From the NCBI GenBank assembly GCA_034440575.1, contig JAOTOL010001476.1, positions 275,501 to 339,500 on the forward strand: DNA of 64,000 bases, read 5' to 3'. Each line of letters starts with the position of its first letter. The first letter of the stretch is position 1. Shown in pieces: positions 1 through 64,000 of this stretch. The DNA is from Imbricaverruca yamaguchii. Taxonomy: Eukaryota > Arthropoda > Thecostraca > Neoverrucidae. The notes under the pieces were generated by a model, which was given only the letters and a program-made list of their open reading frames with translations, had not been told where the DNA came from and searched no databases. The translations under genes and the position numbers were made by a program.

Positions 1-703
1 CGAAGAAAAACGAGATATATATTATAGTCCCTGATGACATCATGACGTGTAATGAATTCAAAATCAATCGCCAAATTATTGTGGAAGTAATATCACCTAG
101 AACTCCGAGGTATGTTGGGTCACTTCGCCTGACCTGGTGACCTGACTTGATGCGACCCAGGGTCATAAATTTATGATGATATACGGAAAAGACCAATGAG
201 CAGCCATACGAGGTTTTGCCTTGCTAACCCGATTAGTATGGCAGCAAATTAAGAACAACCACAGAGGCTTCTTCCCTCTTCCCCTGGACGTGCGCGTGTT
301 GAGGTACTGACATCATTGCTCTAGGTGATTGTAAAATCTGGCTCAGCATATACGACCTAAAGCTAGATGTTCATAGGCAGTGAAAAGGAGGGGCACTTTC
401 TAATTTGGGCCGACCTGTTTGTCCCCAAAACATCATTTTCAACGATGGTAGATCTGAAAACCGTACATTGAAAATACAGTGGCTGAAATCCAATTATTTT
501 TTAAGGGGAAGGTGACGGACTACCCTTGCGGCTGAAGTTTCTCATTACTTCACCCCACACATTGTACACAACTAGCTAACGCTTGGTGTAACATCAGATG
601 AGGAATAGCTCAGCTAACGTACTTACATAGGTCGCTAACCTTATTAAGGTGGATCGAGTTCATTGACTCAACTGAACTTAACCCCTGATGACGTTGGTTA
701 ATT

Positions 704-783
<80 letters not shown>

Positions 784-1110
784 CAGCTATGGCCTACACA
801 TCGATAGTGGGCTGAAGTTAATTACAGTTTCGTATATTAAACAGCAATAAATACACAACTCCGAGGATACTATGCGTGGCAAATGGCCTCCAAAGCGGCT
901 TCCTGTGAACCGAAGAACTACCGAGATGTGGACACAACTGAAATGAATTTCTTAGCCGCAAAATCCCACAGTTGTTTGTGAACGAGAGACGTCCTGGACT
1001 TCGAGCCCGGCGCACATGTGAAGCCGCTAAGACAAACTGGCATTGCGGACCGTCGGGAGTGTGACGTCAGAAGATAGTGTGACGTCAGAAGGCAAGACAC
1101 TACCAGATCC
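1..1110. other. Intergenic, no gene seen
   Basis: Mixed-composition unique sequence apart from the TA microsatellite. No exon with splice sites was found on either strand. Confidence 0.6.
709..780. repeat. (TA)n microsatellite
   Basis: About 35 uninterrupted TA dinucleotides. Confidence 0.97.
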
Positions 1111-1124
1111 TCCGATGTCTGCCC

Positions 1125-2277
1125 CCCTGCCATTAGTCCTCCGTTGCGTGCCCGCCTGTCATTGGTCCTCCGGTGCTTTCTCGCCTGCCATTGGTCCTCC
1201 GTTGCCTGCCCGCCTGCCATTGGTCCTCCGTTGCCTGACCGCCTGCCATTGGTCCTCCGTTGCCTGCCCGCCTGCCATTGGTCCTCCGTTGTTTTCCCGC
1301 CTGCCATTCGTCCTCCGTTGCCTGCCCGCCTGCCATTGGTCCTCCGTTGCCTGCCCGCCCGCCATTGGTCCTCCGTTGTGTGCTCGCCTGCCATTGGTCC
1401 TCCGTTGCGTGCTCGCCTGCCATTGGTCCTCTGTTGCCTTCACGCCCGCCATTGGTCCTCCGTTGCCTTCCCGCCTGCCATTGGTCCTCCGTTGCCTGCC
1501 CACCTGCCATTGGTCCTCCGTTGCCTGCCCGCCTGCCATTGGTCCTCCGTTGCCTGCCCACCTGTCATTGGTCCTCCGTTGCCTGCCCGCCTGCCATTGG
1601 TCCTCCGTTGCCTGCCCGCCTGCCATTGGTCCTCCGTTGCCTGCCCGCCCGCCATTGGTCCTCCGTTGCGTGATCACCTGCCATTGGTCCTCCGTTGCCT
1701 TCACGCCCGCCATTGGTCCTCCGTTGCCTGCCCGCCTGCCATTGGTCCTCCGTTGCGTGCTCGCCTGCCATTGGTCCTCTGTTGCCTTCACGCCCGCCAT
1801 TGGTCCTCCGTTGCCTTCCCGCCTGCCATTGGTCCTCCGTTGCCTGCCCACCTGCCATTGGTCCTCCGTTGCCTGCCCACCTGCCATTGGTCCTCCGTTG
1901 CCTGCCCACCTGCCATTGGTCCTCCGTTGCCTGCCCGCCTGCCATTGGTCCTCCGTTGCCTGCCCGCCCGCCATTGGTCCTCCGTTGCGTGCTCACCTGC
2001 CATTGGTCCTCCGTTGCCTTCACGCCCGCCATTGGTCCTCCGTTGCCTGCCCGCCTGCCATTGGTCCTGCGTTGCTTGCCCGCCTGCCATTGGTCCTCCG
2101 TTGCGTGCTCGCCTGCCATTGGTCCTCCGTTGCCTGCCCGCCTGCCATTGGTCCTCCGTTGCTTACCCGCCTGCCATTGGTCCTCCGTTGCCTGCTCGCC
2201 TGCCATTGGTCCTCCGTTGCTTGCCCGCCTGCCATTGGTCCTCCGTTGCCTGCCCGCCTGCCATTGGTCCTCCGTTG
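1125..2277. repeat. 29-bp minisatellite with a CCAAT core in every unit
   Basis: About 40 tandem copies of a 29-bp unit reading CCATTGGTCCTCCGTTGCCT plus GCCCGCCTG. Each carries ATTGG, the reverse of the CCAAT box. Long open frames on both strands result from the periodicity and are not genes. Confidence 0.96.
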
Positions 2278-2279
2278 GC

Positions 2280-3958
2280 TGTATGTGGATACGGGTTGCG
2301 CAGCCTTTCTAAAAATTTCAGTATGGGTTTGGCACGTCGTACATACAAAGGCTGAAGAACCGGCCGGAACAGAGAGACGATCACTGGATGTATCCAGCGT
2401 GGCAGGGATGTGTGCCCACCTGCTGGCTGCGTAGGCCTGTTGCACGCTCTTGCGAGTAGGTCCCGGCAGGGCATCGATTGACAAAGTTTACCCTCGCCGC
2501 ACAGGAGGCTGTCGAGAGGCCTCTCGCCCTCAGAGTTTCTCGGAGTAGCTCTCGGATGAGTAGACGCAAAGGCACGAAACTTGCAACAGCTTCCTATATA
2601 TACCCGCTTTGCACGTCTCGTGCAAATTTCAGGTCAAGGTCATCAAAATTGTTCTGGGATGGGTCAAGGAGAGTAGTGTTCTAAAATGTTAATAGTACTG
2701 CCATTCGGAGTAGTGGAGACACATCAGCAAGCTTCCTGTTATTTCATCTTATTATTAGATATTCCTATTACTTCATGAATACAAACAACTTGCAATCTCG
2801 AAATTTTGGATATGGTCAAGGCTACTGATCTTAGGTCAGGTCAATTTCGGCAGGGTACGCAAGAAGAGGCTGCATGTGTGCATATTGTCACATCTGGCGA
2901 AATTACATATTCGAGTTGTTCCTTCAATCGAATAACGCCTTAATATCGACGATGTTAGAGGTGGCGAGAGGACTGAAACTGTATGCCAATTGAAATGCCA
3001 GCATGATCCTTGTGTCACGACCGGAGAACCCTATAGGGGCGCTGTTGGTGGTGGAAGTATCATATAGGGTGCGCCACCTAACAGCGGTGCACCGCGTGGG
3101 TGGCGCTAGTGTCAGTCAGGCCACTCCTCCACACTACTAATTTCAATCCGCTGCTTCTGATGAGCACCCGATCTGGGGCTCATGGTATACTCGTACGCTT
3201 TGTGCATCTTTGTATTTGTATTTGACGTTGCGGAGCTTTCCATGTTGCAGCGGATATTCTTCTACAGAGTCAGAAAGCAGACCAGCGAGGAAAACACAAA
3301 CACGCACGGTCATGCAAGAAAATTAATTATAACGGCGACACAGCGTTGATGAGCAAAACAGGACTCCAGGGGGCGATGCTTTAGGCAGGAGGCACTTCAG
3401 TGATCTTGTGGAGCACCCACGGGTTATGCCCGTTATCTCATTTATGAGTTAATTGCGCATCAATGGGCTGCGACGGGAGAAGTATCGCTTACTCGCCTCG
3501 GTTCTGGAGCGCGGGACAGTGTACAACCTGTCCTATCGAGTACTCTGGCCTCTGAGGTGGCGATTTTCCAGAAAGACCTTCATGTGTAACTGACTCACGA
3601 TGATTGAGCACCTTATGAGTGAGGCATAATGTAGAAAAGGCTGTCAGCTTCCGTGCAGGCAACCAGCCACCCCAGCAGTGCACCCAGATTAGTTAGAGAC
3701 ATTGGCGGGATTTGTGTTGCCCGAAAATCAACTCTAGCTCCAAAGTTCAAAGTTTGCGGTATCCTGTCGAGGCTCTTCTCGAATCCGTTCCTGTTTTCGT
3801 AATACAGGATCGAGCCTGTGAGAGAGCTAGGGCACTGGCCAGTGCATGTACACTGATGAAAAGTAACGGGGTACTACTTACGGGTACTTCAAATCACGGG
3901 ATGCTAATTGTTAGTGCTAATCAGTACACCGAAGATCACCCAAGTAGATGTCTTACAT
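2280..3958. other. Intergenic, no gene seen
   Basis: Short unrelated ORFs only. A possible 5' extension of the LINE may begin around 3,700, but the frame there is broken. Confidence 0.5.
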
Positions 3959-3959
3959 G

Positions 3960-4350
3960 CTACAAACCTAGGATCCAAACCAAACCAAAAAACCCTGCGT
4001 GATCTTGTGACATTGAGAAGTGATGTCAGCTCTCGATCTACGCGGTCAACACAGTTTTCAGTAGAGCGCCCACGCCTGAAAACTTATTTTGCGCAACGCT
4101 CTTTCATGTACCGTGCTGCAGTTCTTTGGAACAGTCTCCCCGAGGAAGTTAGGGCCGAGAATATGCGACGGGCTTTTAAGTTTAAGCTGAAGGAGGCGCT
4201 GAGAAGAGCTGTACGTGAGAATGTTTGAGTATTGTATGCGTGTGTTTCTTAATGTTTTAGTATCCTCCTGTCCCATCCCTTTTTTATAGCGTTTTTGACA
4301 TTTGATGCCGAGTGTCTCTTGGTACCAATACAAGGAATACAATACAATCC
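3960..4350 (+). mobile_element. Non-LTR retrotransposon (LINE) 3' end
   Basis: An open frame ending at 4228 has the typical end of a LINE reverse-transcriptase ORF: TLRDLVTLRSDVSSRSTRST, then RLKTYFAQRSFMYRAAVLWN, SLPEEVR and FKFKLKEALRR. It is followed by a short 3' UTR and an AATACAATACAAT-type tail at about 4335-4348. The 5' part is missing, as is usual for truncated LINE copies. The clade is not determined. Confidence 0.75.
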
Positions 4351-4354
4351 CGGC

Positions 4355-6836
4355 ACACCGACGATTCAGCAGCTTCACGTGGCTTCCCCAACAGGGCGCT
4401 TCGTCGCGTCTTACCTATACCTCGTATTTACCTCAGAGCATGACTCGTGAATGACCGCGCGCAAAATAACTGGAAGGATGCGCAACTTTCGGCTACTACC
4501 GAAAACCTTGAGCCGAGTTTTACTATCAGTCACTTTGCAGGCATTTGCGCAGAACCACTGACCTCATAGAAGGTGGTGAACTTTTCATAAGCGAGAATCG
4601 TGAGAAATTTCCCACAACCAGAAGCTGGGTGTCAGCCTAAGCCCTATCCAGTAATGGTCGCCAATAGGAATTTGGAGCACTCATGTATTTGATATAACGC
4701 TTTGATTACATTGTTTTATTGACCGACTGCTATCTTTGATAAGATATTACTTTACCTCGTTGAGCAGCTTACCTTTGAACAAGTGACGCAGCACAAAATA
4801 ATTTTCATGGAGAGCACTTATCTCAATATATTACATATACGCTTATAAATAACACAGGCAAAGATAACCAAGCAGGGGTCAATTGGGGTCCTGACCTGAA
4901 CTATGAATGGACCTAGCCATTCCTAGTCCGATATAATCCATATCGAACTTGGAATGCAGACGTGGGTCATTCAAGGAAAATGCTGGAATGTTGTTCTACG
5001 GAAGGGTGCTGTAACAACTGCTGGATACCACTCAAGCTGCTGGTGTGCGCATACAGCAGCTGAGCTGGAGCTCGCAGGTCCTGGTAACCCAGCTACAACG
5101 CTGGTGAAAATTGATTTTCAGAAAAATCGTTTGGACATGCAGTTAGGGAAAAACCAACTTCACAGAAAGCCGCGTTTTCCCGTCAATTTCAGTCGTTCGG
5201 CCTTGGTAGATGAACCATTTAAATCATAAATATTGTACTTGAGACGGCGGATTACGGCAATATGGTATACATCCTCCCATACAAACGTGATTATGAACGA
5301 CCGGGAGAATGTCTGTGCCAACAGGAACAAAATAGAACAGCAGCCTAACAGCAGGGCAGGTCCCATGCCCTTCACATGCCTCGACAGTGGGGTGGCAGGC
5401 CTCCAATAACATGGGACGCCAGATATTGATCCGGGAGTCCAACACCAGCTCGGGCAGCATTGCCCGCTAGTAGCCGACAGCAGCACGAGTGGTCTGGCAG
5501 TCACCAGACAATGAATTGAGACAAAGGATTCGGTTCGGCGTGCTCATAGAGCCGATTAATGGCGGAGCCAGGTCAAGGACAGTGCTCGACCGAAAACAAT
5601 GTGATTAAACAGACGTCTCGGGAGCGCTGGAAATTCACGGTTTTGCGTGGTGGAAGTCCCGAAATTATAATTTCGCCTGGTGCATTTTTGGATGCCAATG
5701 GCTGGGGAGGGGTCCGGTACAGGCACCGCTCCACTTAGATGGTGTTTGAGGCACGAATATGATATTAAGATATCCATCTTTATATACACAAATATCCGCT
5801 GTATTGAAGCACGGTATTGGAAGCGGCATTAGGTCAAAACACTTGCCGTTTATTATTGCATTCCACCCATGCAGGATCATTATCACCAGAGCTCGTGAGC
5901 CACTACTGCACCGCAGTGCATTACGATGATCTACTGCACGCCGTCGAAAGGAGATACTGGACATGAACCGGACGCACTCGACTCGGCCCGCAGGAAAACC
6001 AAACCGACCACCCACCACCAAAGACGCCGTCAAGTGTCCTTTAGTCCTTGTATTCATCACAACAGTTGCCAACAAGAAGCCAAACCGACCAAGTGATTAT
6101 GTCCATCGCATCGCGCCGATCCACCCAAACGGGCTGCGGACCGGCGGCGGGAGGCGTGTGGCCCGGCCAGCGGCCGCACCGCCACTGCCGCCGGCCACCG
6201 CCCGGCCGCCGACCACCAGTAATTTGAAAGACGAACTGCACATTTAGTGTACATCGGCACGGGACGATGGAGGTAGGTTTGACGCGGCCACGTCGTGGCG
6301 GAAGATTTGCACCCGGCGCGCACCGTCCAGACGGACAACAGAGGTGACTACCGGGGAGCTGCGAGGCCGCCAGCACGGGCCCGCCTCATAAATAGTAGAC
6401 GCGTGGGACGCGTACGGCGTACCGTCGCCGCGACGCACGGCACGCCCGTACGCCTGCCACGCGCCCATCCCTGCCACAGGGTTCGCCAACGGAGAATACC
6501 AACAAGCAGTGCAAAACAAAAAACACGCGCTCTCGCACAACATGCCCTGTCATTCTGCCCCATATAAAAAAGTAGGCGTCCCAGTGGGTGCCCAGCCGGT
6601 CACACGATGTGCGGTGACGGGCGGTCGGACGACAGGGTCCGGCACACCGGAAGCTGGAGACGGGCACCGCCCACCGCCTCGCGAGCCGATCTGAAGGCCA
6701 GCGACGGACCGGACCGCAAGGAAGGAAACGTATCAAAAATAGCTCTCGGCGTAGTCTGTTCGTTCTCTGGCGCGGCCCCGGCTCGCCGTCCGGCCCCCCG
6801 TGCACACTCGCGCTCACTAGCCGCTCTCGTGCCCGC
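4355..6836. other. 3' flank of PDI, including a GC-rich stretch
   Basis: 5,950-6,836 is CpG-rich with no coding pattern; it may be PDI 3' UTR plus flank. An AATAAA in minus sense occurs at about 5,848-5,853, but cannot be assigned as the poly(A) signal. Confidence 0.4.
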
Positions 6837-6899
6837 CTACAACTCGTCGTGCTTGCTGTCGTCGTCTTCGTCCTCGCCCTCCTCGTCGTCCTCGGCCTC
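6837..6899 (-). CDS. PDI: PDI exon 7: acidic tail and HDEL stop
   Basis: 63 nt including the TAG stop. The acceptor TCCGTTCAG is followed by an almost purely Asp/Glu tail and SKHDEL. HDEL is a KDEL-type ER retrieval signal, and its phase matches both exon 6 variants. Confidence 0.95.
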   Translation of the reverse strand, partial: EAEDDEEGEDEDDDSKHDEL

Positions 6900-9800
6900 C
6901 TGAACGGACAGCGCGTCGGTCAGTGGTGGCACTACCGCAGCCCCTCGCGCAGTACGACCAACATCAACACACTGTCTAAACAGCAGTTCAAATGTCGACA
7001 GTTTCAACTGTAACACTTGCGCACCTCGGTGTTATACCACCCAGCCGAACTGAATGGTCAACGTCCGCATCCACCAAAGCAAAACGGCAGACGTGCAACC
7101 GAAATACTTCAAGATAGTAACGTTAACGACGCAAATCCGTCCAACTCGCACGTATACCGGCAACACCACCGACTGTCGCAACACAACCAACAGTCGAGGT
7201 GTGCAAGGAAAAGGGGAGCCCAAAATTAAAACTTGTTTTTCACTGGTGCGAGATACCGGCAACACGGCACGGTAGACGTCGAAATTTGCCATTGAATTAG
7301 TGCCATTTAAAATATTTGACGTTTAGAGCCAAATTTGAGCCAATGGACTTATGACTGCACCTGAACATGTCTTGTAAGTTAGAAAGGAGACACGAAGATT
7401 ATAAGTGCGCACAAAAGCGAGTGTTCAAGGAGTGACTGAGTGTTCCGAAAGTGGTATACCCCGCCAAATGTCACGACTAATCTATCACTGCCGGTGCCGC
7501 ACGGGTGGTGCCAGACGGATTCATCTCGTCAGGACAGACTGGCCGCTCCGCCGAGGCATTCGGCGTGTGGAATGCATCAGGATCGGCTGGGGCAGCCAGC
7601 CGGCCGCCGCGCCGTCCCCTGGCCGTCCCTTTATCAGCACCGTTAGCGCGACACGGGGGAGTGTGGGGAGGGAGGGGCGAGGGTGTGGGGGGGCAGGGGA
7701 CACGGCCCGACGGCCAGGTGCGGGCCGTGTCCGCCAGGGAGCTGGCAGAGGGCACACGGTGAGTCGGCGCAAACGCGAGTCGCCGCTGAAGTATTCGGCA
7801 TATCGAACGGAACGGCAGAACAGTGACAGAGTCTGCTTACAGCCAAACCGATAACACTCGGAATCAGGGATAAAATAATGGTTCCTCGTTAGGTGCGAGA
7901 TGTCAAAACGAGCACAGCAGGATGTCAAAATTTCAAATGGAATCAGTGACATTGAAAATGCTTTTGATTCCTCACTCAAATTCGAACTGATCGTGTAGGT
8001 TCCAAGGAGCATGTCGATACTTCTTGGAGAAGGATGTCGATTGAGCGTTCAGAAGGTGGTATATTCACCACATTTCACGAATAATTTATCACTGTTCAGC
8101 ACGCACTAGTAAACAACCAGCCACGACACTATGAAGCATCTCGACGTTATACCAGCTGGATCCAGCACGGAAGGCTCGTCAAGCGGAGCAATGCACATGC
8201 ACAATCGCGCTCGTACATAATCCTGACCAGGCTAATTTCATGATGGTAGTTTCCCCCTCCGTTCGAAAGACGGGCTTAGATTCCCGTATATGGCGCGTCA
8301 TGCCCGCTCCAGCATGCAGAGTACATGTTAGTCATTTGGGCTTTAGGGCGCATCGACCAGGGTTGAGCATTCGCGATGCAGAGTACATGCAGCGGAGCAC
8401 GACTAGAATGGTCCGTGCTAAAGCAGGCGTGCATAATGCAAAGCAGGGGTCAATGCAGACTGCAAAGCTTTGCACTCACCACCTGTCAACCATGCAACAC
8501 TTACCGTGCCGCCACCACCACCACCCGAGCCAGACTTCGCTCCCGATAATGCCCGCTAAGACCAGGACCACATCGTTCTGTCCCAACAATGCCCACCACC
8601 GCCTTAACCACAGACTGTTCTGCCCTAACAATTCCCACCACTTCACCACCGCTCTGTCAAATGCCCAGCCGCCTTATCAGTGGTTGCCCCAACAATGCCC
8701 CCCCTTAAATGCGTTACTATTTGGTGCCTTAAACGCCAGACACAGCACCGCAGGAGGCGACAAGCCGTGTGCCGACAATTTGGCATCCATGTTGCCTTTT
8801 GGAGCCCACAAGACCATGGTACAATTTTCCGACAACTTACCATCCTTGTGGTTGGACTCAGCAGCTCGCGTTAACAAGTAAACGAGCGCATTACACAACG
8901 AGTCGCTTCAAAGCTTGAGGGCTACGGCGCGTGCGGACTTGACCCAATCCATCGCCATGCAGCCCTGCCCGGTACCCATGTGACCTGCCGCAGAGTTAGC
9001 GCGGGCCCACCACCACCTTCCGTCGGACCAGACGCGCCGTCACACCAGACCCCGCACCGCACTCACCTCCTCCATCTTGCCCTCCAGGAACTTAACGAAG
9101 CCGTCCAGCGTGCGCTCACCGTTGTAGTCGACAACCTACAGGCCGCGGCAAGAGAGCACGGTGCTAAGTACAACAGGCAGGCGACTGGCGAGGTGGCCGG
9201 GCGTGCGGGCCGCACACAGACACACGGCCGGCCGGCCGACCGCAGTACCGCCGGCACTGTCCAACACGGTCACACGGCAAGCCGGGCAAACTGGCTGCAC
9301 TACCAGCCGCCGCGCTCTGGCGGCGCTCCCCAAACAGCGCACCACTACCTTGGAATCGGACTCGTCATCAGGCTCGCCCGTCGCCTTGCCAACTTCACCG
9401 CCGGACTCGACAAACTTGGTCAGTTCCTCCAGGGTCCTGTCTCCACCGAACTCTATCTCCTGCGGTGGCAGACGCGTCAGCGGGGCGCGGCTCGGCAGCA
9501 GACCCAGCGACCACCTGTCAGCTGCCGTGCACGGCCGACAAATCCCACCTGCCCTGTCCTGTCCTGGGCACCCTGATACTGTCCTGCCGCGCTATCTTGT
9601 CCCCGTCCTGCACTGCCACGGTACCTCCAGTGTTCCGTTGTCACACCCCGTACCTGTTGCGCCCCCCCACCCCACTCCACTCCACTACATACACACCGTA
9701 CCCACTATCACACTGCACGTGTGCATGGAAGAATGCATATGCATATCTGGTAGCAATATAGCGCTGCAAGTATCGTACGCCAGCTGGTTACAGTTGCATC

Positions 9801-12800
9801 TGATAGTTCAACAGTTTATGAAAATCAAAATCGCAGACCTAGACTACAAATAAAAATACTCATAACTGTGGCAGCCTTCTCCGCCCTCCACTACCCCCTC
9901 TACTTCCCCCCTGTCAGCTGCATCACCTCCCTCCGCCACCGTTCCCAGGCCATCCACCCCGGGCCCCACAAAGCCTCGTGGCAGACCTGACTGCTGCCGT
10001 GCCCGCTGTGCGCCTCCACACAGCCGGCCGCCCCGTCAGCCGCCCGACAGGCGTGACATTTCCACCGGCGCCCCCGGGCCCCGCCACACGTCAGCCGGCC
10101 GTCAGAGGCACACCGGACGGCGACAAACACGACCACCATGTCGCAGCACACCAGGGTGTCTCGCAGAGTCAGAATTTACCGATGTAGACGTGAGGATACA
10201 AATACAAAGAACTTTCTTCAGGGAATTTGTGATCGACAATGAAAATGCACCATATTCAGCTGACACTTTACTTCAAAATTGGTCTAAATTCATTTTCTTA
10301 AACGACTATCCTCAGGATTTGAATGCTATTTCAGAAAGAAATTGCACTTAATGCTTGCCACAACTTCTAAGCACACGAATCTAGACATACTGCACCACAC
10401 AGCCACATTACAAATTCCTGCAGTGGTTAAGCAGCGGGTGGGACCATGGTGAACAATGTTGTGGCCCCAGCAGATATGCTGGGTCCAAGTCATTTATAAC
10501 AAAGACCTGCACTGCGACTGTTGTCCACATCGCAAATGGGAAAAAAAAGTTTTGCTTCATTGGGGAACGGCGAAGCATTGTTTCCTTCAAACTAATTGCA
10601 TACAATATTGCACACCTCACCTCCCGTCAACCGATATATGACAGATTACCTCGAAATGTTACACAAGATGTGCAGGGATTCTTTACATTAGGAGCAAAAC
10701 ATCTGCTTAAACCGAGAAAAACATGACGAATCGTACACTAACTTCGTCGAAGGGTCCGACCGTACCTCGTTCGTCTCCTTCTTCCACAGCTTGATGGTGG
10801 GGAAGCTCTGGACCTTGGTGTGCTCCAGCTCGTTCACGGTGGCGTCCATCTTGGCGATCACAACAGAGTCCGAGTCCTTAAACTTCTCACCCAGCTGGAA
10901 AGGACACACGCCGGTGGTAACGTCGCCACCATCAGCCACAACAGGGCGACTGTGACATGTAATCCTCAACGTGGTCATTAAGTCAGCTGGGGAGAGGACA
11001 GCACAAACCACCGAGCATGCACGCAGGGGAAAAGAGCATGCAACAATCACTTTTTCGTCTATCTAGATATCATCTTTCCGACATTACATGCACATTACTC
11101 ATATCAAGCATATCGTAGTACTGAAATACACGGATTAAAACTGGTTCAATAAATACCTACGATGACACGACCTGCCCACCTTGCTGGTGACGTCACCCAG
11201 GAAGCTTGGCCCAGTCTATGTCCATCACACAGGTCAGCAGACCTTCGCACACCTGCAGTGTCACACCAAGTACACCAATACCGACCACAATATGCATACA
11301 TACTACAGCAGCCACATGCTGAGCATGTTGTCTGCAGCCGGAATGTCGCCGGTCGGTTATCTGGGCTTTAGGACACATCGACCATGCTGATCATATAGCG
11401 GGCTGTTGGTTGGTTATTGGTTTTACGACACATCGACCGGTGAGTCATGTAGCGCCGCCAATCTCCCACGCCGATTGGTCGCGGGCGAAGAGTAGCGACA
11501 GGCGAGACTCGAACCCACAACCTTTCGATTGTGAGACGAGCAACTTACCCCTGGGCTACTCATCCCCTGAGAGGCCACGGATCTCGCCCGGCGACGTACC
11601 TCATCGTAGATGGGCGCCAGCTGCTTGCAGTGGCCGCACCACGGGGCATAGAACTCGACCAGCACGTCCTTGGTCTTGTCGAGCGCCACCTGGTCGAAGT
11701 TGCTGGAGACGAGCACCTTGACGGGCGTCTTGTCCCAGTCCTCGGGCAGGTCCTGACTGAGCAGGTGTGCCTTCAGCTTGTCGGCCAGGAAGTCCTCGAC
11801 GAACGTCTTGATCGTGTCTGTGTCGATCCCGGCGGAGGCCGGCTTGAACTTGGTCATGTCTTCCTCCATGCGGATGATGCGCAGCGCCGGCACTTCTTCC
11901 TTCTTCATGCCGAAGAACTCCATGATGCGTGCATGGTCTGCCTCGTCAGTGTCGATCGACACCACCAGAATCTGACGGGGAAAAATCACATGAAATCACA
12001 CAAGTATATTCCTGAACATTTGTTAGTCAGTTGGGCTGTAGGCCGCTTCGACCGGAAGTCATCATTCGTGCCCCGAACATTTGTGCTCAAGTGCAAAATA
12101 TTCTGGACAGACTGGCACACAAGGAAATTAGTCCTAATGGAGGTGTTGCATTGCAAATAGTGCACAAGTGGTGAGAAAAAAGCATCTGATGGTAAAAAAG
12201 TTCCAATGCAAGATTAAACACAAAATTGTCATTCATGGAACGAACAATATAGTCCGGTACAACAAAATTGCAGTGCACGTAGATAGGTGAGAGGCAGGAA
12301 GGTCTCAACTTCTGCTGCACCAATATCCCACGCAGCCACTGGTCTGAATCAAGACATGAAAGTACCCCCCCAACAGTGCAACGCCATTGAGACCAGATAA
12401 GAGCGAACATCCGGTCATCGGTGCAAAACAATTTGGATAGATCACATTAAAAAAGATAGCACACGATAGCTCCAAAAACACGGCGTAATATCTGCTCACG
12501 TTGCCCCGCTGTTCCTTGGCCACAGCCTTGGCAGCTGCCACGTGGTTCTCAAAGTCCTCGGACTTCTTGCTGAGGAACATGAGCAGGTGCGACTTGATCT
12601 GGCCGCCGAAGATCTTCTGCGCCGTCTCCTGGTTGAACTCCACCACCAGCGGCAGCGAGAACTTCGAAACGAACGCCTTGAGGTTGTCCGCGTCCACCTT
12701 GCCCTCCAGCTCATGCCGCTTCTCGTCGAACTGAAGATCAGAATGGGTATTACAAGCAGCGCATCCAGGTGCTGCTGGGGATGGCCACATGCATGCATAT

Positions 12801-15800
12801 TTTATGTGCACAGCTTCCCAATCACATCCCGCCACTTATTGAACATCGACTCATGCTCTTGTTGCATTACTGACAAAGTGATGGCAGACTGCACTGCTGA
12901 ATGAAGCCTAATGATAACTACCTGCACTAGTCCGGCATTGACCGCTAAAAGTTCAATGAACCAAACTCACGATAAGCTAGCCGGACGACAGCCTGCAATC
13001 AGCAGTAATATAATCACCTTCTTGATCATGACAATCTTGCCGTCGGCCGCCTCGTACTTGGCGATGACTTCTTCGGCAGACGTGATGACGAACGGGAAGT
13101 CGTCCATGCCGCTGGCGAAGCTGAGGAACTCCTTGGCGTCGTCGCTCTCCTGGTCCTTGAAGAACCCGACGATCACCACCTCCTTGTCGTCGATGGCCGC
13201 CTGGGCAGCCTCGACCGTGTCGGCGACGGCGGCCGGCGGGCCGGTCTTCTTCTTCAGCCAGCTGACGATCTCGTCGTTCGTGCGGCCGCCGCCGTACTCG
13301 GTGTCCTTGCCGTTGCGGAAGAACTTGAGCGTCGGGTAGCCGCGCACGCCGAACTTCTCCGCCACCTTGCTGTGCACGGTGGCGTCCAGCTTGCCCAGTT
13401 TCACGCTGCTGTCCTCCTTGGCGAGCGCCTGCGCCGCCTTGGCGTACTCTGGCGCCAGCGCCTTGCAGTGGCCGCACCAGGGCGCGTCTGTCGGTCGGCA
13501 CACACACACACACACGTCAGGACGGCGACAGAACACGGCACCGCCAGAGGTGGCCGGATCACGCAGACACCAGGGCAATAACACACACGTCGGCACAGCA
13601 ACAGAATACGGCACCGCCAGAGGTGGCCGGATCACGCAGACACCAGGGCAATAACACACACGTCGGCACAGCAACAGAACACGGCACCGCCAGAGGGGGC
13701 CGATAGCAGAACGGGCAACACACACGTCGGCACAGCAACAGAATACGGCACCGCCAGAGGTGGCCGGATCACGCAGACACCAGGGCAATAACACACACGT
13801 CGGCACAGCAACAGAATACGGCACCGCCAGAGGTGGCCGGATCACGCAGACACCAGGGCAATAACACACACGTCTGCACAGCAACAGAACACGGCACCGC
13901 GAGAGATGGCCGGATCACGCAGACATCAGGGCAATAACACACACTCTTGGTCTCATTTACGACGGTTGGCTGGTTATTGGCTTTACGACACAGCGACCGT
14001 TAAGTCATGTAGCGTCACCAATCTCACGCCGATTGGTCGCGGGCGAGAGTAGCGACAGGTGAGACTCGAACCGCAACATTACGACTGTTTGGTTATTTGG
14101 GCTTTAGGGCGCATCGACCATGCTGACCATAAAGCGCCCATTGCCCTTTCAACTGCGAGATGAGCAACTTACCCCAAGGCTATTAGTCCTCATTTAAGAC
14201 GCATTCAACCGCTAGGTCACATGGCGTCGCCAACCTCCGCACCGATCGGTCGCGGGTGAACGCCGTGCACCGCCCAACAGACAGCGCTACCGCCACCGCA
14301 ATCAACATACATCAAGATCGTAACAGACCAGCGGGCCAAATTAACTTCCGGCGAGGCATGAAATGTACGGGACTTTCAATTTCTACGGTCGCACATGCAA
14401 ATGAATCACCAAATTATGCACACACGGCTTGTTAACGACCACTTCCTGTGCATATAGCGCTGAAGTCCATCGGAGCGGCGCGGACCGACAGTTATGCTTT
14501 CGAAACCACAGACACGCTCTTGTTGCTGCATTTCGCGTTGAAGTACCATCAGTTGTATTTTGCACCAATCTTTACTGATAACACTGGTCTGCGTGATTTA
14601 TAAGGTAAAGTGTATTTCAGCTGTTTTTTGGTCAGTTTTTCATGCTCTTTCCGAACATTGCACCCGTTTTGCTCGATTAGCTCGATTTTTAAAATGTTAT
14701 TTCACTCATATGAACCAAAACATTGCTGATTGGTTTACTAGTGAATCCGACAGAAGTATAAATAAAGGTTTAAACTCCAAACAGATGGACCATAAGTGTA
14801 TTTAGAGCACATCCCAACAGTACACACCACTGCGGAATAAATTGCCTTTTTCAGGGACTCCCGACTGTGTTGAGCAGGGACATCCCTCCTCAGGCACCAA
14901 CAACAGTCCGCCAGAAAGTTCACATCCCACCGACCTTGGTAGCGTTCTTCCATCACCTGTATGTCTTTGTGGGAGCGTTCTCCCTGCTCTTCACTGTAAT
15001 CTCCACAGTTATCTGGGTAATAATTCAGATGGGACCCAAGGAAGTGCATTTTTACCGACGAAGTTGCTGAAAACTGTCCATCAACTCATCGACGACCTTC
15101 GAAAGCAATTCATGTTGTGCAGCATTTCGGCATCCAATAACTAAGCATTTTAACAGATGCTCTTCATTTTGGTTCTAAAGACCAGGTCAACCAGGACTTA
15201 TATGCATTTTCATCTCTTGGAAACTTAAGCATGTCGGCTGACAATCTCTTCTTTCCATATGTTTCTCCCAGATATTTGAAAAATAAACCATAGGATACTG
15301 ACACTGAATTTTATGCCACCTTCTCAATCTCAATCATGATACATAAGGTATGCAGAATTATAGCAGCTTAAGGTAATCAACAGAACAAGTTTTGCACACA
15401 TTTTACCTCCATGAAACATGCAAGTGGGTTATGCTTAGTTAGGTTAAGCTAGGTTAGGGATTTGTTGTAAGTTATTGAGAAAAAAATATCTGGGGAGGTA
15501 ATTTTTCTTGTAATCTAGTTTTTCTTCAAAAACAGTTTTGGTAAGGTTAGGCTTTACTTATTTTGAACATTTTTAAGACAAAAAAAATGCTTCAAAATTT
15601 TCAATTTTTACAATTTTTTTTTTGTTTCCTTGCATAGATGGCTGGACTAGGTTAGGCTATGTTACATAATTTTTCCTTGATTTAAAACAATACCTTTTAT
15701 GCTATATTACCAAACTCCAAGACCATTTTTGGGTGATATGCTGTCTCCCAACTGAACAACATGGATTTGCAGAGGAATCAAGTGGTCTCAGAATTATTTT

Positions 15801-17259
15801 GGAGTAAATTTTCATTGGCATATTATTTTTCATGCATGGAATCTATTTGCTGGTAACCGACAGGAAAATCACATGTACTTAGTCAGCACCTACATAATAT
15901 GCATAAGTAATACACATCATTTTTGGTCACATCAAAGCAAAGAAACAAAGAAGTGGGCAATGGATGGCACTGCAAGACAGGGCGTTGTGATCAGCTCAGC
16001 TTCACAGGAGCAAGGTGAAAAGAAGGCTCTTTTCAATGTTGGTCACAGCACAATGCTAGGCCAAATGAAAAACACAAATAATTCGCACTTCACCCTCGGC
16101 TCAGAGTGCACACCTACCTACATATGCAGCCAATTCCCTGCACAATATGGACAGGACATCAACACCTTGTACATGACAGTCAGAAGGCAAAGGATGATTC
16201 AACGTCTTGTGTTTGCAGTATGGCACTGTTAAACATGTCTTTGGAGCTGCTAATGGTTACAACATTTAAAAAAAACACCTTGCATCGATTGGTTGAAACA
16301 GTTTTTAGAACAGAAAATGATAATGCAGCAAATTCCGATCGGTGGCTTGCAGGACTCAGGAAGTGTTCGGTAAAACGGTCCGTTTTTCCCACTGTAGGGT
16401 GGGCTTGAGAGAAGGTTTCTGGAGATGCATCAGCAGAATTGTAGAGACCAGAGGCCACTTTTTGGTGCACAGGCATGAGGTTTGGTGCATTGTCTGCATT
16501 TCCGCTGGTCGTCATTTTGTGTGGTGTGTGTTGAATGTTGTCTGTGTGCCTGATTGCATGAAAAGTGGATAGTTTATTTGGTAACTGTAAGTAGAATAAC
16601 ATGTTTGATGGATGTTTTCTTAAATCTTGTATTAGTTTTTTAGTGATATTTTTGTTCCTTCTGCATGTTTGTGCCAGAGTACATGTGGATCCCATTCAAT
16701 CCAGTATGAATCTGGAGTGCAAAAATGTGAAAAAAAGATGAAATCTCTTAAGAAGTGCCTTAATTCCCACCCTGGACATGACATAAGATTTAGAAAGTGT
16801 TGAATTGAAAATATTTCCATTTTAATATTCATCAACCATTAAAATGGTCCGAAAGGTGTACCCCAGATGACGTCATTTGTACCATTCAAGCCGTCACGCA
16901 GGAAGGCATGGGGATGACAGTGGCCTGGGTTGAACCCACAAGCTTTAAACTTGTTAAAGGCAGACAGGCAGGCAAGCAGGCAGGCAGACACGATAGGGCA
17001 AGGAAACTAAAGGCGCAAAATTAGGATACCTGTCTACAAATGCATAATAGATGTGTGGGTTCCGACGGGTATCAACAGGTCTTCACGTTACAGGTACATA
17101 GCTTGGGAAAGCATACTTACAGAACTCCACCAAAATGAATTCATTATCTGCGATGGCGCCATCGAAGTTCTCCTCCGTCAGAACCAAAACGCCCTCTTCT
17201 TCTTCAATCGCTGCGTACGTCGACACAAACAGAACACATATCGAAAGGAATAACTTCAT
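6837..17259 (-). CDS. PDI: Protein disulfide isomerase (PDIA1/P4HB-type), complete spliced gene
   Basis: ER-lumen thiol-disulfide oxidoreductase and chaperone with the a-b-b'-a' layout. Coding exons, each with GT/AG borders and matching phases: 17259-17121, 13487-13018, 12730-12500, 11971-11600, 10894-10766, then 9459-9349 or 9135-9067, then 6899-6837. Predicted length is 504 aa with the first alternative exon and 490 aa with the second, normal for the family. Seen: signal peptide at residues 1-17 ([16 protein letters not shown]); redox motif APWCGHC with cysteines 51/54 and cis-proline 98; second APWCGHC with cysteines 392/395 and cis-proline 436; an acidic tail ending HDEL, the ER retrieval signal. 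The ATG is the first in-frame Met and directly opens the signal peptide. The gene stands alone, and an ERSE lies 120 bp upstream. Introns carry SINEs, a minisatellite and a transposon-gene relic. Family assignment is secure. Confidence 0.97.
7240..8110 (+). repeat. Dispersed repeat family, two partial copies in PDI intron 6
   Basis: Blocks at about 7240-7510 and 7790-8110 share AAATTTGCCATTGAATTAGT-like, TTAGAAAGGAGACACGAAGA, GAGTGTTCCGAAAGTGGTAT and ATTTCACGAATAATTTATCA segments with each other and with 23.32-23.90 kb. No open frame; probably a non-autonomous transposon. Confidence 0.6.
8325..8378 (-). mobile_element. Solo SINE tail
   Basis: GTTAGTCATTTGGGCTTTAG GGCGCATCGACCAGGGTTGA is the shared 3' module with no tRNA head. 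Similar solo tails occur at 12022-12065 and 24447-24505. Confidence 0.6.
9067..9135 (-). CDS. PDI: PDI alternative exon 6b (a' C-terminal strand/helix, short form)
   Basis: 69 nt (23 codons), phase 0 at both ends, with acceptor GGCCTGTAG and a strong donor GAG|GTGAGT. Encodes [19 protein letters not shown]..., closer to the textbook PDI motif [11 protein letters not shown] than exon 6a. Lies 213 nt downstream of exon 6a. Confidence 0.92.
9349..9459 (-). CDS. PDI: PDI alternative exon 6a (a' C-terminal strand/helix, acidic linker)
   Basis: 111 nt (37 codons), phase 0 at both ends, with acceptor CTGCCACCGCAG and donor AAG|GTAGTG. Starts [16 protein letters not shown] and continues into an acidic stretch [10 protein letters not shown]. 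It is a homologue of the next exon downstream: both encode G-[DE]-R-T-L-[DE]-x3-K-F-x-E. Because it includes the extra acidic linker, it gives a longer C-terminus. I infer an alternative cassette, not a decayed copy, since frame and both splice sites are intact. Confidence 0.88.
10766..10894 (-). CDS. PDI: PDI exon 5: a'-domain core
   Basis: 129 nt (43 codons), phase 0. Encodes the strand VVIAKMDAT and the cis-Pro loop SFPTIKLW, ending KKETNE before GTACGG. It can be joined in frame to either of the two following alternative exons. Confidence 0.95.
11405..11578 (-). mobile_element. Full-length tRNA-derived SINE in PDI intron 4
   Basis: In minus sense: GTAGCCCAGGGGTAAGTTGC (A box), GGTTGTGGGTTCGAGTCTCG (B box), body GCGACCAATCGGCGTGGGAG, tail GTCGATGTGTCGTAAAACCA, then short AACC repeats. 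It starts about 20 nt from the exon 4 donor. A second tail fragment lies at 11348-11400. Confidence 0.82.
11600..11971 (-). CDS. PDI: PDI exon 4: b' domain, linker and a'-domain active site
   Basis: 372 nt (124 codons), phase 0. Contains the family-typical linker [14 protein letters not shown] and the second active site [15 protein letters not shown] tRNA-derived SINE lies within about 25 nt of its donor. Confidence 0.97.
12500..12730 (-). CDS. PDI: PDI exon 3: b/b' region
   Basis: 231 nt (77 codons), phase 0 at both ends. Starts [10 protein letters not shown] and ends KEQRGN before GTGAGC. This is the non-catalytic thioredoxin-fold region that contributes to substrate binding. Confidence 0.96.
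13018..13487 (-). CDS. PDI: PDI exon 2: a-domain CGHC active site and start of b domain
   Basis: 470 nt. The acceptor GACCGACAG|ACGCGCC completes the Tyr codon of YAPWCGHC. The exon encodes the rest of the a domain, including the RGYPTLKFF cis-Pro loop, and much of b, ending in ...MIKK before GTGATT. A 73-bp minisatellite ends only about 15-40 nt upstream of this acceptor. Confidence 0.97.
13500..13950. repeat. 73-bp minisatellite abutting the PDI exon 2 acceptor
   Basis: Five to six units of 73 bp (one shortened) with the core GGCACCGCCAGAGGTGGCCG and CAGACACCAGGGCAATAACA. The CACACACGT/GACGTGTGTG part of the unit also occurs just upstream of the exon 2 splice acceptor. Confidence 0.93.
13955..14290 (-). 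mobile_element. Nested SINEs in PDI intron 1
   Basis: A SINE of the same family (13965-14085 and 14150-14185) is interrupted between its B and A boxes by a foreign SINE tail (GTTTGGTTATTTGGGCTTTA GGGCGCATCGACC, 14087-14150). A further truncated SINE body follows at 14190-14265. Confidence 0.7.
14838..15150 (-). pseudogene. Relic of a transposon-associated invertebrate protein, in PDI intron 1
   Basis: The minus-strand frame has [20 protein letters not shown], then [18 protein letters not shown] and [10 protein letters not shown]. This matches, from memory, the C-terminal motif (SEEQGERFHQDI...[11 protein letters not shown]...ADYCW.LKRD) of a large multicopy uncharacterised protein family found in arthropod and hydrozoan genomes and thought to be carried by mobile elements. 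The preceding [10 protein letters not shown] block is in another frame with a stop between, so the copy is broken. It sits in the PDI intron in the same orientation as PDI. Confidence 0.6.
15160..17100. other. PDI intron 1, AT-rich part
   Basis: AT-rich with scattered AGGTTAAGCTAGGTTAGGG-type motifs near 15,440 and a GGCAGGCAAGCAGGCAGG run near 16,965. No exon seen. Confidence 0.5.
17121..17259 (-). CDS. PDI: PDI exon 1: start codon, signal peptide, start of a domain
   Basis: 139 nt (46 codons plus one base). The ATG at 17259 opens a hydrophobic signal peptide, then an acidic EEEEG stretch and the first strand of the a domain. The donor reads TTCT|GTAAGT and splits the Tyr codon just before the APWCGHC motif. 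Confidence 0.96.
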
Positions 17260-17378
17260 GGTGATGAAATACTAAAACCCCGTCCGGACAAACTTATGCC
17301 GAGTGAGGAAATGGGGGGTGAGGCCGGTTGGGATCTTCCAAAAGCCGGAGCACTAAGCAAACGTGGCAACTTCCTTGT

Positions 17379-17397
17379 CGTGGGACTATTCCATTGG
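17379..17397 (-). promoter_or_regulatory. ER stress response element (ERSE) in the PDI promoter
   Basis: On the minus strand the sequence reads CCAAT, nine bases (GGAATAGTC), then CCACG: an exact match to the ERSE consensus CCAAT-N9-CCACG bound by NF-Y plus ATF6/XBP1. It sits 120 bp upstream of the PDI ATG in the right orientation. A further CCACGT core lies at 17361-17367. Established knowledge: PDI genes are unfolded-protein-response targets. Confidence 0.88.
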
Positions 17398-17404
17398 CTG
17401 ATGA

Positions 17405-17415
17405 TGCGCATGCGC
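17405..17415. promoter_or_regulatory. NRF-1-like palindromic site TGCGCATGCGC
   Basis: Exact match to the NRF-1 core, 8 bp beyond the ERSE on its distal side. It fits a CpG-type core promoter for PDI. Inferred from motif and location only. Confidence 0.55.
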
Positions 17416-17419
17416 CTCA

Positions 17420-18915
17420 CACACGGATTAATGCGCTCAGCTGAAAAGTATGTATGTCGGTAGACATTCTCTACTGTAAATTCTTATAGGTCCATTCGCT
17501 GGCCTTGCTCAGCCCATATTGGTGTAATTGGACTGAAAAGTATGAGCAAATCATAGTTGATAACGCTACTTTTAATAAGCCGTGAACATAGAGGTATGAC
17601 CAGAACAAATGAACCCAGTTGAAAATAATTGCTATCATTTAATGTCTTATGCATTCTATACTTATATCGAGTACTAATCCATATATACATGTATATCATT
17701 TTCACCAGATATGCTTGTTTCGTATCATGTTTTTCTCATGCAGCTAAGATAAGGAAACATTCTGGTTAAAAAACAGCCGTACCCTAGATAGGATAATTGG
17801 TAGGATGGGTATTGCTCTTGTCTCTCCCGCTGTCGGTGGAGCGGATGAGACGAGGCGTGGATATTGTTTCAAAACTTGATGGAGGAGTGGAGGGAAGTGT
17901 TAGTGTACGTATCGATCCGTGGAGCGTCCCTATGGATCCTCCATGCTGGGGATCCAACATTTATTTTATTGGAGAAGTGGGTGGTGGTGGGAGGGCGGGA
18001 GGCGCATGTACTGTGGGCACCTTCCCACTCAAATGTAATACATCTGAAAATATATGCACAGGGTGGGGGTCATGGGCATGCCAAAATCCAGCAATCGCTT
18101 CGGGTGCGGTGCAAACCAAAATCTAGAAAATGACCTGCCCCTGGCCCCTCGCGGACGGATGAGGGCCATCTGGGGGTCAACGCGGGCAAGGGTTGCCTAC
18201 AAGAAACCCGCAATGACCCGATGGGACCTTTCAGCGATGGCCCCTTGTGGGCTTCCGTGGAGAGGAGCCACCCCTTCGTGACACACGCCAGCATAACCAC
18301 CCAGCGATCGACTATGCGATGAACCAGCGGTGGCGCTACCTAGACTGAAACGAGGGCCGCCGCGGGCAGCCCACGCAGATCCTGCGCTGAAGGATCCAGA
18401 TCCAGATCCAGATCCTCCTGCGTCGGAAACATGGTGGCCTCGTGATGTAGGGTCATCGTGAGCAGCCAACAGGCCACCCATGGAAGGACTGGTCGCGTGC
18501 AGCTCGCACTGGTCCCATTTGGGAAACCTACGCAGGTTCTGCGCCGAAGATCGCCTGGGAAGTATGTGGTAGCCCAGTGAAGTGAGCCATCGCTGGCAGC
18601 CCGAATTTATACGGCGACTACGCATGCACAAAGCGTAAAGTAACTGCTATCGAGGACATGATGGCTCCATGGGGGAAACGGCGCCAATCCCATGAAATTT
18701 TCACCAGGAGTCCCCGTCTACCAATAGCATAACTGTATGCACCCTGAGCCAGATTTTCATCCTAACTGCGTGAGTAGCACCCTGAGCCAATTTTCCTCCG
18801 CTGTCCCTCATGTGTGGGCTGCCCGCAGTGGCCCTCCTCATGGGACCACCATACTTCCCATGACTTTCGCACAGAATCCACGTGCACTTTCCAAATGGAA
18901 CCAGTGCGGGCTGCT
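17420..18915. other. PDI upstream intergenic region
   Basis: Unique sequence, then GC-rich sequence at 18,100-18,900 with short internal similarities (GGCTGCCCGTGG-type runs recur at 19,170-19,220). No gene recognised. Confidence 0.45.
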
Positions 18916-18916
18916 C

Positions 18917-19100
18917 ACATCCAGTCCGGTTACGAGCCCACATCCAGTCCGTTTACGGGCCCACATCCAGTCCGTTTACGGGCCCACATCCAGTCCGTTT
19001 ACGGGCCCACATCCAGTCCGTTTACGGGCCCACATCCAGTCCGTTTACGGGCCCACATCCAGTCCGTGTACGGGCCCACATCCAGTCCGTTTACGGGCTC
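18917..19100. repeat. 23-bp minisatellite
   Basis: About eight copies of ACATCCAGTCCGTTTACGGG plus CCC. Confidence 0.95.
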
Positions 19101-19104
19101 ACTG

Positions 19105-21300
19105 TTGGCGACCCGCGGTGGCCCCGCATCGTGGGGTCACCATGCCGCTGATGTGATTTTCGGCACAGGGCCTGGGTGGGCTGCCCGTGGGCTGCCCGTG
19201 GGCTGCCCGTGGGCCGCCCGTGCGGGCCCTCGCTGCACCCCGCGTCGCGCCATTGTCGGGACATCGCATACAATCGTTTACGGGGTGAGAGGCGAGGTCG
19301 GGACCTGGAAGGGACTTTAGAGGGCGGCACTTAATTGGGTTGATACCCAAAATAGTTGCTAAATGAGGGCGGTGAGTGAAGCTTGCACTGTTGGACTTTT
19401 TCCACCATGGAGAAGAATCAAGTCTTGCACTGCAGGTAGGTCATTTATTTAACCTTCCTCATATTTTTTTTAGGTGACCCGTGAATTGTGGCATTGAAAC
19501 GTCCAACTGTGGCTTTGAAACATAGTGTACCTTCCGGCACCTGACTTGCAGTATGTAGCACAAATAACATTCTAGGCTCTTCAGAGTGCTTGCTAAGCCG
19601 GGCCAAAGTTAGGCAGCCACCTCACTTAAATTACTGACCTTTCTTGGACTTCGCCAAAGGAGGTGAAATTTGGAGGAGCTGCTTTCCATCCAGATAAACG
19701 CATTCACACGCGAAATGTGTCGACCGCGATGAGTTGGGGGCAAGGAGCGGGGTTAGGCACTGGTGCATTCAAGACTGATACCGGTGCGCCTTTTTCCACT
19801 CGAAAGTGCGCCTTCGACTGAAAATGTTGAGAGGCGGATGGGTGCGCGGGTGACCTTCCAGGAAGGACGCCTTTTCCACCTGGAGCAACGCTCCATTTCC
19901 ATTGCGGCGCTGGCAGGTGCTATGGGAGAGGAGCGGAGGCGGTCGCACCCTGCTCTCCTCCCTCTGGATCTGTCCCTGGTCTCAAAGCAGTTCTAGGGGC
20001 CGACATTTTTAACGGGCAGCAAAATGCGGGGCGAAAGGACTACGTCGTGGAGTTGTTCAAAGCAATTGTCGAGCGGGTGCGGGGGTGTTAGTGGGTCACC
20101 GTTTATTCAGACATGGCAAAAAACATGACTGATGCCCGCACTCCTATCGTAGAGGAGAATTGATGGTATTGGACGCCAGCACTGGCGGATTCAGGGGGAA
20201 ATTGGAGCAGGAGGCATCCCCATAGAGATCTGACGCCTCTCAGACTGAAAAAAAAACACGCCAGGACGCCCATTCCCCACCTAAAAACAAAATCAGAAGC
20301 GCCCCCCCCAGAAATGTCACGCACGTCATGACAAACTAACAACCCCCGCCGGTCAAATTCCTGGATCTGCCCCTGGACAGCCGCCAATGACGGGCACCCA
20401 GCAGACATCTCCAAATAAGGCCATCTGGCGGAGAAAACAAAACAATAGTTGTACGCAGCGTTAGTGTCGTCACTTCACTTTTCTCCGCCGGATGGACGTC
20501 GGGTTACACGTGAGCACAGGACACATCATAGAGACATAGACGCCGGGTTATAAATGAGCGCAGGACACATCATAGAGACATAGACGCCGGGTTACAAATG
20601 AGCGTAGGCCACATCACAGACGCCTGGTTACACATGAACGCAAGACACATCATATTTTACTTGCCTGTTTGGCGCTGGTTTTCCGGGTGTTCTTTGCAGA
20701 TTGTTATCAAGGCACCACACGCAGTAAAGGGTGTGAACAATACAATTTTCGAGACAGTGATCTATTTCCCCTGTGTTGAGATGCGTTTCGGCATGCCTAC
20801 ATGTCGCCAGTTGGCAGCAAACTCAGCTGATTAGCAACTTAGAGTCAATTTTATTTACCTGGTCGGCGTTCCCAGAATGTACCCAACTTGATATAATCAG
20901 ACACTGCAAGCGCTGCTATAGGAACAAAAGCCAAGAGAGGTTGATTCGGATAGGATCCGAACCAATCCCATGCTCGACTACCTTCGATATACCCAGCTCT
21001 CAAATGACAGGTTCCACACCCTTCACTACCGGTGCTTTTTAGTTGGAGCACTCCTATGATGTCCCAGTGATTGCGGAATTAAAAATTTGCTATTTGAACA
21101 GAATTTGTTTCCAAAGCATATTTTTCCTTCGGATTCATTTAAAACAAATTGTGTTTCAATCCTTTGGCTGTGCATCAGCCCTTCACGTTCTACGTACTGT
21201 CCCTTCAAGCTGACTCGCTCAATTAGTAACGCTGAAAGCATGTTACGTACTCATATGGTTGGAATGCAGGTACTTTAACGCGAACAGTGAATTGGAGCGG
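19105..21300. other. Intergenic, no gene seen
   Basis: Holds only the short 44-bp array and unique sequence. Confidence 0.45.
20495..20650. repeat. ~44-bp short tandem array
   Basis: About four diverged units with cores GCCGGGTTACA and GACACATCATAGAGACATAG; the third is shortened. Confidence 0.85.
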
Positions 21301-21760
21301 TGACGTATGCTGGTGACGTAGGATGATGACGTGGGGCGACGGCGGAAGGTGGTGCAGTGGTGAGTTGATGACGTGGGACGATGACGTGCAGAGGCTCAGC
21401 CAGTGAACCCTCCTCTCCCCTTGGAAACAAACAAACAATCGTTCTCCGTTTCACGGCATGCTTAGGTCGGCTCCTGAAGAAAATCCCGCCTGTGCCACGA
21501 AAGACGTTGGACAATGAATTGGTGTGAGACGATGACGTGGGACAGTGACATGGGACAGTGACATGGGACAGTGACATGGGACAGTGACATGAGACAGTGA
21601 CATGGTACAGTGACATGGGACAGTGACATGGGACAGTGACATCGGACAGTGGCGTGGGTCAGTGACGTGGCACGACGACGTGGCACAGTGACGTGGCACA
21701 GTAACGTGGCACAGTGACGTCGCACGATGACGTGGCACAGTGACGTGGCACGACAGCGCT
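21300..21760. repeat. 13-bp minisatellite (GACAGTGACATGG)
   Basis: Clean 13-bp units at 21540-21760, with TGACGTGG variants at both ends; degenerate from 21300. Confidence 0.9.
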
Positions 21761-21939
21761 CGGCAGGCCGGTGAAAGGTCGCCCGGCCGCTGCCGCCAGC
21801 CGACTGGCGGCAGCGGCCGCGGCTGCGTCACCAGGGGGGGTCACCAGGGGGGGGTCACCGGCCGGGACCGCACACTGACACGTGGACCACAGAGCCCGTC
21901 AAACTGGCACCGTAACAGCGAGTACGCCGGCCACATCGT

Positions 21940-23175
21940 TCTGCTAAACTGTAGCGGTAGTGGTGCCCACGTGTCAGGCTAAAATATGGCAGTAGTAGTG
22001 TGAATGTGACGTGCTAAACTATATCAGTAGTGGTGCGCACGTGCCAGGCTAAACTATAACAGTAGTAGTGTGAATGTGACATGCTAAACTATAGCGGTAG
22101 TGGTGCGCACGTGCCAGGATAAATTATAACATAAGTGGTGTGAATGTGACAGGCTAAACTATATCAGTAGTGGTGCGCAGGTGCCAGGCTAAACTATAAC
22201 AGTAGTAGTGTGAATGTGACATGCTAAGCTATATCAGTAGAGTGCGCACGTGCCAGGATAAATTATAACATAAGTGGTGTGAATGTGACAGGCTAAACTA
22301 TATCAGTAGTGGTGCGCAGGTGCCAGGCTAAACTATAACAGTAGTAGTGTGAATGTGACATGCTAAGCTATATCAGTAGAGTGCGCACGTGCCAGGATAA
22401 ATTATAACATAAGTGGTGTGAATGTGACAGGCTAAACTATATCAGTAGTGGTGCGCAGGTGCCAGGCTAAACTATAACAGTAGCAGTGTGAATGTAACAT
22501 GCTAAGCTATATCAGTAGAGTGCGCACGTGCCAGGATAAATTATAACATAAGTGGTGTGAATGTGACAGGCTAAACTATATCAGTAGTGGTGCGCAGGTG
22601 CCAGGCTAAACTATAACAGTAGTAGTGTGAATGTGACATGCTAAACTATAGCGGTAGTGGTGCGCACGTGCCAGGCTAAACTATAACAGTAGTAGTGGGA
22701 ATGTGACGGGCTAAACTATAGCGGTAGTGGTGCGCACGTGCCAGGATAAATTATAACATAAGTGGTGTGAATGTGACAGGCTAAACTATATCAGTAGTGG
22801 TGCGCAGGTGCCAGGCTAAACTATAACAGTAGTGGTGTGAATGTGACATGCTAAACTATATCAGTAGTGGTGCGCAGGTGCCAGGCTAAACTATAACAGT
22901 AGTAGTGTGAATGTGACGGGCTAAACTATATCAGTAGTGGTGCGCACGTGCCAGGATAAATTATAACATAAGTGGTGTGAATGTGACAGGCTAAACTATA
23001 TCAGTAGTGGTGCGCAGGTGCCAGGCTAAACTATAACAGTAGTAGTGTGAATGTGACAGGCTAAACTATATCAGTAGTGGTGCGCAGGTGCCAGGCTAAA
23101 CTATAACAGTAGCAGTGTGAATGTGACGGGCTAAACTATATCAGTAGTGGTGCGCAGGTGCCAGACTAATATACA
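21940..23175. repeat. 35-bp minisatellite with alternating two-type (70-bp) structure
   Basis: About 35 units of 35 bp. Two unit types alternate: one with CAGTAGTGGTGCGCAGGTGC, the other with GTAGTAGTGTGAATGTGACA, both starting GCTAAACTATA. Confidence 0.96.
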
Positions 23176-23319
23176 GCAGTAGTGGTGCGTACGCGGTGCC
23201 GTCAAATTTCGCTCCAGACTTGAGACATTGTCTCGCTGCCTAGTGTCACATTTGTCGACGGTGTCCGACAAGAAGGGCTCGGGTTCTGCTGTCCGGTTTG
23301 TGCGACGGTTTGGTCCTCT

Positions 23320-23900
23320 GAAAATCGTGCCACGTGAAATGTGTCTGGGCGAATATTGAGCTGCGGAACAAATGCGGCATCATCAAACATAAGAAGTGCA
23401 TGTGGTACAGTTGCAGAGCTAAAATATTGGTTTTTCGTTAGGTGTGGGATGTCGAAATGAGCATGGTAAGATGTCGAAATTTGCCATGGAATTAGTATCA
23501 TGCAAATGCTTTTGATGTCTTTCAGTCACAAGTTTGGGGACGTTTTTACGACTGTACTTTCATCATGTGTTTCGATAGTAATAATTTACGAAGAGGTATG
23601 TTCGGGATAAGGAGAATAATACCTATGTTATAAACTGGTATCGTATGGGATAACACATTTTAGGTAATACCTTTACATGAAATTGTGTTGCGAAATGTTC
23701 GCATAAAACCACTTCTTACGGATAGCATGGACATGATACTTAGAAACGAGATACTGTTAGAAAGGAGACACAAAGACTTTAAAAGCACACATCAAGGAGG
23801 AAGATGTCGATACGTCTTGTAGAGGTATGTCAATTGAGTGTTCAGCAAGTGGTATATTCCAGCCTATTTCACGAATAATTGATCACTGTACAGTTGGTAC
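23320..23900 (+). repeat. Third, longer copy of the dispersed repeat family
   Basis: Contains TTCGTTAGGTGTGGGATGTC, AAATTTGCCATGGAATTAGT, GTTAGAAAGGAGACACAAAG and GAGTGTTCAGCAAGTGGTAT in the same order as the copies at 7.2-8.1 kb. Terminal inverted repeats were not found. Confidence 0.6.
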
Positions 23901-24334
23901 AGGTGGTACAGGTGGTGCAAATACGGCGATACATGTGATTTCACTTCTACTCTGCAATGGCCTCGCCAGGCGCCGTCTCTCCATCCATAACAGTCTTGTC
24001 ACAGTTGGTTGTTCATGTTGCTAGAAACAAACGAGAGGAAAGTGTGCTCATAACTGGCAAGTGCCGGTGTACCACATGCCACCAGAGCACATCCGGCAAG
24101 CATGGGCGTACTGTGGGCGACTTTGGAAATCCTGCAAATAATGCGAACGTGCAGAATATTTGCAAATGCAGAATAGATGTAAGATAAAAATTGCAATTGC
24201 AGAATACTTGTAACGTGTTCACACGTTCGCAAATATTCTGCAAATCATGCGAACGTGAAGTCGTATATTCATCACATTTGCTGGCCTGCTCTGAGTACTA
24301 ACTTTGCAACTTCTATATGCACCAGTATAAGACG

Positions 24335-24730
24335 GCAAGCGACACACCATTAGGGCCGCTGGACAGACCACGGGTCTCGTGTGCTTCAGACGTAGGTCGG
24401 ACCACACACCATTAGGGCCGCTGGACGGACCGAGGGTCTCCTGAGCTTCGTTAGTTAGTTAGTTATTTTGCTTTAGGGCGCATCGACCAGGGTTGATCAT
24501 TCGCGCCCATCTCCTGAGCTTCAGACGTAGGATCGGACCCCACACCATTAGGGCCGCTGGACAGACCACGGGTCTCTAGTGCTGCAGACGTAGGATCGGA
24601 CCCCACACCATTAGGGCCACTGGACGGACCACGGGTCTCTAGTGCTGCAGACGTAGGATCGGACGCCACGCCATTAGGGCCGCTGGACGGACCGAGGGTC
24701 TCCTGAGCTTCAGACACAGGATTTGACGGC
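24335..24730. repeat. ~63-bp minisatellite interrupted by a SINE tail
   Basis: About six units with the cores CACACCATTAGGGCCGCTGG and GACCACGGGTCTC. At 24447-24505 a SINE-type tail (TTAGTTAGTTATTTTGCTTTAGGGCGCATCGACC...) interrupts one unit. Confidence 0.9.
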
Positions 24731-24919
24731 ACGCCGTGGCAGGATAACGATCGTGGGCGAGTGAGGGCAGGAGGCGGATTACAGTCCACCTCCTGCACAC
24801 CTGACGCCTCCTAAGATGTATAGGCTTCTATGCTGCAGACATAGGGTCGCGCACCACGATGTCACGGTGGAATTGTGGACCCCAGGACCCACCACACAGC
24901 AACTGTGCTCTTCCCCCAC

Positions 24920-25000
24920 CCCGCTCTCTCTCTCTCACTCGCATTCGCTCTCGCTCTCGCTGTCGCTCTCGCTGTCCCTCTCGCTCTCGCTCTGTCGGCA
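24920..25000. repeat. Pyrimidine hexamer microsatellite (CTCTCG/CTGTCG)
   Basis: Imperfect six-base repeats of TCGCTCTCGCTGTCGC type. Confidence 0.85.
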
Positions 25001-25780
25001 GTCTTTAATGGAAAACACTCTATTGTGCTTAATATTCGAGAAATACAGCGGCTTCAATAAGAGTAGAATTTGTGTCAACAATTTGGCACAGTTCAACGAA
25101 CTCTATCATCCGTCCTCGATTTCGGCGGAAGAGCTCAATTACAGAAATAGTGCGTTCAATTCCTCTTTACGTGGATTGGAACAACTTATTCAAAATTAAC
25201 TGTCGTTTAGTCGATATCGAGATTATTAGCGAAATATGCCGTACGTACGTATCTCATCGTGCAATTTTGCAGCCCATGGCATGCCTCAGAGTAGTAAACG
25301 TGCCACTCTACAAGTAAAATATTTGCCCCTATGGAAAGAGAAGTAGCGTCACTCCAGGCAGGTGCCCACCCCATCAAATCTTGTTGGCATAGCCAGTTAT
25401 TTAGTTATTGAGTGTTAAGGGACATCAGCACCATTCGTCATATAGCGTTCAACTAATTCCTGAGCGGAAATTTAACTGCGGCAAACGACGCGCATCCGAG
25501 TGTGCCCACTTGTCGCCGCAGGCGGCGGGGTGTCGCACTGACAGCGCCGACGGCGACGCGTCACCGTGGCGGCACTCGAACGCGCCACGTCGATTGTTGG
25601 CAACGAGCCATGTGTGTACGCCCATTCCTCATCAGCAGGTGTGGCCACACGTGCGCCGGGACGGGCCGAAAAATGCGCGTCGCTCGCTCCCGGCGGAAAT
25701 TACCGCCGACTGCCACGTGGCGTTCGACAGCCGACAACGGACGACCTGCAGGTGCAGAATACCGGGCGCCGTGATGCTCA
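25000..25780. other. Downstream of the exon at 25.8 kb
   Basis: The frame after the exon's donor stays open for about 22 codons (VSITAPGILHLQVV...), so intron retention would extend the protein briefly. Otherwise nothing recognised. Confidence 0.35.
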
Positions 25781-25781
25781 C

Positions 25782-27275
25782 GTGCATAATTAGGTTGCTG
25801 CGGCCGGGCTCAAAGCTGTTCAAGGTCACGTAGTACGGATTGATGTCCTGGAGGCGTGAATGGACACCAGAGGCGTAGTCGACGGGACTGGGGAGGGGCC
25901 ACCTATGCGAGCGAAAATGCACAAGATCAAGCAAGACATTTTGAGTTTTCACTACGCAAAACCATAAGTGTTCGGTGCGCTTTGCGCAATGAAATCGTTC
26001 TCTGTTTCACGACTTTTCGTTGGTCGTGCTCCCCATCCCTGAAGGAAGCCCTGGCTCAGTTCCTGATTGGTACCATCACAGCCGGAATATAAAATCATAG
26101 GCGGGCTATGTCGGTGGATGTTGCTTGTGAACGCTAGGATATTGCCCCGTCTTCCTGGCCAGATCCTCACACCCGTCTCGGGGGGCTGGAGGAGGGTCAT
26201 CACAAGCTGAACTAATATGCAAACTAAGCGTTGCACGAAAACGAAGTGGTACTACTAGAAATCTCTCGACGAGTAAGGCCCGATCCCTTCCCCGCAAAAT
26301 TCCCTTAAAACGTGAGGTCACTAGATGGTGTATGATCACCACTTACGTCATGTTTTTCGCTCTGCGCAGTTCATTTTGGGGTATATTGAACATATAAAGC
26401 GTTTGGAATAAGACGAAGGAGGGCGAAATTAACCATCACTCCAAAATGCATGCACACCCCAAAATCAACAATGAATGTTTTGCACATTTTCAAACTTTTG
26501 AGTTTAAACATTCTTGAGTTTTTGTCTTTTCTCTAATGGATAGAACACACAGGGAAACGTTGTTTTAAGTCGACATTCCCTCATAAAGGTTCTTACGTTC
26601 ACCAGAATCATCCAATGTAGCCACAAGGAGTAAATATGGAAAACAAGTAAGTCATCAAAAGCGAAAAAAATATCAAGTGCTTCTGGTGCGTCTTGGTCCA
26701 TCCCAAAAGATGATCAAGCAATAGAAAGTTGCATTCAAATATCTTACCTGCTGAAGTGTGACGACTGGTTGAACGTTTTCGAGGTGACCTCACTAGACCT
26801 TGAATCACTCGGTGACCGTAGATGTCCTGACCTCAAAATTTATCACACAACATCTACATTGAGATGGGTAGGGTATACCGAATTTCGACGCGCTGCCTCG
26901 CGTCGTTTCTTAAATATCCGCGGAACATCTTAGGTCGGGGGAGGGGGAGCATAAAATGTCGTCCCAGGATGGTTCTGGGTTAGTCCAGATAGCCGGTCAA
27001 TGGATTTCGTATGCAAATTACAATCTTGGAAGGTGGTATTTGGAAGGGCCTACCCATGTCGGCAAGTCTCATGCTACGGGTTTATGCGCACACGAAAACC
27101 CGATTAAATCACATTCATATACGAGCACAGCCATTCAAAATAGCTTTATAATAGATTACAACTTGTGTGCTCTGATATGCTTCGCTTGAACAGGAGGACC
27201 ATAGCCAACACTGTCGTCCGAAGTGAACTTGACCCGGGCCTCGAGGGTGCAGAGTGCAATGGGCTCTGAAGAATC
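25782..27275 (-). CDS. Two linked exons of an unidentified protein
   Basis: Exon 27275-27160 (116 nt; acceptor CCCGGTCAG|GAT, donor AAGTT|GTAATC) and exon 25887-25782 (106 nt; acceptor CCCTCCCCAG|T, donor CAC|GTGAGC). The first ends with two bases and the second starts with one, so they join in frame as a 74-codon open run: DSSEPIALCTLEARVKFTSD... then FPVDYASGVHSRLQDINPYY and NSFEPGRSNLIMH. The second exon looks strongly coding; the first is weaker because its donor is poor. I do not recognise the family. These could be downstream exons of the type II membrane protein that begins at 42 kb, or a separate gene. Exons further downstream were not found. Confidence 0.5.
25890..27150. other. Intron between the two unidentified exons
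   Basis: Unique sequence without arrays. No further exon seen. Confidence 0.4.
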
Positions 27276-27309
27276 CTGACCGGGAGTCCGTCCTGGTCCG
27301 GACTCCCGA

Positions 27310-27440
27310 ACACCACGCCCGGTCCCAGCCCTGCCCGGTCCCAGCCCTGCCCGGCCTCGGTCCCAGCCCTGCCCGGCCTCCGGTCCCAGCCCTGCCCGGC
27401 CTCGGTCCAGCCCGGCCTCGGTCCAGCCCGGCCTCGACCC
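27310..27440. repeat. ~21-24-bp G/C-rich minisatellite
   Basis: About six copies of GCCCGGCCTCGGTCCCAGCC-like units, ending about 40 nt upstream of the acceptor of the exon at 27275. Confidence 0.88.
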
Positions 27441-27639
27441 AGTCCGTCCCGGCCCAGCCATTTCTGGTCCAGACTCTCCAGCATCGATCTCTGCCCCGCC
27501 TCAGTCCGTTGGTGTCAACAGTGGTGTGGCATGCATTACTGTCAAGAAGACCCCCCAGCTCAGCCCACCACGTTTTCCAAAGCAAAATCAGCCCGCGCAC
27601 GTCACTGCCAGGGCACTGTAGCCGGTCCCAGGAGAGCAT

Positions 27640-28200
27640 GTACCGCCGGGGGAGCCGGACACCGCAGAGGTACCGCCGGGGGAGCCGGACACCGCAGAGG
27701 TACCGCCGGGGAGCCGGACACCGCAGAGGTACCGCCGCAGAGGTACCGCCGCAGAGGTACCGCCGCAGAGGTACCGCCGGGGGGAGCCGGACACCACAGA
27801 GGTACCGCCGGGGAGCCGGACACCGCAGAGGTACCGCCGGGGAGCCGGACACCGCAGAGGTACCGCCGGGGAGCCGGACACCGCAGAGGTACCGCCGCAG
27901 AGGTACCGCCGCAGAGGTACCGCCGGGGGGAGCCGGACACCGCAGAGGTACCGCCGGGGAGCCGGACACCGCAGAGGTACCGCCGGGGAGCCGGACACCG
28001 CAGAGGTACCGCCGGGGAGGTGCTGCGGGGAGCCGGACACCGCAGAGGTACCGCCGGGGGAGCCGGACACCGCAGAGGTACCGCCGGGGAGCTGGACACC
28101 GCAGAGGTACCGCCGGGAGGTACCGCCGGGAGCCGGACACCGCAGAGGTACCGCCGCAGAGGTACCGCCGCAGAGGTACCGCCGGGAGGTACCGCGGTGA
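27640..28200. repeat. 29/14-bp mixed-unit minisatellite (GAGGTACCGCCG)
   Basis: A long unit (GAGGTACCGCCGGGGAGCCG plus GACACCGCA) and a short unit lacking the GGGGAGCCGGACAC part are interspersed in runs. Confidence 0.94.
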
Positions 28201-28234
28201 CTGACCAGACCGGACTGGCGCCAGAGGTGTGACG

Positions 28235-28395
28235 TGGCGACCGTCGGCCCGGTCTGACCGGCTGCGCTCTGACCGCTCAGTATCCAGTGGCCCGTGCTGA
28301 CCGGCCCGGTCTGACCGGCTGCGCTCTGACCGCTCAGTATCCAGTGGCCCGGTCTGACCGGCTGCGCTCTGACTGCTCAGTATCCAGTGGCCCGG
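28235..28395. repeat. ~56-bp triplicate
   Basis: Three copies of CTGACCGGCTGCGCTCTGAC followed by CGCTCAGTATCCAGTGGCCC. Confidence 0.9.
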
Positions 28396-28554
28396 GCAGC
28401 ACGACCCTGCCGCATCCGAGCTGTGACGAAATCGATGTACCTGACCTGACGAATGTCGGCGTCATGTGCGGGATGACACCAGTCTGACACCAGTCGGCTA
28501 TGGTCTCCACAATTTGCTATGATTCGTACCAGTATGCTCCGGTCCGACATCAGT

Positions 28555-29085
28555 CTGCACCTATTTGCACCTGTCTGCACCATTTACCAGCCTGATGTGT
28601 CTGTCCTCTGGTCTGGTCTTCACCAGTCTGCTCTGGTTCCCATCAGTCTGCACCCGTTTGCACCCGTTTGCACCAGTCTGCACCTATTTGCACCAGTTTG
28701 CACCAGTCTGCACCTGTTTGCACCAGTCTGCACCAGTCTGCACCAGTCTGCACCTGTTTGCACCAGTCTGCACCAGTCTGCACCAGTTTGCACCAGTCTG
28801 CACCAGTCTGCACCAGTCTGCACCAGTCTGCACCAGTATGCACCAATATGCACCTGTCTGCACCTGTCTGTACCTGTCTGCACCAGTCTGCACCTGTCTG
28901 CACCAGTTTGCACTAGTCTGCACCAGTCTGCACCAGTCTGCACCTATTTGCACCTGTCTGCACCTATTTGCACCAGTCTGCACCAGTCTGCACCAGTCTG
29001 CACCTGTTTGCACCAGTCTGCACCTGTTTGCACCAGTCTGTACCTGTTTGCACCAGTCTGTACCTGTTTGCACCAGTGGCCAGCC
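28555..29085. repeat. 10-bp minisatellite (CACCAGTCTG)
   Basis: About 50 copies of a strictly 10-bp unit, CAC-C-(A/T)-(G/A)-T-(C/T)-TG. The register is nearly perfect over 500 bp. Confidence 0.96.
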
Positions 29086-29454
29086 TGGTGTGTCCTCTGC
29101 GGAGATCATAGGATTGTCACGAACAGATCCACCATTATCTGACCAGCGTCGGTTCCGTCTGACCGTAGCTGCTCACCACCCCCATCCCCACCCCCCACCC
29201 CGTCCCCACCTGTTCGCCGCCGTCTCCCGCTTGGTTGGCTTGATCCGCCTGCATCTACACATGCGCCGCCGTCTCCCATCTGGCTGGCGTCGCCTCTGAT
29301 CAGTCAGCTGCAGATGCGCCGCCGTCTCTCGTTTGGCTGGCGTCGCCTCTGATCCACCCGCATCTGCGCCGTGCCAGGAAAGCTCGATGTTCGATCGAAA
29401 CGGGTTCCATGGCCCGGGTCCGCGATCCGGCTCTGTCCGCTGTATTGTTCCAGA

Positions 29455-30010
29455 AAGTTTCCGGTGCGATGCTCCGCCCCGTCCGAGACAGCTTCCGGTG
29501 CGATACTCCGCCCCGTCCGAGACAGCTTCCGGTGGGATACTCCGCCCCGTCCGAGACAGCTTCCGGTGTGATACTCCGCCCCGTCCGAGACAGCTTCCGG
29601 TGTGATACTCCGCCCCGTCCGAGACAGCTTCCGGTGGGATACTCCGCCCCGTCCGAGACAGCTTCCGGTGGGATACTCCGCCCCGTCCGAGACAGCTTCC
29701 GGTGTGATACTCCGCCCCGTCCGAGACAGCTTCCGGTGTGATACTCCGCCCGTCCGAAAAACTTTCCGGTGGAAAATTCCCCCCTTCCCGAAAAACTTTC
29801 CGGTGTTAAACCCGCCCCGTCCGAGACAGCTTCCGGTGTGATACTCCGCCCCGTCCGAGACAGCTTCCGGTGTGATACTCCGCCCCGTCCGAGACAGCTT
29901 CCGGTGTGATACTCCGCCCCGTCCGAGACAGCTTCCGGTGGGATACTCCGCCCCGTCCGAAACAGCTTCCGGTGTGATACTCCACCCCGTCCGAGACAGC
30001 TTCCGGTGCT
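29455..30010. repeat. ~34-bp minisatellite
   Basis: About 16 copies of GATACTCCGCCCCGTCCGAG plus ACAGCTTCCGGTGT. Two central units are diverged (CCCGAAAAACTTTCCGGTG). Confidence 0.95.
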
Positions 30011-30029
30011 CGCCAGTTCGGGTTCCGAA

Positions 30030-30425
30030 CAATCCCAGACGACCTCCGGTGTGTTCCAGACAGATCCGGGTGTGTTCCAGACAGATCCGGGTGTGTCCCA
30101 GACAAATCCCGGTGTGTTCCAAATATATTCATGTGTTAAAGACAGATCCAACCGTGTTCTAGAAATATCACAGTGTTCTCAAGACAGATCCAGGTGTGGT
30201 TTACGGTCTATCCCAAACAGCTACGGTGGTCCCAAACAGCTACCGCCATATTCCAGACAGATCCCGATACGGTGTTTTGTCTGTTACAAAGAGCCTCCGG
30301 TGATGCCAGGCCCTGTCTATCCCCGACAGTTTCCGGTGACGCCAGGTCCTGTCTCGAACAGTTTCCGGTGATGCCAGGTCATATGACTGGGACAGCAGAC
30401 AGTTTCCGGTGATGCCAGGTCCTAT
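30030..30425. repeat. Degenerate ~19-27-bp tandem repeats
   Basis: Copies of GTGTTCCAGACAGATCCGG grading into CAGTTTCCGGTGATGCCAGG, related to the preceding array by the shared TTCCGGTG core. A further unit appears at 30828-30870. Confidence 0.8.
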
Positions 30426-30436
30426 GCCCTTGCCGC

Positions 30437-30690
30437 CCCGGTAGCTCAGTTGGTTAGAGCGCTGGCCTGCACTGGTCTCCCCTGTCCTGGCAACACAGGG
30501 TTCAAGTCACTTCGCGCGCTGGCCTGCACTGGTCTCCTGGCAACACAGGGTTCGAGTCGCTTCGCGCGCTCGCATTTAGCCCACGGCCGGGAGTGTCAGT
30601 TGGCAGCTGGCCCGATAAGGTCGGGGACAAGCTACCGGGCGGCCGTGTCGGTGCATTGGCGGCACGTTAAACTTTCGGTCTAAATTCTGC
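30437..30690 (+). mobile_element. tRNA-derived SINE with duplicated internal segment
   Basis: CCCGGTAGCTCAGTTGGTTAG is a pol III A box; GGGTTCAAGTC and GGGTTCGAGTC are two B boxes, because a segment of about 50 bp (GCGCTGGCCTGCACTGGTCT ... AACACAGGGTTC) is duplicated. It is followed by a SINE-type body GTCGGTGCATTGGCGGCACG TTAAA. Not a functional tRNA: the anticodon arm is not foldable. Confidence 0.75.
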
Positions 30691-30869
30691 CGTTGAACTG
30701 GAGTTCATGGATCGGGTGGTGGTTCCAGGGTTCACGCAACAAGCTCTGCTTAGCAATAGAACCCTGGTTCCTCAAGCCACCCCAACAAAAACTCGGATTA
30801 AATTTATTTTATAAAAAAAAACAATGTCTGAGACAGCAGACAGTGTCCGGTGACGTCAGGTCCTGTGTC

Positions 30870-31895
30870 AGACACCAGCCAGCTGCCGGCGTGCCCTACC
30901 CGGCCCGTCTCTCCGCTCTCCCGCCTGGCCAGCTGGCCCGGCCGGTGCGTTTACGCCGGCGACAGCGGCCGCCGGGGTCAATCACCCGACGGCCGGCAGA
31001 AGTCGGCACGCTGCCCCTCCCCCTCCCCATGCGGCTGGCGCCGCTCGGCGTCTGCGAACGGAGCCGGTACTAGAGGCACCACGTCGCCGCACAAACGGTC
31101 AACGTCTGCACTTGACCCGCTTAGCGTCGCAGTCTTCACTCGGATGGCCAACATAGTTACATATGGTAGTAGTAACAACACAGTGTTTAGTGTACATAGA
31201 TAGAAGATTCCTCATTCAAGGACGATGTACTGGACGGGGGGGGGGTCGTGGTAGCGCTCCCATGCAGGGGCGGCTCCAGGAGTGGAGGGCAGGGAGCCCC
31301 GCCCCTCCCCTGGGCGTGACATGTGAATGACTGACGCGCGCAGACCGCGTGGGAGCCGATGGAGGCTGGGTGAGATAGCTCCCCATGATGCCAGCCGCGT
31401 GCCTGGGCAGGCCGAGAGACACCTGACGAACTGAGCTGCAACCATCGTCACTTCAGGGAGCGTGTGGAGACCACTCTATCCGCCGAAATATCCAACGTCT
31501 CCCTGCAGGCGTTTTCTCTCAGTGCGCGTTGAAGCGTCAATGATCGATAAATCGGTCCGGGCGCTTCGTGTGGGTTCGACCTTGAGTCCGTGCTAGGCCG
31601 GAAAAGGGGACGGGACATTGGGGCATGTGACGGCACCCAAGGATGGTGGCGCCGCCGGCCGGGAAAGGCAGTTCTTCAGGACGGTTCCACTGCACCCCGC
31701 CGCCTCGTGATTAGCGGATTGTTCAGCCCAAAACTCGCTTTTCAAGGGAAAAGGCTTTCCTTTGAGGTCAAAAAGCCTTCGATGTGCTCGACTCCACCCC
31801 TGCTCCGCTCACCGAAGATGTCCCCCGAAGGCGTCCCTCCGCGGGTATCTGACCCGATGAGAAGTTCTGGGTCAACCTCTGGCTAATTCACACCA
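30870..31895. other. Unassigned interval between arrays
   Basis: GC-rich at the left, with a G10 run at 31,237-31,246. No convincing exon on either strand. Confidence 0.35.
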
Positions 31896-31899
31896 CGGC

Positions 31900-33052
31900 G
31901 TGCCGGGGCTCTGTGTGCGAGTACTGAGTGGGTTTTCCCCTCCCCATGAAGAGAAGTCCTTGGTCCGCCTCTGGCTGGCTCCTATTCCACGGCGTGCCGG
32001 GGCTGTGTGCGGGCACTGAGTGGGTTCGCCCCTCCCCTCCCCCTGAAGAGAAGTCCTGTGTCCGCCCCTGACTGGTTCCTGCCACAACGTGCCGGTGCTG
32101 TGTGTGCGGGCATTGAGTGGGTCCGACCCTCCCTCCGAAGAGAAGTCCTGTGTCCGCCCCTGACTGGTTCCTAACATGGCGTGCCGGGGCTCTGTGTGCT
32201 GAGTGTGTCCGCCCCCCCTGAAAATAAGTCTGGGTTTTTTAACCCCCCCCTGAAAATAAGTCCTGGGTACGCCTCTGGTTGGTTTCACCACGACGTGCCG
32301 GGCTCTGTGTGCGGCACTGAGTGGGTCCGCCCCCCCCCCCCTGAAAATAAGTCCTGGGTACGCCTCTGGTTGGTTTCGACCACGACGTGCCGGGCCTCTG
32401 TGTGGCTGAGTGTGTCCGCCCCCCCTGAAAATAAGTCCTGGGTACGCCTCTGGTTGGTTTCGACCACGACGTGCCGGGGCTGTGTGTGCGGGCACTGAGT
32501 GGGTCCGCCCCACCCCTCCCCCTGAAAATAAGTCCTGGGTACGCCTCTGGTTGGTTTCGACCACGACGTGCCGGGCCTCTGTGTGCGGGCACTGAGTGGG
32601 TCCGCCCCCCCCCCCTGAAAATAAGTCCTGGGTACGCCTCTGGTTGGTTTCGACCACGACGTGCCGGGGCTCTGTGTGCGGGCACTGAGTGGGTCCGCCC
32701 CCTGAAAATAAGTCCTGGGTACGCCTCTGGTTGGTTTCGACCACGACGTGCCGGGGCTCTGTGTGCGGACTGAGTGGGTCCGCCCCCCCTGAAAATAAGT
32801 CCTGGGTACGCCTCTGGTTGGTTTCGACCACGACGTGCCGGGGCTCTGTGTGGGGACTGAGTGGGTCCGCCCCCCTGAAAATAAGTCCTGGGTACGCCTC
32901 TGGTTGGTTTCGACCACGACGTGCCGGGGCTCTGTGTGCGGGCACTGAGTGGGTCCGCCCCACCCCTCCCCCTGAAAATAAGTCCTGGGTACGCCTCTGG
33001 TTGGTTTCGACCACGGCGTGCCGGGGCTGTGTGTGCGGGTACTGAGTGGGTC
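31900..33052. repeat. ~85-105-bp minisatellite with C-tracts and an acceptor-like core
   Basis: About a dozen units with TGAAAATAAGTCCTGGGTAC, GCCTCTGGTTGGTTTCGACC and ACGACGTGCCGGGGCTCTGT. A C-run of 4-13 bases varies between units. On the minus strand each unit reads ACTTATTTTCAG|GG, a good 3' splice-site lookalike. Confidence 0.95.
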
Positions 33053-33066
33053 CGCCGCGGATATCT

Positions 33067-33110
33067 GGTGTAAGTGCTCCGTCAGCTGGCGGACTAGCTG
33101 TGCCGTATCG
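33067..33110 (-). CDS. Membrane-protein exon 6 (3' end unresolved)
   Basis: Starts after GCAGGCAG. In the phase-compatible frame it encodes DTAQLVRQLTEHLHQIS, another amphipathic helix. No convincing donor is seen before the array at 33,050. An ATATCC string at the end resembles part of a U12 donor, but only weakly. The upstream alternative acceptor would give a short AAIRHS tail and stop. Confidence 0.45.
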
Positions 33111-36100
33111 CTGCCTGCGGTCAGCACGGGTGCAGGGAGAGGTCGCCACCGCGCCGCTCGACAGTACGTATGTGCACCGCGCTACTCGAGCGGGGACTTG
33201 GTTTCCCCACGGCCCTTTGGTCTCCCCACGCAGTCACACATCATTCGCCCTACACCGTCAAATGTTCCATTATTCTCGATTGACTTTCTCGTTGTGAACG
33301 CCTACGACTGAGATGACCAGTTGTAATCTCGCCAGTCAAACCGCAGGGACGGAGATGCAGGCAACAAGCAGTAGTGCCCGGATACTTTCAACTCCGAGAA
33401 GAAATTGCGCTCTAGAACTGGCATTTCTCAATCGAGAGGTGCGTGCAAGGTTAAAACAATAGGCTGAGCTTAGCACTGACTGCGATACTGTAATACCTCA
33501 CGAATAAAAAATCGAACCAAGCTGATGAAATAAAACAATCAAGCACTTTTAATATAATATTTTCTCCCCTGCCAATCCCCAGGAGCATCAGCAGAGCACT
33601 TGTATCACCGCTGCACCCACCGTCGTCAAACAACAATAACTAAAATTAATAAGATATTTCCAAAACACGATAATATTTACTTTGTACATATATTGCTTTA
33701 AGCGGTGGTGTGGGAAAACTGGCCTACCATGAAAAAGGGTAATCGTACCAATCAGCAAGTATTTGTGAAGCGACCCTATATATTGCACACAACTAACGCC
33801 GTACGACATACTATCTGTGGCAATTCAACCGACATCATTTCAGACATTGACCATGTCATAAGGTGCGTGCATGACAAATTTCGAAGCATGGCAGCAACAT
33901 ACAGGAACCTTGGGCCATAAACATAGCGCCTAACCCATTTCGGGAGTGCTTGTAAGCCTGTAAACATAGCAAGAGGACTTCAGAAGTGCCACATCAGCCG
34001 ATCTGAAATAGTGTGTGGTCATAACACTTCACTAAAAGAACCCTGTATGCTGTACCTCACTGAAAGCACCCTGTGCACTGTACCTCACTGAAGGAACCCT
34101 GTGCATTGTACCTCTGTAGCAGAGCGTGTCCGATAGCCATCTAGCGGCCGGCTGAAGACTCAGCCGTTGCTCAGCGCGCACCCGCCATCTAGCGGCTGAG
34201 AGCTAGTCGTTTGCCCTTTTGGCGCTAGGTGTCAGTGTAGTGATTGCACTCATCCAGGTCCGTTGTATCACGTGTCTCTGTTCATCCGTAATGCTCTGTG
34301 CGCAATATCCATCTGTCATTATCGCCGTGGAATTCTGTCACCTGCCAGACATGTTCGCTTCACACACTTGCATGTAATTTTCTCTGTCTGCCTATTTCAA
34401 TGTCTTAATTAAGACATACTGCTACCGCTAACATACGTGTATGGTCGTTTCGTAGCGGCAATAAGTCAGTGTTCTCGTGTCCCATTCTGGCGAGTGGTTT
34501 ACGGGGAAAGCTGGGACAATGGCGGCGACACGCGCCACCGTCGCCGCGGAATCCTACTTCTTTCTTCTTCTGTCCTAAGGGAGTTGTCAGGACCGCACTG
34601 AGGGGATGGTTGGTGCAGAAAAACTGTGCACATCCTGGGTGTCACTTGGCAACGACATCTCCCTAGTGGCTTTCCCAGATCCCTTGCGCCTATCCATACA
34701 TCCATCCACATGCAACCCACTGAAAGGCGTTGCACCTCGCTGAAGGAACCTGTGCATGTGCCATTAGCCGTAATCGTGCAAGAAGTACGTCGTAAACCAC
34801 ACAATAAAAAGTAAAAAAGGAACTCTGTGTACTTCACGTCAATAAGAGAACCCACTTGCCGATTTACTTCGATTGATTTACGCTGCTTGACTTGTAAAGC
34901 TTCAAGACGCTGTGGATCCACGGATCTCCATCTCTGTGTTGCAAGCTGAAAGCATTATGGATTCGCGACACTTTCTGGCAGTGTCTCTGTAATCCTTGAA
35001 GCATAGCAATAGGGCTTCAGAAGTGCCACAACAGCGAATCCGAAATAGTGTGTGCTCACCACACCTAACTGAAAGAACAGTAAAACAGTAGTAGTAAAAG
35101 AACAGTGTGTACAGTAGCTCACTGAAGGAACCCTGTGTACTGTACCCGATCGAAGGAACCCCGTCAGTTGCACGCCACTGAAGGAACCCTACATACTGTA
35201 CCTCACTGAAGGAACCCTGTGTACTGTACCTGACCGAAAGAACCCCGTCTATTGCACGACACTGAAGGAACCTTGTGTACTGTACTTCACTGAAGGAACC
35301 CTGTGAACCGTATCTCATTGAAGGAACGCTGTGTATATGTTACACCTCATTGAAAAAACACCACTTGCCGATTCACCCCGATTGATTTACGCTGGTTGAT
35401 TTGTGGAGCTTCAAGACGCTTTGGATTCATGGATCTCCGTGTCCATGTTACAAGCTGAATGCATTATGGATTCGCGGAACTTTTTGGCAGTGTCTCGGAA
35501 ACATTCCGGAAAATGTCGTCCGTGGCAATATATTCGTCAACCAGTGCAGCACCTTACTGTACGACAAATACAAACAAAATCATGTTGAAAATACTCTGAT
35601 GACCTAGTTAACATCGGTCCATAAAAAACTAACGCATAATTAACCTGTTATATTCTGACGATCTGCATTTACGTGCTTCATTAATGATGTTGGGGTAAAG
35701 TTCGTTTCGCTTGCGGTGTCATCAGCATTATGTCAGTGCAAAACTGGACACCTGCGGCCGACACGGCGAATCACAGGGAAATTGTGTCACCTATCAGCGG
35801 TCAGTGTCGGCGGTCACTGGGTCACTGATCAGTAGTCAGTCCCCGTGGTCACTGATCAGCAGTCAGTCCCCGTGGTCACTGATCAGCGGTTTGTGTCCAT
35901 GGTCACTGATTAGTGGTCAGTGCCGGTGGTGACTGGTAACTCTATATGCCATGGGGAATAATTTGACACCGTCCTATCGCTGTCACGGGCAGGGACGTAG
36001 GAAGAATCTCAGGTGGTGGTGAGCTCAACTTTGAAGTCCACTGCCATGCAGCACTACATATACTGGGTTGCATTGTCATGTAACACATCACTAACGTGGA

Positions 36101-39100
36101 CTAATCTAAAACTCATCCAATGCTGGATGGAGCCGCTAGACAACCCCCGCAGATTCTTGCGCTAGTGGTCATGGGCCCGAAGATGACGTCGCTTCGCTTC
36201 AGCTTCGTCACCAGCAGTAATGTTAAGAATAACCCAGCTTACTACTCGGCTGACGCCTGACAGCACAGCCGTCGCCCGAAGTCGCGTGTTCAGGTCGCTG
36301 CCGGAAATTCGGCCGAGTCTCGGAAGCGCACCGTTCCTCCCCTGCCCCACCGAACACCACACAGAGCAGACGAAGACGACTGCGGCGTCAGTCGGCGGCC
36401 GTCTCTCACACCTGGGCCGGCTTCAGCAGCCAGTAGACGTCCGCGACGGCACCGATGTCGCCGTGAAGAAGCGCTCTCAAGACTACATGAACGTGTGCTC
36501 ACCCTCGACCGAATTGGAGTCCTGGTCTTTATCGGACAGGTGACCTCTCTCGTGACCATCTGGGCGACCAATCAGGTCTCGCCCCAGCTCATGACCATCT
36601 GGGCGACCAATCAGGTCTCGCCCCAGCTCATGACCATCTGGGCGACCAATCAGGTCTCGCCCCTGGTCGTGACCATCTGGGCGACCAATCAGGTCTCGCC
36701 CCTGGTCGTGACCATCTGGGCGACCAATCAGGTCTCGCCCCAGCTCATGACCATCTGGGCGACCAATCAGATCTCGCCCCAGCTCATGACCATCTGGGCG
36801 ACCAATCAGGTCTCGCCCCTGGTCGTGACCATCTGGGCGACCAATCAGGTCTCGTCCCAGCTCATGACCATCTGGACGACCAATCAGATCTCGCCCCAGC
36901 TCATGACCATCTGGACGACCAATCAGGTCTGGCCCCTGGTCGTGACCATCTGGGCGACCAATCAGGTCTCGCCCCAGCTCATGACCATCTGGGCGACCAA
37001 TCAGATCTCGCCCCAGCTCATGACCATCTGGGCGACCAATCAGGTCTGGCCCCTGGTCGTGACCATCTGGGCGACCAATCAGGTCTGGCCCCTGGACGTG
37101 ACCATGAGGACGTCCGGTGAGAGAGTGCATCATGGCCATCCCTGAATGACCTTTGATCAGGACGGATAGAACGTTGGCGTGGCCGACATCCGCCGGCTTC
37201 AGGTCTTCCTCCTCCGTCTGGGGACAGAACAACTGTCGTCAATGGTAAAAATAGACTGTTATTGGACTGGTTTTTAACACCCAGAAAAACATCCTCTCCA
37301 GTAGAGTATCCTCCATTTTTTTATCATTACAAGTTACACCTGAACCAACACACAAGTCACACCTGACCCGGCAGGCAGACAAGTTACACCTGAACCAACA
37401 CACAAGTCACACCTGACCAAACAGACAAGCTGCACCTTACCCAATAGCCAAGCTAGACCTGACCTAACAGACAAGTTACACCTGACCCAACAGACAAGCT
37501 AGACCTGACCTAACAGACAAGTTATACCTGACCCAACAGACAAGCTAGACCTGACCTAACAGACAAGTTATACCTGACCCAACAGACAAGCTAGACCTGA
37601 CCTAACAGACAAGTTATACCTGACCCAACAGACAAGCTAGACCTGACCTAACAGACAAGTTATACCTGACCCAACAGACAAGTTACACCTGACCCAACAG
37701 ACAAGCTAGACCTGACCCAACAGACAAGCTAGACCTGACCTAACAGACAAGGTACACCTGACCTAACAGACAAGTTATACCTGACCCAACAGACAAGCTA
37801 GACCTGACCTAACAGACAAGTTATACCTGACCCAACAGACAAGCTAGACCTGACCTAACAGACAAGTTATACCTGACCCAACAGACAAGTTATACCTGAC
37901 CCAACAGACAAGTTATACCTGACCCAACAGACAAGCTAGACCTGACCTAACAGACAAGCTAGACCTGACCTAACAGACAAGTTATACCTGACCCGGCAGA
38001 CATGTTACACCTGACCCGGCAGACATGTTACACCTAACCCAACAGACAAGCTATACCTGACCCAACAGACAAGCTACACCTGACCCAACAGACAAGCTAC
38101 ACCTGGACCAGCAAGCAAGTTACACCTGATCCAACAAACAGGCTACACCTGACCCGGCACATTATCTGGCTACAGGCCATCTCAGGTCATGTCACGCGCT
38201 CTTGCCCCGGGCAGAACAAGCCCTGGTGGCCATGCTAACCTCAGGAGGTCACGGCCAAAATTGCGCCAGATCCGGTAGCTACTGATGACCTCGATCAGGG
38301 TCAATTAAATATTCATAACCCACGATAACCTCACACGACCCCGACCAGGGTCGGAATGGTATTCAACCGTGATGGCAGATGATCTTGGTTTGATTTGGAC
38401 TACTTCTGATGACGCATCCACATAACGCCATGCCACAAGGTGACAATATCATATAATGGCAAAGGACCCCATGGTAGCATCCGCCCACGGCACGCCCTGG
38501 TGAAATTCCATTCAGATGCAGATCGGTACTGGCAGCGCGGTCAGCGCAAGGAGACCGGTCAACGGGTTAGTCGACAAGAGCACGAATAGCTTTTCCTATC
38601 ATATAAGGATATGAGCATACATGCCTACTGTCCTAATGTCGGGCTGTAAGACTGCAATGGATGTATCAGACTCAATCAAGTTTCAATCAGACTACTGACT
38701 GAAACTTGGCACTTGAACTTTCATAGCTTCCCAAGTTAAGCGAAGCAGAGAACAGCTGAATGTGAAGTTAGCTAGACACTGCCTAATATATTGTGAAACT
38801 ACTTTAACAATATTTACTTTGCTTTGAAAACGCAATATAACTGAGCATGTAGAAAGTATGAGCATGTGGGCAAGAGCAATGACATGCATAATGATATCAC
38901 TGGCCACAAACTAGAGCAATACCGAGTAGCACCACTGACAGACCACCAACTAAAGGAATACGGAGTAGCATCACTGCCTCCAACTACAGGAATACCGAGT
39001 AACATCACTAATAAACCAGCAACTAGAGGAATACGGAGTAGCACCACTGATATACCTTCAACTACAGGAATACCGAGTAACATCACCGATAAACCAGTAG

Positions 39101-42073
39101 GTATAGGAATACGGAGTAACACCACTGATATACCTCCAACTACAGGAATACCGAGTAACATCACTGATAAACCAGCAGCTAGAGGAATACGAGCAACACA
39201 CCCCAACAAACATAACCAGCAACTAGAGAATGCGGAGTAACATCACTGATATACCTCAAACTACAGGAATACCGAGCAACATCACTGATAAACCAGCAGC
39301 TAGAGGAATACGGAGTAACATCACTGATATACCTCCAACTACAGGAATACCGAGCAACATCACTGGTAGACCAGCAACTAGAGGAATACGGAGCAACATC
39401 ACTGATATACCTCCAACTACAGGAATACCGAGTAACATCACTGATAAACCAGCAACTAGAGGAATACGGAGTAACATCACTGATATACCTCCAACTACAG
39501 GAATACCGAGCAACATCACTGATAGACCACGAACTAGAGAAAAAGAGCTGAGTTTGAGCTCAGCAGCACGTGTCACCACTGTTTACTTTGGCAGTCAGGG
39601 CGCGTTCAATGCCGTCCAGTCGGGACTGGATATCCTCCGTCAGCAGGCCCCCAGCCGCCAGAGCCGACTGTAGGGTCTGCGGGACAGAGGTCACCGTCAG
39701 AGGGCAGGCAGACCGCTGCGGCACAGAGGTCACCATCAGAGGGCAGGCAAACCGCCAACTGTGGAGACTGAAGCACAGAGGTCACCGTCAGAGGGCAGGC
39801 AGACCGCCAACTGTGGAGACTGAAGCACAGAGGTCACCGTCAGAGGGCAGGCAGACCGCTGCGGCACAGAGGTCACCGTCAGAGGGCAGGCAGACCGCTG
39901 CGGCACAGAGGTCACCATCAGAGGGCAGACAGACCGCCGACTGTGGAAACTGAGGCACAGAGGTCACCATCAGAGGGCAGGCAGACCGCCGACTGTAGGG
40001 TCTGCGGGACAGAGGTCACCATCAGAGGGCAGGCAGACCGCTGCGGCACAGAGGTCACCGTCAGAGGGCAGGCAAACCGCCGACTGTGGAGACTGAAGCA
40101 CAGAGGTCACCGTCAGAGGGCAGGCAGACCGCTGCGGCACAGAGGTCACCGTCAGAGGGCAGACAGACCGCCGACTGTGGAAACTGAGGCACAGAGGTCA
40201 CCATCAGAGGGCAGGCAGACCGCTGTGGTATGGAGGTCACCGGCAAAGGAGAGACAGACCGCCGACTGTGGAAACTGTGACACCGAGGTCACCGTCAAAG
40301 GAGAGACAGAGCGCCAACTGTAGGGTCTGCGGCACAGAGGTCACCGTCAGAGGGCAGGCGGACCGCTGTGGTATGGAGGTCACCGGCAAAGGAGAGACAG
40401 ACCGCCGACTGTGGGAACTGTGACAATGAGGTCACCGTCAAAGGAGAGACAGAGCGCCAACTGTAGGGTCTGCGGCACAGAGGTCACCGTCAGAGGGCAG
40501 GCGGACCGCTGTGGTGTGGAGGTCACCGTCAAAGGAGACACAGAGCGCCGGCTGTGGAAGCTGTGACACCGAGGTCACCGTCAAAGGATAGGCATTCTTC
40601 AGACTGTAAAGTCTATGGCACAGAGGTTATCGGCATATGTTAGACAGACCGCTGACTGAAGTATCTATGGCACAGATGTCGCCGTCAGAGGGCAGACAGA
40701 TCGCTAACTGTAGAACCTGTGGCACAGAGGTCACCACCAGAGGGCGCAGCCATCAACTATCAGACACCCATCATTCATTTTTGGCCACCTCTGAGTAAAG
40801 GGCGCCAGGCATTGCATTGATCATTTCTCGTCCTGACTGTCATAATTCAGGCATATGATTATGCAACCTTCATCAGCTATCTGCCGTCATGATTCACGTC
40901 ATCACATGGATATCGTCAGCCCGGTGCTTAGGATCGATTTCGAGTTTGGAGAATCCGAGACGGTCTTAACCATTGACGACCACACCAACAGATGTATAAC
41001 GCCACAAAGATCACGTTAATCGGGGGTAAGTATTTTTGTCCTATGAATTATTATTGAAGCTATGAATTTGACCTTTCGGACTAGTATCATGAAATGATTA
41101 AGTTGAATTTATTTAGTTGTTTTTCCAAATTATTATTTTTTGTCTTATGAAGTGTATATTATTTTCTCCATTTTGGATCATGTAGTCTCGCTCCGGTCTC
41201 GCTCCGGTCTCACACCGATTGGTAACGGGCGAAGAGTACAGACAGATGGGAATCGACCCTTCTACTTCTAGGTGGCCGTGGATCTCACCTTCTGGCGGGC
41301 GTCGAGGTAGTTGGCCTCACGCTGCAGTCGGCTGATCATCTGGCGCTGCAGGTCACTCACTGACCTCAGGTCGGCCACATTTCTCGCCTAAGAGCAAATG
41401 TGCGGTCACATGATATGTCACGCACTAGAGGCGGGTCTAGGGACCGGAGGGACGCCACCTTTCCATGGGGGGGGTACATATCCTCACTGCCCCTCGTATC
41501 TCTCTGGCACGCTCACATGAACAGGACAAGCTGCGAGGGGACCTAGGTCAGAAGCAGAAGCTGCAGGGGTAGCTGCAGTTAGAAGCAGACGATTAGGTGG
41601 CAGGCCGACTGAACAGCTGTGCTTTTTTTCATTTACTCGCCAACAAGGTCCTGATAAAGAGGATTATCTTACTGGGGCCGACCCAAAAACTATCTGGAAT
41701 AGAGAACGCTTTCGGCGCACGAAGCGCGCCAAAATTTTTTAGTTTTCCGTGGCCTCTGCAATGGGACAATGCACTCAAACGTGTTTGATGCCTTACTAAG
41801 GCTTGTCCCTTAGAAGGGATGCATGGCACCCCTGTCCCTCGCTGGCGACGGCCCTGACGTCACCTGACCGAGCGGGCTGGAGGCCGGCGTGTAGAGCAGC
41901 ACCATGAACACGATGCTGCTCATCGTCAGGCTGATGACGCTGACGAACAGCGTCACCGCCTGCAGCGCCGTCTGCCAGCTGCCGATCAAAGCTCGCCTTC
42001 GTCGCCGTCCCACAGGTGGCACTAGCTGCTGTGTGTCGGGCGTGCAGCGGTCGTCGGCCACCTGCAGCTTCAT
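33067..42073 (-). CDS. Unrecognised type II membrane protein with coiled coil, multi-exon
   Basis: Exons: 42073-41864, 41387-41289, 39676-39587, 37217-37151, 36482-36410 and a sixth from 33110, whose end is unresolved because it runs into an array. Phases match throughout: exon 5 must use donor GCCCAGGT|GTGAGA, and exon 6 the acceptor GCAGGCAG|C. The ATG at 42073 follows an in-frame stop. Residues 1-37 are cytosolic-like with RRRRR, 38-62 form one hydrophobic span (VTLFVSVISLTMSSIVFMVL), and 71-133 look like a coiled coil (SDLQRQMISRLQREANYL; SRLDGIERALTAK). Then comes LKPADVGHANVLSVLIKVLR and ADVYWLLKPAQ. The five-Arg run before the span suggests N-in topology. I do not recognise the family. 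Each intron from the second on is packed with a different minisatellite. It may continue into the exons at 27.2 and 25.8 kb. Confidence 0.68.
34030..34115. repeat. Short copies of the CTGAAGGAACCCTGTG repeat
   Basis: Three units related to the array at 35.06-35.36 kb: CTGTACCTCACTGAAGGAAC and CCTGTGCA. This shows the repeat is spread through the 34-35.4 kb interval. Confidence 0.8.
35050..35365. repeat. ~33-bp tandem repeat (ACTGAAGGAACCCTGTGTAC)
   Basis: About eight diverged units. Blocks flanking it (34850-35040 and 35355-35510: CACTTGCCGATT...GATTTACGCTG...CTTCAAGACGCT) are themselves duplicates of each other, a larger duplication of about 0.5 kb. Confidence 0.82.
35790..35935. repeat. 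~27-bp minisatellite
   Basis: Five or six copies of GGTCACTGATCAGCGGTCAG plus TGCCCGT-like ends. Confidence 0.9.
36410..36482 (-). CDS. Membrane-protein exon 5
   Basis: 73 nt. Acceptor TTCATGTAG|TC; donor GGT|GTGAGA, or two bases earlier at CAG|GTGTGA. Encodes LRALLHGDIGAVADVYWLLK and PAQ. The later donor makes the phase agree with exon 6. Confidence 0.62.
36540..37118. repeat. 39-bp minisatellite with a CCAAT core in every unit
   Basis: About 15 copies of a 39-bp unit, CTGGGCGACCAATCAGGTCT plus CGCCCCAGCTCATGACCAT. It fills the intron between membrane-protein exons 4 and 5, within about 35 nt of the donor and 60 nt of the acceptor. Confidence 0.96.
37151..37217 (-). CDS. Membrane-protein exon 4
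   Basis: 67 nt, 22 codons plus one base. Acceptor TGTCCCCAG|ACG, donor AAAG|GTCATT. Encodes TEEEDLKPADVGHANVLSVL and IK. The 39-bp array starts about 35 nt past the donor. Confidence 0.65.
37330..38155. repeat. 22-bp minisatellite
   Basis: About 37 copies of ACCTGACCCAACAGACAAGC plus TA, with TTA and TAACA variants. Located in the intron upstream of membrane-protein exon 4. Confidence 0.96.
38155..38920. other. Unique segment of membrane-protein intron 3
   Basis: No exon seen; lies between the 22-bp and the 39-bp arrays. Confidence 0.45.
38920..39540. repeat. 39-bp minisatellite with alternating two-type units
   Basis: About 15 units of 39 bp. GATAAACCAGCAACTAGAGG types alternate with GATATACCTCCAACTACAGG types, both starting AATACNGAGTAACATCACT. 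It ends about 45 nt from the donor of membrane-protein exon 3. Confidence 0.95.
39587..39676 (-). CDS. Membrane-protein exon 3: coiled coil
   Basis: 90 nt, 30 codons, phase 0. Acceptor GTCCCGCAG|ACC and donor AAA|GTAAAC. Encodes TLQSALAAGGLLTEDIQSRL and DGIERALTAK. Its acceptor and first exon bases recur inside the array that fills the preceding intron. Confidence 0.75.
39690..40745. repeat. Minisatellite whose units copy the exon 3 splice acceptor
   Basis: About 20 units of roughly 40-65 bp with ACAGAGGTCACCGTCAGAGG plus GCAGGCAGACCGC. Several (near 39,988-40,012, 40,315-40,335, 40,455-40,475) also contain GACTGTAGGGTCTGCGG: on the minus strand the acceptor CCGCAG|ACCCTACAGTC of exon 3 plus its first 12 or so exon bases. 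Confidence 0.93.
41195..41280 (-). mobile_element. SINE fragment
   Basis: CACACCGATTGGTAACGGGC, GAAGAGTA and GGGAATCGACCC match the body and B-box end of the tRNA-derived SINE seen intact at 11.4 and 62.86 kb. Confidence 0.6.
41289..41387 (-). CDS. Membrane-protein exon 2: coiled coil
   Basis: 99 nt, 33 codons, phase 0. Acceptor TTGCTCTTAG|GCG and donor AAG|GTGAGA. Encodes VADLRSVSDLQRQMISRLQR, a clear heptad pattern. Confidence 0.75.
41864..42073 (-). CDS. Membrane-protein exon 1: start and transmembrane segment
   Basis: 210 nt, 70 codons, ending ASSPLGQ before GTGACG. The ATG lies two bases after a CGACAG|G acceptor-like string, so an extra upstream exon is possible, but an in-frame TGA precedes it. 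Confidence 0.72.
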
Positions 42074-42234
42074 CCTGTCGGAGCCGGCAGGGCGGTGGCC
42101 GGTGAGTCATGGCCGCGTCACGGGGCGACGCCGATACGACCAACACGTACGGCCGACAGCGCCCTGTCGGTTCTCACGTCTGGCCGTCCGACGCCATTGG
42201 CGCCCTGCCGTTCTGACCGAATGCGCTTCTCTAG

Positions 42235-42372
42235 GAGGTGAGCTTAGGACTCGTCATAGGCCACTCAGGACATTTCCCAATCCCGCGACCCACCGGCGGA
42301 ACAGTGTGGGCGGCCTCGCTAGCCGTTAATGTGCATGCAGTGCGTCGTGACCCACGCAATAAACAACAAATA
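42235..42372 (+). mobile_element. SINE 3' part (same family as 63.2-63.4 kb)
   Basis: CCACTCAGGACATTTCCCAATCCCGCGACCCACCGG... then AACAGTGTGGGCGGC and TAGCCGTTAATGTGCATGCA match the minus-strand element at 63,228-63,405. The tRNA head is lost. Confidence 0.7.
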
Positions 42373-42699
42373 AAGGACTGCCGTGGGCCAAGGGAATCAC
42401 GGGCCTAAAACTCAATTAACAAACGAAGAATTAGGAGACACAAGAAGCGCGTAGTGGAGACGACTTCCAGGAACACCATTTCCTCATAGGGGCGCCACTG
42501 ACAGAGAAAATGTCAACGGTTACGCTGTGTACTCGAGTGCCTTTGGGAGGCACCATTTGTACTCAGAGGGGAGGTTTCGCATACAATTGCGAGGGACCAG
42601 GGGTGCTTCGAGTACCTTTGAAAGGCGAAGCACCGCTAGTATCTCGCCCTTCAAAGGTCCCTGGTTCATCGACACGTCTCAGGGTATTTCCACTGCTTG

Positions 42700-43142
42700 T
42701 TAGTTTGCCAGTATTTGCCAATGCTTGGCAGAGTTAGTCAGTGCTTCTCAATGCTTGTTAGTTTTTTTGGCAGTGCTTGTCAGTGTCTGTCAGTGCTCGC
42801 CAGTGATAATCAGTGTTTCTCAGTGTTGATCAATGTTTGTCAGTGTTTGCCAGTGTCTGGCAATGTTTGTTAGTGCTTGTCAATGTTTGGCAGTTTGTCA
42901 ATGTTTGGCAGTGTTTCTCAGTGTTTATCAGTCTTTGTCAATGTTTGGCAGTGTTTGTCAATGTTTGTCAGTGCTTGTCAATGTTTGGCAGTGTTTCTCA
43001 GTGTCCATCAGTGTTTGCCAATGTTTGGGAGTGGTTGTCAAAGTTTGTCAGTGCTTGCCAATGTTTGGCAGTGTTTCTCAGTGTTCATCAATGTTTGCCA
43101 ATGTTTGGGAGTGTTTGTCAGTACCCGTCAGTGTTCGGCAGC
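42700..43142. repeat. 11-12-bp degenerate minisatellite (GTCAGTGTTTG)
   Basis: About 38 units such as CAGTGTTTGTCAATGTTTGG; T/G-rich on the plus strand, with CAATG and CAGTG variants. Confidence 0.93.
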
Positions 43143-43744
43143 ACGGACGAATTATTGTTTCCAAAATTGAAGGATGGGTCAAATAGGGACACGGAATATG
43201 GACCAAAAAGTGAGACTCAATCAACGAAGTGAAGCACACTTGGCGTCAAGCAACTTGCTAGTACAAAATCGGATTATTCAGAGATAAAGTGGCGTGGTCT
43301 CCCCAAAAGAGACGTCCAATGCCATGCATTACTGTTCTGTGGGATCTGTCAAGAGGAAATCTTGAATGTCGTGCAATCGGTGATCACGTTCCTATATAGC
43401 TGAATACCATCAGATTCCAGTGCTTAAGAAGATACCGCAGCATGCACAAGAAAGAGCAGTCACGTACGTTTGCCAAGTATGATGATATAGCGTTATAGCG
43501 ATGACACGGCGATGGTACCTACCTGATGTGATATAGCGTGTCTATGACCAGTCCCTGTTGCACACAATTTCTCTCGTCCCATAAAAAAAAACAAAGCAGA
43601 AATTATAAAACCGGACAAAATCACGCGAAATATGGATGTAGGCGAATCCACACTCAGGTAGTGTCATCTACGAAAGCTACCAATTACCCGCGCCTATGAT
43701 AAACACTGTGCTGCCGTTGTGAGAACGGTCATCCACCACCGTAC

Positions 43745-44802
43745 CCACCTGATCCCACCTGATCAGTAGGGCGTGCCTCGATGTCCGGCCGTGTACCTCT
43801 GTACCTCTGTACCTCTGTGTGGAGCCCGTCCTGGGGTCCACCACAGTACCCACCTGATCAGTAGGGCGTGCCTCGATGTCCGGCCGAGTACCTCTGTACC
43901 TCTGTACCTCTATACCTCTGCACACTCTGTGTGGGGATCGTCCTGGGGTCCACCACAGTACCCACCTGATCAGTAGGGCGTGCCTCGATGTCCGGCCGTG
44001 TACCTCTGTACCTCTGTACCTCTGTACACTCTGTGTGGAGCCTGTCCCGGGGTCCACCACAGTACCCACCTGATCAGTAGGGCGTGCCTCGATGTCCGGC
44101 CGTGTACCTCTGTACCTCTGTACCTCTGCACACTCTGTGTGGAGCCTGTCCCGGGGTCCACCACAGTACCCACCTGATCAGTAGGGCGTGCCTCGATGTC
44201 CGGCCGTGTACCTCTGTACCTCTGCACACTCTGTGTGGAGCCTGTCCCGAGGTCCACCACAGTACCCACCTGATCAGTAGGGCGTGCCTCGATGTCCGGC
44301 CGTGTACCTCTGTACCTCTGTACACTCTGTGTGGAGCCTGTCCCGGGGTCCACCACAGTACCCACCTGATCAGTAGGGCGTGCCTCGATGTCCGGCCGTG
44401 TACCTCTGTACCTCTGCACACTCTGTGTGGAGCTGCGCGGGTCCACCACAGTACCCACGCTGATCGGTGTGTGGAGGCCTGTCCTGGGGTTACCCACTGT
44501 ACCTCTGCACACTCTGGTGGGGGGGTCCACCACAGTACCCACCTGATCAGTAGGGCGTGCCTCGATGTCCGGCCGTGTACCTCTGTACCTCTGCACACTC
44601 TGTGTGGAGCCTGTCCCGGGGTCCACCACAGTACCCACCTGATCAGTAGGGCGTGCCTCGATGTCCGGCCGTGTACCTCTGTACCTCTGCACACTCTGTG
44701 TGGAGCCTGTCCCGGGGTCCACCACAGTACCCACCTGATCAGTAGGGTGTGCCTTCGATGTCCGGCCGTGCACCTCTGTACCTCTGCACACTCTGTGTAG
44801 AG
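43745..44802. repeat. ~95-113-bp minisatellite carrying donor-like GTGGGT sites
   Basis: About ten units with CACTCTGTGTGGAGCCTGTC, GGGGTCCACCACAGTACCCA and GCCTCGATGTCCGGCCGTGT plus a variable number of CCTCTGTA octamers. On the minus strand each unit reads CTACTGATCAG|GTGGGTACTG, a plausible 5' splice site. Confidence 0.94.
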
Positions 44803-44904
44803 GCCTTCCCGGCGCACGGCCTGCTATCGCAGCTCCACAGCGCCAATCGCTCGTCATGTCAACACGGTGCCGATAGCGTGTGCTACGGCAGCCCGATAGC
44901 AGAC

Positions 44905-46400
44905 GAGGCCCAGTATAGGCGGCCCAGTATAGACGGCCCGTGTCCGTCCCGGTATAGGCGGCCCGTACCCGGCCCAGCATAGGCGGCCCGTGTCCGGCCC
45001 GTGTCCGGCCCAGTATAGGCGGCCCAGTATAGACGGCCCAGTATAGGCGGCCCAGTATAGACGGCCCAGTATAGGCGGCCCAGTATGTGCGGCCCAGTAT
45101 AGACGGCCCAGTATAGGCGGCCCAGTATAGACGGCCCAGTATAGGCGGCCCAGTATAGACGGCCCAGTATAGGCGGCCCAGTATAGACGGCCCAGTATAG
45201 GCGGCCCAGTATAGACGGCCCAGTATAGACGGCCCAGTATAGGCGGCCCGTGTCCGGCCCAGTATAGGCGGCCCAGTATAGGCGGCCCGTGTCCGGCCCG
45301 TGTCCGGCCCAGTATAGGCGGCCCAGTATAGGCGGCCCAGTATAGGCGGCCCAGTATCCGGCCCAGTATAGGCGGCCCGTGTCCGGCCCGTGTCCGGCCC
45401 AGTATAGGCGGCCCAGTATAGGCGGCCCAGTATAGACGGCCCAGTATAGGCGGCCCAGTATAGGCGGCCCAGTATAGGCGGCCCAGTATAGACGGCCCAG
45501 TATAGGCGGCCCGTGTCCGGCCCAGTATAGGCGGCCCAGTATAGGCGGCCCAGTATAGACGGCCCAGTATAGGCGGCCCAGTATAGACGGCCCAGTATAG
45601 GCGGCCCAGTATAGACGGCCCAGTATAGGCGGCCCAGTATAGACGGCCCAGTATAGGCGGCCCGTGTCCGGCCCAGCATAGGCCGGCCCAGTATCCGGCC
45701 CGGCCCAGTATAGGCGGCCCAGTATGGACGGCCCAGCATAGGCGGCCCAGTATAGACGGCCCAGTATAGACGGTCCAGTATAGGCGGCCCATGTCCGGCC
45801 CGTGTCCGGCCCAGTATAGGCGGCCCAGTATAGACGGCCCAGTATAGGCGGCCCAGTATAGGCGGCCCAGTATAGGCGGCCCAGTATAGACGGCCCAGTA
45901 TAGGCGGCCCAGTATAGCGGCCCGTGTCCGGCCTAGTACCCGGCCCAGTATCCAGTATAGGCGGCCCAGTATAGGCGGCCCAGTATAGGCGGCCCAGTAT
46001 AGGCGGCCCAGTATAGGCGGCCCAGTATAGGCGGCCCGTGTCCGGCCCAGTATAGGCGGCCCAGTATAGACGGCCCGTGTGCGGCCCAGCATAGGCGGCC
46101 CAGTATAGGCGGCCCGTGTCCGGCCCGTGTCCGGCCCGTGTCCGGCCCAGTATAGACGGCCCACTATAGGCGGCCCAGTATAGGCGGCCCGTGTCCGGCC
46201 CAGTGTCCGGCCCAGTATAGGCGGCCCGTGTCCGGCCCGTGCCCAGTATAGGGGCCAATACGGCCCAGTATAGGCGGCCCAGTATAGGCGGCCCAGTATA
46301 GACGGCCCAGTATAGGCGGCCCAGTATAGGCGGCCCAGTATAGGCGGCCCAGTATAGACGGCCCAGTATAGGCGGTCCAGTGTAGGCGGCCCGTACCCGG
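44905..46400. repeat. 14-bp minisatellite (GGCGGCCCAGTATA)
   Basis: About 100 copies of GG/GA-CGGCCCAGTATA interspersed with CCGTGTCCGG variants. It gives an 859-codon open frame on the minus strand that is purely a consequence of the repeat. Confidence 0.97.
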
Positions 46401-46404
46401 CCCA

Positions 46405-47250
46405 TCCGTGCCCGGCCCAGCACAGGCGGCCCTACTGGCCGCTCTGCCCCGCCAGTAGGGTTGTCCTTAGCTATAGGGTCCTTAGCTATAGTTACTTTTT
46501 GTTTAATTTTCCATATCCCACCCTTAAAATGTGTTCCTTCGCTGGTCAAATAGATGGGAGTAAAATATTGTACGGATTAATCCATATTTAGTGGTGCACC
46601 GAGGTCTAGTTATGGAATTATGGTCTGGTCATCTTGAAGTGTTTAGATCATTGTGGCCGTATGCAAAGTGTTGGCATTCGTATACCCTCCGAATGGGAGT
46701 ATTAGGCGTTAAGAGGATTATGTACCGGACTGGATACATCATGGACTAACTCCACTCAATACTGTCCGATCAGTGTATATTTTTGGCCATCCGATAGCTG
46801 TCGACGTGCTGCGACAACTCGGAGGAGGTACGAAAGTTGGTCCTCGTCCCAGGTGGGTAGTCTGCTGTTCTCTTGAATGATGAGTGTCACACCATGACAT
46901 GGGACATCATCGCAGTTACATAATCTACTGTATTGGGATTGGGGATATGGACGTGTAGCCGTGAGTCGTCTCATTCTGTCACTCTCGTCAACTTTCAGCT
47001 GCTGAACTGTAACGACGCGACGAAACGTCTCCTTGAGGCGCCAGCGAATACAGGTCCAACAGAGGCGACTCCTTTCTTTTACGTGTATTTCCGTGCAACT
47101 TCACTTTGATACAAACGCATGCTGAAATAGAAATGTATAGAGATGCCATAACGCCTTCACTTGGCTCCGACGTCAATCTCAACGAAACACATAGCGACTA
47201 TCAAGACGCGTGACCGTAGTTCAGGTTCGATGAAGCGATCCATTCGTGAG
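46405..47250. other. Unique sequence between arrays
   Basis: No exon with splice sites found. Confidence 0.4.
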
Positions 47251-47254
47251 CGCG

Positions 47255-47457
47255 GCGAATGTCAGCACATACCAGACAGCAGCAGCACATACCAGACAGC
47301 AGCAGCACAGGTCCAGGGAGGCGCCGAGCGCGGCGAATGTCTGGGGTCAGCACATACCAGACAGCAGCAGCACAGGTCCAGGGAGGCGCCGAGCGCGGCG
47401 AATGTCTGGGGTCAGCACATACCAAACAGCAGCAGCACAGGTCCAGGGAGGCGCCGA
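47255..47457. repeat. ~68-bp triplicate with a donor-like GTATGT
   Basis: GAGCGCGGCGAATGTCTGGG, GTCAGCACATACCAGACAGC and AGCAGCACAGGTCCAGGGAG repeat about three times. On the minus strand each contains CTGTCTG|GTATGTGCTG, a donor lookalike. Confidence 0.9.
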
Positions 47458-47499
47458 CCCGACTCCGCGCCTCCACACACCTCTCACAAGCTGGCGGCG

Positions 47500-47645
47500 C
47501 CGGCAGCTCACTGGGTAAGCTGCGCGTCTGGAAAGCCAGAGGCACGGGGGCTCGATTTCCCGAGACGTCCGCCCCTCCTGCCAGGGTGAGAGGCAGGCGA
47601 CGCCATGTGGCCTCAGCTGCTGAGTGCGTCCTAAAGCCACAATCC
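47500..47645 (+). mobile_element. tRNA-derived SINE
   Basis: A-box-like GCAGCTCACTGGGTAAGCTG and B-box-like GGGGCTCGATTTCC lie about 30 nt apart, followed by a body ending GTGCGTCCTAAAGCC. That last string is the same 3' module as the TCGTAAAACC/CCCTAAAGCC SINE tails elsewhere in the window. Confidence 0.65.
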
Positions 47646-47688
47646 AATCGACATCACAAGTTGGCCACCCAGGCCCACGGTCGCCAGC

Positions 47689-47788
47689 CTACCGCCGCCG
47701 ACTCTCGGCCGTGAAGGACGTGTGACGAACGTGCCGCGACACCGGCAGCCCTGATGTGAACATGTAGACCGGGAAACGCCCCTCGCGC
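47689..47788 (-). CDS. Candidate terminal exon embedded at the end of an array
   Basis: Acceptor ACACGTTCAG|G followed by an open frame REGRFPVYMFTSGLPV and a distinct tail SRHVRHTSFTAES, then TAG. The first 16 codons and the acceptor recur in each unit of the adjoining ~70-bp array (47.79-48.44 kb). The tail and stop occur only here, at the downstream end. No upstream exon is identified, so the exon reading is an inference. Confidence 0.35.
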
Positions 47789-48445
47789 CTGAACGTGTCC
47801 CCCCCCCCACAACACCGGCAGCCCTGATGTGAACATTTAGACCGGGAAACGCCCCTCGTGCCTGAACGTGTCCCCCCCACACCACCGGCAGCCCTGATGT
47901 GAACATTTATACCTGGAAACGCCCCTCGCGTCTGAACGTGTCCCCCCCCCACAACACCGGCAGCCCTGATGTGAACATTTATACCGGGAAACGCCCCTCG
48001 CGCCTGAACGTGTCCCCCCACAACACCGGCAGCCCTGATGTGAACATGTAGACCGGGAAACGCCCCTCGCGCCTGAACGTGTCCCCCCACAACACCGGCA
48101 GCCCTGATGTGAACATGTAGACCGGGAAACGCCCCTCGCGCCTGAACGTGTCCCCCCCACAACACCGGCAGCCCTGATGTGAACATGTAGACCGGGAAAC
48201 GCCCCTCGCGCCTGAACGTGTCCCCCCCCCCCCCACAACACCGGCAGCCCTGATGTGAACATGTAGACCGGGAAACGCCCTCGCGCCTGAACGTGTCCCC
48301 CCACAACACCGGCAGCCCTGATGTGAACATGTAGACCGGGAAACGCCCCTCGCGCCTGAACGTGTCCCCCCCCACAACACCGGGCCCTGATGTGAACATG
48401 TGGACCGGGAAACGCCCCTGCGCCTGAACTGTCCCCCCACAACAC
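47735..48445. repeat. ~70-bp minisatellite with C-tract and acceptor
   Basis: About ten units: GGCAGCCCTGATGTGAACAT, GTAGACCGGGAAACGCCCCT, CGCGCCTGAACGTGTCCCCC. On the minus strand each begins with ACACGTTCAG|GCGCG. The C-run varies from about 6 to 13. Confidence 0.95.
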
Positions 48446-48689
48446 CGGAAAATTCCCAGTATCGTGGGTGGTGAAATGAGGCAGATGAGCACGTCGACAT
48501 AGGTGAGCGGTGGTCACTGCTAGTGATGACAGGTACATCAGCTTCGTACCGTTCGGAGATACCGTCTGATGCACTGTATACCGGCTACCGAGTACCATCC
48601 GATACCAGACGGTGCCATCTGCCGTACTGAATACTGGCTACCGAGTAACATCTGATACCAGAGAGTACGAGCTGATGTACTATACACTG

Positions 48690-49595
48690 GCTACCGACTC
48701 TGTACCGTTCAGAGCAACATCGAATGCACCGTACACAAGTTGCCGAGTACCATCTAATACCAGAGGTGGTGGTCTGATGCACTGTAAACTAGTTACGGAC
48801 TCCGTACCGTTCGGGGTAACATCTGATGCCCCGTACAGAGGTCACCGACTCCGTGCCGTTCGGAGTAACATCTGATGCACCGTACAGAGGTCACCGACTC
48901 CGTACCGTTCGGAGTAACATCTGATGCACCGTACAGAGGTCCCCGACTCCGTGCCGTTCGGAGTAACATCTGATGCACCGTACAGAGGTCACCGACTCCG
49001 TGCCGTTCGGAGTAACATCTGATGCACCGTACAGAGGTCACAGATTCCGTGCCGTTCGGAGTAACATCTGATGCACCGTACAGAGGTCACCGACTCCGTA
49101 CCGTTCGGAGTAACATCTGATGCACCGTACAGAGGTCACCGACTCCGTGCCGTTCGGAGTAACATCTGATGCACCGTACAGAGGTCACCGACTCCGTGCC
49201 GTTCGGAGTAACATCTGATGCACCGTACAGAGGTCACCGACTCCGTGCCGTTCGGAGTAACATCTGATGCACCGTACAGAGGTCACCGACTCCGTGCCGT
49301 TCGGAGTAACATCTGATGCACCGTACAGAGGTCACCGACTCCGTGCCGTTCGGAGTAACATCTGATGCACCGTACAGAGGTCACAGATTCCGTGCCGTTC
49401 GGAGTAACATCTGATGCACCGTACAGAGGTCACCGACTCCGTGCCGTTCGGATTAACATCTGATGCACCGTACAGAGGTCACCGACTCCGTACCGTTCGG
49501 AGTAACATCTGATGCACCGTACAGAGGTCACCGACTCCGTGCCGTTCGGATTAACATCTGATGCACCGTACAGAGGTCACAGATTCCGTGCCATT
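48690..49595. repeat. 49-bp minisatellite
   Basis: About 17 highly uniform copies of GTACAGAGGTCACCGACTCC plus GTGCCGTTCGGAGTAACATC and TGATGCACC. Diverged units extend back to about 48,530. Confidence 0.96.
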
Positions 49596-49603
49596 CGAAA
49601 GCA

Positions 49604-49650
49604 CCACCGGTTGGTTGGTTATTTGGGCTTAGGGGCGCATCGACTGGAGA
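49604..49650 (-). mobile_element. SINE 3' tail fragment
   Basis: GGTTGGTTGGTTATTTGGGC plus TTAGGGGCGCATCGAC, the conserved SINE tail module, sits at the end of the 49-bp array. Confidence 0.6.
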
Positions 49651-49967
49651 GCACCACCGGATATACACAGGTCACTGACTGTATCGCTCATTGCACCATA
49701 CGATGTACTACGCAAGGGTCACTGACCATGCATCGTTCAGAGTACTATCTGGCGTAGTGGATAAAGTTACCCACTGTTTGGCACACAATGCAGGACGGGG
49801 TACCGAGTGTCACACAACATATTTCCAACTTGGTTGCCAGAGTGGAAAAGTATTCTTCATAAGGTGCAATAGGAGATGGAAACTAAAATGAGAACCAAGT
49901 GGAATGCATTACTTCATAACAAATTACGCTTGCCAAGACAAGCTTTGCGTATTCGTGAATGGCAGAT

Positions 49968-50010
49968 ACAAATATATACATTATATACATATATATATAT
50001 ATATATATGC
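49968..50010. repeat. (TA)n-rich microsatellite
   Basis: ATATATACATTATATACATA followed by about ten TA repeats. Confidence 0.9.
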
Positions 50011-50394
50011 GATATCCCAATGTTTTATGTTTCCGCTGAATAAATATTGGGTGTAGGAACAGAAGGAGGAAGCAGATAATTTCTGATCATATTTGGAGGT
50101 CGGGGTGAAGGAGTATTCATAGCTGGGAGTCACATTCCATCAGAACACCAAAATATTGGAATAACAGGTACCAATGTCATAAACGGTAGCTGCCACCACG
50201 GAGACAATGACTTTCCACTCTGTTCACTGTGCCGTTCAAAGGAAGACTGGTCAGTAACCGGACACGGTACAGCGTCTGTCCACCGTGGCAGTCTGTGTAC
50301 GGACCAGCTCAGTGCCAGGCAGTCTTTTTGTGGTCTGTGTGGTCTTCAGCTTGTGTTCAGATCACAGTCCGAATATACGCCTGCATTAGGTATT

Positions 50395-50562
50395 CAGGCC
50401 TGCAGGCTGTGTTCAGGTCCATATTCTGTGTTCAGGCCCACAGTCTATGTTCAGACCCACAGTCTATGTTCAGGCCCACAATCTGTGTTCAGACCCATAG
50501 TCTGTGTTCAGGCCCACAGTCTGTGTTGAGATCCACAGTCTGTGTTGATCCCTATGGTCTGT
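50395..50562. repeat. ~20-bp minisatellite
   Basis: Eight or so copies of GTGTTCAGGCCCACAGTCT, just downstream of the INTS15 stop (minus-strand sense). Confidence 0.9.
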
Positions 50563-50623
50563 AATTGGCTCACATGTGCTAAATCCTACAGTTGTCAGTG
50601 TCCAGGCCGATTAGCCCGAATAT

Positions 50624-50721
50624 TCAGTCTTCCGGTGGCAGGTGCGCCTCCTGCTTCCGCAGAATGATCCGGATGAGTTTGGTCGGGTACAGCCTCTCCA
50701 GAATACCGCGCAGGTTCTCCT
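50624..50721 (-). CDS. INTS15: INTS15 terminal exon with TGA
   Basis: 98 nt. Acceptor CTCTTTCCTCAG|AGGAG; encodes ENLRGILERLYPTKLIRIIL then RKQEAHLPPED and TGA. Two decayed partial copies of the acceptor and exon start lie just upstream, at about 50795-50840 and 50850-50885. Confidence 0.85.
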
Positions 50722-53700
50722 CTGAGGAAAGAGGTCAGGTCAACTACAACTGCTTAATACAACTCAAGTTTTCCTTAGAGGCCAGAGGGCAGGAATTATC
50801 GGTCAGCTATAATCCCTCCAATATTCCACGCACGTTCTCACCTGGGCACGTCAATTCAGCTATACTTCTCCAGAATATGGAGAAGCTACACTTCAAAAGG
50901 GGTGACGTACAGCTATAATTCACCCCTTCGTCCGACCACCCACGTCTGCACGTCTGGTAGGCTGTGCCGCCACAGCCGCCCGACCACTCACGTCTGGTAG
51001 GCTGTGCCGCCCGACCACTCACGTCTGGCAGGCTGTGTCGCCCGACCACTCACGTCTGGCAGGCTGTGTCGCCCGACCACTCACGTCTGGCAGGCTGTGC
51101 CGCCCGACCACTCACGTCTGGTAGGCTGTGCCGCCCGACCACTCACGTCTGGCAGGCTGTGCCGCCCGACACTCACGTCTGGAAGTTTCGCCCGACCACT
51201 CACGTCTGGTAGGCTGTGCCGCCCGACCACTCACGTTTGGTAGGCTGTGCCGCCCGACCACTCACCTTTAAAGGGTTTTTCTGCCAACGCCCGACCACTC
51301 ACGTCTGGCAGGCTGTGCCGTCCGACCACTCACGTCTGGTAGGCTGTGCCGTCCGACCACTCACGTCTGGCAGGCTGTGTCGCCCGACCACTCACGTCTG
51401 GCCTGGTAGGCTGTGCCGCCCGACATCACGTCTGGTAGGCTTGTCCCGACCGGCTGTTGCCCGACCACTCACGTCTTGCACGTCTGGTAGGCTGTGCCGC
51501 CCGACCACTCACGTCTGGTAGGCTGTGCCGCCCGACCACTCACGTCTGGTAGGCTGTGCCGCCCGACCACTCACGTCTGGTAGGCTGTGCCGCCCGACCA
51601 CTCACGTCTGGTAGGCTGTGCCGCCCGACCACTCACGTCTGGTAGGCTGTGCCGCCCGACCACTCACGTCTGCCCGTCTGGTAGGCTGCGCCGTCGAGCG
51701 CGTCAGCCTGGCAGGCCACCTGGAACAGCTGGGCCATGCGGTCGAGCGCCAGCAGACAGCCGCCGGTGGGCTGGACGGCGGCGGCGCCAGGGCCCGGCCG
51801 GCCGCACCCGGCCTCCACCAGGTGGTCGGCCAGTCGCGACAGCTCGGCGAACGTCACCCAGGCCGGCTCGTCGGGCCGCCGGCACTCCGACTGCGGCTGC
51901 TGTGGCGGCGACACGGGGGTACTGTCAGCGAGCTGACCACGGGGGTACTGTCAGCGGACCGACCACGGGGGTACTGTCAGCGGGCCGACCACGGGGGGAC
52001 TGTCAGCGAGCTGACCACGGGGGGGGCTGTCGGCGGACCGACCACGGGGGTACTGTCAGCGGACCGACCACGGGGGGCACTGTCAGCTGACCGACCACGG
52101 GGGACTGTCAGTGGACTGACCATGGGGGTACTGTCAGGGACCGATCACGGGGGTACTGTCAGCGGGCCGACTACGGGGGTACTGTCAGCAGACCGACCAC
52201 GGGGACTGTCCGCGGACCGACCACGGGGGACTGTCAGCGGACCGACCACGGGGGTAATGTAAGCGGACCGACCACGGGGTACTGTCAGCGGGCCGACCAC
52301 GGGGGGGGGCTGTCAGCGGACCGACCACGGGGGTACTGTCAGCGGACCGACCACGGGGGTACTGTCAGCGGACCGACCACGGGGGGACTGTCAGCGGACC
52401 GACCACGGGGGTACTGTCAGCGGACCGACCACGGGGGTACTGTCAGCGGACCGACCACGGGGGGCTGTCAGCGGACCGACCACGGGGGACTGTCAGCGGG
52501 CCGACCACGGGGGGGGCTGTCAGCGGACCGACCACGGGGGTACTGTCAGCGGACCGACCACGGGGGTACTGTCAGCGGACCGACCACGGGGGTACTGTCA
52601 GCGGACCGACCACGGGGGTACTGTCAGCGGACCGACCACGGGGGTACTGTCAGCGGACCGACCACGGGGGGGCTGTCAGCGGACCGACCACGGGGGTACT
52701 GTCAGCGGGCCGACCACGGGGGGGCTGTCAGCGGACCGACCACGGGGGGTACTGTCAGCGGACCGACCACGGGGGTACTGTCAGCGGACCGACCACGGGG
52801 GGTACTGTCAGCGGACCGACCACGGGGGACTGTCAGCGGACCGACCACGGGGGGACTGTCAGCGGACCGACCACGGGGGGTACTGTCAGCGGACCGACCA
52901 CGGGAGGTACTGTCAGCGGACCGACCACGGAGGTACTGTCAACGGACCGACCACGGGGGGACTGTCAGCAGACCGACCACGGGGGGACTGTCAGTGGACT
53001 GACCATGGAGGTACTGTCAGGGGACCGACCACGGGGGTACTGTCAGCGGGCCGACTACGGGGGGACTGTCCGCGGACCGACCACGGGGGTACTGTCAGCG
53101 GACCGACCACGGGGGACTGTCAGCGGACCGACCACGGGGGTACTGTCAACGGACCGACCACGGGGTACTGTCAGCGGACCGACCACGGGGGGGACTGTCA
53201 GCGGACCGACCACGGGGGGACTGTCAGCGGACCGACCACGGGGGGGACTGTCAGCGGACCGACCACGGGAGGACTGTCAGCGGACCGACCACGGGGGGGT
53301 GTCAGCGGACCGACCACGGGGGGACTGTCAGCGGACCGACCACGGGGGTACTGTCAGCGGACCGACCACGGGGGGTACTGTCAGCGGACCGACCACGGGG
53401 GACTGTCAGCGGACCGACCACGGGGGACTGTCAGTGGACTGACCATGGGGTACTGTCAGGGGACCGACCACGGGGGTACTGTCAGCGGACCGACCACGGG
53501 GGACTGTCAGCGGACCGATCACGGGGGACTGTCAGCGGACCGACCACGGGGGACTGTCAGCGGACCGACCACGGGGGACTGTCAGCGGACCGACCACGGG
53601 GGGTACTGTCAGCGGACCGACCACGGAGGTACTGTCAGCGGACCGACCACGGGGGGACTGTCAGCGGACCGACCACGGGGGACCGGGGTACTGTCAGCGG

Positions 53701-56700
53701 ACCGACCACGGGGGTACTGTCAGCGGACCGACCACGGGGGGACTGTCAGCGGACCGATCACGGGGGACTGTCAGCGGACCGACCACGGGGGTACTGTCAG
53801 CGGACCGACCACGGGGACTGTCAGCAGACCGACCACGGGGGTACTGTCAGCGGGCCGACCACGGGGGGCTGTCAGCGGACCGACCACGGGGGTACTGTCA
53901 GCGGACCGACCACGGGGGGGTACTGTCAGCGGACCGACCACGGGGGACTGTCAGCGGACCGACCACGGGGGGGACTGTCAGCGGACCGACCACGGGGGAC
54001 TGTCAGCGGACCGACCACGGGGGGACTGTCAGCGGACCGACCACGGGGGACTGTCAGCGGACCGACCACGGGGGGGGGACTGTCAGCGGACCGACCACGG
54101 GGGACTGTCAGCGGACCGACCACGGGGGGTACTGTCAGCGGACCGACCACGGGGATACTGTCAGCGGACCGACCACGGGGGTACTGTCAGCGGACCGACC
54201 ACGGGGATACTGTCAGCGGACCGACCACGGGGGGTACTGTCAGCGGACCGACCACGGGGGGGACTATCAGCGGGCCGACCACGGGTGGACTGTCAGCGGA
54301 CCGACCACGGGGGGTACTGTCAGCGGGCCGACCACGGGGGGTACTGTCAGCGGACCGACCACGGGGGGGTACTGTCAGCGGACCGACCACGGGGGACTGT
54401 CAGCGGACCGACCACGGGGGTACTGTCAGCGGACCGACCACGGAGGTGCTGTCAGCGGACTGACCACAGGGGACTGTCAGCTGACCGACCACAGGGGACT
54501 GTCAGCGGACCGACCACGGGGGTACTGTCAGCGGACCGACCACGGGGGTACTGTCAGCGGACCGACCACGGGGGTACTGTCAGCGGACCGACCACGGGGG
54601 TACTGTCAGCGGACCGACCACGGGGGGTACTGTCAGCGGACCGACCACGGGGGACTGTCAGCGGACCGACCACGGGGGACTGTCAGCGGACTGACCACGG
54701 GGGTACTGTCAGCGGACCGACCACGGGGGTACTGTCAGCGGACCGACCACGGGGGTACTGTCAGCGGGCCGACCACGGGGGTACTGTCAGCGGACCGACC
54801 ACGGGGGTACTGTCAGCGGACCGACCACGGGGGTACTGTCAGCGGACCGACCACGGGGGTGCTGTCAGCGGACCGACCACGGGGGACCGTCAGCGGACCG
54901 ACCACGGGGATACTGTCAGCGGGCCGACCACGGGGGACTGTCAGCGGACCGACCACGGGGGACTGTCAGCGGACCGACCACGGGGGGACTGTCAGCGGAC
55001 CGACCACGGGGATACTGTCAGCGGACCGACCAAGGGGGGACTGTCAGCGGACCGACCACGGGGGACTGTCAGCGGACCGACCACGGGGACTGTCAGCGGA
55101 CCGATCACGGGGGTACTGTCAGCGGACCGACCACGGGGGACTGTCAGCGGACCGACCACGGGGGGACTGTCAGCGGACCGACCACGGGGGACTGTCAGCG
55201 GGCTGACCACGGGGGTACTGTCAGCGGACCGACTACGGGGGGGGGACTGTCAGCGGACCGACCACGGGGGGACTGTCAGCGGACCGACCACTGGGGGACT
55301 GTCAGCGGACCGACCACGGGGGTACTGTCAGCGGACTGACCACGGGGGGGGACTGTCAGCGGACAGACCACGGGGGTACTGTCAGCGGACTGACCACGGG
55401 GGTACTGTCAGCGGACCGACCACGAGGGTACTGTCAGCGGACCGACCACTGGGGGACTGTCAGCGGACCGACTACGGGGGGGTACTGTCAGCGGACCGAC
55501 CACGGGGGTACTGTCAGCGGACCACCCACGTGGGCACGAAGCGAGTGCTACAGGGACGGATGCGGTGGTGGATACGGATGCGGTGGAGGAGGGGGAATCG
55601 CTGCCAATATGGGCACCGATGACGTGGAGGAACCGCTGGAACGGACATAGGAAAACACGGGGTGCTACCAAGGCCGACACAGATGGCACGGCTTGGGACG
55701 TATGCAGGGAAATTCATGCTGCGATTACGGGAAGTCTCTTACGTGACAATGACAATGAGGCCCAGCCCCCATTTTGAAAGAAAAACATTCACGCTCCAAA
55801 ATGTTGTAAGTGAAAACAGGATTTTCCAGACAAAAGGAAAGCAATCAGTCTTGTTCATCACTACGCTTGTCGGCAAAACATCGCAGCAATTAATATTATC
55901 ATGTCCTGCTCCTTGTATTATCTGAAGATTTCCCGTCACACAACACAAGCTTACAGCTTTGGTTTATCCAAGTCAATAACTCGAATAACCGTGAAGATAT
56001 TTGATATAGGTAAGTAGGCAGGCACCTACATAGTCAGGTAATACCAACTCTCATATTTTCTAGCCAAACACGCAGTCAATTCCATCCGGATAGCAGCGAA
56101 GAGCTTTAAAGAAAATCCTTCGTGGAATAAAAAAATCACTGCGCTCCGCTAACCAAATAAAGGAATTCACCTTTACCAGCCCGACCGCGTACGAAGGTCC
56201 GTTCTTGGATTCAATGGATTCACCGCTCTCCAGTTCCCACTCCGGCCGGAGTTATTTAAACCATTGCCACGAAAAGCCATGGATAATGCATTTCTTTTTG
56301 CTTCTTTGGAGAACATGTTCTGCATCAAGTGGGATAGATAAAACCGTTCACATTTGCATTATTAAGCAGTCAGGAGAGCTATACATAAAAGATATCGGAA
56401 GGATTTTCCCCATGAAAATTGCCTGAATGGTACCAAAACGTTCCTAAAACCTGCTAACACTGCTCCAAAATGAAGCTCCATAGAACCAAAAATTTCACCT
56501 TTTTTTCGATTTCATGACTTATATTGTTTCCGAATTTCATCAACAAGCGGGAATAGTTGCATTTATGCCACTCCGACCACGAGGTTTCCCTACTACGGAC
56601 AAATTCAGATTTACGTGTGTTGACCTAATCTTCTACACTCTTATAAGCCTCATTCTGATCCAATTATTAATTTCTTCCCATAATCCTGATTATTATTAGT

Positions 56701-59700
56701 TGAGAAAAAGGTTCCCTGTAATTCTCTTGGCAATTTTCTCCAACTTATTTTCATTTTTTGGTATTTCATAGCAATCATGGTGCGAAATGAGACGCTAATT
56801 TCCTCTCGTCTGTGACGATAGTATGTTTTACAGCGGCAATTTGTCCGCCCGTCTAGTCGCTTTTCATCCTTCCAAGTCATTCTTTGCTGCAACTGAACAT
56901 TCCCGACATGAACTAAAAGGTGCATCGAAATACACTTAATATTAATAAGAATTGACTTGCACAATTTTTCTCAGCTTTCTCATTTGAATAAAAAAATTGT
57001 TTCATGGTCGAGAGAATAAAAGACTTTAGACGAATTGTTTTAGTATAACTTGCCTTAAACCATTATGTATTCAGAAACCCATGTCCCGAAGCAACATTTT
57101 AGACCCTCCCATATATTAGTCGGTGCACGAACGTCCTGCTCTTGAGGTATGTTGTGAATTCGTATTAATTGTGCGGTGTTGTTATGTCAGGAGTGACAGG
57201 TATTGATATATAAACTTGGTTGTCATCGATTAAGTATAATTTTGTGATCATTTTCTCTACCATTGCTCAGGAAGTTGCCTTATAAGTCATCCACGTAACG
57301 TGGATGACTTCAAACGACGATGTGTGGTGGACCTCATCTGGTTGTCTGTGAGACACTAGGATAGGAACCTAACAAATGATTTGAAGGCGTTTTATTCTTG
57401 AAGAAGAAGAATCTCAGGTTATTTTACGACGCATTCAGCCTCAAGGTTGTATAGCGCCGCCACCCTATATCACACCGATTGGTCGTGGGTGGACTATGCA
57501 AATGCCGCCGGCCGCGAGATTCGAGTCCCACGCTCCGCCATCTAAGCTAGCGAGGCCCCCGGGTTTGTATTCTTCATTCCAGGAAACATCACTGCATTTT
57601 TCAAAATGTACACAATTCATTATTTATAAAATGTATATACTCCATTACTTGGTACCTCAATATACACCCCATAATTTGGCAAACTGGGAAATTACACACT
57701 CCATTACATGGTGCTTCTCAAGATTATACGCTCCATACTCTGGCAAGCCAAAAAATTATGCACTCCGAATCCAAGACCGAGAAGTGAAAATCCAACAGTG
57801 GTCTGTGGTGACCTGTGATGACCTCAACCAGTCTGTGGTGACCTGTGGTGACCTCCACCAGTCCGTGGTGCCCTGTGACCAGTGGCGGCGGCCTCACCAG
57901 CAGACTAGTGATGAGCAGGAAGTGGATGCGCGCCATGGGCGCCGCCAGGTGCGCCAGTTTGGCCTGCGACTCGAGGCCGCAGTAGACGGTCCAGCGCCAC
58001 AGGCCGGCCACCGGACAGCAGGCGTAGTCGGCCGGCGACCAGCGCAGCGGCACCAGCGGCAGCGGCCACGGCTCGGCCGCCGACTGGGACTCCCACCAGC
58101 GCAGGATCTGCTGACGGCCGGCACAGTCATACTGCCGCCACATACAGCTGCCAGCCGGCAGTCATACTGCCGCCACATACAGCTGCCAGCCGCCACAGTC
58201 ACACTGCTGTCGTACTGCCGCCACAGTCATACTGCTGTCGTACTGCCGCCACATACTGCTGTCGTACTGCCGCCAGCCGCCACAGTCATACTGCTGCCAC
58301 ATAAGGCCGCCACAGTCATACTGCTGTCGTGTTGCCGCCAGTCATACTGCTGTCGTACTGCCGCGACAGTCATACTGCTGTCGTACTGCCGCCACAGTCA
58401 TACTGCTGTCGTACTGCCGCCACAGTCATACTGCTGTCGTACTGCCGCCACAGTCATACTGCTGTCGTACTGCCGCCACATACTGCTGTCGTACTGCCGC
58501 CAGCCGCCACAGTCATACTGCTGCCACATACAGCTGCCAGCCGCCACAGTCATACTGCTGTCGTACTGCCGCCACATACTGCTGTCGTACTGCTGCCAGC
58601 CGGCACAGTCATACTGCTGCGTACAGCCGCCACAGTCATACTGCTGTCGTGTTGCCGCCAGTCATACTGCTGTCGTACTGCCGCAACCCGGCACAGTCAT
58701 ACTGCTGTCGTACTACCGCCACATACTGCTGTCGTACTGCCGCCAGTCGCGCTGTCATACTGCCGCCACGTACTGCCGCCACCCGGCACAGTCATACTGC
58801 TGTCGTACTGCCGCCCACATACTGCTGTCGTACTGCCGCCAGTCATACTGCTGTCGTACTGCCGCCAGCCGGCACAGTCATACTGCTGTCGTACTGCCGC
58901 CAGCCGGCACAGTCATACTGCTGTCGTACTGCCGCCAGTCGGCACAGTCATACTGCTGTCGTACTGCCGCCAGCCGGCACAGTCATACTGCTGTCGTACT
59001 GCCGCCAGCCGGCACAGTCATACTGCTGTCGTACTGCCGCACAGTCATACTGCTGTCGTACTGCCGCCACAGTCATACTGCTGTCGTACTGCCGCACAGT
59101 CATACTGCTGTCGTACTGCCGCCACAGTCATACTGCTGTCGTACTGCCGCCACTGGTCGACGCCACCACAGTCATACTGCCGTCGTACTGCCGCCAGTCA
59201 TACTGCTGTCGTACTGCCGCCACATACTGCTGTCGTACTGCTGCCACCCGGCACAGTCATACTGCCGTCGTACTGTCGCCAGCCGCCACAGTCATACTGC
59301 TGTCGTACTGCTGCCAGCCGCCACAGTCATACTGCTGTCGTACTGCCGTCAGCCGGCACAGTCATACTGCTGTCGTACTGCCGCCACATACTGCTGTCGT
59401 ACTGCCGCCAGCCGGCACAGTCATACTGCTGTCGTACTGCCGTCAGCCGGCACAGTCATACTGCTGTCGTACTGCCGCCACATACTGCTGTCGTACTGCT
59501 GCCACCCGGCACAGTCATACTGCGCCACATACAGCCGCCAGCCGCCACAGTTATACTGCTGTCGTGTTGCCGCCAGTCATACTGCTGTCGTACTGCCGCG
59601 ACATACTGCCGCAACCGGCACAGTCATACTGCTGTCGTACTACCGCCACATACTGCTGTCGTACTGCCGCCAGTCATACTGCTGTCGTACTGCCGCCACA

Positions 59701-62700
59701 TACTGCTGTCGTACTGCCGCCAGTCATACTGCTGTCGTACTGCCGCCACATACTCGCAACCCGGCACAGTCATACTGCTGTCGTACTCCGCCACATACTG
59801 CTGTCGTACTGCCGCCAGTCATACTGCTGTCGTACTGCCGCCAGCCGGCACAGTCATACTGCTGTCGTACTGCCGCCAGCCGCCACAGTCATACTGCTGT
59901 CGTACTGCCGCCAGCCGGCACAGTCATACTGCTGTCGTACTGCCGCCAGCCGGCACAGTCATACTGCTGTCGTACTGCCGCCCATACAGCCAGCCGCCAC
60001 AGTCATACTGCTGTCGTACTGCCGCCAGCCGCCACAGTCATACTGCTGTCGTACTGCCGCCAGCCGGCACAGTCATACTGCTGTCGTACTGCCGCCACAG
60101 TCATACTGCTGTCGTACTGCCGCTAGTCATACTGCTGTCGTACTGCCGCCACCACAGTCATACTGCTGTCGTACTGCCGCCACAGTCATACTGCTGTCGT
60201 ACTCGCCGCCGGCACAGTCATACTGCTGTCGTACTGCCGCCACAGTCATACTGCTGTCGTACTGCCGCCAGCATACTGCTGTCGTACTGCCGCCAGCCGG
60301 CACAGTCATACTGCTGTCGTACTGCCGCCAGCCGGCACAGTCATACTGCTGTCGTACTGCCGCCACATACTGCTGTCGTACTGCCACCCGCCGGCACAGT
60401 CATACTGCTGTCGTACTGCCGTCAGCCGGCACAGTCATACTGCTGTCGTACTGCCGTCAGCCGGCACAGTCACACTGCTGTCGTACTGCCGCCAGCCGGC
60501 AGTCATACTGCTGTCTTACTGCCGCCACATACTGCTGTCGTACTGCTGCCAGCCGGCACAGTCATACTGCTGTCGTGGCCCGAGGGGGAGCACCGACTAT
60601 TAAGTCGCCAGCCCCCTGTACAGCTCCCCATGCAGTCCAGAGCACCGACTGTCCAGTCGCCAGCCCCCTGTACAGCTCCCCATGCAGTCCAGAGCACCGA
60701 CTGTCCAGTCGCCAGCCCCCTGTACAGCTCCCCATGCAGTCCAGAGCACCGACTGTCCAGTCGCCAGCCCCCTGTACAGCTCCCCATACAGTCCAGAGCA
60801 CCGACTGTCCAGTCGCCAGCCCCCTCTACAGCTCCCCATGCAGTCCAGAGCACCGACTGTCCAGTCGCCAGCCCCCTGTACAGCTCCCCATGCAGTCCAG
60901 AGCACCGACTGTCCAGTCGTCAGCCCCCTCTACACCCCCATGCAGCAGCGGATACTTTCCCGGATGGGACACACTGAGCTCGTTAGTTAGTTATTTGGGC
61001 TTCAGGGCGCTTCGACCAGAACTGGGACACACTGAGCTCGTTAGTTAGTTATTTGGGCTTCAGGGCGCTTCGACCAGAACTGGGGACACTAGCTCGTTAG
61101 TTGTTATTTGGGTTGGGTATTGAGCTCGTTAGTTAGTTATTTGGGCTTCAGGGCGCTTCGACCAGAACTGGGACACACTGAGCTCGTTAGTTAGTTATTT
61201 GGGCTTCAGGGCGCTTCGACCAGAACTGGGACACACTGAGCTCGTTAGTTAGTTATTTGGGCTTCAGGGCGCTTCGACCAGAACTGGGACACACTGAGCT
61301 CGTTAGTTAGTTATTTGGGCTTCAGGGCGCTTCGACCAGAACTGGGACACACTGAGCTCGTTAGTTAGTTATTTGGGCTTCAGGGCGCTTCGACCAGAAC
61401 TGGGACACACTGAGCCGGAACCTTCCAGCTCAAAAGACGCGTACAGCGCGGCAGCCGGGGCCGCACCTGTCTGACGAGCGGCAGCGGCGGCGGGCCGCAC
61501 GCGCGGGTCCGAGTACAGGTGAGCGGCGGCCGTCAGCAGGCAGACGGTGAGCGTCTCGGACAGGTCGGGCAGACGGTCGGTCGGCGCGTCGGCGCACTCG
61601 CAGCCCAGGTGGTCGGCGATCACCACCTCCGTCAGGCCGGAGGCACGGCGCCGACGTGCAGCCCAGACTCTGCGGCACAACATGGGGCGAATCAGCCCAG
61701 ACTCTGCCGCACAATCCGCGGCGAATCAGCCCAGACTCTGCCGCACAACGTGAGGCGAATCAGCCCAGACTCTGCCGCACAACGTGAGGCGAATCAGCCC
61801 AGACTCTGCAGCACATGGGGCGAATCAGCCCAGACTCTGCAGCACAACATGAGGCGAATCAGCCCAGACTCTGCAGCACAACATGGGGCGAATCAGCCCA
61901 CACTCTGCCGCACAATGCGCGGCGAATCAGCCCAGACTCTGCCGCACAACATGAGGCGAATCAGCCCAGACTCTGCCGCACAACATGAGGCGAATCAGCC
62001 CAGACTCTGCCACAAAATGCGCGGCGAATCAGCCCAGACTCTGCGCACAACATGGGCGAATCAGCCCAGACTCTGCCGCACAATGCGCGGCGAATCAGCC
62101 CAGACTCTGCCGCACAATGCGCGGCGAATCAGCCCAGACTCTGCAGCACAACATGGGGCGAATCAGCCCAGACTCTGCCGCACAATGCGCGGCGAATCAG
62201 CCCAGACTCTGCAGCACAACATGGGGCGAATCAGCCCAGACTCTGCGGCACAGTATAAGGCGAATCAGCCCAGACTCTGTCGCACAACGTGAGGCGAATC
62301 AGCCCAGACTCTACCGCACAATATGCGGCGAATCAGCCTAGACTCTGTCACACAGCATGAGGCGGATCAAACCAGACTCTGCGGCTATGACTTCTTGTCT
62401 ACACTTGCACAAGGGCGAAGTGCACCGTCGAAAACAATGCTTAATTGTTCTCAGGCTATTCGTAGGCAGCGCATCTCATCCCACATCACATGAGAACAAG
62501 GGTGACTGCAACAACCCCGTGTTACCCGCATCCAGTGTCCGGCGGCGTCCAGGGTGGTGGCGTTGGCGGTGGACACTGCCAGCGACACGAGCCGCGTGAG
62601 CAGCGTGACGCGCCGGCTGGCGGCGGCCGCCCGCTGCACGCGCTCCTCGTCACAGTCGCCGCGGCCCGGGCGGCGCGCCAGCTCGCGCCACTGCTGCTGA

Positions 62701-62750
62701 CCGCTGACGTCACGCCCGCCGCCGGCCGGCTGGAACAGCGCCATGAACGC
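50624..62750 (-). CDS. INTS15: Integrator complex subunit 15 (C7orf26 homologue), 5'-incomplete in window
   Basis: Nuclear Integrator-complex subunit. Exons: 62750-62526, about 61669-61467, 58110-57898, 51899-51668, 50721-50624. From exon 3 on, splice sites and phases join perfectly to a TGA. Identification rests on collinear resemblance to INTS15 as I remember it: LLTRLVSLAV...LDAAGHWMR, then AAHLY, then LRWSPADYACCPVAGLWRW, then ELSRLADHLV...LALDRMAQLFQVA, then ENLRGILERLYPTKLIRIIL. The N-terminal part is not found and probably lies beyond 64 kb. The C-terminus is shorter than in vertebrates, lacking a long Pro/His-rich tail. Phases around exon 2 are ambiguous: 62750-62526 ends in phase 0, while the best reading frame of exon 2 wants a partial codon. 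Four huge minisatellite blocks fill the introns. It could be a diverged INTS15 pseudogene, but the open frames and exact phases argue against that. Confidence 0.82.
50940..51667. repeat. 31-bp minisatellite whose units copy an INTS15 donor site
   Basis: About 22 copies of GACCACTCACGTCTGGTAGG plus CTGTGCCGCCC. On the minus strand each reads GGCACAGCCTACCAGAC|GTGAGTGGTC. This is the end of the INTS15 exon (GGCGCAGCCTACCAGACGGG) plus its GTGAGT donor. It sits directly on that exon's 3' edge. Confidence 0.96.
51668..51899 (-). CDS. INTS15: INTS15 exon between the two largest flanking arrays
   Basis: 232 nt, 77 codons plus one base. Acceptor CGCCGCCACAG|CAG, donor GGCAGAC|GTGAGTGG. Encodes FAELSRLADHLVEAGC and LLALDRMAQLFQVACQADAL. 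The trailing C joins AG of the last exon to make CAG (Gln). The exon end and donor are the template of the 31-bp array that follows. Confidence 0.87.
51912..55520. repeat. 24-28-bp G-tract minisatellite (largest array in the window)
   Basis: Well over 100 copies of GACCGACCACGGGGGTACTG plus TCAGCG. The G-run varies from about 3 to 9 and the TA before CTGTCAG is optional. It fills the INTS15 intron and ends about 12 nt upstream of the acceptor at 51,900. Confidence 0.97.
55525..57405. other. Unique AT-richer part of INTS15 intron
   Basis: No arrays and no exon seen. Composition changes sharply from the flanking GC-rich arrays. Confidence 0.5.
57410..57552 (-). mobile_element. tRNA-derived SINE, minus orientation
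   Basis: GAGATTCGAGTCCCACGC is the reversed B-box region and CATCTAAGCTAGCGAGGCCC the reversed A box. The body CACACCGATTGGTCGTGGGT and tail TTATTTTACGACGCATTCAGCC match the SINE family of the window. It lies in an INTS15 intron. Confidence 0.7.
57898..58110 (-). CDS. INTS15: INTS15 exon
   Basis: 213 nt, 71 codons, phase 0. Acceptor GGCCGTCAG|CAGATC, donor CTG|GTGAGG. Encodes QILRWWESQS...LRWSPADYACCPVAGLWRW...ARIHFLLITSLL. The 58.1-60.6 kb array starts within about 15 nt of the acceptor. Confidence 0.85.
58112..60585. repeat. ~18-35-bp minisatellite against an INTS15 acceptor
   Basis: Around 90 units of CAGTCATACTGCTGTCGTAC plus TGCCGCCAGCCGGCA, with several shorter unit types. On the minus strand the unit TATGACTGTGCCGGCTGGCG GCAG resembles the real acceptor TATGACTGTGCCGGCCGTCAG at 58,111. 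Confidence 0.96.
60597..60935. repeat. 52-bp minisatellite
   Basis: Six copies of CTGTCCAGTCGCCAGCCCCC plus TGTACAGCTCCCCATGCAGT and CCAGAGCACCGA. Confidence 0.95.
60968..61415. repeat. 58-bp array made from a SINE tail
   Basis: About eight copies of CTCGTTAGTTAGTTATTTGG plus GCTTCAGGGCGCTTCGACCA and GAACTGGGACACACTGAG. The first 40 bases are the SINE 3' module seen singly at 8.3, 11.35, 12.02, 24.45 and 49.6 kb. Confidence 0.93.
61467..61669 (-). CDS. INTS15: INTS15 exon next to a splice-site-bearing array
   Basis: Encodes ...GLTEVVIADHLGCEC... and ...LTVCLLTAAAHLYSDPRV... . The best acceptor is TTGTGCCGCAG|AGTCTGGG and the best donor ACAG|GTGCGG. Alternative borders (acceptor GACGGAG|GTGGTG, donor CGCGC|GTGCGG) would keep phase 0 with both neighbours, so the ends are uncertain by some tens of bases. 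Confidence 0.68.
61670..62370. repeat. ~34-bp minisatellite whose units copy an INTS15 acceptor
   Basis: About 20 copies of GCGAATCAGCCCAGACTCTG plus CCGCACAATGCGCG variants. On the minus strand each reads TTGTGCGGCAG|AGTCTGGGCTG, matching the candidate acceptor and first bases of the INTS15 exon at 61,669 (TTGTGCCGCAG|AGTCTGGGCTG). Confidence 0.96.
62526..62750 (-). CDS. INTS15: INTS15 exon (first recognised in window)
   Basis: 225 nt, 75 codons. Acceptor CGTCGGCAG|GCG, donor CGG|GTAACA. Encodes AFMALFQPAG at the start and RRVTLLTRLVSLAVSTANA and LDAAGHWMR toward the end. GC-rich codon use like the neighbouring exons. Confidence 0.8.
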
Positions 62751-62857
62751 CTGCCGACGTCACGGGCGGGTCATGTCGGGTCATGTCAGGGCAGGTCGGC
62801 TGGCCAGGGCTGTGCAGGACGGCAGCAAGTAGCGGCAGCAAGTGACAGGAGAACGCG

Positions 62858-63015
62858 GAGGGGACGAGTGGTCTGGGGGTAAGTTGCTTGTCTCACGATC
62901 GAAAGGTTGTGGGTTCGTGTCTCACCTGTCGCTACTCTTCGCCCGCGACCAATCGGCGTGAGAGATTGGTGACGCTACATGATTCAACGGTCGATGTGTC
63001 GTAAAACCAAGAACG
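62858..63015 (+). mobile_element. tRNA-derived SINE, plus orientation
   Basis: GTGGTCTGGGGGTAAGTTGC (A box), GGTTGTGGGTTCGTGTCTCA (B box), body GCGACCAATCGGCGTGAGAG and tail GTCGATGTGTCGTAAAACCA: same family as 11.4 kb. Confidence 0.8.
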
Positions 63016-63227
63016 GAGAACGCGGAAGTAGGAGATAACGAGTCTCAGGTCATGTCAGGTCATGTCAGGTCATGTCAGCGAGGTCGGCTGTTCAGGGCTG
63101 TAGAGGACAACAGCAAGTAGCGGCAGGAAGCGGCAGAAGAACGTGGCAGTAGGGGAGAACGAATCTCAGCACGGAGTGTTGATGAGTCTACACCAAAACA
63201 TGCAAATTGGCACACAATGTTGTTGTT

Positions 63228-63405
63228 TGTTTATTGGTTGGTTCACGACACACTTTATGCACATTCACGGCTAATGGCGCCGCCCACACTGTTTCGCCGG
63301 TGGGCCGTGGGATTGGGAAAACCCTGAGTGGCGCTAGAGTCGAACCCGGGACCTTTGGTATCCATAGCCCGACACATTAACCACTCGGCCATCCCGCCCC
63401 AAAGT
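63228..63405 (-). mobile_element. tRNA-derived SINE, second family
   Basis: In minus sense the head GGCGGGATGGCCGAGTGGTT resembles a tRNA-Ser/Leu D-arm and CCCGGGTTCGACTCTAGCG is the B box. The body is CCCACGGCCCACCGGCGAAA with a GTGTCGTGAACCAACCAATA tail. A 5'-truncated copy is at 42.24 kb. Confidence 0.8.
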
Positions 63406-63409
63406 GGCA

Positions 63410-64000
63410 CGTATAAACTTAGCTGAACACGAGCCCATATTTCAGAGGAAGCAACCATTCAATGTTCACCAGAATGGTGGATAGGTCTGCGTGGGTGGGT
63501 AGTTTCCAAGGAGGCCGGATGCCAAATGAGTTTCAAGTCTTCAAGAGATTCAAGTCTTTCTTGAAAAGTTTTAAACACAGCTGCAACCATGTTCTCTTCA
63601 GGAAATAGTTCATTCCGTGTTAATCGAAAATCGGAAAACGGAGAGGACTAAATAATCCGATCACATCTCAGTAGAATACAGTTGCAACAATATGAAACCC
63701 ACATAATTCAGTGGACAGTTAAATCCCAGTCTGCATGGATCTAAACCGCATCACCCGCACCAGCAAGGTGTTTCACAAACGTGGCCGCATCCCCAGTAAG
63801 GACATCTCCAGACATTTCTCATAACCGTAATTAGAAGACCAAAAGTAAGACCCGCTGCAGGGATACCACTACCCAGTGTAAAATAATTGACCATGTGGCC
63901 TGGAAATTCACAGTTAATGGATTTGTGCTATTTCATCCTTGTCTTAGGTTTTTACCATTTTGCTACATGTGTGGGGTCATTATACACACGACTGCTAAAA
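63410..64000. other. Window edge, no gene seen
   Basis: AT-rich unique sequence. Upstream INTS15 exons are expected beyond the window. Confidence 0.5.

Follow-up and report, generated by a model that had tools for sequence, protein, structure and literature searches.

A donor-bearing minisatellite at an INTS15 exon edge in the barnacle Imbricaverruca yamaguchii probably stems from a dispersed transposon-like repeat

In the barnacle Imbricaverruca yamaguchii, exon 5 of INTS15 runs directly into a 31-bp minisatellite whose units carry the tail of the exon together with its 5' splice site, an exon-boundary arrangement that has been called a mirage. We consider it likely that the unit of this array stems from a dispersed, transposon-like repeat with an internal minisatellite of 30–33 bp. 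Minisatellites of the mirage type are a known kind; the new element here is the likely derivation of the unit, the exon tail and the donor from a dispersed repeat. Our analysis is centred on a stretch of 64,000 nucleotides of contig JAOTOL010001476.1 (the window, to which coordinates refer unless a locus is named), in which the gene lies on the minus strand, and was extended to the genome by sequence searches.

The end of INTS15 exon 5 and its 31-bp array

The gene had been recognized as INTS15 in an earlier sequence-only reading of the window, and the joined exon translations bear this out with a match to Pfam PF14964 (E 1.3e-21, 77.3 bits; gathering cut-off 27). The joined translation combines the minus-strand exons of the window with one exon from a neighbouring stretch (L011). 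Single exons searched alone gave only sub-threshold Pfam matches (E 0.05 and 0.13) and no INTS15 structure match. INTS15 occupies one locus in the genome search, which covered 767 Mb in 1430 contigs. Scoring of 7990 homologue candidates, namely those with the most words in common, yielded one match, an uncharacterised protein of Amphibalanus amphitrite (P0001; 35% identity over 98% of the query). This protein is itself INTS15 by Pfam (E 2.4e-70), and the joined barnacle translation aligns with it up to ...LIRIIL.

Exon 5 (51668..51899, minus strand) is 232 nt long, ends in phase 1 and encodes ...LALDRMAQLFQVACQADALDGAAYQTGR, as judged from its reading frame, the joined-exon Pfam match and the homology to P0001. 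Its junction with the last exon at 50,721 keeps the frame (AGA C|AG GAG); the end of the exon and its phase with the last exon are as the sequence-only reading had them. The last exon, exon 6 (50624..50721, minus strand), follows the acceptor TTTCCTCAG|AG GAG AAC and closes with the stop codon TGA; it is supported by its frame and by the P0001 alignment, and the protein predicted from the joined exons ends in ...AYQTGR-Q-ENLRGILERLYPTKLIRIILRKQEAHLPPED-stop. Upstream, the 5' edge of exon 4 (57898..58110, minus strand) coincides with the end of a different array, and the exon's sub-threshold Pfam match (E 0.13, profile positions 238-282) is colinear with exon 5. The probable true 5' splice site of exon 5, GAC|GTGAGT (51662..51667, minus strand), is predicted from the sequence, since no other GTGAGT both keeps the frame into exon 6 and escapes a preceding stop. 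A rival donor, CAG|GTGGCC at about 51,718, is unlikely, since its use would delete the QVA... segment that is present in human and Amphibalanus INTS15.

The array itself was detected by TRF at 50,975-51,672 (period 31, 22.7 copies, 84% matches), and a diverged last unit with GTGGGT extends it to 50,932, so that it lies in the last intron at 50932..51672 on the minus strand. GTGAGT occurs 21 times on this strand, once as the probable true donor and 20 times as a decoy, with the last exon base ranging from 50,992 to 51,668. Predicted exon 5 ends within the first unit, the units contain the exon-tail core together with GTGAGTGG, and the splice signal recurs throughout the repeats, as in a mirage. 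The exon tail that forms the first unit (51668..51695, minus strand; GACGGCGCAGCCTACCAGACGGGCAGAC) encodes DGAAYQTGR and is probably derived from the dispersed repeat, to judge from the core match and from six additional residues in the protein, both described below.

That the units repeat the exon end plus its donor had been noted before, and the TRF array and the 21 GTGAGT motifs confirm it. The units had further been described as copies of the exon end; they do repeat the donor, but they are not plain copies. The exon's own copy, GGCGCAGCCTACCAGAC-GGGCAGAC-GTGAGTGG, differs from the array unit by a G for an A in the core (GGCGCAGCC for GGCACAGCC) and by eight more bases (GGGCAGAC) ahead of GTGAGTGG. 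Some units lack a clean donor or are otherwise imperfect: the last reads GTGGGT, one reads GTGATG, one is a 15-base remnant without a donor, and one carries a foreign ...AAAG ahead of GTGAGT. Long forms resembling the exon copy are seen twice more, in a unit in the middle of the array (GTGCAAGAC) and in the last one (GTGCAGAC). These unit forms fit a history in which an older long unit would have been retained at the edges of the array and a shorter unit would have spread. The unit listing also shows five identical 31-bp units directly after the exon-end unit (51501..51655, minus strand), probably the most recently homogenised part. At 51,254-51,290, the core of one unit is replaced by GTTGGCAGAAAAACCCTTTAAAG before GTGAGTGG, giving the only decoy with a G at position -1; by the usual donor consensus we presume it to be the strongest donor of the array.

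The reading frame bears directly on the decoys. The first of them lies 31 nt downstream and is out of phase, and read-through from exon 5 gives ...GRREWSGGTAYQT-stop. The in-frame TGA starts one base past the exon end of the first decoy, so every later decoy would include it; six of the later decoys have the right phase, yet the TGA precedes them. The frame thus predicts full-length protein only with the first donor. It is thus the reading frame that would penalise use of the decoys. The decoys had been thought usable only if a decoy acceptor lay upstream, and this was offered as a possible reason for their being tolerated. The argument fails: an exon may simply be lengthened by splicing from a donor further downstream, as passages on human IFI6 illustrate (PMC4526556).

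A dispersed repeat family with the same unit core

The 15-bp core of the unit, GGCACAGCCTACCAG, has 67 exact matches in the 767-Mb genome, against one for the reversed control. Twelve of these fall in the INTS15 array; the remaining 55 are spread over 36 further loci, every one of which was retrieved (L042–L077). With the core units masked, 20 of the 36 loci match at least 8 others; of those remaining, one matches one member, four form a second small group, nine match none, and two have only a 22-bp stretch in common with each other. Unit tails were left unmasked in this count. A stricter one, with whole unit runs removed, finds 18 of the 36 sharing flank with at least 5 others and 23 with at least one. 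Longer locus pairs are 69–86% identical over about 400–600 bp. Two or more tandem units with a period of 30–33 bp are held by at least 10 of the 36 loci, and many dispersed copies carry a single exact core unit. These features suggest that the dispersed family is a non-autonomous mobile element enclosing a minisatellite of 30–33 bp. When 24 element loci were aligned together, the alignment was noisy beyond the part common to them. ctgtcacgcaacgcataactgtgaagc stands ahead of the repeat at L054, and cggccagccatagcaaa comes after it at L075.

Short fragments matching parts of dispersed-family copies occur at 30,739-30,805, 24,456-24,487 and 65,921-65,959 (L011). At the C719 locus, a second array with a 45-bp period (L009 186-962) lies within the same 10 kb.

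The similarity between array and family reaches somewhat beyond the core. The 31-bp unit of C719 aligns with the array unit over its whole length without gaps (25/31 identical). When the core was kept fixed and the 16-base tail was shuffled, the best-locus score was reached in 52 of 5000 shuffles and the mean over loci in 166 of 5000; for single loci the figure ran from 40 (L077) and 42 (L076) to 2040 (L066) of 5000. These values point to moderate tail similarity beyond the core (P about 0.01–0.03, for loci preselected for holding the core). A full-unit shuffle (0/5000) is not relied on, as it used six dispersed units that had been picked for holding the core, and a comparison with 35 other units, one of them from L011, is biased by the same selection (best other unit 20, against 64). 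Another likeness concerns the start of the repeats: at all ten tandem loci, the first matched unit starts with GGCG, like the exon tail and unlike the inner array units. A degenerate unit precedes it in two of these ten, and inner units also start with GGCG in some loci, so that the feature lends weak support to a relation between array and family.

BLAST comparison of the INTS15 array with the rest of the genome gave matches with E-values from 1.4e-6 to 7e-4. A neighbouring 26-bp array gave 2.7e-9 to 1.1e-4 (69-74% identity, on three other contigs), and single E-values between minisatellites were therefore rejected as evidence, another array having yielded similar or lower ones. A piece of a further array (61,620-61,920, 301 bases) found no match elsewhere in the genome in a search that would miss a shared 15-mer.

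The donor-bearing version of the unit is private to INTS15. The 18-mer CCTACCAGACGTGAGTGG has nine matches genome-wide, all nine inside the INTS15 array (reversed control, 0). The open pattern CAGCCTACCAGNNGTNANTGGT has 17, of which nine lie in the INTS15 array and read GTGAGT and eight lie elsewhere, on four contigs, and all read GTTATT; its reversed control has no matches. GTGAGT is absent from the runs of units at all 36 dispersed loci. Nor was any dispersed-family flank found beside the INTS15 array when 14 loci, and then all 36, were compared; the 36-locus flank comparison did give hits at 50-52 kb, but these lie within the array and trace to unit remnants left in three right-hand pieces. 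Because no family flank adjoins the array, the insertion itself is not seen, and the link to a transposon is likely, not proven.

At the protein level, the segment from QVA to the final conserved motif measures 30 residues in human and in Amphibalanus INTS15 and 36 in this gene. The comparison chains came from solved structures including 9ep1, 8rbx and 9eof, whose INTS15 chains we take to be human, and the outgroup proteins number two. The best single removal of six residues against the human chain is DGAAYQ (score 74 vs 58), about the stretch that the core encodes. With Amphibalanus, higher scores come from other removals (ENLRGI 99, GAAYQT 91), and the place of the gap is ambiguous for that pair. 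As the two outgroups have equal length, a gain of six residues in this lineage would be the simpler reading.

Origin of the donor-bearing unit

We favour common descent of the array and the family repeats, and consider the following course of events likely. Part of a dispersed-repeat minisatellite would have come to rest at the 3' boundary of exon 5 in INTS15, where its first unit would have become the last 6-9 codons of the exon. Substitutions in the unit, from GTTATT to GTGAGT, would then have created a 5' splice site, the present donor of the exon. Tandem homogenisation would have spread the donor-bearing unit through the intron and left 20 downstream decoys. Given the frame shift at the first decoy and the TGA ahead of all later ones, splicing would have to choose the first donor in the RNA. 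A more far-reaching version, which we offer tentatively as possible rather than probable, is that a conserved coding exon had its 5' splice site taken over by a minisatellite carried in a transposon and that homogenisation keeps renewing copies of the donor directly downstream of the exon, so that repeat turnover and selection together maintain the site.

The sequence-only reading had instead proposed that the INTS15 donor seeded the units. This proposal is not supported, given a core present at 36 other loci, 18-20 of them in a flank-sharing family and at least 10 of the 36 tandem, and given outgroup proteins that are six residues shorter. An ordinary mirage would nevertheless be one in which the native INTS15 exon end and donor were tandemly duplicated and the 15-17 bp in common with the family are a coincidence. 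The donor-bearing unit is indeed private to the INTS15 locus, no dispersed-family flank adjoins the array, and the array at 61,659-62,382 in the same gene has acceptor-like copies with no match elsewhere in the genome; amphioxus mirages, too, consist of the gene's own exon boundary in the passages that describe them (PMC3087553). The coincidence, however, would have to strike a repeat that is itself tandem at the same or nearly the same period, and also to fall about where the protein has six extra residues, and we regard this explanation as unlikely.

Seeding by the donor could still hold in a different form if the exon end was already derived from a transposon: a single-unit fragment would have been exonised as exon end and donor, and the boundary would then have been duplicated, making an array that is donor-seeded from transposon DNA. 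The evidence for such a two-step course is the same as for the course we favour, and the many dispersed copies with a single exact core unit speak for it. Two or more units are already in place at no fewer than 10 of the 36 loci of the family, though, so that a separate duplication is not needed, and we think these two steps improbable. The direction of transfer could also be reversed, the dispersed family having taken its unit from the INTS15 exon end. A core common to both would be explained in this way, but the unit runs of the 36 loci hold no GTGAGT, the longer family copies differ by about 14-31%, which makes the unit look older than the homogeneous array, and both outgroup proteins are six residues shorter at the exon end. 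Such a capture seems to us very improbable. The descent of exon tail, donor and array from the dispersed minisatellite is the reading that we retain.

Other arrays and known systems

Minisatellites abound around this gene. Of the 64,000 bases of the window, 23,637 lie in arrays whose period is 9 or more and whose length is 60 bp or more. Six of 11 predicted INTS15 exon edges lie within 30 bp of a minisatellite, compared with 8% of 6172 non-array positions (50-66 kb); the count is post hoc and its edges are predicted. Both edges of exon 3 are putative, that at the start of exon 1 is a guess, and the six include the exon 5 case itself. A 34-bp array at 61,659-62,382, next to predicted exon 3, has units made of acceptor-like GTGCGGCAG followed by sequence resembling an exon start. 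The array at 58,110-58,277 reaches 0 bp from the exon 4 acceptor, and that at 51,912-55,534 reaches 13 bp from the exon 5 acceptor. In L011, a 24-bp array of 55 copies (587-1908) ends about 20 bp before predicted exon 1 and is open in two frames throughout. On the minus strand at 63,220-63,400 and 57,430-57,560, tRNA-derived SINE-like sequences (GGCCGAGTGGTTAA... and similar) were recognized by eye.

A minisatellite with multiple splice donor sites in the human gene IFI6 (6-16) was reportedly described by Turri et al. in 1995. Passages on this gene that cite this work state that repeat units downstream of the exon end serve as splice donors and that two such units are used, with three mRNA species as a result (PMC4526556). 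The INTS15 array resembles this case in that minisatellite units past an exon end carry splice donors; unlike in IFI6, its downstream units would break the protein, according to the predicted frame.

For amphioxus, the pertinent sections of PMC3087553 report mirages in Adh3 and in the globin genes BflGb6 and BflGb9, with both 5' and 3' boundaries affected and with cluster boundaries that escape homogenisation. According to that paper, the repeats duplicate a boundary of the gene in which they lie, the way in which they arise is unclear, and RT-PCR suggests that regular splicing goes on undisturbed by the mirages. In the INTS15 array, by comparison, the unit core is also found in a family of dispersed repeats, and the case is known here from DNA. 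The expansion of tandem repeats from within mobile elements has a parallel in Tetris (TIR-220) of Drosophila virilis, in which, as far as the excerpt of PMC4079207 goes, transposon-internal tandem repeats seed satellite arrays, and excerpts of a review describe such repeats expanding into longer satellite-like arrays (PMC9659126). Both Tetris and the proposed INTS15 source would be dispersed elements whose short internal tandem repeats expand into longer arrays; the Tetris arrays are described as satellite-like, whereas the INTS15 array stands at the edge of a coding exon and probably supplies its splice site. The VNTR described in PMC6692358, with a length that is associated with alternative splicing of pri-miR-137, was regarded as a different thing. 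A limited literature search found published exon-boundary minisatellites for amphioxus and one human gene alone, and no barnacle or transposon-derived mirage.

The INTS15 case extends exon-boundary minisatellites beyond amphioxus and one human gene to a barnacle. If the derivation proposed here is true, it would show concretely how mobile DNA can provide a single-locus gene with an exon end and a splice site, and it would present a natural competition among 21 near-identical splice donors within one intron.
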